A stretch of DNA of 64,000 bases from assembly GCF_900475755.1 (NCBI RefSeq), contig NZ_LS483411.1:1488001-1552000 (forward strand), read 5' to 3'. Origin of the DNA: Haemophilus influenzae (GTDB lineage Bacteria; Pseudomonadota; Gammaproteobacteria; Enterobacterales; Pasteurellaceae). This document shows positions 1-64,000 of the stretch, one piece after another (within the stretch, counting starts at the first letter, position 1; each line of letters starts with the position of its first letter). The position numbers and the translations under genes were made by a program. The notes below the pieces were generated by a model that ran no database searches, was not told where the DNA came from, and saw only the letters and a program-made list of their open reading frames with translations.

Positions 1-27
1 CAATTTTTGATCAAAAAAGGAATACCA

Positions 28-2670
28 ATGACGGATTCAATCCAATCATCTATCACCCCTGTCAATATTGAAGAAGAACTCAAATCTTCCTACCTTGACT
101 ACGCGATGTCGGTTATCGTTGGGCGTGCATTACCTGACGTTAGAGATGGTTTAAAACCTGTTCACCGCCGCGTGTTGTTCTCAATGGATCGCGAAGGCAA
201 TACCGCCAATAAAAAATACGTAAAATCAGCGCGTGTTGTGGGGGATGTAATCGGTAAATATCATCCTCACGGCGATTCCGCTGTGTACGATACAATCGTT
301 CGTATGGCGCAACCATTCTCACTTCGCTATATGTTAGTTGATGGGCAAGGTAACTTTGGTTCAATTGACGGCGATGCACCCGCTGCAATGCGTTATACCG
401 AAGTACGTATGCAAAAAATTACGCAAGCATTGCTCACTGATTTGGATAAAGAAACCGTCAATTTCTCGCCAAACTATGATGGCGAATTAATGATTCCAGA
501 TGTATTACCGACTCGTATTCCAGCACTTTTAGCAAATGGTTCTTCTGGTATTGCGGTGGGGATGGCAACTAATATTCCTCCTCACAACTTAAATGAAGTA
601 TTAAATGGTTGTTTGGCTTATATCGACAACAATGAAATTACCATTGATGAATTAATGCAACATATTCCAGGCCCAGACTTTCCAACCGCGGCATTAATTA
701 ATGGTCGTAAAGGAATTGAAGAAGCCTATCGCACTGGTCGTGGCAAAGTGTATGTTCGCGCTCGAGCAACGGTAGAAACCAACGAAAAAGGACGCGAGCA
801 AATTATCGTGTCTGAATTGCCATACCAAGTAAATAAAGCAAAATTAGTCGAGAAAATTGCCGAATTAATTCGCGAGAAAAAAATCGAAGGTATCAGCAAT
901 ATTACTGACCTTTCAAACAAAGAAGGGATTCGTATTGAAATTGATATTAAACGTGAGGCAGTAGGGGAAGTGGTATTAAACCATCTTTACTCGCTTACTC
1001 AAATGCAAGTGACCTTTGGTATCAATATGGTAGCATTGGATCACGGTCAGCCACGTTTATTTAATCTTAAAGAAATCATTGAATCCTTTGTGTTACACCG
1101 CCGTGAAGTCGTTACACGTCGTTCTATCTTTGAGCTTCGCAAAGCACGTGAACGTACGCATATTTTGGAAGGTTTAGCGGTTGCTCGTTCTAATATCGAT
1201 GAAATGATTGCGATTATTCGTAACTCTAAAAACCGTGAAGAAGCTGCAACAACAATCAGTTCACGCTCTTGGACATTACATAGCGATATTATTAATCTTC
1301 TTGATGTTTCTGCTCGTCCTGATGATTTAGAAGAAAATCTTGGTATTCAAGGTGAACAATATTACTTATCGCCAGCGCAAGTAAACGCAATTCTAGAACT
1401 TCGTTTACACCGTTTAACGGGCATTGCCTTTGAAGAAGTTGTAAAAGAATATGAAGAATTATTAGTTAAAATTGCAGATCTTCTTCATATTTTAAGTAGC
1501 GCAGAACGTTTAATGGAAGTGATTCGTGAAGAATTGGAAGAAGTGAAAGCACAATTCGGCGATGATCGTTTAACTGAAATTACCACCGCATCTGGCGATA
1601 TTGATTTAGAGGATTTAATCGCACAAGAAGACGTAGTTGTAACGCTTTCTCATGAAGGTTATGTGAAGTACCAACCACTAACTGACTATGAAGCACAACG
1701 TCGTGGCGGTAAAGGTAAATCTGCGACGAAGATGAAAGAAGAAGATTTCATCGAAAAATTACTGGTGGCAAATACTCACGATACGATCCTCTGCTTCTCT
1801 AGCCGTGGCCGTTTATATTGGTTGAAAGTATATCAACTTCCGCAAGCAAGCCGTGGCGCACGCGGTCGTCCAATTGTAAATATTCTTCCATTACAAGAAA
1901 ACGAACGTATTACTGCAATCTTACCAGTTTCTGCTTACGAAGAAGATAAATTCGTGGTCATGGCAACTGCTGGCGGTATTGTGAAGAAAATCGCCTTAAC
2001 TGAATTTAGCCGTCCACGTTCAAACGGTATCATCGCATTGAATTTACGTGATGAAGATGAATTAATCGGCGTGGATATTACCGATGGTAGCAACGAAATT
2101 ATGTTGTTCTCATCACAAGGTCGTGTGGTACGTTTTGCAGAAAATGCTGTGCGTGCAATGGGGCGTTTAGCAACAGGGGTTCGCGGTATCAAACTGGCTT
2201 TAACAAACGATATTTCTGACGATGAAAGTGCGGTAGAAATTGAAGAAATTTCTGATGACAACGCTGAAGCATCATTAGACTTAAATATCGATAAAGTGGT
2301 TTCTCTTGTTGTGCCAAAAGGCGAAGGTGCCATTTTAACCGCAACGCAAAACGGCTACGGAAAACGCACACAGTTAAGTGAATACCCAACTAAGTCACGT
2401 AATACAAAAGGTGTGATTTCGATTAAAGTGAGTGAACGCAATGGTAAAGTAGTTGCCGCAACTCAAGTAGAAGAAACAGACCAAATTATGTTGATCACTG
2501 ATGCAGGAACCCTTGTTCGCACACGCGTAAGCGAGGTAAGCATTGTAGGTCGTAACACGCAAGGTGTTCGTTTAATTCGTACTGCCGATGATGAACACGT
2601 AGTAAGTTTAGAGCGTGTTTGTGATGCAGATGAAGAAGATTCTTTGGAAGAAAGCAGTTCTGAAGAATAA
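28..2670 (+). CDS. gyrA: DNA gyrase subunit A
   Basis: This is the breakage-rejoining subunit of DNA gyrase, which with GyrB introduces negative supercoils. I start at the ATG at 28, which has an AGGA-type ribosome site just upstream and gives 880 aa; an in-frame TTG at 7 would add seven residues and is less likely. The catalytic tyrosine is Tyr123 in the RYTEVRM motif. The quinolone-resistance region reads [11 protein letters not shown] with Ser84 and Asp88, the susceptible state. The GyrA box QRRGGKG lies at residues 557-563, followed by the beta-pinwheel DNA-wrapping domain and an acidic tail. The gene stands alone and converges on metX. Confidence 0.98.
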
Positions 2671-2700
2671 CCTATTATAAAAGAACCTATTATAAAAGAA
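2671..2700. repeat. 15-bp tandem duplication after gyrA
   Basis: Two perfect head-to-tail copies of CCTATTATAAAAGAA lie directly after the gyrA stop codon and before the terminator hairpin. This looks like a recent slip duplication. It has no obvious function, but it could vary in copy number between strains. Confidence 0.9.
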
Positions 2701-2731
2701 AAAGTGCGGTAAAATTTCACCGCACTTTTTT
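2700..2731. terminator. Bidirectional terminator built from an inverted uptake-sequence pair
   Basis: AAAGTGCGGT and its exact complement ACCGCACTTT form a 10-bp stem around an 8-base loop and are flanked by A and T runs. The arrangement can end transcription of both gyrA and metX. Both arms are exact DNA-uptake signals. Confidence 0.85.
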
Positions 2732-2739
2732 ATGCCTAA

Positions 2740-3816
2740 TTACTTACCAGCCAAACCATCTCTAATCCGTTTTTCAAACTGATCATAATCCACTAAAAAC
2801 GCATCGTGTCCGTAGTCTGATGGAAATTCATGAAAATGTAGATCGACGCCACTTTGTTCTAAAAGCTGTTTACTTTTATAAAGATCCACTGGTTTAAAAA
2901 GCTGATCCGTAGTCACAGAAACCAATGTATAACGCGCTTTAATGCGTGATAAAGCCTCTTTGATATTTTCATACCCCAGACTGGGATCATACATATCTAA
3001 CGCACGTAACAAATGCAAATAACTATTGGCATCAAAACGTTCTAAGAATTTTTTTCCTTGATAAGAAAGGTAGGATTCCACTTGAAAGTAATCGCCCCAA
3101 AAACTGCCATCTGATTTTGTGGCACGCCCAAAGGCTTTCGCAAGTTGTAAATCAGTGCGGTAAGTCAGCATACCTAGCATACGCGCAATAGATAGCCCTT
3201 GATCTGGCGGTGTACCATCATAGTAATCGCCACCGTTAAAATTAGGATCATTAATGACCGCTTGACGCATTACGTGGTTAAAACCGATGGCTTCAGCACT
3301 AAAATAAATGGATGAGCAAAGGTTCACGATATTATCCATAAAATCAGGATAATCAATCGCCCATTGATTCGCTTGCATGCCACCAAAAGATCCGCCAATA
3401 ATAGCTTTTAAATGGCTAATGCCAAGATGATCAAGCAAGGCTTTTTGTACTTTGACAATATCTTGCACGACAATATTAGGAAATTGGCTACCATAAGGTT
3501 TACCCATCTTCGGATTAATCGATGAAGGCCCAGTTGTTCCCTTACAACCGCCTAATACGTTCGAGCTAATAAAAAAATAACGATCCGTATCCAATGCTAA
3601 ACCTGCTCCCATAAAATTCTGCCACCATCCATTGCGACCATCATCGAAATAAGGCTCAGCATCGCCAGTCAAAGCGTGGCAAATTAATACCGCATTATTT
3701 TTCTCAGCATTGAGCACGCCATATGTTTGATACGCGACATTAATATGGGAAAGTTTGCCGCCAAGCATCAGAGTTAAAGGCTGTGTGTCAAAAAGCACTA
3801 CATTTTGCACAGACAT
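2740..3816 (-). CDS. metX: Homoserine O-acetyltransferase
   Basis: The enzyme transfers an acetyl group from acetyl-CoA to homoserine, the first committed step of methionine synthesis in the cytoplasm. It is an alpha/beta-hydrolase of 358 aa. The nucleophile Ser143 sits in GGSFGG, Asp304 in TTDQLF and His337 in DYGHDAF, which matches the family triad. An AGG ribosome site lies about seven bases before the ATG. The gene is divergent from the SanA-like gene. A 16-bp palindrome resembling a tandem MetJ operator lies in the shared upstream region and suggests repression by methionine. Confidence 0.96.
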
Positions 3817-3885
3817 TGAAAACCTATCGTAATAATCAGAATGGCGTTTAAACTATCAGTAAGTCGATTAGCTTGTCAAGAAATT

Positions 3886-3905
3886 TTAGCCGTCTAAACG
3901 GCTAA
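3886..3905. promoter_or_regulatory. Putative MetJ operator (two met boxes)
   Basis: TTAGCCGT-CTAA-ACGGCTAA is an inverted repeat, and its inner 16 bases align as two adjacent 8-base boxes close to the MetJ consensus AGACGTCT. It lies about 70 bases upstream of the metX start. Methionine synthesis genes are the expected MetJ targets, so the assignment combines sequence match and context. Confidence 0.6.
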
Positions 3906-3973
3906 ATTATCGCACATCAATGCGATTCACAAAATCCATCAAATTCCCCTTGAAGTGCGGTCGATTTTTCATT

Positions 3974-4660
3974 ATGTTTACCGCTATGCTAGTAAAAAAA
4001 TTCTCCCCAAAATTCACCGCACTTTTTCGCATACTACTCTACGCAATCTTTGCATTGATTATACTTTGCTTGCTAGTTGATCGAGGCGTAAGTTTTTATG
4101 TTCGCGATAAAATATTCACAAATATTGATGAACTCCCCTTTCGTCCTTACGCCCTTGTGCTTGGCACATCAAAATACACCGTCAGCGGAAAACCGAACGT
4201 TTATTACGATAGTCGCTTAACCACAGCTAAAAGCCTAATCGAACAACAAAAAGTGAATTATCTTTTATTAAGTGGCGACAACCGAACTTTGCAATATAAC
4301 GAACCAAGAGCAATGTTTCGCGATTTACGCAAAATGGGCGTGCCAGAAACTTCAATGTTCCGTGATTTTGCAGGCTTTCGCACCCTTGATTCCGTTATCC
4401 GTGCCGATAAAATTTTCCAAGTACAAGCATTTACGATTGTCAGTCAAAAATTTCATTGCGAACGCGCACTATTAATTACCCAAGCACATAATATTGATGC
4501 CATTTGCTTTGTGGCAAAACAGCCAGAATTACATTTTTCCACACAAATAAGAGAAGTTTTTGCGCGAATAAAAGCAGTTTTTGATTTGATATTAGGGGTT
4601 GAACCTTATTTTTTGGGCGAGCCAGAACCACTTCCAACGGAAAAATTTTCAGTGAAATAA
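3974..4660 (+). CDS. SanA/YdcF-type DUF218 membrane protein
   Basis: This is an envelope protein of the DUF218 family related to E. coli SanA, which affects cell-envelope permeability; its reaction is not established. One membrane helix near the N terminus (LLYAIFALIILCLLV) is followed by a periplasmic DUF218 domain with ALVLGTSKY, YYDSRL and LLLSGDN motifs. The start is uncertain. An open frame begins at 3920, but an uptake signal lies inside that extension (3953-3961), so ATG 3974 (229 codons including the stop) or ATG 3986 is more plausible. No strong ribosome site supports any of them. It stands alone. Confidence 0.8.
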   Translation: MFTAMLVKKFSPKFTALFRILLYAIFALIILCLLVDRGVSFYVRDKIFTNIDELPFRPYALVLGTSKYTVSGKPNVYYDSRLTTAKSLIEQQKVNYLLLSGDNRTLQYNEPRAMFRDLRKMGVPETSMFRDFAGFRTLDSVIRADKIFQVQAFTIVSQKFHCERALLITQAHNIDAICFVAKQPELHFSTQIREVFARIKAVFDLILGVEPYFLGEPEPLPTEKFSVK

Positions 4661-4707
4661 TCGCTGAAATCTAATCAGTATTTCTACCAAAAATTTCCGC
4701 TAAAAAT

Positions 4708-4736
4708 TTGCAAGCCTACTTAAAATTGGTTAAAAT
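4708..4736 (+). promoter_or_regulatory. Strong sigma-70-type promoter with no downstream gene
   Basis: A -35 box TTGCAA and a -10 box TAAAAT are separated by exactly 17 bases. The predicted start is near 4743. Two small inverted repeats follow, GCTTT-TGC-AAAGC and TTACGTA-T-TACGTAA, and then an RBS, an ATG and a terminator, but no full-length gene. Confidence 0.55.
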
Positions 4737-4759
4737 CTACACGCTTTTGCAAAGCAATG

Positions 4760-4774
4760 TTACGTATTACGTAA
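4760..4774. promoter_or_regulatory. 15-bp perfect palindrome, possible operator
   Basis: TTACGTA-T-TACGTAA is perfectly symmetric and starts about 24 bases downstream of the orphan -10 box. I do not recognise the regulator. It could equally be the 5' hairpin of a short transcript. Confidence 0.4.
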
Positions 4775-4820
4775 AGTCCCACATTCAATCCTTAAATTAG
4801 TAAAATTTATCAGGTGAATT

Positions 4821-4876
4821 ATGAAACTCTCCCAAGCAAGCAAAAAAATAAGGGCTGATTTTAAAGATCAGCCCTT
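4821..4876 (+). pseudogene. Possible 5' remnant of a lost gene, or a leader peptide
   Basis: An AGGTG ribosome site at 4812 precedes an ATG at 4821 that opens MKLSQASKKI. The frame then runs straight into the terminator hairpin and on into folC antisense sequence, stopping at 4976. Together with the upstream promoter, this looks like the head of a gene whose body has been deleted, a leader peptide, or a small RNA of about 130 nt. I cannot tell which. Confidence 0.35.
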
Positions 4877-4880
4877 TGTT
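4850..4880. terminator. Rho-independent terminator between the orphan transcript and folC
   Basis: AAGGGCTGAT and ATCAGCCCTT pair around a short A/T loop and are followed by TGTTTT on the plus strand. On the minus strand an ATTTTTTT run follows the hairpin, so it can also end folC transcription. Confidence 0.8.
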
Positions 4881-4893
4881 TTAATGGTAAATT

Positions 4894-6207
4894 TTATTCC
4901 AATACCGCCCAAAATTCAGCAACGGTGTGGAAAGATCCTAAGACTAAAACAACATCATTTTTTACCGCACTTTTGAGCGCTGTACGCACACCATCCATAA
5001 CAGAATTATCTGATGTAGCTTGAACGTGTGGGAAATGACTTTTCAGTTTATCAGCTAATTCATCGCCTGACTGCCCGCGATAGCCGCCTAAGGTTACACA
5101 ATGCCATTCATCAATAATAGGCGTTAAATGTGCAAATACCCCATTTGCATCTTTATCTTTTAGCATTCCACATACGGCAATCATTTTGCCCTCAATGTTG
5201 CATTTAAGTGCGGTTAATTTTTCAGATAAATATTTTGCGGCATGAGGATTATGCCCCACATCAACAATGATTGTTGGCAAGGTTTCAGCTGGTACGCCAA
5301 GATAATCCGCTAATTTTTTACGTCTATCTGCTTTTATTGCTTGAAAACGACCAACCAACTCCACCTCTTGCAGAGATTTTCGCAAAGTCTGTTCAGAAAT
5401 ATCAAAAGGTAAACATTGAACAGCAGCAAGAGCCGTTGCGGCATTCGCCAATGGAATCTGACAAAACAGCAAATTTTCTAACCGCACTTTTTTATTTTGC
5501 CATTGCCAATTTTCAGCATTTTGCTCAAATGACCAATCCACATCACGACGAGAAACTTGGCAATGTAATTTTTCAGCCTGATCTAACATTGTTTGCGGAA
5601 CATTAGGTTCGCCAATCACGACAGGGCAATTTTCGCGGAAAATTCCTGCTTTTTCAAAAGCAATAGCCTCTCTGGTATCCCCAAGAAAATCGGTATGATC
5701 AATATCGATGCTAGTAATCACTGCAAGATGGCTATCCACAATATTGGTCGCATCTAAACGACCACCCAACCCCACTTCTAAAATCACTACATCTAACTTT
5801 GCTTGCTTAAATAAATGCAATGCAGAAAGGGTGCTAAATTCAAAATAAGTCAGCGATTCTGTTTTGTTTTCATCAATAAAAGCAAAAGAGGCTGTATGTG
5901 CTTCATCGGGTAAATCTTGATTTTGAATGCGTACTCGCTCGTTATAACGCAACAAATGGGGCGAAGAATACACGCCTACACGTAATCCGTGATTAAGCAA
6001 AATCGTTTCTAATAAGTGGCAAGTGGTGCCTTTACCATTCGTCCCTCCCACTGTTATCACATAAGGGGCTGGATGAAGTAAATCCAATTTTTCTGCCACA
6101 GATTTAATACGATCTAAACCAAGATCAATGGGTTTAAAATGGCTTTTTTCTAAATAAGAAAGCCACTCAGCGAGTGGCGAAGTGGCTTTAAGTTGCATAT
6201 TATTCAT
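4894..6207 (-). CDS. folC: Dihydrofolate synthase / folylpolyglutamate synthase
   Basis: This bifunctional cytoplasmic ligase adds glutamate to dihydropteroate and then to tetrahydrofolates. It is a Mur-ligase-like protein of 437 aa. The ATP-binding loop GTNGKGT lies at residues 55-61, followed by the folate-loop motif HLLRYNERV and the C-terminal signature [11 protein letters not shown]. The first ATG overlaps the end of accD by eight bases, giving translational coupling; a second ATG three codons in is also possible. The accD-folC pairing is as in other gammaproteobacteria, but the dedD-cvpA-purF genes that often follow are absent here. Confidence 0.96.
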
Positions 6208-7090
6208 CTTCTGAAATGAGTTCAGGTTCTACAAAAGGAGAAGGTTGATTCGTTAATTTACTCAGTACACTTGCCAAAGTTTTACGCATTTCTGAACGTT
6301 TCACGATCATATCAATTGCCCCTTTCTCAAGTAAAAACTCACTGCGTTGGAAACCTTCTGGTAATTTTTCACGTACGGTTTGTTCAATAACACGAGGGCC
6401 AGCAAACCCAATTAAGGCTTTTGGCTCGGCAATATTTAAATCCCCTAACATCGCAAAACTGGCTGATACGCCACCTAAAGTTGGATCCGTTAATACTGAA
6501 ATAAACGGCACACCTTTTTCACGCATTTGGGCAAGCACCGCACTAGTTTTTGCCATTTGCATTAAAGAAAACAAGGCTTCTTGCATACGCGCACCGCCAC
6601 TTGCAGAGAAACATACAAAGGGACAATTCATTTCCATTGCTTTTTCAGCCGCTTTAACAAATTTTGCCCCAACTACAGAACCCATTGAACCGCCCATAAA
6701 AGCAAAGTTTGATGCAGCCACAACAATTGGCATATTATAAAGTGTACCTGTCATGGTAATTAATGCATCTTTTTCACCCGTTTCTTTTTGTGCCGCACTG
6801 ATACGATCTTTATATTTCTTTAAATCTTTAAATTTTAAAATATCTTTTGGTTCTAAATCTGCCGCAATTTCTTGGCTTGAATCTTCGTCCAATAAGTTTA
6901 ATAAACGCTCACGGGCATCAATACGCATATGATGACCGCATTTAGGGCAAACATACAGATTACGTTTGAGTTCTTCACTATAAAGTACTTGTTCACAAGC
7001 AGTGCATTTTGTCCATACGCCTTCTGGCACATTGGCTTTTCGAGTGGAAGAAGAAGGACTTTTACTAAAAATTCGGTTAATCCAGCTCAT
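6200..7090 (-). CDS. accD: Acetyl-CoA carboxylase carboxyltransferase subunit beta
   Basis: With AccA this forms the carboxyltransferase that makes malonyl-CoA, the first committed step of fatty-acid synthesis. The N-terminal zinc ribbon uses Cys29, Cys32, Cys48 and Cys51. The crotonase-like carboxyltransferase core has [18 protein letters not shown]. The length of 296 aa is normal. The stop codon lies within the start of folC. Transcription diverges from htrA. Confidence 0.97.
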
Positions 7091-7284
7091 TTTTTGACCT
7101 TTTTATTGACTAGAAAATTGCGCGTATTAGAACATAAATTTATAGAATTTGCTACTTGTAAGGCCGTTTTTATACTGCTCCGATTTCCTTTTTAACAAGA
7201 TAATTTGCTCTCCTCTTATTGAACATTTTTTCTATTTTTTTGTCTTATAGACCACGTTGTCTGAAATCTATTTTGGAGTATTTT

Positions 7285-8676
7285 ATGAAAAAAACACGTT
7301 TTGTATTAAATAGTATTGCACTTGGATTAAGTGTATTAAGCACATCATTTGTTGCTCAAGCCACTTTGCCAAGTTTTATTTCGGAACAAAACAGTCTTGC
7401 ACCAATGTTAGAAAAAGTTCAACCTGCCGTTGTCACTCTTTCCGTTGAAGGAAAAGCTAAAGGAGATTCTCGTTCTCCTTTCCTAGACGATATTCCTGAA
7501 GAATTTAAATTTTTCTTCGGCGATCGTTTTGCGGAACAATTTGGTGGACGCGGAGAGTCAAAGCGTAACTTCCGTGGTTTAGGTTCTGGTGTCATTATTA
7601 ATGCAAGCAAAGGCTATGTTTTAACTAATAATCATGTTATTGATGGGGCTGATAAAATTACCGTGCAATTACAAGATGGTCGTGAATTTAAAGCAAAATT
7701 AGTGGGTAAAGATGAGCAATCAGATATTGCGTTAGTTCAACTTGAAAAACCAAGTAATTTAACAGAAATCAAATTTGCTGATTCCGACAAATTACGCGTA
7801 GGCGATTTTACTGTTGCAATTGGTAATCCATTTGGTTTAGGTCAAACTGTGACATCAGGTGTTGTTTCTGCATTGGGTCGTTCAACAGGCTCTGATAGCG
7901 GTACTTATGAAAACTACATTCAAACCGATGCAGCCGTAAACCGCGGTAATTCGGGTGGTGCGTTGGTAAATTTAAATGGCGAACTTATTGGCATTAATAC
8001 CGCAATTATTTCTCCAAGCGGTGGCAATGCAGGAATTGCCTTTGCGATTCCAAGTAATCAAGCAAGCAATTTAGTGCAACAAATTTTAGAATTTGGTCAA
8101 GTGCGTCGCGGATTGCTTGGTATTAAAGGGGGCGAACTCAATGCTGATTTAGCCAAAGCCTTTAATGTGAGTGCGCAACAAGGCGCATTTGTGAGCGAAG
8201 TTTTACCGAAATCTGCTGCTGAAAAAGCAGGTCTTAAAGCGGGCGATATTATCACGGCGATGAACGGTCAAAAAATCTCAAGTTTTGCTGAAATGCGTGC
8301 AAAAATTGCAACCACTGGTGCAGGCAAAGAGATTAGCTTGACTTACTTACGAGACGGCAAATCCCACGATGTTAAAGTGAAATTACAAGCAGATGATGGT
8401 AGCCAACTTTCCTCTAAAACTGAATTACTCGCATTAGATGGCGCAACATTGAAAGACTACGATGCAAAAGGCGTTAAAGGCATTGAAATCACAAAAATTC
8501 AACCTAATTCGCTGGCTGCACAACGTGGTTTAAAAGCGAGCGATATTATTATTGGTATTAATCGTCAAATGATCGAAAACATTCGTGAATTAAATAAAGT
8601 GCTTGAAACTGAGCCATCAGCAATTGCACTTAATATTTTACGAGGTAACAGTAATTTCTATTTATTAGTGCAATAA
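7285..8676 (+). CDS. htrA: Periplasmic serine protease HtrA (DegP/DegQ family)
   Basis: This periplasmic protease-chaperone handles misfolded envelope proteins. The ATG at 7285 follows a GGAG ribosome site and gives 463 aa; the longer open frame from 7219 lacks such support. A 26-aa signal peptide ends at VAQA. The triad is His117 (TNNHVID), Asp147 (QSDIAL) and Ser223 (RGNSGGA). In mature numbering the histidine is residue 91, the position I recall from the H. influenzae HtrA literature. Two PDZ domains follow, near residues 245-340 and 365-460. The gene stands alone, between divergent accD and convergent mfd. Confidence 0.95.
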   Translation: MKKTRFVLNSIALGLSVLSTSFVAQATLPSFISEQNSLAPMLEKVQPAVVTLSVEGKAKGDSRSPFLDDIPEEFKFFFGDRFAEQFGGRGESKRNFRGLGSGVIINASKGYVLTNNHVIDGADKITVQLQDGREFKAKLVGKDEQSDIALVQLEKPSNLTEIKFADSDKLRVGDFTVAIGNPFGLGQTVTSGVVSALGRSTGSDSGTYENYIQTDAAVNRGNSGGALVNLNGELIGINTAIISPSGGNAGIAFAIPSNQASNLVQQILEFGQVRRGLLGIKGGELNADLAKAFNVSAQQGAFVSEVLPKSAAEKAGLKAGDIITAMNGQKISSFAEMRAKIATTGAGKEISLTYLRDGKSHDVKVKLQADDGSQLSSKTELLALDGATLKDYDAKGVKGIEITKIQPNSLAAQRGLKASDIIIGINRQMIENIRELNKVLETEPSAIALNILRGNSNFYLLVQ

Positions 8677-8694
8677 TCTGCTTGATATATTTAA

Positions 8695-8729
8695 GAAAAA
8701 AGTCCGATCACAATGATCGGACTTCTTTT
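8695..8729. terminator. Bidirectional terminator between htrA and mfd
   Basis: AGTCCGATCA and TGATCGGACT form a perfect stem around CAA, with an A7 run on one side and CTTTTT on the other. It serves both converging genes. Confidence 0.9.
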
Positions 8730-11700
8730 TATGCAGCAATCGTTCTTAACAAATCCACCACAAATTCTAACCGCACTTTGTTATCGGATAGATCTTTCAT
8801 AAACTTAAATTTTAATGGACCATCAAATCGATACACAATAGGTTCTTTTTGAATTAATTGAATAAATTTATCTGGATTCACTTGTGCTTTTGCTGAAAAC
8901 TCAATAAAACCGCCTTGTGTTCCAGCATCAATTCGCACAACTTTTAACGGCTCAACCAATAAACGCAACTCTGCAATTTGTAATAAGTTTTTCGTTGCAT
9001 CAGGCAATAATCCAAATCTGTCAATCAACTCGACTTTTAATTCATCTAATTCTGCTTTACTCTCTGCGGCGGCAATGCGTTTATAAAAGGATAAACGCAT
9101 ATTCACGTCTCCTAGATAATCATCAGGCAGTAAAGCAGGAACGCGCAATTCAATATCCGCTTGTTGTTGCGTCAGTTCTTCTAAGGATGGTTCTCGCCCT
9201 TCTTTTAACGCTTTAACCGCCGCATCCAATAATTCCATATAAAGCGAAAAACCGATGCTTTCAATTTGTCCGCTTTGTTCATTTCCGAGTAATTCGCCTG
9301 CACCACGAATCTCTAAATCGTGGGTTGCCAAGATAAAACCAGCCCCAAGATTATCAAGATTTTCCAATGCATCAAGACGGCGTTCAGCATCTTTTGTCAT
9401 CATTTTTGGCGGTGGCGTAAGCAAATAAGCATAAGCCTGATGATGTGAACGCCCTACTCGTCCACGTAATTGATGAAGCTGAGCCAAGCCAAAATGATCC
9501 GCTCGTTCAATAATAATGGTATTTGCCGTTGGTACATCAATACCCGTTTCGATAATGGTTGAACAAACTAAGACGTTATAACGCTGATGATAAAAATCAC
9601 TCATCACACGCTCTAATTCACGTTCGCGCATTTGTCCATGCCCCACAATCACTCGCGCTTCTGGCACAAGTGCGGTGAGTTTTTCTGCTGTATTTTCAAT
9701 ACTTGCGACATCATTATGGAGGTAATAAACCTGTCCGCCACGCAAGATTTCACGCAAAATCGCTTCTCGTACAACAAGATCATCATTCTGGCGGACGAAG
9801 GTTTTAATACTTAATCGGCGAGCAGGAGGTGTGGAAATAATGGACAGATCACGAATACCATTCATCGCCATATTTAGCGTACGCGGAATTGGCGTTGCCG
9901 TTAGCGTAAGAATATCGATATTCGCACGGAGCTGTTTGATTTTCTCTTTTTGCCCTACACCAAAACGGTGCTCTTCATCAATAATCAACAAACCAAGATC
10001 GCTAAATTTGACATCTGATTGAATTAATTTATGGGTACCAATCAATATATCGACTTTGCCTTCTGCAAGGTTTTCCAGAATTTGTTTTTGTTCTTTTGCA
10101 GTTTTGAAACGCGATAACACTTCTACGTTCACAGGCAAGTTCGCAAAACGATCTTTAAAATTCTCATAATGCTGTTGGGCTAACAATGTGGTTGGCACTA
10201 GCACTGCTACTTGTTTATGATTCATCACAGCCAAAAAGGCAGCACGCATTGCCACTTCAGTTTTACCAAAACCCACATCACCGCAAACAAGGCGATCCAT
10301 TGCTTTTGGCTGACACATATCAGAAATTACCGCATTAATTGCCATTTCCTGATCGTAAGTTTCTTCAAAAGGAAAGGTTGCAGCAAATTGTTGAAATTCT
10401 TCACGATCATATTTAAAGGCAAAGCCTTTCTTCGCTTCACGTTGAGCGTAAACATCTAATAACTCGGCCGCCACATCACGAATTTTCTCCGCTGCTTTTT
10501 GACGTGATTTCGCCCAAGCCTCGTTACCCAGTTTATGTAATGGCGCACTTTCATCAGAACCACCCACATAACGGCTAATCAAATGTAATGAAGTCACTGG
10601 GACATAAAGTTTTGATTCATTGGCATAATTTAACAGCAAATATTCTGCTTTAATGCCGCCTGTATCTAAGGTGACCAAACCACCATAACGCCCCACACCG
10701 TGATCAAGATGCACAACTGGTTGCCCTATTTTCAACTCGGCAAGATTGCGTACAAGCGTGTCAGGATTAATCGTTTTACGTTTATCTCTAGAACGTTGTT
10801 GAACACGTTCGCCAAGTAAATTAGCTTCGCCAATAATCGCAACAGGAAACGATTGTTCAATAATAAAACCTTGTTCAAGAGAGCTGACTAACAAGCTAAA
10901 TTTTTCATTCTTAGCCTGTTCCAAGGATTGAATTTGTTTTGGTTTAAGTTTTAACGCTGAAAGTAAATCAAGCAACGTCTCTCGGCGACCTTCTGTCTCC
11001 ACAGAAAAGAGTATATTTCCTTTAAAATGCTCAATAAATTGGCGTAATTGCCCCAATGGTTCTTTTTGCTGGGATTGAATAGTCACTTCTGGTAAAGCGG
11101 CAACAGGTAAATTTTTCTGGCATACCGATGACCGCACTTTTTCCGCTTTAAATGTAATACGTGGATAAGATTTCAATCGGCGATTAACTTTATCAACATT
11201 GAGCCATAATTTTTCAGGCGATAAAAGCGGACGCATTGGATCCACTTTACGTTGTTCATAACGCTGTTTGGCATCTTGATAAAAACGCTCGCCTTGCGTT
11301 TGGTTATTTTCCATATCCACAAACAGCGTTTGTTCTGGCAAATAATCAAACAACGTCGCCATTTCAGAAAAGAAAAGTGGCTGCCAATATTCAATGCCAG
11401 AAATCAAGGTACCTTTACTGATTTGCTGATAAATATGTTCGGGATCTCGACGGATCTCCCCAAAGGTTTCACGAAATTGTGCACGGAAAAATTCAATCCC
11501 TTTATCATCCGTTGGAAATTCGTGCGCTGGCAAAAGATTAATTGAGTTAATTTCATCAAGAGTACGTTGCGTATCCACATCAAAAGTGCGAATGGAATCA
11601 ATTTCATCATCAAAAAAATCAAGACGAAAAGGCACCGCACTTCCCATTGGGAAAAGATCCAACAAAGCCCCACGAACGGCATACTCGCCGTGTTCTAATA

Positions 11701-12169
11701 CTTGCTCCACAGCACGATAGCCCGCGGCTTCTAATTGTAAACGCATTTTATCGATGACCAAACGATCGCCTTTTTTAATCAGAAGCACATTGTGTTGTAA
11801 ATATTGTGGCGGGCAAAGGCGTTGCATTAATGTCGAAATCGGCAATAAGAAAATGCCTTTTTTCGCATTTTGTAAATGGAAAAGCGCACTTAAACGAGAG
11901 GAAATAATTTCTTGATGGGGAGAAAAGGTATCATAAGGTAAGGTTTCCCAATCAGGGAATACGCAAACATTTTGACTGCTTAATTCCGATAAAACACGCG
12001 ATAAACGTACCGCACTTCGTGTATCTGGTGTGACTACTACAGTTAAATTTTGATTTTGCTCTGCAATTTCACTAATCGCCAGTGCATCAGCACCTTGTAA
12101 GACATTGCCTAAAATTTTATGATCATTAGGTTGGGTTGGAATATCAGGTTGGAAAAAAGCCGTTTTCAT
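8729..12169 (-). CDS. mfd: Transcription-repair coupling factor
   Basis: Mfd is an ATP-driven DNA translocase that removes RNA polymerase stalled at lesions and recruits UvrA. I start at the ATG at 12169 (MKTAFFQP), giving 1146 aa; the open frame extends 14 codons further but runs through an inverted repeat. The N terminus resembles UvrB and is followed by the RNA-polymerase-interaction domain (VVHLDHGVGRYGGL). The helicase core has Walker A GDVGFGKTE and Walker B DEEHRFG, and the C-terminal TRCF domain follows. The UvrABC partner gene uvrB lies 8.5 kb away. Confidence 0.97.
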   Translation of the reverse strand: MKTAFFQPDIPTQPNDHKILGNVLQGADALAISEIAEQNQNLTVVVTPDTRSAVRLSRVLSELSSQNVCVFPDWETLPYDTFSPHQEIISSRLSALFHLQNAKKGIFLLPISTLMQRLCPPQYLQHNVLLIKKGDRLVIDKMRLQLEAAGYRAVEQVLEHGEYAVRGALLDLFPMGSAVPFRLDFFDDEIDSIRTFDVDTQRTLDEINSINLLPAHEFPTDDKGIEFFRAQFRETFGEIRRDPEHIYQQISKGTLISGIEYWQPLFFSEMATLFDYLPEQTLFVDMENNQTQGERFYQDAKQRYEQRKVDPMRPLLSPEKLWLNVDKVNRRLKSYPRITFKAEKVRSSVCQKNLPVAALPEVTIQSQQKEPLGQLRQFIEHFKGNILFSVETEGRRETLLDLLSALKLKPKQIQSLEQAKNEKFSLLVSSLEQGFIIEQSFPVAIIGEANLLGERVQQRSRDKRKTINPDTLVRNLAELKIGQPVVHLDHGVGRYGGLVTLDTGGIKAEYLLLNYANESKLYVPVTSLHLISRYVGGSDESAPLHKLGNEAWAKSRQKAAEKIRDVAAELLDVYAQREAKKGFAFKYDREEFQQFAATFPFEETYDQEMAINAVISDMCQPKAMDRLVCGDVGFGKTEVAMRAAFLAVMNHKQVAVLVPTTLLAQQHYENFKDRFANLPVNVEVLSRFKTAKEQKQILENLAEGKVDILIGTHKLIQSDVKFSDLGLLIIDEEHRFGVGQKEKIKQLRANIDILTLTATPIPRTLNMAMNGIRDLSIISTPPARRLSIKTFVRQNDDLVVREAILREILRGGQVYYLHNDVASIENTAEKLTALVPEARVIVGHGQMRERELERVMSDFYHQRYNVLVCSTIIETGIDVPTANTIIIERADHFGLAQLHQLRGRVGRSHHQAYAYLLTPPPKMMTKDAERRLDALENLDNLGAGFILATHDLEIRGAGELLGNEQSGQIESIGFSLYMELLDAAVKALKEGREPSLEELTQQQADIELRVPALLPDDYLGDVNMRLSFYKRIAAAESKAELDELKVELIDRFGLLPDATKNLLQIAELRLLVEPLKVVRIDAGTQGGFIEFSAKAQVNPDKFIQLIQKEPIVYRFDGPLKFKFMKDLSDNKVRLEFVVDLLRTIAA

Positions 12170-12180
12170 AAATATAAATA

Positions 12181-12211
12181 ATGCGTCAATCTTGTATAAA
12201 AATTGACGCAT
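12181..12211. terminator. Perfect inverted repeat upstream of mfd
   Basis: ATGCGTCAAT and ATTGACGCAT are exact inverted copies separated by 11 bases, just before the mfd start. It may stop read-through from the upstream small gene, or affect mfd translation. It lacks a clear T run on the minus strand, so terminator is only the best guess. Confidence 0.45.
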
Positions 12212-12247
12212 AGTGTACTGGAATTTGCCCTATCTTTCAATAAGCTT

Positions 12248-12265
12248 ACTGTTTAAAAAAACAGT
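12248..12265 (-). terminator. Weak hairpin after the small DUF5363 gene
   Basis: ACTGTTT and AAACAGT pair around four bases just downstream of the stop codon of the small minus-strand gene. It is A/T-rich and short, so termination would be weak. Confidence 0.4.
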
Positions 12266-12271
12266 TAATAT

Positions 12272-12445
12272 TTATTTCTTTAAAGAAGATTCTTCTTTCT
12301 TCAAATTACCATTTTCATCTTCTGTTGCTAACATAGGCACGCAGCTACAATTAGGTTGATCTAAACCCCATTCTTTAATGAAGTTGTCATATTTTTCAAG
12401 TGCGCGTTTAAACCAGCCTTTTGGTTTTGCGGTTTGTTCTGTCAT
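12272..12445 (-). CDS. Small DUF5363-like protein
   Basis: This 57-aa protein begins MTEQTAKPKGWFKRALEKYD and contains a CSC motif followed by an acidic, then Lys-rich tail (EESSLKK). Its ATG overlaps the tmcA stop codon in an ATGA arrangement, which implies translational coupling to tmcA. It resembles the small Pasteurellaceae proteins I remember under DUF5363. No function is known to me. It has no signal peptide or membrane segment. The two close cysteines could bind metal or form a disulfide, but that is a guess. Confidence 0.75.
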   Translation of the reverse strand: MTEQTAKPKGWFKRALEKYDNFIKEWGLDQPNCSCVPMLATEDENGNLKKEESSLKK

Positions 12446-14412
12446 AAAGTTCCTCGCTCTAAATATTGTTTAATTTCTAAACGTAGCCGTTCTACGCCTT
12501 TTTTCTTGTTAATGGGAAGTTGTTTTTTTGTTAAATAAGCGGAAATTAATGGGAAATTTTCTTTGCCCGCTAATTTTAATAAACGCCTCATCGCAGGAAT
12601 GCTTGAAAATAAAGTGCGGTAAAAATTAGCGAAGTTTTTTAAGCTCATCCAATCAAAATCATCAAGCTGCCAATCAATTTGATTTTGCGAAAAATTTTCT
12701 GCCAAAGGATGATAAGACAGGCTAATATTTCGCTGAAATTGTTTATATGCAGTATCAACTAAAGCCAATCCTTCTTTAGAAATACCTTTTAGGGCTATCG
12801 CTGAATAACAACTACTACTCGCTTCTTGATGCTCGCCTAAATGCACCAAAACAAAACCGCACTTTTGCCAAAATTTTTCGAGTTCGTCAGTGTAACCAAA
12901 ACTTACCGAAAGAAAATCCACTTCTGAATTTTCCATAAATTTCATTAGATTTTGACCAATTCCCTTTTTTTGCCAATTTGGCTGAACTGCGATACGAGAA
13001 ATTCGTAAAGATCGTAATTTACAGGCTTGGGATAAATTTTCGTGGAAACATAACGCCTGTGGCACAAGGTTCCCTTTTGGACGGCGTCTGCCTTGTTGAA
13101 TTTGCACAATCAATTCATCATCTGCCATATTTCCCTCTTCCAACGCCCAGATTGCACCGAGCAAATTCTGTTGATATTCTGCAAAATAAAAACGTTGATT
13201 TTCTCCATCAAGTAAACGGCGAAGATCGAGTGGCGATGTACGGTAGTGAGCAATCGTCATTAGTCCATAAAAATCTCGAAAGAAAAATTGATGACTATAT
13301 TCCTCTTGTCTGCCCTTGCTTGTGAGGGGTGCTACCGAAGGCTGAGGGGGGCTGGCTATATCTAAGTCCCCCTTCCGCCCTACGGGCACCTTCCCCCGCA
13401 AGCAGGGGAAGGAAAGGTTTTTAGCGTTTTCCTCAATGTTATAAGTAATATCGCTATAGTCGAAGTGCTGAAAATCATCTTCGGCATTTAGCAACAAAAG
13501 ATCATCAATAAAATGTTCTAAGGGATCATTTTCTTGCCAACGTAGAGGCTGTTTAAGCTCAAAATGCTGAAAAGTGCGGTGAATTTTCCGTTTAAATTTT
13601 AATTCGAAACCACGCCCCGTTCCTTCGTAGCTATGAATTGTAGTACTGAAGACAATATGTTGAAAATATTGAGAATATTGTTGCAATAAGGGCAATGGGA
13701 TCATTGCGGCTTCATCTACCAGCAACCAAGCAGATTGACTAAATTCTGGTTCATTTTGTAACCGAATAGCCAGTTCATCGGGCGCAATAAATTCTATCTC
13801 TCGTTCTGAAAATTCAATAACCGAATGTACCGCACTTTTATTCGGTGCAGTCAGATAAACTGGTGCTTGAATTTGGTTAGCAAGCATTCCCAATAATGCA
13901 GATTTCCCTCTTCCCCGCTTGGCGGTTAGAAAATAAATATCCTGCTCAGCCTGTAAAATAGTCTCGATAATTTGTTGTTGAGCTAACGTGGCATTTTTGT
14001 GATGCTCGTTAGAATAAAAAAATGCAGGAAATTCAACCGCACTTTCCTCTCTTAAAATGGGGAAATGATAACGTTCAATACACTGTTTGAAATGATCAAT
14101 AAAATTAGGCGTGGCGATTGCTGACTGATTTCCATTCCAACGTAAACTATCTTGATCAGGCTGCTGAGATAAATTTTCCCAATCGGATAACACTAAACAA
14201 AGTGTACCGCCCATTTTTAGTGTTCCAGCTGCAATAGCCAGCGCTTCAAGATGAATGCCATTTCGTCCATCAAATAAGATATGTTCAAATTCTTGTCCAA
14301 GCAAATTTGTTGCTTTAGAAAAAGCAATGCCACTTTCGCCGATAATCAAAACGTTATCAGGCACAAGTGGCAAGGTTTTGCAGATTAAAATTTGAAGATG
14401 GCGAGATGGCAT
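12442..14412 (-). CDS. tmcA: tRNA(Met) cytidine acetyltransferase, with in-frame repeat insert
   Basis: TmcA makes N4-acetylcytidine at the wobble base of elongator tRNA-Met, using acetyl-CoA and ATP, and so protects against misreading of AUA codons. It is 656 aa. The helicase-like domain has Walker A GRGKS at 167-171 and VDEAAMIPLP; the GNAT acetyltransferase domain contains RISRIAVQPNWQKKGIGQNL. Residues about 334-369 look foreign: they are encoded by a palindromic repeat that stays in frame and adds a Pro/Gly/Lys-rich loop between the helicase and acetyltransferase parts. Whether the enzyme still works is not visible. The stop codon overlaps the small gene downstream. Confidence 0.9.
   Translation of the reverse strand: MPSRHLQILICKTLPLVPDNVLIIGESGIAFSKATNLLGQEFEHILFDGRNGIHLEALAIAAGTLKMGGTLCLVLSDWENLSQQPDQDSLRWNGNQSAIATPNFIDHFKQCIERYHFPILREESAVEFPAFFYSNEHHKNATLAQQQIIETILQAEQDIYFLTAKRGRGKSALLGMLANQIQAPVYLTAPNKSAVHSVIEFSEREIEFIAPDELAIRLQNEPEFSQSAWLLVDEAAMIPLPLLQQYSQYFQHIVFSTTIHSYEGTGRGFELKFKRKIHRTFQHFELKQPLRWQENDPLEHFIDDLLLLNAEDDFQHFDYSDITYNIEENAKNLSFPCLRGKVPVGRKGDLDIASPPQPSVAPLTSKGRQEEYSHQFFFRDFYGLMTIAHYRTSPLDLRRLLDGENQRFYFAEYQQNLLGAIWALEEGNMADDELIVQIQQGRRRPKGNLVPQALCFHENLSQACKLRSLRISRIAVQPNWQKKGIGQNLMKFMENSEVDFLSVSFGYTDELEKFWQKCGFVLVHLGEHQEASSSCYSAIALKGISKEGLALVDTAYKQFQRNISLSYHPLAENFSQNQIDWQLDDFDWMSLKNFANFYRTLFSSIPAMRRLLKLAGKENFPLISAYLTKKQLPINKKKGVERLRLEIKQYLERGTL
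13306..13413 (-). repeat. Palindromic repeat inserted in frame in tmcA
   Basis: This stretch of about 108 bases is GC-rich compared with the flanks and packed with short inverted repeats, such as CCTTCCCC with GGGGAAGG and CGCCC-TA-CGGGC. It is translated as a loop containing GKVPVGRKGDLDIASPPQP. Its base composition and hairpins mark it as a mobile palindromic element rather than ancestral coding sequence. Confidence 0.7.
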
Positions 14413-14416
14413 CGTG

Positions 14417-14758
14417 TTATTTTAAATAGGCAATTAATATCGCACCAATAAAACTTACGCAAGCAAGCCAAAAGAAAATGCTTTTGGGTTGAGAAACTTT
14501 TTTACTGAAAAATTTTGCAGCAAACAGGATATACAAAATCAGTAATGCAAATTTAGCCACTAACCATAATTCAATATCAAAAGCGAAGAGATATAAAATG
14601 ACGACACCAGACACAATCAGCAAGGTATCTGATAAGTGCGGTAAAATTTTTAATAATTTTATCGAACGCCAATTTTTACCATTAAGCTGCATTGCACCAC
14701 GAATTACTAACAATGCCAAACTTACAAAGGCGAAAAAAATATGTAAATGAACTAACAT
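14417..14758 (-). CDS. SirB2-family membrane protein
   Basis: This is an inner-membrane protein of 113 aa with about four hydrophobic helices (LVHLHIFFAFVSLALLVI, TLLIVSGVVILYLF, LVAKFALLILYILF and a C-terminal helix). The fold and length fit the SirB2 family, whose function is unknown. I start at ATG 14758 because a good GGGAG ribosome site precedes it. A longer frame from a GTG at 14800 would begin inside the ettA terminator. The gene ends four bases before tmcA starts, so the two are probably co-transcribed. Confidence 0.8.
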   Translation of the reverse strand: MLVHLHIFFAFVSLALLVIRGAMQLNGKNWRSIKLLKILPHLSDTLLIVSGVVILYLFAFDIELWLVAKFALLILYILFAAKFFSKKVSQPKSIFFWLACVSFIGAILIAYLK

Positions 14759-14780
14759 AATCACTCCCAAAAAAGTAAGA

Positions 14781-14808
14781 AAAGTGCGGTCAAAATCCAC
14801 CGCACTTT
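14781..14808. terminator. Terminator of ettA from an inverted uptake-sequence pair
   Basis: AAAGTGCGGT and ACCGCACTTT pair around an eight-base loop. On the minus strand the hairpin is followed by TCTTACTTTTTT. It separates ettA from the SirB2-like gene. Confidence 0.8.
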
Positions 14809-14819
14809 CTCAATCTAAA

Positions 14820-16490
14820 TTACTTCGCAATACGTTTATATTTAATACGATGTGGCTGAGTAGCGGCATCGCCTAAGGTTTTCTTTTTCCACTCTTCGTA
14901 GTCTGAGAAGTTACCTTCATAGAACGTGACTTTACCTTCATCGCCGTAGTCTAAAATATGCGTTGCGATACGGTCTAAAAACCAGCGGTCGTGGGAAATA
15001 ACCATTGCACAGCCTGGGAATTCTAAGATCGCATTTTCTAAGGCACGCAAGGTTTCAACATCTAAGTCATTGGTTGGTTCGTCCAGTAATAGCACGTTAC
15101 CACCACGTTGTAGAAGTTTAGCTAAGTGTAAACGACCACGTTCCCCACCCGATAATTCGCCTACTCGTTTTTGTTGGTCCACACCTTTGAAGTTGAAACG
15201 CCCCACATAAGCACGGCTTGGAATTTCAAAGTTGCCGATAGTGAGAATGTCTTGTCCATTAGACACTTCTTCCCATACAGTTTTTTTGTCATCCATAGCG
15301 TCACGGAATTGATCCACAGACGCAAGCACAACGGTTTCGCCCATCGTAATAGATCCATTATCTGGCTGCTCTTGACCTGACAACATACGGAATAAGGTTG
15401 ATTTACCTGCACCGTTCGCTCCGATAATCCCAACGATTGCACCTTTTGGAATACTAAAGGATAAATCATCAATTAAAGTGCGGTCGCCATAAGACTTGGT
15501 TAAGTTTTGCACTTCAATCACTTTATCGCCTAAGCGTGGACCTGGTGGAATAAAGAGTTCGTTCGTCTCGTTTCGTTTTTGATATTCGCCAGAGTTCAAT
15601 TCATCAAAACGAGCCATACGTGCTTTGCTTTTCGCTTGACGGCCTTTAGGATTTTGACGAACCCATTCCAACTCTTTCGCAATGGATTTTTGACGTGCAT
15701 TTTCAGCTGCTTGTTCTTGTTCTAAACGTTTCTCTTTTTGCTCTAACCAAGAAGAATAGTTACCTTCCCAAGGAATACCCTCGCCACGATCAAGCTCTAA
15801 GATCCAACCTGCTACATTATCTAAGAAATAACGGTCGTGGGTAATTGCCACAACAGTGCCTTCGTAGTCGTGTAAGAAGCGTTCTAACCACGCCACAGAT
15901 TCCGCATCTAAGTGGTTAGTTGGTTCATCTAATAACAACATATCAGGTTTTTCGAGTAATAAGCGACAAAGTGCCACACGGCGACGCTCTCCTCCTGATA
16001 AATGTTCGATTTTAGCATCCCAATCAGGTAAACGTAATGCATCTGCCGCACGCTCTAATTGGTTATCTAAATTATGCCCATCGTGTGCTTGAATAATGGC
16101 TTCAAGATTGGCTTGTTCTGCCGCTAATTTATCAAAATCTGCATCAGGATCCGCATAAAGTGCATACACTTCATCTAAACGAGTCAGTGCATTTTTCACT
16201 TCAGAAACCGCTTCTTCCACTGCTTCACGCACGGTTTGTTGTGGCTCGAGTTTTGGCTCTTGCGGAAGATACCCAATTTTAATTCCTGGTTGCGGACGAG
16301 CCTCCCCTTCAAACTCTTTATCTACGCCTGCCATAATGCGTAAAAGGGTCGATTTCCCCGCACCATTTAAGCCCAATACCCCGATTTTCGCACCTGGGAA
16401 GAAGCTCAAAGAAATATCTTTCAAAATATGACGCTTCGGCGGCACCACTTTGCCAACACGATGCATCGTATATACAAATTGAGATGACAT
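14820..16490 (-). CDS. ettA: Energy-dependent translational throttle protein EttA (ABC-F)
   Basis: This cytoplasmic ABC-F ATPase binds the ribosomal E site and links translation to the ATP level. Two nucleotide-binding domains are seen. The Walker A motifs are GLNGAGKST and GANGAGKST, and the signatures are LSGGERRRV and LSGGERGRL. The linker between them is basic (RQAKSKARMARFDELN). There are no membrane segments. The length of 556 aa is normal for EttA. It is transcribed alone or with the genes downstream if the hairpin is leaky. Confidence 0.96.
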   Translation of the reverse strand: MSSQFVYTMHRVGKVVPPKRHILKDISLSFFPGAKIGVLGLNGAGKSTLLRIMAGVDKEFEGEARPQPGIKIGYLPQEPKLEPQQTVREAVEEAVSEVKNALTRLDEVYALYADPDADFDKLAAEQANLEAIIQAHDGHNLDNQLERAADALRLPDWDAKIEHLSGGERRRVALCRLLLEKPDMLLLDEPTNHLDAESVAWLERFLHDYEGTVVAITHDRYFLDNVAGWILELDRGEGIPWEGNYSSWLEQKEKRLEQEQAAENARQKSIAKELEWVRQNPKGRQAKSKARMARFDELNSGEYQKRNETNELFIPPGPRLGDKVIEVQNLTKSYGDRTLIDDLSFSIPKGAIVGIIGANGAGKSTLFRMLSGQEQPDNGSITMGETVVLASVDQFRDAMDDKKTVWEEVSNGQDILTIGNFEIPSRAYVGRFNFKGVDQQKRVGELSGGERGRLHLAKLLQRGGNVLLLDEPTNDLDVETLRALENAILEFPGCAMVISHDRWFLDRIATHILDYGDEGKVTFYEGNFSDYEEWKKKTLGDAATQPHRIKYKRIAK

Positions 16491-16511
16491 TAATAATTCC
16501 TCACAAAAAAA

Positions 16512-16542
16512 TTCGCCCTATTCTACTGGAAAATAGGGCGAA
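16512..16542 (-). terminator. Terminator after the toxin-antitoxin operon
   Basis: TTCGCCCTATT and AAATAGGGCGAA form a long stem. On the minus strand it is followed by TTTTTTT, so it ends the toxin gene transcript ahead of ettA. Confidence 0.85.
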
Positions 16543-16584
16543 AATATAGAATACCAAGAACAAGATTTACTTAAATTCTTACCA

Positions 16585-16848
16585 TTAACCAAAAATTTCT
16601 GGATGGGTATTAAGACGAGCTAGTCTTATTTCATCCCCCACAATTTTATAAATAAGCACGAGATCATTCTTAATATGGCAATCTCGCCAACCTTTCCAAT
16701 TGCCAGTTAAAGCGTGATCTTTATATTTTTCTGGCAATGGTAAGCTATTCAAAAGACAATACATAACTTCAATATATTCTGGACTATTTATAATAAGAGG
16801 AATATGTTTTTTAAATTCTCTTTTATATTCCTCACTCACTGAAATCAT
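16585..16848 (-). CDS. YafQ/RelE-type mRNA interferase toxin
   Basis: This 87-aa toxin of the RelE superfamily probably cuts mRNA on the ribosome. The signature RDCHIKNDLVLIYK and the C-terminal LNTHPEIFG match the YafQ branch, including the conserved His and Asp of the first motif and the near-terminal His. Its ATG overlaps the antitoxin stop by four bases, the standard order of antitoxin then toxin. I see no damage, so the pair is probably active. Confidence 0.88.
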   Translation of the reverse strand: MISVSEEYKREFKKHIPLIINSPEYIEVMYCLLNSLPLPEKYKDHALTGNWKGWRDCHIKNDLVLIYKIVGDEIRLARLNTHPEIFG

Positions 16849-17120
16849 AGTTTCATCTCCGATAGCATCGCTTGATGGAATTCCTCCAATGTTTTGTATT
16901 CACGCCCATTATGATTATCCAACTCTGCCATAGCCATTATCGTTTTTGAGTTAGGCATCTGTTCAGTTTGATAATCTAATGATACTGGAATCGCTTTCGT
17001 TTTAGCTATTTGAGCTAAAAACATATTAAGTGCTTGAGTTGGGGAAAGACCATAACTTTTAATCACTTCAAACGCTATATTTTTAGTTTCATCAGGTACT
17101 CGAAAGCTAACTGCAGCCAT
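16845..17120 (-). CDS. DinJ/RelB-type antitoxin
   Basis: This 91-aa protein has an N-terminal ribbon-helix-helix (AVSFRVPDETKNIAFEVIKSYGLSPTQALNMFL) for DNA binding, and a C-terminal part that would wrap the toxin. An AAGGAG ribosome site precedes the ATG. Upstream, A/T-rich copies of ACATACA and AATACAA at 17149-17180 may form the operator for self-repression. From memory, strain Rd may carry a different toxin-antitoxin pair here, so the locus may be variable. Confidence 0.88.
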   Translation of the reverse strand: MAAVSFRVPDETKNIAFEVIKSYGLSPTQALNMFLAQIAKTKAIPVSLDYQTEQMPNSKTIMAMAELDNHNGREYKTLEEFHQAMLSEMKL

Positions 17121-17148
17121 ATTATTTTCTCCTTATCAATGATGCTTA

Positions 17149-17180
17149 ACATACACAATAACATACAATGAAATACAATT
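17149..17180. promoter_or_regulatory. Short direct repeats upstream of the antitoxin, possible operator
   Basis: The sequence contains AACATACACAAT, AACATACAAT and AAATACAATT in tandem. Repeats of this kind before a ribbon-helix-helix antitoxin are typical autoregulation sites. I cannot assign -35 and -10 boxes with confidence. Confidence 0.4.
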
Positions 17181-17225
17181 AAAACACAAAAGATATACAA
17201 AAATGCGTTCCTAATAAATTTTAGA

Positions 17226-17251
17226 TAAAAAAAACCACCCGAAACGGGTGG
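17226..17251 (-). terminator. Strong orphan terminator
   Basis: A perfect 7-bp GC-rich stem CCACCCG/CGGGTGG is followed on the minus strand by eight T residues. No open reading frame ends here on that strand, so it most likely terminates a non-coding transcript and also shields the toxin-antitoxin operon. Confidence 0.85.
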
Positions 17252-17353
17252 CAGGAAAGTAGTTTAGCTATATTTATGATTATTTTATTTAGGAACTTTA
17301 TGAATATCAAGCAATCACTTGACGGAGGTAATGTTACTGAATATTCAGAGACG
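17226..17353 (-). ncRNA. Candidate small RNA (possibly FnrS-like)
   Basis: On the minus strand a strong terminator (CCACCCG-TTT-CGGGTGG followed by T8) has no gene in front of it. Upstream lie an A/U-rich stretch, a small hairpin TCAAG-TGATTG-CTTGA and a palindrome CTGAATATTCAG, and further up an FNR box. The run CCGTCAAGTGATTG recalls the 5' part of E. coli FnrS as I remember it. The likely -10 (TAGCAT, minus strand) is badly placed for FNR activation, so the start is uncertain. A 41-codon plus-strand frame from ATG 17300 overlaps and is an alternative. Confidence 0.4.
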
Positions 17354-17377
17354 AGGGAAATGCTATTGAGAGTTTTT

Positions 17378-17391
17378 TTGATTTACATCAA
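17378..17391. promoter_or_regulatory. FNR box
   Basis: TTGATTTACATCAA matches the FNR consensus TTGAT-N4-ATCAA exactly. It lies between the candidate small RNA and the metal-transport genes. The nearest plus-strand -10 (TAGAAT at 17423) and the candidate minus-strand -10 are both off the standard -41.5 spacing, so which promoter it controls is unclear. Confidence 0.65.
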
Positions 17392-17471
17392 TATTTTTGA
17401 CCGAAAAATTCATTTTTGCGTGTAGAATAAACAACTTCTAATGCTAACGTTCAAAATAATTAGGATTTTTT

Positions 17472-18092
17472 GTGAAAACGTATTCATTATTACTCGGTCT
17501 ATTCTTTAGTTGCAGTGCTTTATCTCACCCCCATGCATTTATTGATATACAAAGCACGCCCATTATAGAAAATAATCAACTTACTGGTTTTTCAATGAAA
17601 TGGACGTTGGATGAACCAAGTTCGTCTGCAGTTATTTATGATATGAAACAAGCTAGAACTAAATCGGAGAAACAAAAACTTCTTGATGACGTCATGGGAA
17701 ATATCGTCAGTGAACATTATTTCAGCTATTTATATGACAAGCAAAATAATAAAATCAAATATTCCCCTCGCCCAAAAAATTACGGCATTAACGTTCAAGG
17801 TTTACAACTGCAATATTATTTTGATGTGCCACTCGCCCATTCTCAAAAGTTAGAAAAAAACACATTTAGCTTACAAACTTACGATTCCACTTATTATGTG
17901 GCGATGACTTACGCCTCAAAAAGTGCGGTAGATTTTTCCGCACTTCCGAAAAATTGCCAAGGAAAATTAATTGAACCTAATGTGGATGAAAAAATCCAAG
18001 CCTACGCATCTTCACTTGATAAATCCCAAAAGAACGAAGATTATTCCTTAGGTGTGATGTTCGCACAAAAAATAATAATTCAATGTGAGTAG
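17472..18092 (+). CDS. DUF1007 periplasmic protein of a nickel/cobalt transport unit
   Basis: This is a 206-aa exported protein starting with GTG, with an AGG ribosome site before it. The signal peptide (MKTYSLLLGLFFSCSALS) leaves a mature start of HPHAF, where two histidines could bind metal, as in DUF1007 proteins. It ends two bases before the NicO-type permease, so the two form an operon. DUF1007 proteins usually accompany RcnA/NicO permeases. A periplasmic metal-binding role is inferred from this pairing. The FNR box upstream could link expression to anaerobic growth, when nickel enzymes may be needed. Confidence 0.82.
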   Translation: MKTYSLLLGLFFSCSALSHPHAFIDIQSTPIIENNQLTGFSMKWTLDEPSSSAVIYDMKQARTKSEKQKLLDDVMGNIVSEHYFSYLYDKQNNKIKYSPRPKNYGINVQGLQLQYYFDVPLAHSQKLEKNTFSLQTYDSTYYVAMTYASKSAVDFSALPKNCQGKLIEPNVDEKIQAYASSLDKSQKNEDYSLGVMFAQKIIIQCE

Positions 18093-18094
18093 AA

Positions 18095-19069
18095 ATGAAA
18101 AAATATAAAACAGTGCTAATGTTATCGATTGTTGCATTAGCCTTATTTGGCTATTTTTCCCCTTGGTTTTTCTTACATATTGCTGCATGGCAAAAAGATT
18201 TTAATCAACTTATTTCGGAAAATTTACATCAAATTCAAAATAATAGCATCAAGGCAGGCATCACGCTTATTTTCGCCAGCTTTGTTTACGGCGTACTCCA
18301 TGCTCTCGGGCCAGGACACGGCAAATTTATTATCGCCAGCTATCTTTCCACTCATGAAAGCCAATTAAAACAAAGCACTATCTTGAGCCTACTTTCATCT
18401 TTAATGCAAGGCATTGTCGCGATTACAGCAACAACATTGCTTGTTATAGTGCTAAATCTTTCATCACGTTATTTCAAATTAAGTCAGCTTTGGTTAGAAC
18501 GAACTGCCTTGCTATTATTGGTATTTCTCGGCTGTTATTGGATTTGGCAAGGTTTACGTGCCTATCGTAAAAAAGCTAAATTAACCATTAAATCCCTAAA
18601 TCCACTCTCCCTACACGAAAAAAGTGCAGTGAAAAATAACCGCACTTTTCAATCAAACACCTGTGGCTGTGGACACCAACATTTGCCAAGCCCCACGCAA
18701 ACTGCACAAGCAACCAATCTAAAATCACAATTTCTAGTCATTTTAACAATTGGTATGCGACCATGTAGTGGTGCAATTTTCGTTTTATTTTTAGCTTATA
18801 TGCTTGATCTTTATGGCTGGGGAATCTTAGCTGTATTGGCCATGTCTTTCGGCACGGGGCTTATGTTGTCAGCCTTCGCAGGAATTGTTCGTTACGCACG
18901 AAATACAGCAATTCACTTAGGGCATTGGTATAATTCAAAACATACGAAAGGAAAAAGCGAAGGCATCGTGAAATTAATAGCAGGTGGAATAATGCTATTT
19001 TTTGCCTTGAGTTTGTTGTATGGAACGCTAAACCCAGTAAATGGAGGCACTATTTTATTTGGAAATTAA
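18095..19069 (+). CDS. NicO/RcnA-family nickel/cobalt transporter
   Basis: This is a 324-aa inner-membrane protein with about six to seven helices. The metal-site helix reads GVLHALGPGHGKFIIASYL, and a central loop contains CGCGHQH, typical of the family. Members either export nickel and cobalt (RcnA) or import them (NicO); the sequence alone does not tell which. The paired DUF1007 partner and the FNR box make uptake at least plausible. Degenerate uptake signals lie within the loop-coding region. Confidence 0.88.
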   Translation: MKKYKTVLMLSIVALALFGYFSPWFFLHIAAWQKDFNQLISENLHQIQNNSIKAGITLIFASFVYGVLHALGPGHGKFIIASYLSTHESQLKQSTILSLLSSLMQGIVAITATTLLVIVLNLSSRYFKLSQLWLERTALLLLVFLGCYWIWQGLRAYRKKAKLTIKSLNPLSLHEKSAVKNNRTFQSNTCGCGHQHLPSPTQTAQATNLKSQFLVILTIGMRPCSGAIFVLFLAYMLDLYGWGILAVLAMSFGTGLMLSAFAGIVRYARNTAIHLGHWYNSKHTKGKSEGIVKLIAGGIMLFFALSLLYGTLNPVNGGTILFGN

Positions 19070-19244
19070 TAAGCTATTAAGGCTATTTTATTATCAAGAG
19101 ATAATAAGTTGCATTGATATTTTATTAAATTATAAAAAACGGTCAGATATAAATCTTATTAGAAAATACCTCTTAATCCACACATCAACAGAATATATTG
19201 AACATATTGAATTAATTTGGTACTTCAAACAATAAAAAACTCTC

Positions 19245-19883
19245 TCAAAAACATTTTTCGTCAGTTGCTTTGATTACAGAATAAAGCTGTGAACCAGTAA
19301 TAGCATCACTAGAATTTTCAGAGAGCCTGCACCAACGTTTTGGATTTGTCGTTTAACATTGTTATTACCAATAACTTACTGTGCCATTATCAGTTGCGGC
19401 AACACCTTTAGATAGCGTAGTGTCTCCGATTTTCATATCACTTACTGCATGTTTAGTAGATGTACTTGAAAATTGACCAATAGCAATTCCATTTAAAGCT
19501 TCACGATATTGATCTCCCCAATAATTATTAACATTTGCACGAGAACCAATAGCAATGGAATCCGTCGCTAATGCGTTGGCATATACGCCGACAGTAACTG
19601 AACCTTCAAGAGCAACATTTTTCAGAATTTCACTATTAGGATCTGATACGACTGCAACACCTTGTTTAGGAATATCATTGTAATTAATAGTGGCAGCATT
19701 GCTAACTGAAGCTAGCAATGTTGATGTTATAAGAACTGTAAGAATAGATATGATAAATTGTTTTGTGGCTTTTTGAGTATTATTAGAAGCAGAACTTGCT
19801 TTTGCACTACTTTTCGCTAATTCTGAAACAACCTCTTGTCTCTGCGTTGTTTTGTTCCAAATAATTTTAAATACACGATTCAT
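19245..19883 (-). pseudogene. Remnant of a trimeric autotransporter adhesin
   Basis: The intact part (19365-19883, 172 aa) starts with an extended signal peptide (MNRVFKIIWNKTTQRQEVV, then a hydrophobic stretch to SVSNAA), as in Hia/Hsf-type adhesins. YadA-like head repeats (DSIAIGSRANV, NGIAIGQFSS) follow. Past the stop, reading in another frame gives GNNNVKRQIQNVGAG, and after a second shift SSDAITGSQLYSVI, a typical neck motif. One extra T near 19367 and an extra CT near 19320 would explain both shifts. The stalk and membrane anchor are missing, so it cannot make an adhesin. It may still serve as a recombination donor. Confidence 0.8.
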
Positions 19884-20134
19884 AAATAAATAACCTTCAT
19901 TTCAGGGGTATAGATAGCCCACATATTTTTTAACGCATTTTCTAGATAGTGACGTTTAAATAAGCGTGAGATAAAGGTTGGCGATTATATATATCAATAT
20001 GATTAATGCTTGTTTTTTGTAAAGATTTGTAAAGAAAGAGGATATTCAAATTAACTTCATAAACATAATGTGACAACTAATTATCAATTCAATAAATAAA
20101 ATGTAAATTAAATTTACATTTTTATACATTTTGA
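19884..20134. other. Gene-free stretch upstream of the adhesin remnant and tRNA-Asn
   Basis: This A/T-rich region holds the presumed old promoter of the adhesin gene on the minus strand, a 10-bp tandem repeat at 20016-20035 and a 21-bp inverted repeat AATGTAAAT-TAA-ATTTACATT at 20100-20120. I see no open reading frame worth calling. Confidence 0.6.
20016..20035. repeat. Two tandem copies of TTTGTAAAGA
   Basis: Two perfect 10-bp copies lie about 130 bases upstream of the adhesin remnant. In Haemophilus, tandem repeats ahead of adhesin genes can vary in number and change expression. Two copies is too few to claim that here. Confidence 0.7.
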
Positions 20135-20163
20135 TTGACAAGGAATGAGCTCCTTATTAAAAT
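20135..20163 (+). promoter_or_regulatory. Promoter of tRNA-Asn
   Basis: A consensus -35 TTGACA and a -10 TAAAAT are separated by 17 bases and followed by a GC-rich discriminator GCGCGCC. This is the usual form of a stable-RNA promoter under stringent control. The tRNA begins about 30 bases downstream. Confidence 0.9.
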
Positions 20164-20195
20164 GCGCGCCCTATTCCTTGTGATACAAAGTTTAT

Positions 20196-20271
20196 TCCTC
20201 CTTAGTTCAGTCGGTAGAACGGTGGACTGTTAATCCATATGTCGCTGGTTCAAGTCCAGCAGGAGGAGCCA
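20196..20271 (+). tRNA. tRNA-Asn (GTT)
   Basis: A 76-base cloverleaf with acceptor arms TCCTCCT and AGGAGGA, discriminator G and an encoded CCA end. The anticodon loop CTGTTAA carries GTT, which reads AAC and AAU asparagine codons. The T arm contains GGTTCAAGTCC. It stands alone, with its own strong promoter. Confidence 0.97.
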
Positions 20272-20390
20272 ATTTTTCTTTTGGTTTAGAGTTTGTTTGT
20301 CTCCTTTTACAAATTTCTAAATTAGCAACCAAAAGATTTTAAGTCCATCCTGTTGATGGGCTTTATTTTTATCAATATCATCTCTTTTTT

Positions 20391-20425
20391 CTATCCACAA
20401 AGCCTGTGGATAACTTTGTGGATTA
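20391..20425. promoter_or_regulatory. Cluster of three DnaA boxes
   Basis: Within 35 bases lie CTATCCACA (one mismatch), TGTGGATAA (a perfect R1-type box on the minus strand) and TGTGGATTA (one mismatch). The outer two also form a 10-bp inverted repeat ATCCACAAAG/CTTTGTGGAT. The cluster is about 270 bases upstream of uvrB and 120 downstream of the tRNA. It may regulate uvrB or titrate DnaA. Confidence 0.65.
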
Positions 20426-20690
20426 ACTTTTTAAAATTTTGCGGATCCCTTGTTCTTACAAGGATTATTCGATCTTGATTACAGATTAGCCTAAATTTAA
20501 ATTATCCTTTAAAATCAATAAGTTAAGTTTTGTCTAGTAAAAAATTAAAGTTTTTTTTATAAATTTGTGAGATCTTTCTCTTGACATCACTAAGTCTGTG
20601 TAAAACTTAGATTTTTGCCTGATCAATTTTACACGTTAAATATGCTAAAATAGGCACTATTCAAAACTATCAAAAAACTGACCTCACTTT
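20426..20690 (+). promoter_or_regulatory. Upstream region of uvrB
   Basis: The region has four GATC sites, a small hairpin CCTTG-TTCTTA-CAAGG near 20448 and a TGCTAAAAT extended -10 element at about 20644-20652 that could drive uvrB. I find no convincing LexA box (CTGT-N8-ACAG). Confidence 0.4.
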
Positions 20691-22730
20691 ATGTCTGAAA
20701 AAATCAACACAAAACCGTTCATTCTGCATTCCGACTTTCGTCCTTCTGGCGATCAGCCACAAGCTATCGAAAAATTAGCTGAAAATTTAACGGATGGATT
20801 GGCTCATCAAACTTTGCTCGGAGTAACAGGCTCGGGGAAGACATTTACTATCGCCAACGTAATCGCTCAATTAAATCGCCCCGCAATGTTACTTGCACCG
20901 AATAAAACCCTTGCGGCTCAACTTTATGCAGAAATGAAAGCCTTTTTTCCAGAAAATGCGGTGGAATATTTTGTGTCTTACTATGATTATTATCAGCCAG
21001 AAGCCTATGTGCCTAGCAGTGATACTTTCATTGAAAAAGATGCTTCTATTAATGATCAAATCGAACAAATGCGACTTTCTGCGACAAAATCTTTTTTAGA
21101 ACGTCGAGATACCATCGTAGTGGCTTCCGTTTCTGCAATTTATGGTTTGGGCGATCCTGATAGCTACTTACAAATGATGTTGCATTTACAACAAGGTGCC
21201 ATTATCGATCAACGCCAAATTTTAGCGAAGTTAGCGGAATTGCAATATACCCGCAATGATCAAGCATTTCAGCGTGGAACTTTCCGTGTTCGTGGAGAAA
21301 TTATTGATATTTTCCCTGCAGAATCCGATGATCGTGCGGTGCGTATTGAATTATTTGATGATGAAATTGAACGATTAAGTTTATTTGATCCGCTCACTGG
21401 CAGTAGTTTTGGTGCTGTTCCACGTTTTACGATCTATCCTAAAACGCACTATGTTACGCCAAGAGAACGCATTTTAGATGCGATAGAAAACATCAAAAAA
21501 GAACTCGTATCACGCCGTGAATACTTCATTAAAGAACATAAACTTTTAGAAGAACAACGAATTAGCCAACGAACCCAATTTGATATTGAAATGATGAATG
21601 AATTAGGCTATTGCTCGGGTATTGAAAACTACTCTCGCTATTTATCGGGAAGAAATGAGGGCGAACCACCACCAACATTATTTGATTATATGCCCTCTGA
21701 TGCCATTTTAATTATTGATGAATCTCATGTAACTGTGCCTCAAATTGGTGGAATGTATCGTGGCGACCGTTCACGTAAAGAAACCTTAGTCGAATATGGT
21801 TTCCGTTTGCCATCCGCCTTGGATAATCGTCCGTTACGCTTTGAGGAATTTGAACGCTTAGCTCCGCAAACCATTTATGTTTCCGCAACACCAGGGCCTT
21901 ATGAATTAGAAAAATCAGGCAGTGAAATCATCGATCAAGTGGTTCGCCCCACTGGTTTGCTTGATCCGCTTATTGAAATTCGTCCAGTGTCAATTCAAGT
22001 GGATGATTTACTTTCCGAAGCTCGCCAAAGAGCGGATAAAAATGAACGCGTTTTAGTGACGACGCTAACGAAGAAAATGGCTGAAGATTTAACGGATTAT
22101 TTAGATGAACATGGAATTCGTGTGCGTTATCTACATTCTGATATTGATACCGTGGAACGCGTCGAAATTATCCGTGATTTGCGTTTAGGCGAATTTGATG
22201 TATTAGTGGGAATTAACTTATTACGTGAAGGTTTAGATATTCCAGAAGTGTCTCTTGTGGCGATTTTAGATGCGGACAAAGAAGGATTTTTACGTTCTGA
22301 ACGCTCTTTGATCCAAACCATCGGTCGTGCTGCGCGAAACTTAAATGGTAAAGCGATTTTATATGCGGATAGCATCACAAAATCCATGGAAAAAGCCATC
22401 ACCGAAACTAATCGTCGTCGTGAAAAACAAACAAAATACAATGAAGAACATGGCATTGTGCCACAAGCATTAAATAAGAAAGTCGGCGAATTGTTAGATA
22501 TTGGACAAGGTGCAAACCAAAAAGTGAAAGCCAATAAACAACGTGGAAAAATGGCGGCAGAACCAACCGCACTTTATAATGCACCGAAAAATGCCAAAGA
22601 ATATCAACAACAAATCAAAAAACTGGAACAACAAATGTATAAATTTGCGCAAGATTTGGAATTTGAAAAAGCCGCAGCAATTCGCGATCAATTACATCAA
22701 TTACGTGAACAATTTGTTTTTGATAACTAA
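20691..22730 (+). CDS. uvrB: Excinuclease ABC subunit B
   Basis: UvrB is the damage-verifying helicase-like subunit of nucleotide-excision repair. It receives damaged DNA from UvrA and recruits UvrC. Walker A is GVTGSGKTF, and the beta-hairpin that clamps the strand contains [12 protein letters not shown]. Later helicase motifs include TIGRAARN. The C-terminal UVR motif ([20 protein letters not shown]) contacts UvrC. The length is 679 aa. Mfd, which feeds the same pathway, is also encoded in this window. Confidence 0.98.
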
Positions 22731-22733
22731 AAA

Positions 22734-22755
22734 AACGCCAGCTTAAGCTGGCGTT
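22734..22755. terminator. Bidirectional terminator between uvrB and the LtaS-like gene
   Basis: AACGCCAGC and GCTGGCGTT form a perfect stem with a TTAA loop, preceded by an A run. The two flanking genes converge on it. Confidence 0.9.
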
Positions 22756-22759
22756 CCAT

Positions 22760-24709
22760 TTATTTATTTTCACCTGAAGAATACAAGCGATTTTTATATA
22801 AATAACTACCTAATAAAGCGTGAGCCAATGCCTCTTTTTTCATTGCATCAGGCACGTCTTTTGGCGTTAAAGTTTCTGTTGATTTATCATAATGATAACC
22901 TTGCGCTGCTTTATTTGGCATTTGAATTACCACATCATTATTGCCTTTCATCATTGCTTGAGTTTGATCGTATTGCATAAAAGCACGATCTGGGTTTACA
23001 TCTTGCGTTAAATCAAAACCAATCATTGGATAATTGCCACTTACGCCTGCTAAAGAAAGTAATGTGGTTGGCATATCAATTTGGCTCACAAGACGGCTAT
23101 CACGGCGTGGCGTAATGCCATCACCAAGAATCAAGGCTGGAATATGGAAATACTTAATCGGCACAAGACTTGCTCCGCCTACACGAGAATCGTGATCCGC
23201 AACAATTAAGAAAATCGTATCTTTCCAATAATTAGACTGTTTTGCCATTTTAAAGAAATGACCTAACGCATAATCCGCATATTTTGCTGCGTTATTACGA
23301 GTGGCTTTTGGTTGCTCATAAAGCTCAATCTTGCCATCTGGATATTCAAATGGATCGTGATTGCTGGAGCTAAATACTAAACTAAAAAACGGTTTACCTT
23401 CATTTTGTAATTTCGTGAAAGTTTCATTGGCTTTATCAAATAAATCCTCATCACTCACGCCCCAAGTGCCAGTAAATTTTGGATTTTGGTAATCTTGTTG
23501 ATCCCAAATATCTTTAAAACCATTGCCATAGAAAAAGCTCGCCATATTGTCGAAGTGCTTTTCGCCACCATAAATAAAGGAAGTGTTATAGCCTTGTTTA
23601 TGTAATAAATCCGCAATAGTAAAGAAACCACTTTGGGCATTATTAAGTTTCACCACTGCACGAGCTGGCGTTGGCGTAAAACCTGCGGTTGTTGCTTCAA
23701 TACCACGTACTGAACGCGTGCCTGTTGCATAAAGATTTTCAAATAACCACCCTTCTTTTGCGAGCTGATCCACATTTGGAGAAAGTGGTTTGCCACCGAG
23801 TGTACCAATAAATTGAGCACCGAGACTTTCTTGTAGCAAAATCACGATATTTTTAGGTTTACCCTGATAAGTCGCGACATTTTTCGTTAAAGTTGGGTAT
23901 TTATCTGAAATGTAATCACTTTCTGGACGGCCACGGCTAGCTTTAACAATACGAAACATTTCATCTGCATCCATTTTTCCATACATTTCTGAAGATTTTT
24001 CTTCATCTTTAAATTGCTGTGCCGCATAAATGACGGAATAGCCCGAATTAAGCACCAAAGAATTCACTAACGCATCAGAAGAAAATGCCACCATAGCAGG
24101 ATTTATACCACGGTGTTGAAAACTTGAACGTGCCCCAAGGAAGCTCACGACAATCACAAGCAAAGCAATCACAGGACGAAGTTTCCAACTCATTGAACGT
24201 AAATTTTTGACTGCCCAACCAGAAATTTTCCAATAAATCACGGCAGCTAAAATCGTGAAAACAAGGCTAAAAATCACCGCACTTAAATGCCCTTCCGCAA
24301 GCATTGAAAAAACTTCTTTCGGATAAATCAGATATTCGATAAATAAACGATTTGGGCGGTAATCGTAAGTTTCAATAAAGGCAGGTGTGGCAATTTCCAT
24401 AAAGATAATAAACACACTGCCAAGGGTTAGCCATAGGCGTAAAATTTTTACCCAAACTTTACTGCTATGAAATAACGTTGTGAGCAATGCAGGTACGCCA
24501 AATAAATAGCAAAGTGCCACAATATCCATTCGTACGCCTTGCAAAAATAATTGCAACCAACCATCTACGGCCGATACACGCTCTGATTGCCATACCGCAA
24601 GTCCCAAACGGGATAAGGAAAGAATGATGAGATTAATCAACACAAATGTGAAGATGGGAAATAAAGGGAAATGCGCTTTTTCATTGTGAAAACCACTAAA
24701 CAACGGCAT
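22760..24709 (-). CDS. LtaS-like membrane phosphotransferase/sulfatase-fold protein
   Basis: This is a 649-aa inner-membrane protein with about five N-terminal helices and a periplasmic alkaline-phosphatase/sulfatase-type domain. The domain has NIVILLQESLG, a probable nucleophile Thr in the ATGTRSVRGIEATT region, and VADHDSRVGG for metal binding. It belongs to the family of lipoteichoic-acid synthase and phosphoglycerol or phosphoethanolamine transferases. In a Gram-negative it may add a phospho-group to an envelope glycan or lipid. The substrate is not shown by the sequence. It is transcribed alone. Confidence 0.8.
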   Translation of the reverse strand: MPLFSGFHNEKAHFPLFPIFTFVLINLIILSLSRLGLAVWQSERVSAVDGWLQLFLQGVRMDIVALCYLFGVPALLTTLFHSSKVWVKILRLWLTLGSVFIIFMEIATPAFIETYDYRPNRLFIEYLIYPKEVFSMLAEGHLSAVIFSLVFTILAAVIYWKISGWAVKNLRSMSWKLRPVIALLVIVVSFLGARSSFQHRGINPAMVAFSSDALVNSLVLNSGYSVIYAAQQFKDEEKSSEMYGKMDADEMFRIVKASRGRPESDYISDKYPTLTKNVATYQGKPKNIVILLQESLGAQFIGTLGGKPLSPNVDQLAKEGWLFENLYATGTRSVRGIEATTAGFTPTPARAVVKLNNAQSGFFTIADLLHKQGYNTSFIYGGEKHFDNMASFFYGNGFKDIWDQQDYQNPKFTGTWGVSDEDLFDKANETFTKLQNEGKPFFSLVFSSSNHDPFEYPDGKIELYEQPKATRNNAAKYADYALGHFFKMAKQSNYWKDTIFLIVADHDSRVGGASLVPIKYFHIPALILGDGITPRRDSRLVSQIDMPTTLLSLAGVSGNYPMIGFDLTQDVNPDRAFMQYDQTQAMMKGNNDVVIQMPNKAAQGYHYDKSTETLTPKDVPDAMKKEALAHALLGSYLYKNRLYSSGENK

Positions 24710-24891
24710 ATAAGACGTATTAAATTAAAGAAAGATAGGCTATTATACGTCTATCAGCTCCTTTTCGACAAGATAAAAGCCTTAAAGTGCGGTAAATTTT
24801 CGCATAGTTTTACTTAATCTCAAATGTAAACAATATGCCGAATTCTGTGTAGTACATTTTAGCTAATCACATTCAATAGAATGATAAAAAT

Positions 24892-24917
24892 AAAGCCTCG
24901 AAAAAAATCGAGGCTTC
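24892..24917 (-). terminator. Terminator of maeB
   Basis: AAGCCTCG and CGAGGCTT pair around a run of A residues. On the minus strand it is followed by TATTTTTA. It lies about 40 bases after the maeB stop. The rest of the 24710-24955 gap holds an uptake signal near 24786 and nothing else I recognise. Confidence 0.8.
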
Positions 24918-24955
24918 ATTAAATAAACGACAGAAATTTACCGCACTTTTTTCGA

Positions 24956-27226
24956 TTACTCTTGTTGTGCTTTCACTGCTGCATAGGCAATCATATTAAT
25001 AATACGGCGAACAGATGCACCCGGATTAAGAATATGCGCAGATTTATTCATACCCATTAAGATCGGGCCAACAGTAATTGCGGTGGTTGTTCCGCGTAAT
25101 AAGCTATAACTAATACGTGATGAACTCAAATCAGGGAACACTAATAAATTTGCACATCCTTTCAATGGACTATCAGGCATTAATTCTTTTCTGTGTGCTT
25201 CGTTCATCGCTAAATCGCCACGCATTTCCCCATCGATCATTAAGTGCGGATTACGCTCTTTTACGATTTGTAATACTTCACGCATTTTTGGTGCACCTAA
25301 TGAATCAGATGAACCAAAATTAGAGTGAGAAAGTAATGCAACTGCAGGTTCAATACCAAAACGATGAATTTCTTCTGCTGCCATTAAGGTAATTTCAGCT
25401 AATTCTTCTGCTGTAGGATTACTGTTTACGTGAGTATCAGTTAAGAATACGTTACCAGTCGGTAATACAAGACTATTTAAAGCGGCGGCAGTTTTCACAC
25501 CATCTTTTAAGCCAATGATATCGCGAATAGATGCAAGGTGTTTTCCGTATGAACCAAATAAACCACATACTAAAGCGTCTGCATAACCTAAGCTAAGCAA
25601 GGTAGAAGCTAATACGGTTGTGTTAGAACGCACGACACGTTTTGCGATTGCAGGTGTAATGCCTTTACGTTTGGTAAGTTCGTAGTAATGTTTCCAACAT
25701 TCTTCATAGCGAGGATTATCTTCGTTATCCACGATTTCAAAATCCACACCGACGGTTAAACGTAAGCCAAGTTTTTTAATTTTTTCTTCAATCACGCTGC
25801 GGCGACCAATTAAAATTGGATTTGCCAAGCCCATTGAAATCACTTCTTGGGTTGCATGCAATGCTTTATTTTCTTCCCCTTCCGCTAAAATAATGCGTTG
25901 TTTTACTGCTTTTGCTTGGCTGAAAATAGGACGCATAAACAAATTAGTTTTGTAAACAAACTGAGTAAGTTGGTCAATATAAATATCCCAATTTTGAATT
26001 GGACGAGTTGCCACGCCTGATTCCATTGCGGCTTTTGCTACCGCTGGTGCGATACGCACAATCAAGCGTGGATCGAATGGACGAGGAATCACATAATCCG
26101 CACCAAATGTCGCCCCTTCGCCGCCATAAGCCGAAGTTACCACTTCATTTTGTTCTTCTAATGCAAGGTCAGCAATGGCATAAACTGCCGCACGTTTCAT
26201 TTCTTCATTAATAGTAGTTGCGCCCACATCTAATGCACCACGGAAAATGAATGGGAAACAAAGCACGTTATTTACTTGGTTTGGATAATCAGAACGACCT
26301 GTACATACAATCGCATCAGGGCGAACCGCTTTCGCGTCTGGCGGGGTAATTTCAGGATTTGGGTTAGCTAAAGCAAGAATAATTGGATGCGCAGCCATAC
26401 TTTTAACCATATCTTGTGTAAGCGCACCCGCTGCAGAACAACCTAAGAAAATATCTGCATTTGGCATCGCATCGCCAAGTGTACGCCAGCCATTATCTTC
26501 AATTGCATAATCTTTTTTGGTTTGATCCATTCTTTCATCACGGCCTTTATATACCACACCTTTCGAATCGCAAACCGTGATGTTTTCACGTTTCATACCT
26601 AAAGAAAGTAATAAGTTCAAGCACGCAATTGAAGCCGCACCCGCACCAGAGGCAACAAGTCGAACATCTTCAATTTTTTTACCCACAATTCTAAGTGAGT
26701 TAATAATCGCTGCCGCACTGATGATCGCCGTACCATGTTGATCATCGTGGAATACTGGAATATTCATTCTCTCTCGCAATTTTTGTTCAATATAGAAACA
26801 CTCTGGTGCTTTAATATCTTCAAGATTTACCCCACCGAAAGTTGGCTCTAACGAGGCAATAATATCAACAAGTTTATCGGGATCATGTTCATTCACTTCA
26901 ATATCAAATACGTTAATGCCCGCAAATTTTTTGAACAAAACACCCTTTCCTTCCATTACGGGTTTGCCCGCAAGCGCACCAATATTGCCAAGTCCAAGCA
27001 CCGCTGTACCATTAGAAATAACAGCAACTAAATTGCCACGCGCCGTATATTTGTAAGAGGCTGCAGGATCTTTTTCAATTTCTAAACAAGGCTCTGCCAC
27101 ACCTGGCGAATAAGCTAAGGCTAAATCGCGTTGTGTTGCGAGTGATTTTGTTGGGGTAACTTCAATTTTTCCAGGAATTGGAAATTCGTGGAAATCTAAG
27201 GCTGCTTGACGTAATTGTTCGGTCAT
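24956..27226 (-). CDS. maeB: NADP-dependent malic enzyme with phosphotransacetylase-like domain
   Basis: The enzyme decarboxylates malate to pyruvate with reduction of NADP, supplying NADPH and pyruvate. It is 756 aa. The N-terminal malic-enzyme half (to about residue 430) has [11 protein letters not shown], the GAGAAS nucleotide-binding motif and FHDDQHGT. The C-terminal half resembles phosphotransacetylase ([11 protein letters not shown]) but in MaeB usually acts as an acetyl-CoA-sensing regulatory domain. The gene is alone, and its product feeds the pyruvate dehydrogenase encoded elsewhere in the window. Confidence 0.96.
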
Positions 27227-27421
27227 AATAAATGCTCCATTTTCTTGAAACAGGATTGAAATATTGCGTCGATTATATCTGTTTTTTATTCAAAAAATTG
27301 TGACGAACTGCAAACTTTTACAACTTTATAACAAAATTTTTTTGATGCGAAGCATTAGCTAGACTTTTCATTTTTCAGCAAAAAAGTAGGATTTTCGCAA
27401 CAAAGTATAAGGAATAAGAAA

Positions 27422-28045
27422 ATGAATCCATTTCAAAAAATTAAAAGTGCGGTGAATAAATGCCAAAGATTTTTCATTAATCGCACTCTGCAACATAAAC
27501 TAATAAATCAAGGTATGACTGTCATTTCTGCCAATTGCGTGGGGGCTTTTATCTTGCACGATTTACACCAGCCGTTTAATTCTCCATTTGTGAACCTCTA
27601 TCTCTCGCCACAGGATTTTTTGCGTTATTTAAAAAATATAGGTTTCTATCTCAATCAACCTCTCACATTTGTGCAAACGGAAAAAAGTTATCCCGTAGGA
27701 AAACTTGCGGATCTTGAAATTCATTTTATGCACTATCACAGTGAGCAAGAAGCTAATGAAAAATGGCAACTTCGCACATCAAGAATGAATTTAGACAATC
27801 TTTTTATTATGATGACAGATCGAGACGGCGTGACCGAAAAAGACATTCAACTTTTTGATCAACTCCCTTTTAAAAATAAAGTGATTTTTACTCACAAGCC
27901 CTACCCTGCTTTTAAATCGGCTTATTATATAAAAGGCTTTGAGAAGCAAAATCAAGTAGGCGATATTTTTGAATTTTCAGGCTGGAATGGAAGAAAATAT
28001 TACGACCAATTTGATTATGTGAAGTGGTTTAATCAAACTAGATAA
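27422..28045 (+). CDS. DUF1919 family protein
   Basis: This 207-aa soluble protein contains ISANCVGAFILHDLHQPFNSPFVNL near the N terminus, the hallmark of DUF1919 proteins, which are often found with polysaccharide or lipooligosaccharide biosynthesis genes. No signal peptide or membrane helix is visible. The region near LFIMMTDRDGVTEKDI may belong to the active site, but the reaction is unknown. An AAGGAAT ribosome site precedes the ATG, and an uptake signal lies inside the first codons (27449). No glycan genes adjoin it, so context does not help. Confidence 0.75.
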   Translation: MNPFQKIKSAVNKCQRFFINRTLQHKLINQGMTVISANCVGAFILHDLHQPFNSPFVNLYLSPQDFLRYLKNIGFYLNQPLTFVQTEKSYPVGKLADLEIHFMHYHSEQEANEKWQLRTSRMNLDNLFIMMTDRDGVTEKDIQLFDQLPFKNKVIFTHKPYPAFKSAYYIKGFEKQNQVGDIFEFSGWNGRKYYDQFDYVKWFNQTR

Positions 28046-28143
28046 TAACCAACGAATATAAGGCTGCATTGCAGCCTTTTTTGTTTCGTTATAAAAGCAA
28101 AAACCTGTACAATACCCAGCGAATTTTAACAAGAGAAAACATA

Positions 28144-28842
28144 ATGAGATTAGATAAATTTATTGCTGAAAATACGGGCTTAACGCGTTCTCAAGCAACG
28201 AAAGCAATCCGTCAAAGTGCGGTAAAAATTAATGGTGAAATTGTCAAAAGTGGTTCAGTACAAATTTCACAAGAAGACGAAATTTATTTTGAAGATGAAT
28301 TATTAACTTGGCTGGAAGAAGGCCAGTATTTTATGTTGCATAAGCCACAAGGCTGTGTTTGTTCTAATGATGACGGCGACTATCCAACAATTTATCAATT
28401 TTTCGATTACCCTTTAGCTGGAAAATTACATAGCGCAGGTCGCTTAGATGTGGATACGACAGGTCTCGTATTGCTTACCGATGATGGACAATGGTCACAT
28501 CGTATTACTTCGCCAAAACATCATTGTGAAAAAACATATTTAGTGACATTAGCTGATCCTGTAGAAGAAAATTATGCAGCGGCTTGTTCGGAAGGTATTT
28601 TATTACGCGGAGAAAAAGAGCCCACTAAACCAGCAAAATTAGAAATTTTAGATGATTACAATGTGAATCTGACCATTTCTGAAGGTCGTTATCATCAAGT
28701 AAAACGTATGTTTGCCGCACTTGGGAATAAAGTCGTTGGATTACATCGCTGGAAAATTGGTGATGTAGTGTTGGATGAATCCTTAGAAGAAGGCGAATAC
28801 CGCCCATTAACTCAAAGTGAAATTGAAAAGTTAGTAAAATAA
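28144..28842 (+). CDS. rsuA: 16S rRNA pseudouridine(516) synthase
   Basis: RsuA converts U516 of 16S rRNA to pseudouridine. The ATG at 28144 gives 232 aa, starting with the S4-like RNA-binding domain (MRLDKFIAENTGLTRSQATK). The catalytic Asp102 lies in GRLDVDTTGL, and the C-terminal motif is YHQVKRMFAALG. The frame extends upstream to 28069, but a short hairpin region and lack of conservation argue against that start. It sits one base before the bcr start, so the two genes are co-transcribed. Confidence 0.95.
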   Translation: MRLDKFIAENTGLTRSQATKAIRQSAVKINGEIVKSGSVQISQEDEIYFEDELLTWLEEGQYFMLHKPQGCVCSNDDGDYPTIYQFFDYPLAGKLHSAGRLDVDTTGLVLLTDDGQWSHRITSPKHHCEKTYLVTLADPVEENYAAACSEGILLRGEKEPTKPAKLEILDDYNVNLTISEGRYHQVKRMFAALGNKVVGLHRWKIGDVVLDESLEEGEYRPLTQSEIEKLVK

Positions 28843-28843
28843 T

Positions 28844-30040
28844 ATGAATCAACAAAAATCGACTTTCATCTTTATTCTTACCCTCGGTATTCTCTCTATG
28901 CTACCGCCCTTTGGCGTGGATATGTATTTGCCGTCTTTTTTAGAAATTGCAAAGGATCTCGGCGTGAGTCCAGAACAAGTACAACACACGCTCACCTCTT
29001 TTGCTTATGGCATGGCGTTTGGTCAGCTTTTTTGGGGACCTTTTGGTGATAGTTTCGGACGAAAACCGATCATTTTACTCGGTGTTATTGTAGGTGCATT
29101 AACAGCTTTAGTGCTCACCGAAATAAATTCAGTTGGAAATTTCACCGCACTTCGTTTTGTACAAGGTTTCTTTGGTGCCGCACCTGTTGTGCTTTCAGGC
29201 GCATTATTACGTGATTTATTTAGTAAAGATCAGCTATCTAAAGTGATGTCCACCATCACGTTAGTGTTTATGCTTGCACCTTTAGTTGCGCCAATTATTG
29301 GTGGTTACATCGTTAAGTTTTTCCACTGGCACGCGATTTTTTACGTCATTTCACTGGTGGGATTACTAGCCGCAGCATTGGTCTTTTTTATCATTCCAGA
29401 AACCCATAAAAAAGAAAATCGCATTCCACTGCGCTTAAATATTATTGCGCGCAATTTCCTTCTGCTTTGGAAACAAAAAGAAGTGCTTGGCTATATGTTT
29501 GCCACCTCCTTTGGCTTTGGCGGATTATTTACCTTTGTCACCGCAGGCTCAATTGTATATATCGGCATTTATGGGGTTCCTGTCGAACAGTTCGGTTACT
29601 TCTTTATGATGAATATCATTACGATGATCTTTGCTTCCTTTTTGAATACCCGATTTGTCACCAAAATTGGTGCAGAAACAATGCTACGGATAGCCCTCGC
29701 AATTCAATTTATTTCAGGAATGTGGCTAATTTTGACCGCACTTTTAGATCTCGGCTTTTGGTCAATGGCAATTGGCGTTGCCCTTTTCATCGGTCCAAAC
29801 CCTGTGATTTCATCAAATGCAATGGCATCAGCTTTAGAAAGATGTCCTCAAATGGCGGGGACTACAAATTCTTTGATTGGTAGCGTGCGTTTTGCAGTAG
29901 GTGCAATGATGGGAAGTTTAGTTGCGTCAATGAAAATGGATACCGCTGCCCCAATGCTCTTTACTATGGGAGCATGTGTCGCGATTTCCGTATTATCCTA
30001 TTATTTTCTAACCAGCCGAAATCTAAAAAGCCGTGGGTAA
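28844..30040 (+). CDS. bcr: Bcr/CflA-type drug efflux MFS transporter
   Basis: This is a 398-aa major-facilitator protein with about 12 helices, likely a proton-driven exporter of drugs or metabolites (bicyclomycin, sulfonamides, or cysteine in E. coli Bcr). The conserved loop GPFGDSFGRKPIILLG between helices 2 and 3 and the motif-C-like stretch (LAPLVAPIIGG) are present. The N-terminal PPFGVDMYLPSF is typical of this branch. It follows rsuA directly, as in E. coli, and ends in a hairpin that includes its stop codon. Confidence 0.9.
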   Translation: MNQQKSTFIFILTLGILSMLPPFGVDMYLPSFLEIAKDLGVSPEQVQHTLTSFAYGMAFGQLFWGPFGDSFGRKPIILLGVIVGALTALVLTEINSVGNFTALRFVQGFFGAAPVVLSGALLRDLFSKDQLSKVMSTITLVFMLAPLVAPIIGGYIVKFFHWHAIFYVISLVGLLAAALVFFIIPETHKKENRIPLRLNIIARNFLLLWKQKEVLGYMFATSFGFGGLFTFVTAGSIVYIGIYGVPVEQFGYFFMMNIITMIFASFLNTRFVTKIGAETMLRIALAIQFISGMWLILTALLDLGFWSMAIGVALFIGPNPVISSNAMASALERCPQMAGTTNSLIGSVRFAVGAMMGSLVASMKMDTAAPMLFTMGACVAISVLSYYFLTSRNLKSRG

Positions 30041-30054
30041 ATATCCCCACGGCT
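30029..30054. terminator. Terminator between bcr and a membrane-protein gene
   Basis: AGCCGTGGG and CCCACGGCT form a 9-bp stem that includes the bcr stop codon. It is followed by TGATTGTTTTC on the plus strand. The downstream gene converges on it. Confidence 0.7.
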
Positions 30055-30072
30055 CAATGATTGTTTTCTTTA

Positions 30073-30873
30073 TTAAACAAATACCATCCATAACGGCAAG
30101 CAAGCAGCAATAAATAATAGGATAAATAAGCTATTGGCAGATAATTTCCACTTTTGGAAACCATGCAGAATCAGAATAGCCGCAATAACAAAATGGCAAA
30201 CAAAATAAATGATGTAGGCAAAAACACTCTCAGAATTAACCGCACTTTCCATGCCATTTAAAAGCAAAAATAAGAACATTGCCAAGGCATTTAAAGCAAG
30301 CAATATAATCATGGCTAAGGGCAACAATGCGATAAAACCGTCCAAACGACTACGTGCAATCACAAGCGAAAGATTTGCTAAAATCACACCAGATAAAATC
30401 GGTGCAAAAGGGTTATATTCAGCAAAATCACTCGCAGGAAGCACGGTAAAAATCATTAAATAACTCAAGCAACCTAAACCCGCAATTAATGCAGCCATCA
30501 ATAAAAAGCTGTTACGGATTTTTTCAGTTTTTGGCTGTTTCCAAATAAAATACACGACAGAAAGGCCACATACACTCATCACGTTAGTAAGCGTGTGATT
30601 ATTCTGTAATAGGCTTATCAGCAACCAGACCGCCCAATAAATAGCAAAAGTCAGATTAACTTTGATTAAACGACCACGTTGTCCAGGGCAAATTTCGCCA
30701 CGATAAAACACCAATAAAGAAATTAACTGTGCAACCAACACGCCTACACCTAAGTGAGGCATTGTTTGTTTTTCAGATTGCAAAGAAAAAATAAATAGAT
30801 CGATGCCAAGCACCATTAAGGTTGATAATACCGCAAGCAATGCTGCGATATATTTAGAAGATTGTTCTGACAT
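30073..30873 (-). CDS. Integral membrane protein of unknown function
   Basis: This 266-aa protein is hydrophobic throughout, with about eight predicted helices (for example ALLAVLSTLMVLGIDLFIF and VFAYIIYFVCHFVIAAILIL). I do not recognise a family motif or catalytic residue. It is a single gene between convergent bcr and a divergent TRIC-like gene. An uptake signal lies within the coding sequence (about 30238). It is probably real, given its length, composition and position, and strain Rd has, as I recall, a gene here. Confidence 0.7.
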   Translation of the reverse strand: MSEQSSKYIAALLAVLSTLMVLGIDLFIFSLQSEKQTMPHLGVGVLVAQLISLLVFYRGEICPGQRGRLIKVNLTFAIYWAVWLLISLLQNNHTLTNVMSVCGLSVVYFIWKQPKTEKIRNSFLLMAALIAGLGCLSYLMIFTVLPASDFAEYNPFAPILSGVILANLSLVIARSRLDGFIALLPLAMIILLALNALAMFLFLLLNGMESAVNSESVFAYIIYFVCHFVIAAILILHGFQKWKLSANSLFILLFIAACLPLWMVFV

Positions 30874-30970
30874 AATTTTGACGTCTGAAAAAATAATGCG
30901 CCATTATGCTAAAAATTCATTAAATTTTAAAGTAGAATGAAACCAATTTTAACCGCACTTAGGTACATGA

Positions 30971-31633
30971 ATGTTACTTAGTATTTTATATATCATCGGT
31001 ATCACTGCTGAAGGAATGACAGGTGCACTTGCGGCAGGTCGTGAAAAAATGGATATTTTTGGCGTGATAATTATCGCATCCGTTACTGCCATTGGTGGCG
31101 GCTCTGTGCGTGATGTACTGCTTGGGCATTACCCTCTAGGCTGGGTTAAGCACCCAGAATATTTTTTAATGGTGGCAAGTGCGGCAGTAATTACCGTATA
31201 TGTTGCACCGTTCATCAATCATTTTATGCGCTATTTCCGCACTATTTTCTTGGTGCTTGATGCGATGGGCTTAGTGGTGTATTCCATTATTGGCGCGCAA
31301 ATTGCAATGGATATGGGACATAGCCTCACTATTGTTTGTATTGCAGGCTGTATTACAGGTGCCTTTGGCGGTGTTCTACGCGATATGCTATGCAATCGAA
31401 TTCCTCTGGTATTCCAAAAAGAACTCTACGCCAGCATTGCGCTATTTGCCACGCTGACTTATTACGCATTAAGCACAATTCAAGTAGAACATACGCTTGC
31501 CGTGTTACTCACACTTATTAGCAGCTTTACTTTACGCCTTTTAGCTATTCATTTTGAATGGGGTTTGCCGGTGTTTAATTACCAAGAACTCACATCGGAA
31601 GAACAAGATAAGCTGCCAAAGAAAAAGAAATAA
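30971..31633 (+). CDS. TRIC-type (UPF0126) cation channel homologue
   Basis: This is a 220-aa inner-membrane protein with about seven helices arranged as two repeats. The first repeat has [13 protein letters not shown] and the second [13 protein letters not shown], the paired glycine-rich signatures of UPF0126/TRIC proteins such as E. coli YadS. Distant animal relatives are potassium channels; bacterial physiology is not well defined. The ATG at 30971 is close behind an AGG and an uptake signal. It is 20 bases upstream of proA and may be co-transcribed with it. Confidence 0.88.
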
Positions 31634-31653
31634 ATACAATAAAGGAAATAACT

Positions 31654-32907
31654 ATGTTAGAACAAATGGGTAAACAAGCTAAAGATGCTGCATTTATCTT
31701 GGCTCAACTCACCACTGCTGAAAAAAATCGTGCATTATCCATTATTGCAGAACAACTCGAACAACAAGCACCGCTTATCTTAGCCGAAAACGCAAAAGAT
31801 ATTGAACTTGCTAAACAAAATGGATTATCCGATGCTTTGATTGATCGCCTACTGCTCACGCAAGAACGTTTGCAAGGCATTGCTAATGATGTACGCCATG
31901 TTATTTCACTTGCAGATCCTGTGGGTAAAATCATAGACGGCGGTACATTGGATAGCGGACTTAAAATCGAACGCGTACGCACGCCGCTCGGCGTCATTGG
32001 CACAATTTATGAATCTCGCCCAAATGTAACCATTGATGTGGCAAGTCTTTGCCTTAAAACGGGTAATGCAGTGATTTTACGCGGTGGTAAAGAAACGCAG
32101 TTTTCTAACAAGATCTTAATCGAAGTTGTGCAAAATGCTTTAGAACAAGCAGGCTTACCAAAATTTGCTGTGCAAGCCATTACCGATCCAAACCGTGAAC
32201 TCGTTATGCAATTATTAAAACTAGATCGCTATGTGGATATGATTATTCCTCGTGGTGGTGCGGGTTTACATGAATTGTGTAAACAACATTCAACTATTCC
32301 TGTTATTGTAGGTGGCGTGGGTGTTTGCCATACTTTCGTTGAAGAAAGTGCGGATCAAAATAAAGCGATTTTTGTTATTGATAACGCTAAAACACAACGT
32401 CCAAGCACTTGTAACACATTGGAAACATTGTTAGTTCAACATTCTATTGCTAAAGAATTTTTACCTAAACTCGTGTCTCACCTCGCTGCCAAAAACGTAA
32501 AATATCACGCAAAATCCACCGCACTTAATATATTAAAACAAGCGGGTGCGAATGTCTGCGAAGTGACAGAAAAAGAATTGCGCGAAGAGTGGGGATCATT
32601 GGATTTGAATGTGGTTGTTGTGGAAGATATTCATGCAGCTATTGAGCATATCCGCCAATATGGTACGCAACATTCTGAAAGTATTTTAACCGCTTCACAA
32701 AACCTAGCCCGTCAATTTATTAATCAAGTCGATGCAGCTGCCGTTTATGTGAATGCAAGCACACGCTTTACTGATGGCGGACAATTTGGATTAGGCGCAG
32801 AAGTTGCCGTGAGTACTCAAAAACTTCACGCTCGTGGCCCAATGGGATTAGAAGCATTAACGAGTTATAAATGGGTGTGTGAAGGAGAATATACGGTTCG
32901 CAAATAG
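31654..32907 (+). CDS. proA: Gamma-glutamyl phosphate reductase
   Basis: ProA reduces gamma-glutamyl phosphate to glutamate semialdehyde with NADPH, the second step of proline synthesis. It is 417 aa, of the aldehyde-dehydrogenase superfamily. The catalytic cysteine lies in [12 protein letters not shown], and the cofactor region contains [12 protein letters not shown]. An AAAGGA ribosome site precedes the ATG. proB is not in this window, so the pair is split here. Confidence 0.97.
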
Positions 32908-32967
32908 TGCCATTGAACAAAAAGCACAAAAAGTGCGGTAATTTTTAAAAGAGATTATTTGCATATA

Positions 32968-32993
32968 AAAAAGTCCGCGAAATGCGGACTTTT
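32968..32993. terminator. Bidirectional terminator between proA and dnaJ
   Basis: AAAAAGTCCGC and GCGGACTTTTT form a perfect stem around GAAAT with A and T tails in both directions. The two genes converge on it. Confidence 0.92.
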
Positions 32994-33002
32994 TCATAAT
33001 CT

Positions 33003-34151
33003 TTATTTGTCAGACTTACCCAAATTATCAAAGAATTTTTTCACACCATCTAAAAATCCTGAAGATTTTGGTGCGTGTTTACTTAAATCTTTACCTTGTA
33101 AACTTTCTTCAAGTTTTTGAAGTAATTCTTTTTGTTCGCTGGTTAAATTAACTGGCGTTTCTACCACAATACGGCAAATCAAATCGCCCGCATAGCCACT
33201 ACGTGTAGAGGCGACACCTTTGCCTCGCATGCGGAATAATTTTCCAGTTTGGGTTTCTGCAGGAATTTTAAGCTTCACTCTACCATCTAAAGTTGGCACT
33301 TCAATTTCCCCACCTAATGCCGCAATTGCAAAGCTAATTGGTACTTCGCAGTAAAGATTAGAACCATCACGTTCAAAAATATGATGTTCTCTTACGTGAA
33401 TGACCACATATAAATCGCCAGCTGGCGCACCATTTTCGCCCACTGCGCCTTTTCCAGCTAAACGAAGTTGATTGCCCGTATCTACGCCTGCAGGAATTTT
33501 TACTGAAAGATTTTCTTTCTTATGAACTCGCCCTTCTCCATGACAGCTGCGACAAGGTTTTTCAATTTTCTTACCGCTACCATGACAAGTTGGACAAATA
33601 CTTTCAGATACGAAGAAACCTTGCTGACGACGAATTCGACCAGAACCGTGGCAATGCGGACAAGTTTCCACTTTAGAACCTTTTTCAGCCCCAGAACCAC
33701 CACAGCTATCACAATGTGCAAGAGTATTGATTTGAATATCTTTGGTTGTACCTTTTACAGCTTCTTCCAAAGTAATTTCTAAGTCATAACGTAAGTCTTC
33801 GCCACGAACAACGCGCTGACGACCACGTCCACCACCGCCGAAAATGTCTCCAAAAATATCGCCGAACATATCGCCGAAATCAGCACCACCAAAGCCGCCA
33901 CCGAAACCACCAGCTCCCCCACCTTGTTCAAAGGCTGCGTGGCCATATTGATCGTAGGCTGCGCGTTTTTGATCGTCGCCTAATACTTCATAAGCTTCAT
34001 TAATTTCTTTGAATTTTTCTTCTGCTTCTTTACTGCCTTGGTTTTTATCAGGGTGATGTTTAGACGCTAAACGTTTATACGCACGTTTAATATCGTTCTC
34101 ACTCGCCCCTTTTTTCAATCCAAGGACTTCGTAGTAATCTTTTTTTGCCAT
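33003..34151 (-). CDS. dnaJ: Chaperone protein DnaJ
   Basis: DnaJ is the Hsp40 co-chaperone that delivers clients to DnaK and stimulates its ATPase. I start at ATG 34151, giving 382 aa; the frame runs 21 codons further into a repeat. The J domain carries His33-Pro34-Asp35. A Gly/Phe-rich linker follows, then four zinc motifs ([32 protein letters not shown]) and the C-terminal client-binding domains. It is downstream of dnaK, but a terminator-like hairpin and a large palindromic element lie between them, so its level may be set separately. Confidence 0.97.
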
Positions 34152-34200
34152 AGTGTTTCGTTTGTAAATTTTATAGAAATTTGACCGCTTGTAACATACT

Positions 34201-34312
34201 CCCCTCTTTAACAAAGAGGGGCGGGGGGAGATTTGGCAGAAGTAAATTTAGCTCATAAGAAAATTTGATATCGCTATCAAATCTCCCCTAACCCCTCTTT
34301 TCTAAAGAGGGG
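34201..34312. repeat. Nested palindromic element between dnaK and dnaJ
   Basis: Two 35-bp arms, at 34201-34235 and 34278-34312, are inverted copies of each other with about six differences. Each arm also holds its own hairpin, CCCCTCTTT with AAAGAGGGG. The centre is A/T-rich with a small palindrome TTTGATATCGCTATCAAA. This looks like a non-coding mobile element (MITE or REP-type). In the dnaKJ transcript it would fold into a strong structure. Confidence 0.8.
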
Positions 34313-34329
34313 GATCATTTATATACACC

Positions 34330-34356
34330 AAAAGGGCGTGTTTCCACGCCCTTTGT
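34330..34356 (-). terminator. Hairpin after dnaK
   Basis: AAAGGGCGTG and CACGCCCTTT pair around a TTTC loop just after the dnaK stop. The T run on the minus strand is short (TTTTGG), so it may only partly stop transcription into dnaJ. Confidence 0.65.
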
Positions 34357-34378
34357 TTATGTTAAGAAGAGCGGTGAA

Positions 34379-36286
34379 TTATTTATTATCTTTCACTTCT
34401 TCAAATTCAGCATCTACCACGCCATCATCTTTTGCTGATGATTGTTGTGGTTGCTCGCCACTAGCTTGTTGAGCTTTTGCTTGAGCTGCTTGCATTAATG
34501 GTTCAGAGGCTTTAATTACTGCTTCAATTTTCGCTTCAATCTCTGCTTTATCTTCGCCTTTTGCTGCGGTTTCAAGCTCAGCGACTGCAGCTTCAATTTT
34601 CTCTTTGTCTGCGGCACTCAATGCATCGCCAGCTTCTGCAATTTGTTTACGTGTTGCGTGAGCAATACCATCTGCTTGGTTACGAGCTTGAACAACTTCT
34701 TCAAATTTACGGTCTGCATCAGCATTTGCTTCTGCATCACGCACCATTTGTTGAATTTCTTCATCAGATAAACCAGAAGATGCTTGAATACGAATTTGTT
34801 GCTCTTTACCCGTATTTTTATCTTTTGCCGATACGTTGATTACGCCGTTTGCATCGATATCAAATGTTACTTCGATTTGTGGCATACCACGTGGTGCAGG
34901 ATTAATACCCTCTAGGTTGAATTGACCTAAAGATTTATTGTCTGCCGCACGTTTACGTTCACCTTGAAGAACGTGAATAGTTACCGCACTTTGGTTATCT
35001 TCTGCTGTTGAGAATACTTGCGATTTTTTGGTTGGAATCGTGGTGTTTTTCTCAATTAAAGTGGTCATCACGCCACCCATGGTTTCGATACCAAGTGATA
35101 ATGGAGTAACATCTAATAAAAGAATGTCTTTCACATCGCCTTTTAATACACCACCTTGTACTGCCGCACCGATTGCCACCGCTTCATCAGGGTTTACATC
35201 TTTACGAGCTTCTTTACCAAAGAACTCAGCCACTTTTTGTTGTACAAGTGGCATACGAGTTTGGCCACCCACAAGAATAATATCGTGGATTTCACTTACA
35301 CCTTTACCAGCATCTTTTAATACAGTTGTAAGTGACTCAATTGAGCTTGCCACTAAATCTTCTACCAATGCTTCTAATTTTGCACGAGTGATATTTAATG
35401 CTAAATGTTTAGGGCCAGTCGCATCTGCAGTGATGTAAGGTAAATTGACTTCGGTAGATTGCGCTGATGAAAGTTCAATTTTTGCTTTCTCTGCCGCTTC
35501 TTTCACACGTTGTAATGCCATCGCATCATTACGTAAATCGATGTTTTGTTCTTTTTTGAATTCATCAATGATGTAATCAATTACACGGTTATCAAAGTCT
35601 TCCCCGCCTAAGTGAGTGTTCCCCCCCGTTGCCAATACTTCGAAAGTTTGTTCGCCATCAAAGTTATCAATTTCGATGATTGAAATATCGAATGTACCAC
35701 CACCTAAGTCATAAACTGCGATCACTTGGTTCTCTTTACTTGAACCTAAACCGAACGCTAACGCAGCCGCTGTTGGTTCATTAATGATACGTTTAACGTC
35801 TAAACCAGCGATCTTACCTGCATCAATCGTTGCTTGACGTTGTGCATCGTTAAAGTATGCAGGAACGGTAATTACCGCTTCTGTTACAGACTCGCCCAAG
35901 AAATCTTCTGCCGTTTTTTTCATTTTTTTCAACACTTCAGCAGAGATTTGTGGCGGTGCTAATTTATCGCCTTTTACATTGACCCAAGCATCGCCATTGT
36001 CAGCACGAGTAATTTCAAAAGGCATAATTTTAATATCGCGTTGAACTTCTTCACTTTCAAAACGACGACCAATTAAACGTTTAATAGCAAACAATGTATT
36101 TTTCGGGTTAGTGATTGCTTGACGTTTTGCTGGCTGACCCACTAAAGTTTCGTTATCTGTATATGCAATGATTGATGGAGTGGTACGCGCACCCTCTGCA
36201 TTTTCAATTACACGAGCTTTGTCGCCGTCCATTACAGCTACACAAGAGTTTGTTGTACCTAAGTCAATACCAATAATTTTTCCCAT
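34379..36286 (-). CDS. dnaK: Chaperone protein DnaK (Hsp70)
   Basis: DnaK is the major ATP-dependent Hsp70 chaperone. It is 635 aa. The N-terminal ATPase domain opens with [13 protein letters not shown] and contains [11 protein letters not shown] and [10 protein letters not shown]. The hydrophobic linker ([15 protein letters not shown]) leads to the substrate domain and an acidic tail ending [14 protein letters not shown] sigma-32-type promoter lies upstream. The first gene of the dnaK-dnaJ pair. Confidence 0.98.
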
Positions 36287-36338
36287 TTTGTACTCCTAGT
36301 AAAAATTTTAAAATTCAGGGTAATTTATTACGAGTTTT

Positions 36339-36367
36339 AAGATGTGGATATTCTTTCGCATTTCAAG
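36339..36367 (-). promoter_or_regulatory. Heat-shock (sigma-32) promoter of dnaK
   Basis: On the minus strand CTTGAAA and CCACATCT are separated by 13 bases, close to the sigma-32 consensus CTTGAAA / CCCCATNT. It is about 50-80 bases upstream of the dnaK start, as expected for a heat-shock gene. Confidence 0.75.
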
Positions 36368-36538
36368 AGAAAATTTTAAAAATTTTTTATTTCTTAAAGT
36401 GCGGTAATTTCCGTTCTTGTTTTTCAAAATAAGTCTCAAATGATGAACTTCAAGGGGAAAACAAAAATTTTCAGGCAAGAAAAAGGGATTTGTGATAAAT
36501 TTGGCGAAAATTTTTACTTTAAAATAGGAAAGAAATAA

Positions 36539-37981
36539 ATGAAAAAATCAAAAATTGCTGCAGGCGTAGTCGTTGCGCTTGCTGCTGTTTGGTGTACCAG
36601 TGCATGGTTTACAGGGAAAAAAGCTGAAGAAGAATATTTACATCAACTAAAACAATTAAATCAACTATTTGCCAAAACTGAGGCATTAGAAGAAAGTAAA
36701 ATTTTTTATAAAAATATAAAATATGACAGAGGATTATTTGCGTCTCATATTCAAGATCAAATTGAAATTCATAAAGCAAATGAAACGATCATTATTCCTT
36801 TATCATCAATACTTTATCACGGGCCTTTGCCGCTTGATCGTGTGGCAAAACTGAATTTCGTTCCAACCATTTTCTCAAGCCAAACCTTGTTAGGAAAAAA
36901 TGCAACAACTCAGGCACTTTTTGACGTCACAAAATCAGAAAAACCGCTACAACTGAATTTCGCAATGAATTATGCCTTAAACGGTAATGCGGAATTAAAA
37001 CTTGCATCGGGACAATATCACAATGAACAATCTAAGGCAGATTTTGATTGGTCAAATATCGTATTAAATGTTGATTTAGACAAAAATGAACCCAGCCATT
37101 ATACGCTATCTGTAGATGCATTTAATTCAAATGACCCAAATCATGCAGTTTCAACTGCTTCATCAATTAAAATAAAAGATCTTGTCGTACAAGGCGCATT
37201 ACAAAATACAAAATGGCCATTTATTTATAGTGGAAACCTCAATAGCAAAATTGGTTATTTTGAGCAAAATACCGAGTTTGCAGAGACAGGAGAAAAATTT
37301 TCTCTGATTCAGAAAAATAGCCAATCAGATTTAATGACTCAAGTTGATGACGACACAGTAAACATCATCAGTAAAACTAATATGGATGAACTACATATTA
37401 ATGGCAAAAATTTAGGGAAATTTACCAACAACCTAGAATTGAATCACATTGATGGCAATGCATTACAAGAACTTTTAAACATTTTAGTAGCAATAGGCAA
37501 GGCTGATTCAGATATGCCGTTACCTAAACCATTGGTGCAAAAATTACAACAAGCAGGCATGGTCATTGCAAATAATCAGCCTCAAATTAAGTTTGCCCCT
37601 CTTTCTATTTCTGATGAAAAAGGCAAAGTAGCATTAGATCTGAACATTGCTTTAGTGCCAAATCCTAAATTTGATTTAATGCGTAGTGGCTTATACAAAC
37701 AATTCAAAGATTTTTCCATCAATTTTGATGTGAATAAAGAAACTACAATTTCATTGTTATCTAAATTCACACCAGAAAACCAAAAGCAAGATTTAGTTTA
37801 CAGAATAGATGAATTAGTTGCTGAAGGCGAAGTAAATGGCATTATCGTAAACACCGATAAAACCGTCACATTAACGCTTGCTTTAGAGAATAACGAATTG
37901 AAACTAAACGGCAAGCCAATCCCAGAAGAACAATTGAAAATGGTACTCTTTATACTTGTAATGGGGGGATTTGGGAGATAA
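36539..37981 (+). CDS. DUF945 (YdgA-type) protein
   Basis: This 480-aa protein has an N-terminal signal anchor (MKKSKIAAGVVVALAAVW) and a long periplasmic region of the DUF945 family. E. coli YdgA and its relatives are inner-membrane-anchored proteins of uncertain function. The body is rich in short beta-type segments and Asn/Lys, with no catalytic motif that I recognise. It has an AGGA ribosome site. The gene is alone, divergent from dnaK, and a mobile-type inverted repeat follows it. Confidence 0.8.
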   Translation: MKKSKIAAGVVVALAAVWCTSAWFTGKKAEEEYLHQLKQLNQLFAKTEALEESKIFYKNIKYDRGLFASHIQDQIEIHKANETIIIPLSSILYHGPLPLDRVAKLNFVPTIFSSQTLLGKNATTQALFDVTKSEKPLQLNFAMNYALNGNAELKLASGQYHNEQSKADFDWSNIVLNVDLDKNEPSHYTLSVDAFNSNDPNHAVSTASSIKIKDLVVQGALQNTKWPFIYSGNLNSKIGYFEQNTEFAETGEKFSLIQKNSQSDLMTQVDDDTVNIISKTNMDELHINGKNLGKFTNNLELNHIDGNALQELLNILVAIGKADSDMPLPKPLVQKLQQAGMVIANNQPQIKFAPLSISDEKGKVALDLNIALVPNPKFDLMRSGLYKQFKDFSINFDVNKETTISLLSKFTPENQKQDLVYRIDELVAEGEVNGIIVNTDKTVTLTLALENNELKLNGKPIPEEQLKMVLFILVMGGFGR

Positions 37982-38022
37982 CTAAAACAGGGCGATAAAT
38001 TTTGTTCGCGTTTTTCAGTATC

Positions 38023-38093
38023 GTAGGGTGGGCTTCAGCCCACCGTTTTTATTCATTTTTTATGGTTAATTGGTGGGCTAAAGCCCACCCTAC
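38023..38093. repeat. GTGGGC-type nested inverted repeat, copy 1
   Basis: GTAGGGTGGGCTTCAGCCC at the left and GGGCTAAAGCCCACCCTAC at the right end form 22-bp inverted arms about 27 bases apart. Each arm is itself a hairpin. The same arms recur at 43506-43575. It lies between the DUF945 gene and convergent mgsA and could also act as their terminator. Confidence 0.85.
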
Positions 38094-38125
38094 AACTATA
38101 AAGTGCGGTAAATTTTCGTTGCAGT

Positions 38126-38584
38126 TTAAGCTAAACGCTCTTTTAAATACCCTTCATAATCTGGCACGTCAATTTCCACATCTTGTTCAAATAAAACTGA
38201 AGTTAAAAGAAAATCTGCAGAACTTTGATTAATAGCGACAGGGATATTCCACACTGTTGCAATACGCATGAGGGCTTTTACATCAGGATCGTGTGGTGCG
38301 GCATTCATTGGATCCCAAAAGAAGATCATCATGTCAATTTTCTTTTCTGCGATTAATCCTCCAAGTTGTTGGTCGCCGCCCATCGGACCACTTAATAAAG
38401 ATTGAATGCTTAAACCTGTTTCTCGTTCTAAAATATGTCCAGTCGTACCTGTTGCATAAAGTATATGAGGCTTAAGAGCCTCTTTGTGTTTTTGCGTCCA
38501 ATTCAGTAAATTTTTTTTGCAGCTATCGTGAGCCACAAGTGCAATACGTTTGTGTTGAGTGAGGGTTCGAGTTGTTGTCTGCAT
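38126..38584 (-). CDS. mgsA: Methylglyoxal synthase
   Basis: MgsA converts dihydroxyacetone phosphate to methylglyoxal, a bypass of lower glycolysis when phosphate is short. It is 152 aa. The catalytic His19-Asp20 lie in [10 protein letters not shown]. The phosphate-binding region is [11 protein letters not shown], and [14 protein letters not shown] carries further conserved Asp and Gly residues. It is a single gene, divergent from aceE. Confidence 0.96.
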
Positions 38585-38883
38585 TGCTGATTCCTTTTTG
38601 AAAAAAATTTGAAAAAACTTTAAAGCAAAGCCAACTGGAATGCAATATTTTACTGGTTATTTTAGCGAACAAAAAAACACGAAAAAATTACCGCACTTTC
38701 AAATAATTATTTACGCCAAAGCTGATTTGATATGATGATTTGATGAAAATTCACTATCTTTATCTCAAAAAATCTTCTAAAATTTACAAGATTTGTTAAA
38801 TGTTTGTGAAAAGCAAATGTTGCCGTATTCGTGTTTAGCCTTGTCTAAACTAATATTCACTCAAAACAGATTAAGGAAAACCT
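38585..38883. other. Intergenic region between mgsA and aceE
   Basis: This 299-base gap contains an uptake signal at 38690-38698 and an A/T-rich stretch before aceE with an AAGGAA ribosome site just before its ATG. I cannot pick a promoter for aceE with confidence, and I see no PdhR-type operator that I would defend. No small gene is apparent. Confidence 0.5.
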
Positions 38884-41544
38884 ATGTCTGAGATTTTAAA
38901 AAATGACGTTGATCCAATCGAAACACAAGATTGGTTGCAATCATTAGATTCATTAATTCGTGAAGAGGGCGTTGAACGTGCTCAATATATCGTTGAGCAA
39001 GTTATTGGTCAAGCACGCACAAGTGGTGTTTCATTGCCAACAGGGGTAACCACTGATTACGTGAATACTATTCCTGTGGCTGAGCAACCTGCTTATCCAG
39101 GTGATCACGCCATCGAACGTCGTATTCGTTCAGCAGTACGTTGGAATGCGATCGCAATGGTTTTACGCAGTCAGAAGAAAGATCTTGACTTAGGTGGTCA
39201 TATTTCCACTTTTCAATCTGCTGCAACTATGTATGAAGTGTGTTATAACCACTTCTTCAAAGCTGCAACAGAGAAAAACGGTGGCGACTTAATTTTCTTC
39301 CAAGGCCATGCAGCACCAGGTATGTATGCGCGTGCTTTCTTAGAAGGTCGTTTAACTGAAGAACAAATGGATAACTTCCGTCAAGAAGCCTTTACGGACG
39401 GTTTATCTTCATATCCACACCCTAAATTAATGCCTGAATTTTGGCAATTCTCTACGGTTTCTATGGGATTAGGCCCTGTAAACGCCATCTATCAAGCGCG
39501 TTTCTTAAAATACTTAGATAACCGTGGCTTAAAAGATACCAAAGATCAAAAAGTTTATGCTTTCTTAGGCGATGGCGAGATGGATGAAATTGAGTCTAAA
39601 GGAGCATTAACTTTCGCAGCACGTGAAAAATTAGATAACTTAATCTTCACTATTAGCTGTAACTTACAACGTTTAGATGGCCCTGTGAATGGTAACGGTA
39701 AAATCGTTCAAGAATTAGAAGGATTATTTACTGGTGCGGGCTGGGAAGTGATTAAAGTTTTATGGGGAAGCGATTGGGATAAATTATTCGCTAAAGATAC
39801 TTCAGGTAAATTAACTCAGTTAATGATGGAAGTGGTTGATGGCGACTATTTAACCTTTAAATCTAAAGATGGTGCGTATATTCGTGAACACTTCTTCGGT
39901 CGTTACCCAGAAACTGCGGCATTAGTAGCAGATATGACCGATGATGAAATTTGGGCATTACGCCGTGGCGCACACGATAGCGAAAAATTATATGCAGCCT
40001 ATGTAAAAGCACAAAATGCAACGAAACCAGTTGTAATTTTAGCCCATCAAGTTAAAGGTTATAAAATTCCTGAAGCGGAAAGTAAAAACACCGCTCACCA
40101 ATCTAAAAAAATGTCTTACGAAAGCCTTAAAGGTTTCCGTGACTTCTTTGAACTACCATTAACCGATGAACAAGTCGAAAAATTGGAATACATTAAATTT
40201 GCTGAAGGCACTCCTGAGTATGAATACTTACATGGCCACCGTAAAGCATTAAACGGCTATGTTCCTGCTCGTCGTACTAAATTTGATGTTGAATATAAAG
40301 TTCCTGCATTAGAAGAGTTTAAAGCATTATTAGAAGAACAACCTCGTGGTATTTCAACCACTATGGCGTTCACTCGTGCATTAAACATCCTATTAAAAGA
40401 TAAAAATATTGGTAAAACTATCGTTCCAATGATTGCGGATGAAGCGCGTACTTTCGGTATGGAAGGTTTATTCCGTCAAGTTGGTATTTATAATCCTCAC
40501 GGTCAAAACTATGTGCCTTCAGATCGTGATTTAGTGGCTTACTACCGTGAAGCGAAAGATGGTCAAGTGCTACAAGAAGGCATCAATGAATTAGGTGCAA
40601 CAGCATCTTGGTTAGCAGCTGCGAATTCATATTCTGTCAATAACCAACCAATGATTCCATTCTTCATCTATTACTCAATGTTTGGTTTCCAACGCGTGGG
40701 CGATTTAATGTGGGCAGCGGGAGACCAATTAGCGCGTGGCTTTATGGTAGGGGGTACTTCTGGTCGTACAACCTTAAATGGAGAAGGTTTACAACACGAA
40801 GACGGTCACAGCCATATTCAAGCGGGCGTTATTCCTAATTGCGTTACTTACGATCCATCATTCGCATTTGAAGTCGCTGTAATTATGCAAGACGGTATTA
40901 ACCGTATGTACGGCGAAAAACAAGAAGATGTGTTCTATTATATGACTACATTAAATGAAGTTATGGATCAACCTGCAATGCCTGCTGGTGCGGAAGAAGG
41001 TATCCGTAAAGGTTTATATAAATTTGAAACAGTGGAAGGTAAAAAAGGCAAAGGTCAAGTTCAATTGTTAGGTTCTGGTGCAATTATGCGTCACGTGCGT
41101 GAAGCAGCACAAATTCTTGCAAATGATTATGGCGTAACCGCTGATGTATTCTCTGCCCCATCTTTCAATGAATTAGCTCGTGAAGGCCACGATGCGGCAC
41201 GTTGGAACTTATTACACCCAACAGAGACACAACGTGTGCCTTATGTTACTCAAGTATTAGCTGATTTACCAACAGTTGCTTCAACTGACTATGTGAAAGG
41301 TTACGCTGATCAAATTCGTGCGTTTGTTCCAAATCGTCACTATCACGTATTAGGTACAGATGGTTTCGGTCGTTCAGATAGCCGTGCAAACTTACGTGAA
41401 CACTTTGAAGTCGATGCTCGTTATGTGGTGGTTGCAGCACTTTCACAATTAGCAAAAGAAGGTACAGTTACTACTAAAGTAGTGGCTGATGCGATTGCAA
41501 AATTTGGCTTAAATGTGGATCGTATCAATCCGCTTTATGCGTAA
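38884..41544 (+). CDS. aceE: Pyruvate dehydrogenase E1 component
   Basis: This is the homodimeric thiamine-diphosphate E1 subunit of pyruvate dehydrogenase, which decarboxylates pyruvate and acetylates the lipoyl groups of AceF. It is 886 aa. The cofactor-binding motif is seen in FLGDGEMDEIESKGALTFA with a later CNLQRLDGPV. It is the first gene of aceE-aceF-lpdA. No pdhR regulator gene lies upstream, unlike in E. coli. Confidence 0.98.
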   Translation: MSEILKNDVDPIETQDWLQSLDSLIREEGVERAQYIVEQVIGQARTSGVSLPTGVTTDYVNTIPVAEQPAYPGDHAIERRIRSAVRWNAIAMVLRSQKKDLDLGGHISTFQSAATMYEVCYNHFFKAATEKNGGDLIFFQGHAAPGMYARAFLEGRLTEEQMDNFRQEAFTDGLSSYPHPKLMPEFWQFSTVSMGLGPVNAIYQARFLKYLDNRGLKDTKDQKVYAFLGDGEMDEIESKGALTFAAREKLDNLIFTISCNLQRLDGPVNGNGKIVQELEGLFTGAGWEVIKVLWGSDWDKLFAKDTSGKLTQLMMEVVDGDYLTFKSKDGAYIREHFFGRYPETAALVADMTDDEIWALRRGAHDSEKLYAAYVKAQNATKPVVILAHQVKGYKIPEAESKNTAHQSKKMSYESLKGFRDFFELPLTDEQVEKLEYIKFAEGTPEYEYLHGHRKALNGYVPARRTKFDVEYKVPALEEFKALLEEQPRGISTTMAFTRALNILLKDKNIGKTIVPMIADEARTFGMEGLFRQVGIYNPHGQNYVPSDRDLVAYYREAKDGQVLQEGINELGATASWLAAANSYSVNNQPMIPFFIYYSMFGFQRVGDLMWAAGDQLARGFMVGGTSGRTTLNGEGLQHEDGHSHIQAGVIPNCVTYDPSFAFEVAVIMQDGINRMYGEKQEDVFYYMTTLNEVMDQPAMPAGAEEGIRKGLYKFETVEGKKGKGQVQLLGSGAIMRHVREAAQILANDYGVTADVFSAPSFNELAREGHDAARWNLLHPTETQRVPYVTQVLADLPTVASTDYVKGYADQIRAFVPNRHYHVLGTDGFGRSDSRANLREHFEVDARYVVVAALSQLAKEGTVTTKVVADAIAKFGLNVDRINPLYA

Positions 41545-41605
41545 TTGATAAGAACGCGGTTAAAATTTTGGTAAATTTTGACCGCACTTTAAAAGGAACA
41601 AACAA

Positions 41606-43501
41606 ATGTCAAAACAAATTAATATTCCAGATATTGGTAGCGATGAAGTTACCGTAACAGAAGTGATGGTAAATGTGGGAGATACCATTTCTGTTGATCA
41701 ATCCATTATTAACGTTGAGGGCGATAAAGCTTCAATGGAAGTCCCTGCACCAGAAGCTGGTGTTGTAAAAGAAGTTTTAGTCAAAGTGGGCGATAAAGTT
41801 TCAACTGGTACTCCAATGCTTGTATTAGAAGCGGCAGGTGCTGCACCAGCAGCTGATGCACCTACTGCACCAGTGGCTGCTACCGCACCAACGGCTTCAG
41901 CTATTGTGGAAGTAAATGTGCCAGATATTGGATCTGATGAAGTCAATGTTACTGAAATTATGGTTAAAGTGGGCGATAGCGTTGAAGTTGATCAATCGAT
42001 CATTAATGTTGAAGGCGATAAAGCTTCAATGGAAGTTCCTGCTCCAATCGCAGGTGTGGTAAAAGAAATTTTAATCAATGTCGGTGACAAAGTTTCAACT
42101 GGCAAATTGATTATGAAATTTGAAACAGCATCAGCTGCTCCAGTTGCTGCAACAGCACCTGCTCAAACTGCTGAGCCTGTAGCTGCTACAACATCTGCAA
42201 TCAAAGATGTGAATGTGCCAGATATTGGTGGCGATGAAGTCAATGTAACCGAAATTATGGTCGCAGTTGGCGATACAATCACTGAAGAACAATCTTTAAT
42301 TACCGTTGAAGGCGATAAAGCCTCAATGGAAGTTCCTGCTCCATTCGGTGGTGTGGTAAAAGAAATTCTAGTGAAATCAGGCGATAAAGTTTCAACTGGT
42401 TCATTAATTATGCGTTTTGAAGTAGCAGGCGCAGCTCCAGCAGCAACATCAGCTTCAACATCAGCACCACAGGCAGCAGCTCCTGCACCTACTGCACAAG
42501 CACCTCAATCAAATAACAACGTATCTGGATTAAGCCAAGAACAAGTAGAAGCAAGTACAGGCTATGCACACGCAACACCTGTAATTCGTCGTTTAGCACG
42601 TGAATTTGGCGTAAACTTAGATAAAGTAAAAGGTACAGGTCGTAAAGGTCGTATCGTTAAAGAAGATATCGAAGCTTATGTGAAGACCGCAGTTAAAGCC
42701 TATGAAAGCGGTGCAACAGCCCAAGCATCAGGCAATGGCGTAGCAAACGGTGCTGGCTTAGGCTTATTACCGTGGCCAAAAGTTGATTTCAGTAAATTTG
42801 GTGAAATTGAAGAAGTTGAATTAAGTCGTATCAACAAAATTTCAGGTGCTAACTTACATCGTAACTGGGTAATAATTCCACACGTTACTCACTTCGATAA
42901 AGCAGATATCACTGATTTAGAAGCCTTCCGTAAAGAACAAAATGTATTAGCAGAAAAACAAAAACTTGGTGTAAAAATCACGCCAGTTGTGTTTATTATG
43001 AAAGCAGCGGCAAAAGCATTAGAAGCCTACCCTCGTTTCAACAGCTCAATTACCGAAGATGCACAACGTTTAATCTTGAAAAAATACATTAATATTGGTG
43101 TTGCTGTAGATACGCCAAATGGCTTAGTCGTTCCAGTATTCAAAGATGTAAACAAGAAAGGCATTATTGAACTTTCACGTGAATTAATGGAAGTGTCGAA
43201 AAAAGCACGTGAAGGCAAATTGACTGCATCAGATATGCAAGGTGGCTGTTTTACCATTTCAAGTCTTGGTGGTATTGGTACAACCCATTTTGCGCCAATC
43301 GTAAATGCGCCAGAAGTAGCTATCCTCGGTGTGTCTAAATCATCAATGGAGCCAGTATGGAACGGTAAAGAATTTGCGCCACGCTTAATTCTTCCGATGT
43401 CATTATCATTTGACCACCGTGTCATTGATGGTGCGGATGGTGCTCGTTTCATTAACTATCTTGGCTCTGTTTTAGCAGATTTACGCCGCTTAGTAATGTA
43501 A
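41606..43501 (+). CDS. aceF: Dihydrolipoamide acetyltransferase (E2) with three lipoyl domains
   Basis: AceF forms the core of pyruvate dehydrogenase and passes the acetyl group to CoA. It is 631 aa. Three lipoyl domains carry the swinging lysines at Lys41, Lys139 and Lys238, each in [13 protein letters not shown], and are joined by Ala/Pro/Thr-rich linkers. The E1/E3-binding domain follows ([16 protein letters not shown]). The catalytic domain ends with the [15 protein letters not shown] motif. An uptake signal overlaps the spacer just before its ribosome site. The three lipoyl repeats are also close at the DNA level. Confidence 0.98.
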
Positions 43502-43505
43502 TACT

Positions 43506-43575
43506 TAGGTGGGCTTTAAGCCCACCTATTAATGAGATCTATTAGAAATCTTTGGTGGGCTGAAGCCCACCCTAC
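43506..43575. repeat. GTGGGC-type nested inverted repeat, copy 2, inside the pdh operon
   Basis: TAGGTGGGCTTTAAGCCCACC and GGTGGGCTGAAGCCCACCC face each other across about 25 bases, each a hairpin itself. It shares the arms of the copy at 38023-38093. It sits in the 133-base gap between aceF and lpdA, where it would fold in the operon mRNA and may reduce or uncouple lpdA expression. Confidence 0.85.
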
Positions 43576-43634
43576 AAAGACTACAAAGACCGTAAAAGTG
43601 CGGTCAATATTTTTAACGTTTTTACGAGGTAAAA

Positions 43635-45059
43635 ATGAGTAAAGAAATTAAAACCCAAGTCGTTGTACTTGGTGCAGGTCCTGCAGGTTATTCAGCCGCA
43701 TTCCGTTGTGCGGATTTAGGATTAGAAACTGTTATTGTTGAGCGTTATTCAACCTTAGGTGGGGTGTGTTTAAACGTAGGTTGTATTCCATCTAAAGCGT
43801 TATTACACGTTGCAAAAGTAATTGAAGAAGCAAAGCATGCTAATAAAAATGGTATTTACTTTAGTGAACCACGCATTGATCTAGATGAAGTTCGTGCAGG
43901 AAAAGAAGCCGTTGTTGCTAAATTAACAGGCGGTTTAGCGGGAATGGCAAAAGCGCGTAAAGTGACTGTTGTTGAAGGTTTAGCGGCTTTTACCGATCCT
44001 CATACATTAGTTGCGCGTGATCGCGATGGAAATCCAACGACTGTTAAATTCGACAATGCCATTATTGCGGCAGGTTCTCGTCCAGTTCAATTACCCTTTA
44101 TCCCACACGAAGATCCACGTATTTGGGATTCAACAGATGCGCTTAAATTAAAAGAAGTACCGAAAAAACTACTTATTATGGGCGGTGGTATCATCGGCTT
44201 AGAAATGGGTACTGTATACAATGCTTTAGGTTCTGAAGTTGAAGTTGTTGAAATGTTCGACCAAGTGATTCCTGCAGCAGATAAAGATGTTGTTGGTATT
44301 TACACTAAACAAGTTGAGAAAAAATTTAAGTTAATGCTTGAAACCAAAGTGACGGCAGTTGCAGCAAAAGATGATGGCATCTACGTTTCAATGGAAGGCA
44401 AAGCATGCAATGACACAAAACGTTATGATGCGGTTCTAGTTGCTATCGGTCGTGTGCCAAATGGTAAATTGATTGATGCAGGTAAAGCTGGCGTTGAAGT
44501 GGATGATCGTGGTTTTATTCACGTTGATAAACAAATGCGTACCAACGTGCCACATATCTACGCAATTGGGGATATTGTAGGTCAGCCAATGTTAGCACAT
44601 AAAGGTGTTCACGAAGGTCACGTTGCCGCAGAAGTCATTGCGGGACAAAAACACTACTTCGATCCTAAAGTGATTCCATCCATAGCTTATACTGAACCAG
44701 AAGTGGCTTGGGTAGGTAAAACCGAGAAAGAATGTAAACAAGAAGGTTTAAACTACGAAGTCGCTAAATTCCCTTGGGCTGCATCAGGCCGTGCAATTGC
44801 CTCTGAATGTTCAGAAGGTATGACGAAGTTAATCTTTGATAAAGATACACATCGCGTACTTGGCGGTGCAATCGTAGGTTCTAATGGTGGGGAATTATTA
44901 GGCGAAATTGGTTTGGCAATTGAAATGGGTTGCGATGCAGAAGATATTGCATTAACTATCCACGCTCACCCAACTTTACACGAGTCTGTTGGTTTAGCTG
45001 CGGAAGTATTTGAAGGCTCAATCACTGACCTTCCAAATGCAAAAGCGAAGAAAAAATAA
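43635..45059 (+). CDS. lpdA: Dihydrolipoamide dehydrogenase (E3)
   Basis: This FAD enzyme reoxidises the dihydrolipoyl groups of pyruvate and 2-oxoglutarate dehydrogenases with NAD. It is 474 aa. FAD binding uses VVLGAGPAGYSAA, the redox disulfide is Cys45/Cys50 in GGVCLNVGCIPSK, the NAD site is GGGIIGLEMGT, and the C-terminal His-Glu pair lies in HAHPTLHESVG. A GAGG ribosome site lies eight bases upstream. It is the last gene of the operon, behind the repeat element. Confidence 0.98.
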   Translation: MSKEIKTQVVVLGAGPAGYSAAFRCADLGLETVIVERYSTLGGVCLNVGCIPSKALLHVAKVIEEAKHANKNGIYFSEPRIDLDEVRAGKEAVVAKLTGGLAGMAKARKVTVVEGLAAFTDPHTLVARDRDGNPTTVKFDNAIIAAGSRPVQLPFIPHEDPRIWDSTDALKLKEVPKKLLIMGGGIIGLEMGTVYNALGSEVEVVEMFDQVIPAADKDVVGIYTKQVEKKFKLMLETKVTAVAAKDDGIYVSMEGKACNDTKRYDAVLVAIGRVPNGKLIDAGKAGVEVDDRGFIHVDKQMRTNVPHIYAIGDIVGQPMLAHKGVHEGHVAAEVIAGQKHYFDPKVIPSIAYTEPEVAWVGKTEKECKQEGLNYEVAKFPWAASGRAIASECSEGMTKLIFDKDTHRVLGGAIVGSNGGELLGEIGLAIEMGCDAEDIALTIHAHPTLHESVGLAAEVFEGSITDLPNAKAKKK

Positions 45060-45070
45060 TTCTTATTGAA

Positions 45071-45101
45071 GAATTTTTAATTCGGCTAAGATTAAAAATT
45101 C
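45071..45101. repeat. 11-bp perfect inverted repeat after lpdA
   Basis: GAATTTTTAAT and ATTAAAAATTC are exact inverted copies nine bases apart, directly ahead of the lpdA terminator. The stem is A/T-rich. It may protect the mRNA 3' end, but no function is shown. Confidence 0.6.
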
Positions 45102-45111
45102 CAGCCTAAAT

Positions 45112-45135
45112 AAAAATCCCCAATTGGGGATTTTT
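45112..45135 (+). terminator. Terminator of the pdh operon
   Basis: AAAAATCCCC and GGGGATTTTT form a perfect stem with an AATT loop, followed by ATTTTCC. It lies about 55 bases after the lpdA stop. Confidence 0.9.
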
Positions 45136-45217
45136 ATTTTCCTCTCTTTCTATTTTTTTATGATAGAATGCCAATCTAAAAACGTTTATTTTTTTACCGC
45201 ACTTTTGAGCATTATTT

Positions 45218-45760
45218 ATGACTACACAACTTGATTTAATTAAATCTTCTATCAAATCAATTCCTAACTATCCAAAAGAAGGCATTATCTTCCGCGACAT
45301 TACGACCCTTTTAGAAGTTCCAGCAGCTTTTAAAGCAACAATAGATCTTATTGTGGAACAATATCGAGACAAAGGAATCACAAAAGTACTTGGAACTGAA
45401 TCTCGTGGTTTTATTTTTGGCGCACCAGTAGCTTTAGCCTTAGGTTTACCTTTTGAATTAGTACGTAAACCTAAAAAATTACCACGTGAGACTATTTCGC
45501 AATCTTATCAATTAGAATATGGTCAAGATACTTTAGAAATGCACGTTGATGCAATTTCACAAGGAGATAATGTTTTAATTATTGATGATTTATTAGCAAC
45601 AGGTGGCACCGTTGAAGCAACGGTAAAATTAGTGCAACGTTTAGGTGGAACTGTAAAACACGCTGCATTTGTGATTAATTTACCTGAATTAGGTGGCGAA
45701 AAACGCTTAAATAATTTGGGCGTTGATTGCTATACACTCGTCAATTTTGAAGGTCACTAA
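45218..45760 (+). CDS. apt: Adenine phosphoribosyltransferase
   Basis: Apt joins adenine to PRPP to give AMP, a purine salvage step. It is 180 aa with the PRPP-binding motif [13 protein letters not shown] and the N-terminal substrate region [16 protein letters not shown] (here [14 protein letters not shown]). It ends 11 bases before dnaX, as in E. coli, where apt and dnaX are also neighbours. An uptake signal lies just upstream. Confidence 0.97.
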
Positions 45761-45771
45761 TTAAGGATTCG

Positions 45772-47838
45772 ATGAGCTACCAAGTCTTAGCCAGAAAATG
45801 GCGACCAAAAACATTTGCTGATGTCGTTGGGCAAGAACACATTATCACGGCATTAGCAAATGGATTAAAAGATAATCGACTACATCACGCCTATCTCTTT
45901 TCTGGTACGCGTGGTGTAGGAAAAACCTCTATTGCTAGATTATTCGCAAAAGGATTAAATTGTGTTCACGGCGTAACAGCAACCCCTTGTGGAGAATGTG
46001 AAAATTGTAAAGCGATCGAGCAAGGCAATTTCATTGATTTAATTGAAATTGATGCGGCATCTCGCACAAAAGTTGAAGACACGCGTGAATTATTGGATAA
46101 CGTGCAATATAAACCTGTTGTGGGCAGATTTAAGGTTTACTTAATCGATGAAGTCCATATGCTATCTCGTCATTCATTTAATGCGTTGCTCAAGACTTTG
46201 GAAGAACCACCAGAATATGTAAAATTCTTACTCGCGACAACGGATCCACAAAAATTACCTGTAACTATTCTTTCGCGCTGTTTACAATTTCATCTTAAAG
46301 CATTAGATGAAACCCAAATCTCCCAGCATCTTGCCCATATTCTGACGCAAGAAAATATTCCTTTTGAAGAGCCTGCATTAGTTAAACTTGCAAAAGCGGC
46401 GCAAGGAAGTATTCGTGATAGTTTAAGTTTAACGGATCAAGCCATTGCAATGGGCGACCGACAAGTTACGAATAGTGTTGTAAGCAATATGTTAGGGTTG
46501 CTTGATGATAACTATTCTGTTGATATTTTATACGCCTTACACCAAGGCAATGGCGAACTCTTAATGAGAACACTGCAAAGAGTTGCAGATGCAGCAGGCG
46601 ATTGGGATAAATTACTTGGCGAATGTGCAGAAAAATTACATCAAATTGCACTCATGCAACTTCTTCCACAAAAATCTTCAGATAACAATGAACATTTTTC
46701 ATTTTTAGCCAAACATATCTCTCCAGAAGATGTTCAGTTTTTTTATCAAGTGATCATTTCTGGTAGAAAAGATTTATCAAATGCGCCAAATCGTCGTATT
46801 GGAGCAGAAATGACATTATTGAGGGCATTGGCATTCCACCCAAAGTTCCTTACGGCAGTACCAAAGGCTAACACTACAATTACTCCACCGCCATCAACGC
46901 CAAGTGCGGTTGAAAATACTGGTAATTATGTAGATGTGCCAGTACTGTCGCAAAGTATAAAATCAGCTTATTCTCAAGCAAAACCAAATAAAACGAGCAT
47001 TCCAAATTTGGCAAGCCTTTCGGCTTTAGATGCGCTAGAACATTTAACACAACTCGAAAACCAAGAACGTCAAGAACACAAAGCTGAATCATTAGCTGCA
47101 GTAAGTGAAACTTTACATCATATCCAAGAACTGGACGAAGAAAAATCTCATAAAAAAATGACCGCACTTCCCGTGCGAGAAATGACTGAACCAAAGCCCA
47201 AGCACATAGAAAAGCCAACATCACCACCAAATGCCGCACAAGCTCCACAAGAAAATAGCACAGAAGAAAATTCAAGTGATGATAATGCAGAAGTGGCTCA
47301 AGATGAACAAGAAATCTTGAGTGCTGACACCTATCGTTGGGAATGGAGCAATCCAGAACTTGCTAAAGCCGATACAGGTGTTCGTCCTTCCGATATAAAA
47401 CAGGCGATTTTAAAAGATATTACGCCTGAATTACGTTTAAAAATCATCACCCAAACTCAACAACAAGATGAGTGGGCAGATATAGTTGAACGTTCTGGCG
47501 TAACAGGATTTAGCAAAGAATTAGCGTTAAATTGTTTCTTACAAAGCAAAACCGATGATGAAATCAATCTTGGACTACATTCAGAAAAATCTCATTTACG
47601 CCAAGACAGAAGTATAAAAAATTTGGTTGAAGCTTTAAGTAAATTGCAAGGTAAAGATATTCGATTAACAATCAATCTTGATGATAGCAATGTCACGACG
47701 CCAATTGAATATCGCCGTAATATTTATCAAGCATTGCGGGAAAAAGCTCAAAATGAATTGCAAAAAGATAGTAAATTACAAATTCTGCTCAATGAGTTCG
47801 ATGCAAAATTAGATGTAGAAAGTATTCGACCAGTTTAA
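45772..47838 (+). CDS. dnaX: DNA polymerase III subunits tau (and possibly gamma)
   Basis: Tau is the motor and organiser of the clamp loader and links the two polymerase cores with the DnaB helicase. It is 688 aa. Walker A is GTRGVGKTS (residues 45-53), the zinc site uses Cys64, Cys73, Cys76 and Cys79, and the sensor SRC motif is in ILSRCLQFH. After residue 370 comes a low-complexity linker and then the tau-specific domain. A run of seven A at 47152 with a following hairpin could yield a shorter gamma-like protein of about 472 aa through frameshifting. Confidence 0.97.
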   Translation: MSYQVLARKWRPKTFADVVGQEHIITALANGLKDNRLHHAYLFSGTRGVGKTSIARLFAKGLNCVHGVTATPCGECENCKAIEQGNFIDLIEIDAASRTKVEDTRELLDNVQYKPVVGRFKVYLIDEVHMLSRHSFNALLKTLEEPPEYVKFLLATTDPQKLPVTILSRCLQFHLKALDETQISQHLAHILTQENIPFEEPALVKLAKAAQGSIRDSLSLTDQAIAMGDRQVTNSVVSNMLGLLDDNYSVDILYALHQGNGELLMRTLQRVADAAGDWDKLLGECAEKLHQIALMQLLPQKSSDNNEHFSFLAKHISPEDVQFFYQVIISGRKDLSNAPNRRIGAEMTLLRALAFHPKFLTAVPKANTTITPPPSTPSAVENTGNYVDVPVLSQSIKSAYSQAKPNKTSIPNLASLSALDALEHLTQLENQERQEHKAESLAAVSETLHHIQELDEEKSHKKMTALPVREMTEPKPKHIEKPTSPPNAAQAPQENSTEENSSDDNAEVAQDEQEILSADTYRWEWSNPELAKADTGVRPSDIKQAILKDITPELRLKIITQTQQQDEWADIVERSGVTGFSKELALNCFLQSKTDDEINLGLHSEKSHLRQDRSIKNLVEALSKLQGKDIRLTINLDDSNVTTPIEYRRNIYQALREKAQNELQKDSKLQILLNEFDAKLDVESIRPV
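47152..47189 (+). promoter_or_regulatory. Possible dnaX frameshift/slippage site
   Basis: Codons 461-463 read AAA AAA ATG in a run of seven A. A hairpin CGCAC-TTCCC-GTGCG begins five bases later. A -1 shift would add ten residues and stop at TGA 47187-47189; a +1 shift stops at once. The position, just past the clamp-loader domains, is where E. coli makes gamma. The classic A AAA AAG heptamer is not present. Confidence 0.35.
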
Positions 47839-47977
47839 AAATATTGTGTTTTCCCCTCACAATTTCCCTATCAAATTTATAAAACCATCAGAATATTTTT
47901 ATTAAACTCTACCATTTTGTATGTTTTTAATCTAAAATTCGTTAATTTGTTTTTTAAGAGTCAAAAGGAGAGTGAAA

Positions 47978-48604
47978 ATGAAACTAGTTGAAGTAAAACA
48001 CCCACTTGTAAAACACAAACTAGGTGTGATGCGTGAAGCTGAGATTGATACAAAAAAATTCCGTGAACTGGCAACAGAAATTGGTAGCCTATTAACCTAT
48101 GAAGCAACCTCTGATTTAGAAACTGAAAAAGTAACGATCAACAGTTGGAATGGCCCTGTAGAAATTGATCGAATTAAAGGTAAAAAAGTAACGGTTGTGC
48201 CAATTTTACGTGCAGGTTTAGGTATGATGGATGGTGTACTTGAACATGTACCAAGCGCACGTATCAGTGTAGTGGGAATCTACCGTAATGAAGAAACCCT
48301 TAAGCCAGTCCCTTATTTTCAAAAATTAGCCAGCGATTTAGAAGAACGTCTTGCAATTGTTGTCGATCCAATGCTTGCAACAGGCGGTTCTATGATTGCC
48401 ACCCTCGATCTTTTAAAAGCAAAGGGTTGTAAACATATCAAAGTATTAGTGTTAGTGGCTGCACCAGAAGGAATTAAAGCTCTTGAGGCTGCACATCCTG
48501 ACATTGAACTTTACTGCGCTTCTATTGATAGCCATTTAAATGAACAAGGTTACATTATTCCGGGTCTTGGTGACGCGGGCGATAAAATTTTTGGGACAAA
48601 ATAA
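47978..48604 (+). CDS. upp: Uracil phosphoribosyltransferase
   Basis: Upp converts uracil and PRPP to UMP. I choose ATG 47978, seven bases after AAGGAG, giving 208 aa; an in-frame GTG lies two codons earlier. The PRPP motif is [12 protein letters not shown], and the uracil-binding C terminus contains [17 protein letters not shown]. It is followed by the uracil permease gene, forming a salvage pair with a terminator between them. Confidence 0.97.
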
Positions 48605-48614
48605 TCCCCAAAAC

Positions 48615-48640
48615 AAGACGGCATTTAAGCCGTCTTTTTT
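48615..48640 (+). terminator. Terminator or attenuator between upp and uraA
   Basis: AAGACGGC and GCCGTCTT pair around ATTTAA and are followed by TTTT. It would lower uraA relative to upp if uraA has no promoter of its own. Confidence 0.85.
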
Positions 48641-48707
48641 CCGTGCGTGAAACACAAGAAAAACTGACCGCACTTTTAAGTTAATTCAAACAGAGAGTTG
48701 AAACTAA

Positions 48708-49952
48708 ATGACAAACCAAACTTCTTCTTTTCCTTCGGAAAATCAAAGCAAATTAAAACAATCTTTCGTTGGCCTACAAATGCTCTTCGTCGCATTTGGT
48801 GCGCTTGTTCTTGTACCATTAATTACAGGCCTTGATTCCAATACGGCATTATTAACAGCAGGCGTTGGCACTCTACTTTTCCAATTTTGTACAGGCAAAC
48901 AAGTGCCTATTTTCTTGGCATCATCTTTTGCCTTTATCGCGCCCATTCAATATGGTGTTCAAACTTGGGGTATTGCGACTACGATGGGCGGTTTAGCGTT
49001 TACTGGGCTTGTTTATTTCGCCTTGAGTACGTTAGTAAAATTACGGGGAGCAGAAGCACTACAACGTTTTTTCCCACCAGTGGTTGTTGGGCCAGTAATT
49101 ATTATCATTGGCATGGGGCTTGCACCTATTGCGGTGGATATGTCATTAGGTAAAAACAGTAACTATGCTTATAACGACGCAGTATTAGTTTCAATGGTAA
49201 CGCTTCTTACCACTTTATCTGTGGCTGTATTTGCCAAAGGATTGATGAAACTTATTCCAATAATGTTCGGTATTACCGTAGGCTATATTTTGTGTTTGTT
49301 TCTGGGTTTAATTAATTTCCAACCAGTTATTGATGCACCTTGGTTCAGTTTGCCCAAATTAACGACACCTGAATTTAACCTAGAAGCTATTCTTTATATG
49401 TTACCAATTGCTATTGCCCCTGCCGTAGAACACGTTGGTGGTATTATGGCGATTAGCTCTGTGACAGGTAAAGATTTTCTAAAAAAACCAGGATTACACC
49501 GCACTTTATTAGGCGATGGCGTCGCTACTGCTGCAGCTTCTTTAGTGGGCGGTCCGCCTAATACGACTTATGCGGAAGTTACTGGTGCTGTGATGCTAAC
49601 ACGCAACTTTAACCCAAATATTATGACTTGGGCTGCAGTTTGGGCTATTGCGATTTCATTCTGTGGAAAAGTAGGCGCATTCCTATCAACCATTCCAACG
49701 ATTGTAATGGGTGGAATTATGATGCTTGTTTTCGGTTCAATCGCAGTCGTGGGCATTAGCACCTTAATTCGTGGCAAAGTTGATGTTACCGAAGCGCGTA
49801 ATCTATGTATTATTTCTGTTGTAATGACATTTGGTATCGGCAATATGTTTGTAGATGTGGGTAACGTATCACTAAAAGGTATCAGCTTATGTGCGATTGT
49901 TGCTATCATCTTAAACCTTGTTTTACCGAAAGCAAAAAATGAAGTAGAATAA
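48708..49952 (+). CDS. uraA: Uracil permease (nucleobase:cation symporter 2)
   Basis: UraA is a proton-coupled uracil importer in the inner membrane, of the NCS2 family. It is 414 aa with about 14 helices. The family signature appears in [20 protein letters not shown] and the following [18 protein letters not shown]. It pairs with upp for uracil salvage and precedes hda, the same order as in E. coli (upp-uraA-hda). A GAG ribosome site precedes the ATG. Confidence 0.96.
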
Positions 49953-49962
49953 TCCTCATTTC

Positions 49963-49991
49963 AAAGGGTTAAATTATCATTTAGCCCTTTC
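49963..49991 (+). terminator. Hairpin after uraA
   Basis: AAAGGG-TTAAAT and ATTTAG-CCCTTT form an imperfect stem around TATC, followed by CTT. Termination is probably partial, which would allow transcription into hda. Confidence 0.6.
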
Positions 49992-50017
49992 TTACTTAAT
50001 CTGTACTACATAAACAT

Positions 50018-50713
50018 TTGAATAAGCAGCTTCCCTTACCCATTCATCAAATTGATGATGCCACATTAGAAAACTTTTACGGCGATAATAATCTTTTATT
50101 GCTCGATTCTTTACGCAAAAATTCATCTGATTTAAAACAACCGTTTTTCTATATTTGGGGAGATAAAGGCTCTGGTAAAACCCATTTACTTAGAGCATTC
50201 AGTAACGAATATTTAATCAATCAACGTACTGCTATTTATGTACCCCTTAGCAAATCTCAATATTTTTCTACCGCAGTTCTTGAAAATTTAGAACAGCAAG
50301 AATTAGTATGCTTAGATGATTTACAAAGCGTCATAGGAAATGATGAATGGGAATTAGCTATTTTTGATCTATTCAATCGAATTAAAGCAAGTGGGAAAAC
50401 GCTTTTACTAATTAGTGCAGATAAATCGCCTTCCGCACTTTCTGTAAAATTACCTGATTTAAACTCTCGCTTGACTTGGGGCGAAATTTATCAATTAAAT
50501 TCATTAACAGATGAACAAAAAGTCGAAGTACTACAGCATACAGCTTACCAACGAGGATTCCAATTATCTGACGAAACTGCAAATTTTTTAATTACACGAC
50601 TAGCACGAGATATGCATACTTTATTTGAAGCACTTGATCTACTAGATAAAGCATCATTGCAAGCACAACGAAATCTCACAATTCCTTTCGTCAAAGAAAT
50701 TTTAAACCTATAA
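50018..50713 (+). CDS. hda: DnaA regulatory inactivator Hda
   Basis: Hda binds the DNA-loaded sliding clamp and stimulates ATP hydrolysis by DnaA, preventing re-initiation. It is 231 aa and starts with TTG. This start is supported because the next residues, MNKQLPLP, contain the clamp-binding motif QLPLP that must be N-terminal. The AAA+ domain has Walker A GDKGSGKTH, Walker B LVCLDDLQSV and the arginine finger region DLNSRLTWG. The rare start and lack of a good ribosome site suggest low expression. Confidence 0.93.
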   Translation: MNKQLPLPIHQIDDATLENFYGDNNLLLLDSLRKNSSDLKQPFFYIWGDKGSGKTHLLRAFSNEYLINQRTAIYVPLSKSQYFSTAVLENLEQQELVCLDDLQSVIGNDEWELAIFDLFNRIKASGKTLLLISADKSPSALSVKLPDLNSRLTWGEIYQLNSLTDEQKVEVLQHTAYQRGFQLSDETANFLITRLARDMHTLFEALDLLDKASLQAQRNLTIPFVKEILNL

Positions 50714-50716
50714 CAA

Positions 50717-50740
50717 AAAAGGCACTAATGTTGCCTTCTT
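50717..50740. terminator. Terminator between hda and yciH
   Basis: AAAAAAGGCA and TTGCCTTCTT pair imperfectly around CTAATG, with A and T runs on the two sides. The two genes converge on it. Confidence 0.7.
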
Positions 50741-50742
50741 AA

Positions 50743-51063
50743 TCATCCACCTGATAATTTAACTTTAAACCCTTTTTGCTCTAATAATTGCTTGAGCAAA
50801 TCTCGTTTTTCCCCTTGAATTTCAATAATACCATTTTTAACTGATCCGCCACATCCACAACGTTTCTTTAATTCTACAGCTAATTTTTTCAAATCCTCGT
50901 CAGATAAATCTAAACCAGTTATAACCGATACACCCGCACCTTTCCTACCACTTGTTTGTTTTTGGATACGTACAACACCGTCTCCTTTTGGGCGAACTAC
51001 AGAAGCCTTTTCCTCTTTAATTCGCCCCACATCTGTAGAATACACTAAAACAGAATCTGACAT
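50743..51063 (-). CDS. yciH: SUI1/eIF1-like translation factor YciH
   Basis: This 106-aa protein has the SUI1 fold (residues about 30-106, with VRPKGDGVVRIQKQTSGRKG and the RCGCGGSVKNG motif). E. coli YciH affects the accuracy of initiation factor selection. It starts five bases after pyrF ends and is the last gene of lapA-lapB-pyrF-yciH, the same order as in E. coli. Confidence 0.94.
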   Translation of the reverse strand: MSDSVLVYSTDVGRIKEEKASVVRPKGDGVVRIQKQTSGRKGAGVSVITGLDLSDEDLKKLAVELKKRCGCGGSVKNGIIEIQGEKRDLLKQLLEQKGFKVKLSGG

Positions 51064-51068
51064 TATGA

Positions 51069-51761
51069 TTACCCAATAGATACATTAATAGAACGGAGAA
51101 CCTCCGCAGGATTATCCGCTTGAGTTATAGGGCGTCCAATAACTAAATAATCTGAACCTGCACAAATTGCTGCAGTAGGCGTCATCACACGTCGTTGATC
51201 GCCAAAATCAGTTCCTATTGGACGAATCCCCGGTGTAACTAATTTAAACTCTTTACCACAAGTATTACGTAAAATTTCAACTTCTTGAGGGGAACAGACT
51301 ACACCATCTAAACCCGCCCGTTGGGTTAAATGAGCTAAGCGTAAAACTTGTTCCATTGGCGATGCATTAATCCCAATTTGTAATAAATCCAAATCTTCCA
51401 TACTGGTTAATACCGTCACGGCAATAAGCAATGGCGCATCTTTCCCATAAGGTTCAAGAATTTTCTTCGCCTCTTCCATCATACGCAAGCCACCACTTGC
51501 GTGTAAATCCACCATCCATACGCCTAAATCAGCAGCAGAACGAACTGCTCTTGCTACCGTATTTGGAATATCGTGATATTTAAGATCCAAAAAAACATCA
51601 AAGTTACGTTGATGTAATTGTTTTACAAAATTAATACCAAGTGTAGTAAACATTTCTTTACCCACTTTTAATCGACACAAACTTGGATCAATTTGATCAA
51701 CTAAAGCAAGAGCCTCTGCTTCTTTCTCATAATCCAATGCCACAATAATTTTGCTTGTCAT
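51069..51761 (-). CDS. pyrF: Orotidine 5'-phosphate decarboxylase
   Basis: PyrF makes UMP from orotidine monophosphate, the last step of pyrimidine synthesis. It is a 230-aa TIM barrel. The catalytic Lys and Asp residues are in [17 protein letters not shown], and the phosphate-binding end has [14 protein letters not shown]. It lies 23 bases after lapB in the conserved operon. Confidence 0.97.
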
Positions 51762-51784
51762 AATGTTACCTCACTGAGTATCAA

Positions 51785-52975
51785 TTAATTATGTTCTTGA
51801 TTTGAAACCGGTTTAATACTTTCCCATTGACGGCAAGATGGGCAATTCCACAATAGCTTATGAATTTGATAACCACAATTTGTACAACGATAAGGCGATG
51901 TTTGCTTAATCCTTTCGCCAACCATTTTATGTAATAAAATTAAGCTTTCTTTTCCCCGCCCGTCTTCTGCATCATCAATTTGATACTGCATAAAACGATG
52001 GAAAATTAAAGTACTTGGATTTTTTGTAAGTTGTTGATAAAGCTTAGCTTGCGCAGCAGACTTACCATCTTTTTCTTCAATTAATTTGACTAGAGCTAGT
52101 TCTACTTCATCATTATTAATAATTTGACCTGCACGAATTAAAAATAACTCAAAATTATCTAACTGATTTAATTCTTCATAACAATGTTTTAAAGGTGACA
52201 AAATTTCACCCGTATAATCTGGATTTTGCTCCAAAACATTTTCTAAAATTTCTACTGCTTGTTGATATTGACCGTCAAGCATTGCTAAATTTGCAAGCAA
52301 TAAAGAAGCGCGAACACAAGTCGGAGAAACCGACAAAGCCTTTTGTAAAACACTGCGTTTTTCAACCGCACTTTCAGGCTCTAAACTTTGTGAATATTCA
52401 CAATAACATTGCGCAAGTTCAATATTATTCTCTTGTGGCTTTATTTTAGCGAGTTTTTCAGCAATATTGACTGCTTTTTTCCATTCTTTTGTTTTTTGAT
52501 AAATCACTAAAAGTTGCTGTAAAGCATTTTCTGCAAATTCAGGTTCATCTACTAGTAAAATATAAAGATTCTCAGCTCGGTCAAAAAAACCAACCACCAT
52601 AAAATCTCGAGCAAGCTGTTGTTTTGCAAGTAATTTTTGTTCAAAAGTATAATTAGGACTAAGATCTAAAGCTTGATGAATACGCAATGCACGATCAACT
52701 TCGCCTCGAGAACGAAACAGATTACCAAGTGTAAGCTCGGCTTCAAATTGGGAGTGGCTTTCGATTTCATTTTCGATTTCTTGCTTTTGCAACATATCTA
52801 AAAACAAATCTACAGCTTTATCAGTTTGATTAGAAAGTAAAAAATTCACTCCCGTAACATAATCTCGGGAGAGTTTATTACTTATGTCATCTTGATCTTT
52901 CTTCGCACTACGCCGCCCCATATACCAGCCATAGGCAGCAGCAATAGGCAATAATAGAAAGAGTAATTCTATCAT
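51785..52975 (-). CDS. lapB: Lipopolysaccharide assembly protein LapB (YciM)
   Basis: LapB is a membrane-anchored TPR protein that, with FtsH, controls LpxC level and so the amount of lipid A made. It is 396 aa. One N-terminal helix (LLFLLLPIAAAYGWYMG) is followed by several TPR repeats and a C-terminal rubredoxin-like zinc domain (CTNCGYQIHKLLWNCPSC). Its first base overlaps the last base of lapA, so the two are coupled. Confidence 0.94.
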   Translation of the reverse strand: MIELLFLLLPIAAAYGWYMGRRSAKKDQDDISNKLSRDYVTGVNFLLSNQTDKAVDLFLDMLQKQEIENEIESHSQFEAELTLGNLFRSRGEVDRALRIHQALDLSPNYTFEQKLLAKQQLARDFMVVGFFDRAENLYILLVDEPEFAENALQQLLVIYQKTKEWKKAVNIAEKLAKIKPQENNIELAQCYCEYSQSLEPESAVEKRSVLQKALSVSPTCVRASLLLANLAMLDGQYQQAVEILENVLEQNPDYTGEILSPLKHCYEELNQLDNFELFLIRAGQIINNDEVELALVKLIEEKDGKSAAQAKLYQQLTKNPSTLIFHRFMQYQIDDAEDGRGKESLILLHKMVGERIKQTSPYRCTNCGYQIHKLLWNCPSCRQWESIKPVSNQEHN

Positions 52976-53268
52976 TAAGCGACCTTATCGCGCGTAGTCG
53001 TCAATTCATTGATTTGTAAAGTCTGACGTTTCACTTGACGAGCTAGTGCCATATTTTTTAATTTTAACTTAATATAGAAAAAAGCAGTAATTAACCAACC
53101 AAGAATTAAACCTAACCCAAATAAAATAGCAACGAGGCTTGAAAGCTGAAACTGACTTTCTGCCACAATATAATTAAATGTAATAATCTGATCGTTATTC
53201 GCACCAATAGTAATTGCAACTAACACAATAGCAATAAAGATCACAATGCCTAAAATATATTTAATCAT
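52975..53268 (-). CDS. lapA: Lipopolysaccharide assembly protein LapA
   Basis: This 97-aa inner-membrane protein has two helices (ILGIVIFIAIVLVAITIG and LVAILFGLGLILGWLITAFFYI) and a C-terminal coiled-coil tail that reaches into the cytoplasm. It is the DUF1049/LapA family partner of LapB. It is 79 bases after ihfB, with a ribosome site AAAGGAAA before its ATG. Confidence 0.9.
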   Translation of the reverse strand: MIKYILGIVIFIAIVLVAITIGANNDQIITFNYIVAESQFQLSSLVAILFGLGLILGWLITAFFYIKLKLKNMALARQVKRQTLQINELTTTRDKVA

Positions 53269-53347
53269 TTCATTTCCTTTCCTTTAAAATATTTGTAACC
53301 CAAAATAAACTTTTTAATCAAAAATATTTTAATTAAATTTTAATCAA

Positions 53348-53632
53348 TTAAGCCTGAACATCCACTCTAGCTTTTAATTCTTTACCCGCTTTAAAATATG
53401 GAACAGACTTAGCTGATAAGTTTACTGAATCGCCTGTTTTCGGATTTCTTCCCAAACGTGGTTGCCGATGATGTAAAGAAAAGCTACCAAAACCTCGAAT
53501 TTCAACACGATCACCATTTTCAAGAGATTGAGAAATAAACTCTAAAATATCTTTTACCATATTTTCAATTTCTTTTGCAGGTAAAGTCGGCTGTTTTGCT
53601 AACAATTTTTCTATAAGTTCTGACTTAGTCAT
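53348..53632 (-). CDS. ihfB: Integration host factor subunit beta
   Basis: IhfB pairs with IhfA to bend DNA sharply at specific sites, aiding replication, transcription and recombination. It is 94 aa. The DNA-binding arm carries [25 protein letters not shown] sequence with the minor-groove proline in RNPKTG. It follows rpsA as in E. coli. Confidence 0.96.
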
Positions 53633-53715
53633 CGTCTATGCTTCCTTAATATTATTTAAATTAAGATCTATTGATAATAAATTACACAAATATATTAGCA
53701 ATAACTCCTAACAAA

Positions 53716-53742
53716 TAAGGCTGGACATCAGCCCAGCCTTAT
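53716..53742 (-). terminator. Hairpin between rpsA and ihfB
   Basis: AAGGCTGG and CCAGCCTT form an 8-bp GC-rich stem around ACATCAGC, with TTATT on the minus-strand side. It is just after the rpsA stop and may partly separate ihfB from the abundant rpsA message. Confidence 0.75.
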
Positions 53743-53754
53743 TACGTGAATTAA

Positions 53755-55404
53755 TTATTCACCTTTAGCTGCTTTAAATGCTTCAGCCATTGCATTTGGA
53801 ATAACAATATCTTCTTGTTTGTTATTTACACTTGCAACTGCCGCAGCTTCTTCAGCTTGATCTTTTGCTTTCACTGATAAGTGAACAATACGAGATTTAC
53901 GATCTACCCCAGTATATTTCGCTTCAACAACATCGCCAACAGCTACTTCATTTGTTAAATCAGCAGAACGGATATAACCTTCAACACCTCCTGCTAATTC
54001 AACTTTAGCACCTTTAGCATCTGCTTCAACAACAGTTGCAGATACTACCGCACCTTTTTTGTTGATTGCGACGAAGTTATTGAATGGATCTTCTTCAAGT
54101 TGTTTAATACCTAAAGAGATACGTTCTTTTACTGCATCAACAGCTAATACAACAGCTGACACTTCGTCACCTTTTTTGTATTGACGAACAGCTTCTTCGC
54201 CTGAAATACTCCAAGAAATATCAGATAAGTGAACTAAACCATCGATACCACCTTCAAGACCGATGAAGATACCGAAATCAGTGATAGACTTGATTTTACC
54301 CGTTACTTTATCGCCTTTGTTGTGAGTATCAGCAAATTGAGTCCAAGGGTTAGCTTTACATTGTTTTAAGCCTAAAGAAATACGACGACGTTCTTCATCA
54401 ATTTCTAATACCATTACTTCTACAGTATCGCCTAAGCTAACCACTTTAGATGGGTGGATATTTTTATTAGTCCAATCCATTTCTGAAACGTGAACTAAAC
54501 CTTCAACGCCATCTAAGATTTCAACGAAACAGCCATAGTCAGTTAAGTTAGTTACTTTACCTGTTAATTTGCTGTTTACAGGATGGTTTTCAGCAATTGC
54601 TGCCCATGGATCTTGACCTAATTGTTTTAAGCCTAAAGATACGCGAGTACGATCTTTATCGAATTTTAATACTTTAACAGTTACTTCATCGCCAACATTT
54701 ACGATTTCACTTGGGTGTTTAACACGTTTCCAAGCCATATCTGTGATATGTAATAAACCATCAACACCACCAAGATCAACGAATGCACCGTACTCAGTTA
54801 AGTTTTTAACGATACCTTTAACTTCTGAACCTTCAACAAGATTTTCTAATACTTGTTCACGTTCTTGGCTGTTTTCAGATTCAATTACTGCACGACGAGA
54901 AACAACAACGTTGTTACGTTTTTGATCTAATTTGATTACTTTGAATTCTAATTCTTTACCAAGTAAGTGATCTGCTTCACGCGCTGGACGAGTATCAACT
55001 AAAGAACCTGGTAAGAATGCACGAACACCGTTTAACTCAACTGTGAAGCCACCTTTCACTTTGCCGTTGATTAAACCGATAACGGTCGCTTTTTCTTCGT
55101 AAGCTTTTTCTAATTCAATCCAAGATTCGTGACGAACAGCTTTCTCACGAGAAAGTTTAGTTTCGCCGAAACCATCTTCAACTGCATCTAAAGCAACATT
55201 TACAGTATCGCCAACTTGGATTTCAAGTTCGCCTTGTGCATTTAAAAATTCAGCAACTGGAATTGCAGACTCAGATTTTAAACCTGCATCAACAAGCACA
55301 AAGCCTTTTTGGATAGCTACTACAGTACCGCCAACGATTGAACCTTGACGAGTTTCAAGGCCTTTTAATGATTCTTCAAAAAGTTGAGCAAAAGATTCTG
55401 ACAT
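53755..55404 (-). CDS. rpsA: 30S ribosomal protein S1
   Basis: S1 helps the ribosome bind mRNAs with weak Shine-Dalgarno sequences. It is 549 aa with six S1 RNA-binding domains. Domains 3-6 show repeated signatures such as [37 protein letters not shown] and [19 protein letters not shown]. The codon use is that of a highly expressed gene. cmk lies upstream on the same strand. Confidence 0.98.
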
Positions 55405-55506
55405 ATAAATAATCTTCTTAATTTAAGTTAATAACATCCACATTAAAATCCATAAAATGCGGGGTTGAGGATAAATGCTTATTCTTCCTTGAACAAACAG
55501 TTAAAT

Positions 55507-56178
55507 CTAAACTGATACCTTTTCTTGAATATAAGATAATGCTTGATCGATTACTTCATCGATACTCAAGCTTGTGCTATCCAATAATAAAGCATCATCT
55601 GCTGGTTTTAGCGGCGCAACTTCACGATTTCTATCACGAAAATCACGCTCTTTTATCTCGGCTAAAATCTGTGCAAAGTTACCATTTATTCCTTTATTTT
55701 GCAACTGTTTATAGCGTCTTTTTGCACGTTCTTCAGCACTTGCATCTAAAAATAATTTTACTTGTGCATTTGGGAATACAACTGTTCCCATATCTCTACC
55801 ATCCGCAATTAATCCATCATTTTTCGCAAAATCTTGCTGAAGTTGTAACAAAGCTGACCGCACTTTTTGAAAAACTGCTACTTTTGACGCAGCATCTGCC
55901 ACTTCTTGCGTGCGAATTAAACGGCTCACATCCATTCCTGCAAGCAAAATGTTTACCTCGCCATTTTGAGGAATAAATTGAATATCTAAATGACGTGCTA
56001 ATTCTGCTAAATCTGTTTCATTTGTTAGATCAGTTTTACGTTGCAACGCTGCCAATGCAGTAACGCGATAAATCGCCCCACTATCCAACAGTGCATAGCC
56101 CAACTTTTCAGCCAACGCGTAACAAAGCGTCCCTTTCCCAGCACCACTAGGCCCATCAACAGTAATAATCACTCCCAT
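55507..56178 (-). CDS. cmk: Cytidylate kinase
   Basis: Cmk phosphorylates CMP and dCMP with ATP. I start at ATG 56178, after AAGGA, giving 223 aa; the open frame extends 41 codons further with no support. The P-loop is GPSGAGKGT, the CMP-binding region has DSGAIYRV and [13 protein letters not shown], and the lid carries [10 protein letters not shown]. It heads the cmk-rpsA-ihfB block. From memory, strain Rd has a second cmk copy elsewhere next to pdxST. Confidence 0.96.
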
Positions 56179-56646
56179 ACAAATTATCCTTTCATTATCA
56201 AAATTTTGCGCATTATAGAGACAATTGCCCCTCATTACCATCCTAGAGATTATTACTAGCTTCCATGTTTTGTATGGCTTATCTAATAAAGTTAATTTCA
56301 CAAGCTCTAGGAAGGCGTAAACTCTCTTTCAAGCCTTTTTTCTTAAATTTCAGAAAATCTAACCGCATAGAAAAAAGGTTTTAAAAACATTTCAAAGTTT
56401 TTAATAACTATTGTAGCACTTAAGGACGAAATTCTTTCAGCTAAAGTAGCGCTTTTTTCTATTATTAAATTGGACAATCCTTCTGACATTCTACACTTGG
56501 TTTATACAAAAAACTGAAATTAAGCACGCTAGACATTATGCCTTTTAATATATACGCATTTTTTCAAACTTGTTCTAAAGACTTTTCTACATTACAATAA
56601 AAAACGTAGCTATCAATACAAATAATCAAATAATGAGGACAAAGAA
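56179..56646. other. Gene-free stretch between cmk and pdxS
   Basis: This 468-base A/T-rich gap holds the cmk promoter region on the minus strand and the pdxS promoter at 56570-56598. I see no open reading frame with a ribosome site, no uptake signal and no long repeat. It may contain the junction where the pdxST segment joined the Haemophilus chromosome, but I cannot place that junction. Confidence 0.5.
56570..56598 (+). promoter_or_regulatory. Promoter of pdxS-pdxT
   Basis: A -35 TTGTTC and a -10 TACAAT are separated by 17 bases, with the pdxS ATG about 50 bases downstream behind a GAGG ribosome site. No PdxR-type regulator gene is adjacent, so I see no sign of the vitamin-responsive control known in some Gram-positives. 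Confidence 0.55.
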
Positions 56647-57522
56647 ATGGCTGAAAATCGTTATGAACTAAATAAAAACTTAGCACAGATGCTCAAAGGT
56701 GGAGTTATCATGGATGTTCAAAACCCTGAGCAAGCTCGCATTGCAGAAGCTGCTGGTGCAGCTGCAGTGATGGCTTTGGAACGAATTCCTGCAGATATTC
56801 GTGCTGTTGGAGGTGTCTCTCGCATGAGCGATCCTAAGATGATCAAGGAAATCCAAGGAGCAGTTAGCATTCCAGTTATGGCAAAAGTTAGAATTGGACA
56901 TTTCGTTGAAGCTCAGATTTTGGAAGCTATTGAAATTGACTATATTGATGAAAGTGAAGTGCTTTCTCCAGCTGACAACCGTTTCCATGTGGACAAGAAA
57001 GAATTCCAAGTACCTTTTGTATGTGGTGCCAAGGATTTGGGCGAGGCCTTGCGTCGTATCGCTGAAGGGGCTTCAATGATTCGTACAAAAGGAGAACCAG
57101 GAACAGGAGATATCGTCCAAGCTGTTCGCCATATGCGCATGATGAATCAAGAAATTCGTCGCATTCAAAATTTACGTGAGGACGAACTCTACGTTGCGGC
57201 CAAGGATTTACAAGTTCCTGTAGAATTGGTTCAATACGTCCATAACCATGGGAAATTGCCAGTTGTCAACTTCGCAGCTGGAGGAATTGCAACTCCAGCA
57301 GATGCAGCCTTGATGATGCAACTTGGCGCAGAGGGTGTCTTTGTTGGTTCAGGTATTTTTAAGTCAGGAGATCCTATAAAACGTGCGAGCGCTATTGTCA
57401 AAGCTGTAACTAACTATCGAAATCCACAAATCCTAGCACAAATCTCCGAAGATTTAGGTGAAGCCATGGTTGGTATCAATGAAAATGAAATCCAAATTCT
57501 CATGGCCGAGCGAGGAAAATAA
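56647..57522 (+). CDS. pdxS: Pyridoxal 5'-phosphate synthase subunit PdxS
   Basis: PdxS builds pyridoxal phosphate from ribose 5-phosphate, glyceraldehyde 3-phosphate and ammonia supplied by PdxT. It is 291 aa, a TIM barrel. The key residues Asp23, Lys80 (MAKVRIGHF) and Lys148 ([10 protein letters not shown]) are in place. The protein is close to the Streptococcus pneumoniae enzyme as I remember it. The codons also differ from the neighbours, with more AAG, GAG and TTG, which suggests acquisition from a streptococcus. Most gammaproteobacteria use the unrelated PdxA/PdxJ route. Confidence 0.97.
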
Positions 57523-58104
57523 ATGAAAATCGGAATATTAGCTCTACAAGGTGCCTTTGCGGAACATGCACGAATGCTAGAAAAATTAGGAATTGAAAGT
57601 GTCGAACTGAGAAATTTAAAAAATTTTCAACAATATTACAGTAATTTATCAGGTTTGATTCTACCTGGCGGTGAGTCAACCGCCATAGGAAAACTTTTAA
57701 GAGAGCTGCATATGCTGGAACCGATGAAACAAGCTATCTCTTCTGGCTTTCCTGTCTTTGGAACTTGTGCTGGTTTGATTCTGTTGGCTAAAGAGATTAC
57801 TTCTCAGAAAGAGAGTCATTTTGGAACGATGGACATTGTGGTTGAGAGGAATGCCTATGGACGCCAATTAGGAAGTTTCTATACAGAAGCAGATTGCAAA
57901 GGGGTTGGTAAAATTCCTATGACTTTTATCAGAGGACCTGTTATCAGTAGTGTTGGTAAAAAAGTCAATATTCTTGCAACGGTAAATAATAAAATCGTTG
58001 CAGCTCAAGAAAAGAATATGCTGGTAACATCATTTCATCCTGAATTAACAAATGACATGAGTTTGCATAAGTACTTTATTGATATATGTAAAGTAACAAG
58101 TTGA
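57523..58104 (+). CDS. pdxT: Pyridoxal 5'-phosphate synthase glutaminase subunit PdxT
   Basis: PdxT hydrolyses glutamine and channels ammonia to PdxS. It is 193 aa of the class-I amidotransferase type. The nucleophile Cys82 is in FGTCAGLIL, and His172 and Glu174 are in SFHPELT. The glycine-rich [11 protein letters not shown] loop binds glutamine. The ATG follows the pdxS stop immediately, so the genes are coupled. Like pdxS it resembles the streptococcal protein and contains no uptake signal. Its last codons lie inside the terminator palindrome. Confidence 0.96.
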
Positions 58105-58130
58105 GAAAATATTTTCTCAATTTGTTACTT
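58091..58130 (+). terminator. 40-nt palindrome ending pdxT
   Basis: The two 20-base halves are inverted copies except for one position that can form a G-U pair. The repeat overlaps the last five codons and stop of pdxT. It is unusually long for a terminator and has no T run directly after it, so it may instead stabilise or end the transcript in another way. Confidence 0.65.
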
Positions 58131-58441
58131 GGATAGTATTGAAATTATCTCTGCCACTCTACACCTTTCTCCAAATCTCGGGTAGTTTCTCCTTGTTTTG
58201 ATTATTACCACTATCCTTGGCTTATTCAGCACGTATATTTTTATCTATCCATCTAATCAATATTTCATTTTATTCTATTAATTATCGGATAAATAAAAAT
58301 TAGTAATAAAAATGTAAAAAATGAAAAAAAAATGTTAAATTTTATGAGATATTGATCACATTTTCTTAAAATAGGTATATGATTTTTTTATATAAATCCA
58401 TAAAATCATCACATCTTTTACTCTAACTCTGAGGATATTTT
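58105..58441. other. Gene-free stretch between pdxT and lctP
   Basis: This 337-base A/T-rich gap holds the end of the pdxT palindrome, a CRP-like site at 58345-58360, a possible -10 TATGAT at 58378 and the lctP ribosome site region (GAGGA). I see no gene or uptake signal. Confidence 0.5.
58345..58360. promoter_or_regulatory. CRP-like site upstream of lctP
   Basis: TGAGA-TATTGA-TCACA matches the CRP consensus TGTGA-N6-TCACA with one mismatch. It is about 80-95 bases before the lctP start, near a TATGAT -10 box. Catabolite control of lactate uptake would make sense. Confidence 0.55.
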
Positions 58442-60040
58442 ATGCTGTCTTTTATTCTAAGTATTTTTCCTATCGTTTTACTGATTTATCTTATGGTAAA
58501 AAGAAACGCGCTACCTTCTTATGTTGCCTTACCTTGGATTGCGACATTAGTTATGGGCGTTCATCTTTTACACTTTAATACAGATATTGTTACTATTAGT
58601 GCAAATGTTGTTTCTGCAATTGTTGCGGTACAAACTCCTATTACAGTAATTTTTGGTGCGATTCTCTTTAACCGTTTCTCTGAAATTTCAGGCGCAACGA
58701 ATATTATGCGAAAATGGTTAGGAAATATTAATCCAAATCCCGTTGCACAATTAATGATTATTGGTTGGGCATTTGCCTTTATGATCGAAGGTGCAAGTGG
58801 TTTTGGTACACCAGCAGCAATTGCCGCACCTATTTTAGTGGGATTAGGTTTTCATCCATTAAAAGTGGCGATGTTGGCACTGATTATGAACTCAGTTCCC
58901 GTATCCTTTGGTGCGGTAGGTACACCAACTTGGTTTGGTTTTGGTGCTTTAAAATTATCAGAAAATATGATTTTAGAAATTGGGTCTATTACAGCATTTA
59001 TACACTCCGTTGCTGCACTTATTATCCCATTATTAGCACTTCGTATCTTAGTAAGTTGGGATGATATTCGTAAAAACATCGTATTTATCTATATTAGCGT
59101 ACTAGGTTGCGTAGTACCTTATTTCTTGATTGCTCAAGTCAATTACGAATTTCCATCACTCGTTGGGGGGGCAATCGGCTTATTTATTTCCGTATGGGCT
59201 GCGAATCGCAATATTGGTTTAGCAAAAGTAACAAATAACCTTGATAATAATGCGGTAAGTACGGGAGAAGTAGTTAAAGCATTATTCCCTACAGGTTTAC
59301 TTATTGCATTTTTAATTGTGACTCGTATTCATCAATTACCATTCAAAGCAATGATGAATGACGCAACTATTTGGTTCTCAACCACATTAGGTTCGTTAGG
59401 ATTATTTGAAATTAGTAAAGGTTTAATCTTTAGCTTAAAAAATATTTTTGGCTCAAATGTTTCATCAAGCTATAAACTTCTTTATGTACCCGCATTAATT
59501 CCATTTGTCATTACAGTGCTAATTGCGATTCCTTTCTTTAAAATTTCCAGTTCAAATGTTAAACAGATTTTTGTATCAAGTTTACAACAATCTAAAAATC
59601 CATTTATTGCCTTAGTTGGTGCCTTAGTGATGGTAAACCTAATGTTAGTGGGTGGCGAACATTCTATGGTAAAAATTATTGGTCGAACTTTTGCTGAAAT
59701 TTCTGGTAGTAACTGGACTATTTTCTCCTCTTTCTTAGGTGCGATTGGATCGTTTTTCTCAGGTTCAAATACCGTATCCAACCTAACATTTGGTAGTGTT
59801 CAACTTTCTACCGCAGAAACAACTGGCATTTCTGTCGCACTTGTTCTTGCTTTACAATCTGTCGGTGGGGCAATGGGGAATATGGTATGTATCAATAACA
59901 TTGTAGCGGTAAGTTCTGTGTTAAATATTTCAAACCAAGAAGGCACAATTATTAAGAAAACCATTATACCTATGATCATTTACGGTATCATTGCCGCACT
60001 TTGCGCGTTGTTCTTAGTACCTTTGTTTTATAATCTATAA
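58442..60040 (+). CDS. lctP: L-lactate permease
   Basis: LctP imports L-lactate with protons across the inner membrane. It is 532 aa with about 13 helices. Family sequence is visible in FMIEGASGFGTPAAIAAPI and, near the C terminus, FFSGSNTVSNLTFG and VGGAMGNMVCINNIVAVSS. Lactate from the host would feed pyruvate and the pyruvate dehydrogenase encoded here. The gene stands alone and ends in an uptake-signal hairpin. Confidence 0.96.
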   Translation: MLSFILSIFPIVLLIYLMVKRNALPSYVALPWIATLVMGVHLLHFNTDIVTISANVVSAIVAVQTPITVIFGAILFNRFSEISGATNIMRKWLGNINPNPVAQLMIIGWAFAFMIEGASGFGTPAAIAAPILVGLGFHPLKVAMLALIMNSVPVSFGAVGTPTWFGFGALKLSENMILEIGSITAFIHSVAALIIPLLALRILVSWDDIRKNIVFIYISVLGCVVPYFLIAQVNYEFPSLVGGAIGLFISVWAANRNIGLAKVTNNLDNNAVSTGEVVKALFPTGLLIAFLIVTRIHQLPFKAMMNDATIWFSTTLGSLGLFEISKGLIFSLKNIFGSNVSSSYKLLYVPALIPFVITVLIAIPFFKISSSNVKQIFVSSLQQSKNPFIALVGALVMVNLMLVGGEHSMVKIIGRTFAEISGSNWTIFSSFLGAIGSFFSGSNTVSNLTFGSVQLSTAETTGISVALVLALQSVGGAMGNMVCINNIVAVSSVLNISNQEGTIIKKTIIPMIIYGIIAALCALFLVPLFYNL

Positions 60041-60052
60041 AATTTACGCCAA

Positions 60053-60078
60053 AAATGACCGCACTTTTGCGGTCATTT
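60053..60078 (+). terminator. Terminator of lctP
   Basis: AAATGACCGC and GCGGTCATTT form a perfect stem with an ACTTTT loop. One arm and the loop together make an uptake signal (ACCGCACTT at 60058-60066). The rest of the gap to 60327 holds another uptake signal near 60132 and the hup promoter region. Confidence 0.8.
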
Positions 60079-60282
60079 CCTATTTTTCTCTTTTATGTTT
60101 CTACTATCAAAAATGAGCTTTAACCCATTAAAGTGCGGTTGATTTTGCGAATAAATTTCTCCATTTCGCAAAAACCAAACTTTCTTTTTCTTTATCTTCT
60201 CAACATATTTCCTCTCTAAAAATTAATTTTTTTCATTATTTTTAGGTATTTTCATTAAATCATTCCTTGAAATCCCTCTTAT

Positions 60283-60301
60283 AAAATGGATAATCGTAAT
60301 C
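60283..60301. promoter_or_regulatory. Possible Fur box upstream of hup
   Basis: AAAATGGATAATCGTAATC matches about 13 of 19 positions of the Fur consensus and includes GATAATC. It lies about 30 bases before the ATG of a TonB-dependent haem receptor, where iron control is expected. Confidence 0.45.
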
Positions 60302-60327
60302 CTTCTCAAAAATAAATAGGAACTATA

Positions 60328-63057
60328 ATGAAGAAAGCTATAAAATTAAATTTAATTACACTTAGCCTAATCAATACAATCGGTATGACGATTACACAAG
60401 CTCAAGCCGAAGAAACATTAGGACAAATTGATGTCGTAGAAAAAGTGATATCAAATGACAAAAAACCTTTCACTGAAGCCAAAGCCAAAAGTACGCGTGA
60501 AAATGTCTTTAAGGAAACACAAACCATTGACCAAGTGATTCGGAGCATTCCTGGTGCATTTACTCAGCAAGATAAAGGCTCGGGTGTCGTTTCTGTAAAT
60601 ATTCGTGGCGAAAATGGATTAGGTCGTGTCAATACGATGGTTGATGGTGTAACCCAAACTTTCTATTCTACAGCCTTAGACTCTGGTCAATCAGGCGGAA
60701 GTTCTCAATTTGGTGCGGCAATCGATCCTAATTTTATTGCAGGTGTAGATGTTAATAAAAGCAACTTTTCAGGATCAAGCGGTATAAATGCGTTAGCAGG
60801 CAGTGCTAATTTTAGAACATTAGGCGTTAATGATGTTATTACCGATGACAAACCATCCGGCATTATTCTGAAAGGAATGACAGGAAGCAATGCCACTAAA
60901 TCCAATTTTATGACGATGGCGGCTGGCAGAAAATGGCTTGATAATGGTGGCTATGTAGGCGTGGTGTATGGTTATAGCCAACGTGAAGTATCTCAAGATT
61001 ACCGTATCGGTGGCGGAGAACGATTAGCATCATTAGGGCAGGATATTCTCGCGAAAGAAAAAGAAGCCTATTTCCGCAATGCAGGTTATGTTTTAAATCC
61101 TGAAGGGCAATGGGCACCTGATTTAAGCAAAAATCATTGGTCTTGTAACAAGAAAAACCCTGAGTTAGTAGATAAAAGGTTTTCAAATTTTGGGTGTAGT
61201 ATTTATTCCAATTCTGATAGAAAAGAAATTCTCAAAGAATTATTAGAACAGAATAAAAACCCTAAGGATATTACAAAGCTCCAAAACGGTAAGGATGGAA
61301 TTAAAGAAACTGACGAATCATTTGAACGCAATAAAGATCAATATAGTGTTGCCCCAATTGAACCGGGTAGTTTGCAATCTCGCTCACGTAGCCATTTGTT
61401 AAAATTTGAATATAGCGATGATCGCCATACCTTAGGTGCACAAATACGTACCCTTGATAATAAAATTGGTTCTCGCAAAATTGAAAACCGTAATTACCAA
61501 GTCAATTATAACTTCAATAATAACAGCTATCTTGATCTTAATTTAATGGCTGCACATAACATTGGTAAAACCATTTATCCTAAGGGTGGTTTTTTTGCTG
61601 GCTGGCAAGTGGCAGACAAACTTATCACTAAAAATGTCGCAAATATTGTTGATATAAACAACAGCCATACTTTCTTGTTGCCAAAAGAAATCGATTTAAA
61701 AACCACATTAGGTTTTAACTATTTTACCAATGAATACAGTAAAAACCGTTTTCCAGAAGAATTAAGTTTGTTTTATAACGATGCTTCACACGATCGAGGT
61801 AACTACAGTAATTTAGGACGACTTAAAGGTGCCCAAGGTTTACTACCCCAACGTTCAGTGATTTTACAACCTTCTGGCAAGCAAAAATTTAAAACGGTCT
61901 ATTTTGATACCGCACTTTCTAAAGGCATTTATCATTTAAATTACAGCGTGAATTTTACCCATTATGCCTTTAATGGTGAGTATGTTGGATATGAAAATGG
62001 AGCGGAACCGATTTTGCATAAATCAGGGCATAAAAAGGCATTCAATCATTCCGCTACATTAAGTGCAGAGCTAAGTGATTATTTTATGCCATTTTTCACT
62101 TATTCACGCACACACAGAATGCCGAATATTCAAGAGATGTTTTTCTCTCAAGTGTCTGATGCTGGGGTAAACACGGCATTAAAACCTGAACAATCTGACA
62201 CCTATCAACTAGGCTTTAATACTTATAAAAAAGGTCTATTCACTCAAGACGATGTGCTAGGCATCAAATTAGTGGGTTATCGTAGCTTTATTAAAAACTA
62301 TATCCATAATGTTTACGGTGTTTGGTGGAGAAATGGTACGATACCTACGTGGGCAGCCACGAATAGTTTTCTCTTTAATATCGCACATCAAAATTATCAA
62401 CCTATCGTGAAAAAAAGCGGGGCGGAGTTAGAGTTAAATTATGATATGGGGCGTTTTTTTGCGAATGTCTCTTACGCTTATCAACGTACTAATCAGCCAA
62501 CCAATTATGCCGATGCCAGCCCACGTCCGAATAATGCTTCAAAAGAAGACATTTTGAAACAAGGTTATGGCTTATCTCGTGTTTCAATGCTACCAAAAGA
62601 CTACGGCAGATTAGAGCTTGGTACACGTTGGTTTGATAAAAAATTAACCTTAGGTATGGCAGCTCGTTATTATGGAAAAAGTAAACGTGCGACAATTGAA
62701 GAAGAATATATCAATGGATCTCACTTTGAAAAAAATGCTAGGGGCAACAGAAATTATTATGCTATTAAAAAGACAGAAGAGATTAAAAAACAACCTATTA
62801 TTTTAGATTTACACGTCAGCTATGAACCAATCAAAGATTTGATTATTAAAGCGGAAGTACAAAATCTGTTAGATAAACGTTATGTTGATCCGTTAGATGC
62901 TGGAAATGATGCGGCTTCGCAAAGATATTATTCAAGCTTAAATGATTCAATTTGTAGTAAAGATCCTGATAATTGTGAAGGTGGTTCAGATAAAACTGTA
63001 CTTTATAACTTTGCACGTGGAAGAACTTATATTCTGAGTTTAAACTATAAATTCTAG
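60328..63057 (+). CDS. hup: TonB-dependent haem-utilisation receptor (Hup-like)
   Basis: This is an outer-membrane receptor of 909 aa, probably taking up haem or haem-protein-bound iron, needed because Haemophilus cannot make haem. The signal peptide ends at TQAQA (residue 27). The plug domain includes NVFKETQTIDQVIRSIPGA and VSVNIRGENGLGRVNTMVDG, and the 22-strand barrel ends with the terminal Phe of LSLNYKF. A loop with paired cysteines (WSCNKK, FGCSIY) lies near residue 275. Position and sequence match the Rd gene HI1217, reported as hup as I recall. Confidence 0.85.
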   Translation: MKKAIKLNLITLSLINTIGMTITQAQAEETLGQIDVVEKVISNDKKPFTEAKAKSTRENVFKETQTIDQVIRSIPGAFTQQDKGSGVVSVNIRGENGLGRVNTMVDGVTQTFYSTALDSGQSGGSSQFGAAIDPNFIAGVDVNKSNFSGSSGINALAGSANFRTLGVNDVITDDKPSGIILKGMTGSNATKSNFMTMAAGRKWLDNGGYVGVVYGYSQREVSQDYRIGGGERLASLGQDILAKEKEAYFRNAGYVLNPEGQWAPDLSKNHWSCNKKNPELVDKRFSNFGCSIYSNSDRKEILKELLEQNKNPKDITKLQNGKDGIKETDESFERNKDQYSVAPIEPGSLQSRSRSHLLKFEYSDDRHTLGAQIRTLDNKIGSRKIENRNYQVNYNFNNNSYLDLNLMAAHNIGKTIYPKGGFFAGWQVADKLITKNVANIVDINNSHTFLLPKEIDLKTTLGFNYFTNEYSKNRFPEELSLFYNDASHDRGNYSNLGRLKGAQGLLPQRSVILQPSGKQKFKTVYFDTALSKGIYHLNYSVNFTHYAFNGEYVGYENGAEPILHKSGHKKAFNHSATLSAELSDYFMPFFTYSRTHRMPNIQEMFFSQVSDAGVNTALKPEQSDTYQLGFNTYKKGLFTQDDVLGIKLVGYRSFIKNYIHNVYGVWWRNGTIPTWAATNSFLFNIAHQNYQPIVKKSGAELELNYDMGRFFANVSYAYQRTNQPTNYADASPRPNNASKEDILKQGYGLSRVSMLPKDYGRLELGTRWFDKKLTLGMAARYYGKSKRATIEEEYINGSHFEKNARGNRNYYAIKKTEEIKKQPIILDLHVSYEPIKDLIIKAEVQNLLDKRYVDPLDAGNDAASQRYYSSLNDSICSKDPDNCEGGSDKTVLYNFARGRTYILSLNYKF

Positions 63058-63068
63058 AGAGTTCATAT

Positions 63069-63099
63069 AAAAGGCATAGCTAATAAGCTATGCCTTTTC
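63069..63099. terminator. Terminator after hup
   Basis: AAAAGGCATAGC and GCTATGCCTTTT form a perfect stem around TAATAA. mtnN converges on it from the other strand. Confidence 0.9.
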
Positions 63100-63141
63100 A
63101 ATAATGTTTATGAAATTTGTGATCTTATGAAAAGATTATTA

Positions 63142-63831
63142 CTACAGTCTGTCAATCATTCCTAACACTAATGCGGAAGACTGCTTCGCCGCCAATGGCA
63201 AAAACTCTTCAAAAGATATACTTGCTTTGCCATCGCCGTCATCAGAAATAGCACGAGCCACTACGAAAGGCACATTAAACGCATAGCAAACTTGCGCAAT
63301 CGCTGTGGCTTCCATTTCAACGCCCATTACATTCGGGAAATCTGCTTGAATTTGTGTAATTTTGTCTTCGCTATTAATAAAACTATCGCCAGAGCAAATT
63401 AAACCGCGTTTTACTGATTGCCCTTGCTTTTCTGCAATTTCTTGCGCGAGATCTGCTAATTTTTTATCCGATAAAAATGCAGCAGGATTAGCAGGTAACT
63501 GCCCTTTTTCATAGCCAAAAGCTGTCACATCCGCATCGTGATAGCGTGTTTCATCAGAAATTACAATATCCCCCACTTTCAAGCCTTTTGCTACCCCACC
63601 TGCAGAGCCAGTATTGATCACAAAATCTGGCTTGGCTAATTGCAATAATGCCGTCGTGCCAATGGCAGCTGCCACTTTGCCAATGCCTGATTGTAATAAT
63701 GCAACATTTTTACCGTTAATTTTGCCTTCAAAAATGACCGCACTTGCTACTCGAGTTTCCGTTCTATCAGCCATTAAATTTTTTAAAATTTCGACTTCTT
63801 GTGCCATTGCACCAACAATTCCTATTTTCAT
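63142..63831 (-). CDS. mtnN: 5'-methylthioadenosine/S-adenosylhomocysteine nucleosidase
   Basis: MtnN cleaves adenine from methylthioadenosine and S-adenosylhomocysteine, recycling products of SAM-dependent reactions and supplying the precursor of autoinducer-2. It is 229 aa. Glu12 lies in [12 protein letters not shown]. The substrate region is [12 protein letters not shown], and the catalytic Asp is in [12 protein letters not shown]. The ATG overlaps the stop of the upstream DsbA-like gene, so the genes are coupled. Confidence 0.97.
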
Positions 63832-64000
63832 TGTTTTTGTTCCTGTTCTATTTTATTTACCAAAAAATCTAACACCGCCACGCTATAATCATCGTTATAA
63901 AGCGTACTCGCAGTGAGTACATATTTTCCCCCAATAACAACGTAAGGATAGGTAAACACACCATATTCTTCCGTCAATTCAATCGCATTTTGAATTTGTT
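63828..64000 (-). CDS. C-terminal part of a DsbA/thioredoxin-like protein (cut by the window end)
   Basis: Fifty-six residues are visible, ending KIEQEQKQ. The segment [20 protein letters not shown] resembles the cis-proline strand and C-terminal helix of DsbA-family oxidoreductases (GVxxxPxxxVNGKY). The active-site CxxC would lie outside the window, so the class is not proven. The stop overlaps the mtnN start by four bases (ATGA). Confidence 0.6.

Follow-up and report, generated by a model that had tools for sequence, protein, structure and literature searches.

Organization of the pdxST locus

The window analysed is a 64,000-nucleotide stretch of the Haemophilus influenzae chromosome, in which two uninterrupted forward-strand ORFs (56647-58104) code for the subunits of pyridoxal 5'-phosphate (PLP) synthase. 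The lyase subunit PdxS (56647-57522, 291 aa) and the glutaminase subunit PdxT (57523-58104, 193 aa) were identified by NCBIfam models (TIGR00343, 515.5 bits for a cut-off of 438.45; TIGR03800, 262.5 bits for a cut-off of 105.55) and by their identity to Streptococcus proteins. The PdxS-PdxT synthase is a 12 + 12 assembly that makes PLP from ribose 5-phosphate, glyceraldehyde 3-phosphate and glutamine. PdxS carries the motifs MAKVRIGH (position 78) and RTKGEPG (position 146), which we take to be the sites of the two catalytic lysines; MAKVRIGH and RTKGE occupy the same positions in the solved PdxS chain 2zbt. The PdxT motifs FGTCAG (position 79) and SFHPE (position 170), presumably holding the Cys-His-Glu triad, are both aligned in 1q7r. 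The two genes are predicted to code for an active synthase. The pdxS gene is under purifying selection (dN 0.003 and dS 0.064 between the window genome, G000, and G006).

Alignment with the streptococcal pdxS promoter delimits a collinear predicted promoter (56570-56598, forward strand) composed of a -35 box TTGTTC (56570-56575), a spacer of 17 nt and a -10 box TACAAT (56593-56598). It is not listed by a generic scan because only 8 of 12 positions match the consensus. The 5' leader features the octanucleotide CAAATAAT twice in tandem (56619-56634, forward strand), directly followed by the ribosome-binding site GAGGA (56635-56639, forward strand). No RNA structure beyond that of shuffled sequences was found in the leader (z -0.74 and 0.83). 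Octamer copies number 2, 2 and 6 in Haemophilus genomes, plus one degenerate pair in a fourth, while a tandem octamer is found in 0 of 32 Streptococcus leaders. The tandem repeat derives from a single octamer of the streptococcal leader (12 leaders are displayed in the alignment). The same repeat is described in PMC2651432 as the octanucleotide ATTATTTG, 12 bp upstream of pdxS, with one, four or six copies in the first four genomes and four or six in 7 of 12 more; its range and length were found unlike those of a classical phase-variable locus and its authors doubted phase variation. Derivation from a single streptococcal octamer is absent from the available text of that paper.

The unit ends with a 40-nt palindrome (58091-58130, forward strand) that overlaps the pdxT stop codon and corresponds to the streptococcal terminator hairpin. 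Its arms (58091-58110 and 58111-58130) are 95% complementary and fold at -21.8 kcal/mol (z -7.3). It is not listed by the generic scan, and no T-run follows it in the window genome. The initial annotation, which had given the unit a promoter of its own and a terminal palindrome, was right on both. The palindrome is kept only in the window copy and was lost from the copies of three relatives (G005, G006, G007); note that 13 of the 38 rows in the downstream alignment have no downstream sequence.

Relationship to streptococcal and Pasteurellaceae pdxST

PdxS is 95-97% identical to its counterparts from 32 Streptococcus loci of the mitis and infantis groups, and PdxT is 75-80% identical to those of mitis-group streptococci. 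DNA identity is 80-84% across both genes in all 32 loci. Among the DNA matches, 15 extend leftwards beyond the -35 box, 10 extend rightwards to the palindrome end (58131) and 3 do both, so that the fullest homology takes in the -35 region, both genes and the complete terminator palindrome. Within the best 120 PdxT relatives listed, clusters at 98% and 93% are followed by none above 81%, and every given name is Streptococcus. The native pdxS-pdxT genes of Pasteurellaceae code for the same enzyme families but are distant, with ~65% identity in PdxS (64-68% across 24 compared) and 40-49% in PdxT.

PdxS is found in 45 of 140 Pasteurellaceae genomes and is a very conserved protein (~84% identity to many Clostridia). 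Both facts speak for vertical inheritance within the family, the streptococcal look being then a product of conservation. This explanation is rejected as having practically no chance of being correct: the native copies (39 of the 45, at ~62-67% PdxS identity) are too distant and form a separate clade, the noncoding promoter and terminator DNA is streptococcal too, and the gene is absent from 6 of the 10 Haemophilus-genus genomes examined. In a quick tree, Haemophilus and the mitis group form a clade (support 98) within Streptococcus (99), S. vestibularis branches just outside it and 12 native Pasteurellaceae rows are placed elsewhere (100). The four Haemophilus copies form one clade within Streptococcus, not a part of a vertically inherited Pasteurellaceae clade, in agreement with the streptococcal type proposed by the initial annotation. 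Support in the DNA tree is 100/99, a value to be read with the caution that two long outgroup rows (S. vestibularis and Leptotrichiaceae) meet; the sequence set included one non-mitis streptococcus only.

Codon use leads to the same grouping. The scores of pdxS (-0.103) and pdxT (-0.070) put both clearly closer to the codon usage of Streptococcus than to that of Haemophilus and make them the two most Streptococcus-like of the 41 ORFs of the window; the third lowest scores -0.002 and the remaining 38 are positive. The preference for AAG, GAG and TTG that had been noticed relative to the neighbours holds for pdxS in AAG (40% of Lys for a background of 9%) and TTG (39% of Leu for 15%), with GAG only at 20% for 14%; it is less marked in pdxT for AAG (13%) and TTG (19%), whose GAG is at 38%.

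A sister topology by itself gives no direction, which leaves room for transfer in reverse, from Haemophilus to an ancestor of the mitis-group streptococci. That direction is very improbable, since the Haemophilus copies have streptococcal codon use, the branch of S. vestibularis lies immediately outside Haemophilus plus mitis, the site is empty in related Haemophilus and the downstream neighbours are conserved over mitis- and infantis-type loci. The ~4.4 kb found 3' of pdxST in S. pneumoniae locus L012 is collinear in 5 of the 7 loci compared; these neighbours are not common to S. mitis L009, and S. vestibularis L064 has no neighbours in common around pdxST.

The tree conflict, the donor-like composition (2 of 41 genes) and the empty site in relatives are all found at this locus. 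Trees, unit-wide DNA homology, codon use and empty sites make a streptococcal origin of pdxST highly probable. No published statement of this origin for H. influenzae was found in the literature search. The use of the genes as a species marker and the leader repeat are already published. The study of pdxS-pdxT in Actinobacillus pleuropneumoniae (PMC5407770) deals with genes putatively of the native type, and the terms "influenzae", "horizontal" and "phylogen-" do not occur in its available text.

Donor and age of the transfer

The initial annotation had considered PdxS nearly pneumococcal. Pneumococcus as the specific donor is not supported: the S. pneumoniae locus L012 has 82.0% DNA identity, no closer than S. 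mitis types (up to 84.1%). AU tests reject neither the placement of Haemophilus with mitis (p 0.31) nor that with infantis (p 0.46), its position as sister outside the two groups has a support of only 90/89, and the single-gene trees disagree, as pdxS puts Haemophilus within the mitis side (81/59) and pdxT outside. The donor was probably a streptococcus of the mitis group or a near relative of it that the sample lacks.

A streptococcus outside the sampled diversity, or another organism that had obtained pdxST from Streptococcus, is an unlikely but still appreciable alternative. It would account for the weakly supported position of Haemophilus, which branches outside both groups (mitis and infantis) as sampled, and for the lack of any PdxT relative between 93% and 81% among the best 120 listed. 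A mitis-side donor is favoured over it by the closest pdxS rows, which are S. mitis, by the leader CAAATAATGAGGA, which is the same in 4 of 32 loci, all of the mitis side (including L003), and by the palindrome, which is like the mitis-type hairpin and unlike the infantis-type. Haemophilus and mitis-group streptococci also share the respiratory niche. The transfer is old, because DNA identity is 80-84% and PdxT identity 75-80%; a PdxT identity of only 75-80% makes an intermediate host possible. Since the four Haemophilus copies form one clade, the transfer predates their parting or the genes spread among the genomes later.

Insertion site and flanking elements

The unit lies between native genes. 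To its left are a gene of the ORF list (53755-55404, reverse strand), which we take to be the ribosomal protein S1 gene rpsA, and cmk, coding cytidylate kinase (55507-56178, reverse strand; TIGR00017, 338.9 bits); the rpsA-cmk stretch is 89.5-98.6% identical to nine other Haemophilus genomes. To its right is the native lactate permease gene lctP (58442-60040, forward strand; TIGR00795, 583.6 bits), with matches in 6 of 10 genomes of the genus. Comparison with the cmk-lctP junctions of G008 and G005 delimits the whole insert to 56227-58259 (blastn breakpoints 56226 and 58260). Both genomes have this junction without insert, each with its own 44-45 bp between the matching ends.

The left part of the insert is a decayed IS200/IS605-family element (56234-56551, forward strand) composed of a left end, an N-terminal part of tnpB with stops and a tnpA start. 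Its match to TnpB is 53.6% over 56 residues with stops (E 3e-5), DNA identity is 70-78% and 76-80% for two pieces, and its relatives were identified as Y1_Tnp and OrfB_IS605. The left end aligns as well; against 3 of 4 copies its score slightly exceeded those of 30 shuffles. Neither an intact transposase nor both ends were found, the locus holding a remnant only. The 129 bp on the right (58131-58259) gave no IS605 match; by eye, their right part resembles the region upstream of lctP in G009. IS remnants flanking the operon had not been recorded in the initial annotation.

The IS605 match stops at 56551 and the streptococcal match starts at 56553 at the earliest, and the left end of the element lies a few bases from the insert boundary. 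This adjacency would be expected had the element carried pdxST in as cargo, a scenario that is nonetheless doubtful: no right end of the element was found beyond pdxT, where no local alignment exceeded shuffled scores, the related IS605 copies are Pasteurellaceae residents, and no close copy was found near streptococcal pdxST (33 loci, two of them with a TnpA of only 30% identity).

The initial annotation had also pointed to a gap in uptake signals. No exact 9-mer core is found from 55857 to 60058, the longest gap among 53 sites; this is weak evidence because the second longest gap is 3927 bp and over one third of the region is lctP.

Rearrangements involving cmk

Three arrangements are found: cmk-pdxST-lctP, fbp-cmk fragment-pdxST-dld and an inverted form. 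In G005, G006 and G007, pdxST is found beside an IS110 remnant and dld, and ends at that remnant, at the pdxT stop codon. The identification of IS110 rests on an intact homologue in L184; a 62-residue piece of the remnant had no match in the protein family search. The same three genomes have a second copy of 134 bp that comprise the cmk 5' end and its upstream sequence (56093-56226, blastn). The initial annotation had given strain Rd a second cmk beside these genes, and the available text of PMC2651432 does place cmkB beside pdxS in Rd. In the three relatives this second copy amounts to the first ~31 codons only, and in the window genome cmk is single, no second copy being found at the DNA or protein level.

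The 134-bp fragment was probably the crossover of an inversion of about 0.42-0.44 Mb. Recombination at duplicated cmk, to which the position of pdxST in the window had tentatively been attributed, has indeed relocated these genes, but probably in the other direction: the arrangements with the cmk fragment in the three relatives look derived, and pdxST probably first landed where the window has it, between cmk and lctP. The reverse order, with the fbp/dld location as the original one, has in its favour that cmk-fragment arrangements are found in 3 of the 4 genomes and that Rd is described with cmkB-pdxS (PMC2651432, available text). We regard it as improbable, given that only the window copy has the palindromic terminator while the others end at the IS110 remnant, that a cmk fragment joined to pdxST requires a source junction at cmk, and that nothing interrupts the fbp site of G000 or of six relatives.

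Vitamin B6 synthesis and its regulation

PdxJ was found in 0 of 140 Pasteurellaceae genomes in a search that included a positive control. As no PdxJ was found in the family and six other Haemophilus genomes have no PdxS, this import has probably brought the synthesis of vitamin B6 back to an otherwise salvaging lineage.

The Haemophilus operon shares gene order, DNA identity (80-84%), promoter spacing, leader, ribosome-binding site and terminator hairpin with that of S. pneumoniae and the mitis group. It differs in its tandem leader octamer, its palindrome without T-run and its neighbours, in the IS605 DNA that replaces the region upstream of the -35 box and in the lack of a detectable PdxR-type regulator. 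As the junction is just 5' of the -35 box, the streptococcal DNA of that position is missing; we assume that this block holds the PdxR operator, which would then have been left out. With this block gone and no PdxR found in the genome, PLP feedback on the operon has probably been lost. The search of G000 for a PdxR-type regulator gave six GntR hits, two of them over the cut-off. They are not MocR proteins because their frames of 170-265 aa are too short; MocR proteins average 60 + 350 residues (PMC4944035, available text).

It is conceivable, though rather unlikely, that B6 synthesis is now set by a heritable number of repeats instead of feedback, the donor PdxR and operator having been left behind and the octamer expanded. 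If true, foreign leader DNA would have put a cofactor pathway of housekeeping function under a control of the contingency type.

Proposed history and significance

From the identities, boundaries, trees and arrangements described above we infer a route of entry, a physiological benefit, a loss of regulation and an order of events. An ancestor of the H. influenzae-like clade would have gained a complete streptococcal unit (promoter core, pdxS-pdxT and terminator) that landed between cmk and lctP, next to an element of the IS200/IS605 family. The acquired synthase would have returned PLP making to a salvaging lineage, with feedback probably lost, the presumed PdxR operator being left out at the junction and no PdxR having been found. 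In one sub-lineage a cmk fragment with pdxST, the IS110 remnant and dld would later have come beside fbp, and recombination between cmk and its fragment would then have inverted about 0.43 Mb. This account as a whole, from acquisition to rearrangement, is considered very likely.

In the available texts of PMC4551764, PMC8830169 and PMC8812261, pdxS/pdxT are given as an H. influenzae-specific species marker; the streptococcal origin, the IS remnants and the inversion are absent from them. The two genes are among the few that separate H. influenzae from H. haemolyticus, and a streptococcal import explains why they tell the two species apart. Caution is due, as this marker has relatives of 80-84% DNA identity in throat streptococci. 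Independence of vitamin B6 may contribute to the difference between H. influenzae and H. haemolyticus. The locus is also a clear case of a whole transcription unit passing from one phylum to another, donor and recipient both being naturally competent and living side by side, in which the place of landing, the IS remnants and the rearrangements that followed can still be read.

The pdxS-pdxT unit and its surroundings

The adjacent genes pdxS and pdxT (56647–58104) code for proteins of 291 and 193 residues that both score above the NCBIfam equivalog cut-offs, carry the catalytic motifs and can each be aligned with solved PdxS and PdxT chains. Their left neighbours, cmk and a gene that we take from its sequence to be rpsA, lie on the minus strand, while lctP follows on the right on the plus strand. 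The host genome (G000) is a single contig of 1.83 Mb, close to H. influenzae by its sequence; the rpsA-cmk stretch has 98.6% identity to relative G006 and ~97% to relatives G005 and G007. The lctP match of G005 (L131, L132; contig C1 1419931–1421525) is in two pieces with an internal TAG, and a search of the genus genomes gave no lctP match in G001–G004. The junction varies among relatives in other ways too: in G009 (L140 7588–14289) cmk and lctP are separated by a block whose genes, as judged by eye, are for a lyase, an acetyltransferase, an amino-acid ABC transporter and a peptidase-like product.

Streptococcal character of genes and signals

The loci compared were the best 80 of at least 585 confirmed stretches and the best 30 places of the family search, with L002 and G005 counted as one. 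PdxS is 95–97% identical to that of 32 mitis/infantis-group loci, 89% to that of S. vestibularis, 82–89% to those of Clostridia and others, and 64–68% to 24 native-type Pasteurellaceae PdxS, which bears out the initial annotation of a streptococcal-type protein. For PdxT the identity is 75–80% to the same 32 loci and 40–49% to native Pasteurellaceae; among the best 120 of 7999 candidates scored in a search of 5.8 billion proteins, two clusters are found at 98% and 93% and the rest at 81% or less.

DNA homology of pdxST amounts to 80–84% in 32/32 streptococcal loci (BLAST). The alignments start at 56553–56628, extending left beyond the -35 region in 15 loci, and end at 58089–58131, covering the palindrome to its end in 10; both extensions occur in three, so that both genes are covered in every locus, promoter and terminator only in part of them. 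The unit's own promoter, proposed earlier, is TTGTTC-17-TACAAT and aligns with streptococcal TTGTNN-17-TAAAAT or TACAAT, and its leader CAATACAAATAATGAGGA is almost unchanged. The terminal palindrome (58091–58130), also noted earlier, is the counterpart of the hairpin AAGTTGAGA...TCTCAACTT. Of 20 streptococcal rows shown, eight have this hairpin, all of them mitis-side; the seven infantis-side ones form another type of hairpin, and in five the place is taken by other DNA. The T-run behind the palindrome is lost in the window's genome.

The leader carries a variable repeat. Streptococcal leaders have a single octamer (CAAATAAT in 4/32, CAAATGAT in 10/32, CAACTATT in 11/32, others in 7/32) and none of the 32 has a tandem one. 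The Haemophilus genomes have two copies (G000, G005), six (G007) or a degenerate pair (G006), each step adding 8 nt of AU-rich leader immediately 5' of GAGGA, a change that might tune translation. No leader structure was found beyond that of shuffles.

Codon use was compared against a background of the other window genes and a streptococcal one (14,729 codons from seven loci). The foreign codon choice noted at first reading is substantiated, pdxS and pdxT being the two most streptococcus-like of 41 window ORFs. The values between G000 and G006 (pdxS dN 0.003, dS 0.064; pdxT dN 0.018, dS 0.049) show that pdxST is under purifying selection, which is looser on pdxT.

Phylogeny and donor

In a protein tree of PdxS and PdxT (69 rows picked from 109, quick method; the four supports given here are starred) the four Haemophilus rows form one group (99), joined with 32 mitis-group rows (98) within a Streptococcus assemblage including S. 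vestibularis (99). The 12 native Pasteurellaceae rows lie beyond a long branch (100). The Haemophilus copies fall inside Streptococcus, apart from these. A DNA tree of 38 rows, flagged because its two long outgroup rows meet, also recovers Haemophilus with the mitis group (100/99, starred). In it Haemophilus branches off before mitis and infantis part (support 90/89), but neither of the two other placements is rejected by AU tests (p 0.31, 0.46). Single-gene trees put Haemophilus with the mitis side for pdxS (81/59) and not for pdxT. On the trees, AU tests and single-gene results, the donor is taken to belong to the mitis group of streptococci or to be closely related to it; the streptococcal type first proposed holds, though not for pneumococcus in particular.

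Measured against S. mitis 17/34 (L009), synonymous distance comes to 0.64 for pdxS and 1.33 for pdxT, a difference that makes a mosaic possible. Within pdxS, at 57046–57396 (alignment columns ~400–750), Haemophilus-mitis identity is 87–90% on average and 94% at best, against a mitis-infantis mean of 82–86%; outside these columns the two are about equal. This segment nearer to mitis suggests a mosaic history.

Over about 4.4 kb 3' of the streptococcal operon, S. pneumoniae L012 is collinear with five of seven loci compared (L030, L007, L026, L024, L033); with L012, S. mitis L009 has only the upstream side in common and S. vestibularis L064 only the operon. The downstream collinearity points to long residence of pdxST in the mitis group and thereby speaks for a streptococcal donor. 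In two S. mitis loci (L014 4292–4624, L018 7167–7517) a different IS200-like TnpA (30% identical) lies near pdxST, ~0.4 kb upstream and 0.7 kb downstream.

Insertion element remnant and upstream region

Comparison with G008 and G005, at their cmk-lctP junctions, delimits the insert to 56227–58259. Its left part (~56234–56551) has DNA matches in 23/140 family genomes, four being the pdxST genomes themselves and three having a 32–42-bp match only; matches are multi-copy in several genomes (four each in G035 and G063). Copies from seven genomes show an element of ~1.8 kb with TnpB (OrfB_IS605, in G000) and TnpA (Y1_Tnp, in G129). The remnant retains the element's left end (by a weak margin over shuffles), part of TnpB interrupted by stops (53.6% over 56 residues) and the beginning of tnpA, and passes directly into the streptococcal -35 region. 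The IS605 right end was not found beyond pdxT. Elsewhere in G000 (contig C1 ~1772193–1774014; L174 694–2515) an IS200/IS605 element that looks intact, having frames for both tnpA and tnpB, interrupts an ABC transporter ATPase gene (SapF-like by eye).

Upstream of -35, most streptococcal rows shown have, by eye, a block TGTACCC..ACA that is absent in Haemophilus and would be part of the PdxR operator. PMC5320631 describes PdxR of S. pneumoniae as the apo-form activator of pdxST. None of the six GntR-domain matches of G000 is a PdxR-like MocR; every frame, at 170–265 aa, is too short for one.

Genomic arrangements

Three arrangements (REARRANGEMENTS) occur. Type I (G000) reads rpsA-cmk-[IS605 remnant-pdxST-terminator]-lctP, with fbp followed directly, nothing intervening, by a gene that by eye is nlpC-like. 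Type II (G005) has rpsA-cmk-lctP and fbp-[cmk fragment-IS605 remnant-pdxST-IS110 remnant-dld]-nlpC-like, and type III (G006, G007) rpsA-cmk-pdxST-IS110 remnant-dld and fbp-cmk fragment-lctP. Because the two cmk ends in G005, G006 and G007 are in opposite orientation, 421–443 kb apart, the simplest reading is that an inversion turned type II into type III or type III into type II. In types II and III an IS110-family remnant starts at the pdxT stop. Type I is most simply ancestral, since it alone keeps the terminator and the fbp site is empty in six relatives without pdxST. The suggestion that recombination at duplicated cmk genes moved pdxST gains from the inversion and from the 134 bp common to cmk and its fragment (window 56093–56226), whereas the place of pdxST in the window is most simply the original one. 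The dld gene beside pdxST in G005–G007 (L134 9575–11269) may be an acquired neighbour too, as it has no DNA-level match in G000, nor in the 12 loci at cmk and fbp from six further Haemophilus genomes.

Distribution and significance

In the literature, pdxS/pdxT are listed as H. influenzae-specific (PMC4551764) and used for validation (PMC8812261), and pdxT serves as a marker (PMC8830169). A full-text literature search, with subscription papers (early vitamin B6 phylogenies included) outside it, did not find the streptococcal origin of pdxST stated, though an earlier paper may well mention it. We regard the transfer as real: a complete transcription unit crossed from one phylum to another, long ago. 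Such transfer is known as a kind of event; as far as searched, the origin details, IS remnants, inversion and repeat are not combined elsewhere.

PdxS is found in 45/140 Pasteurellaceae genomes. Those of G041 (L085) and G093 (L086), ~80% identical, stand beside Lachnospiraceae and one Fibrobacter row (92–94, not starred) and seem to stem from a separate, second acquisition within the family. PdxJ was found in 0/140, the positive control detecting it in 4/14 known genomes, E. coli included. Within Haemophilus, pdxS is present in four of ten genomes (G000, G005, G006, G007), and in the other six neither PdxS nor PdxJ was found. Judged on these two proteins, the import of pdxST therefore probably restored vitamin B6 synthesis.
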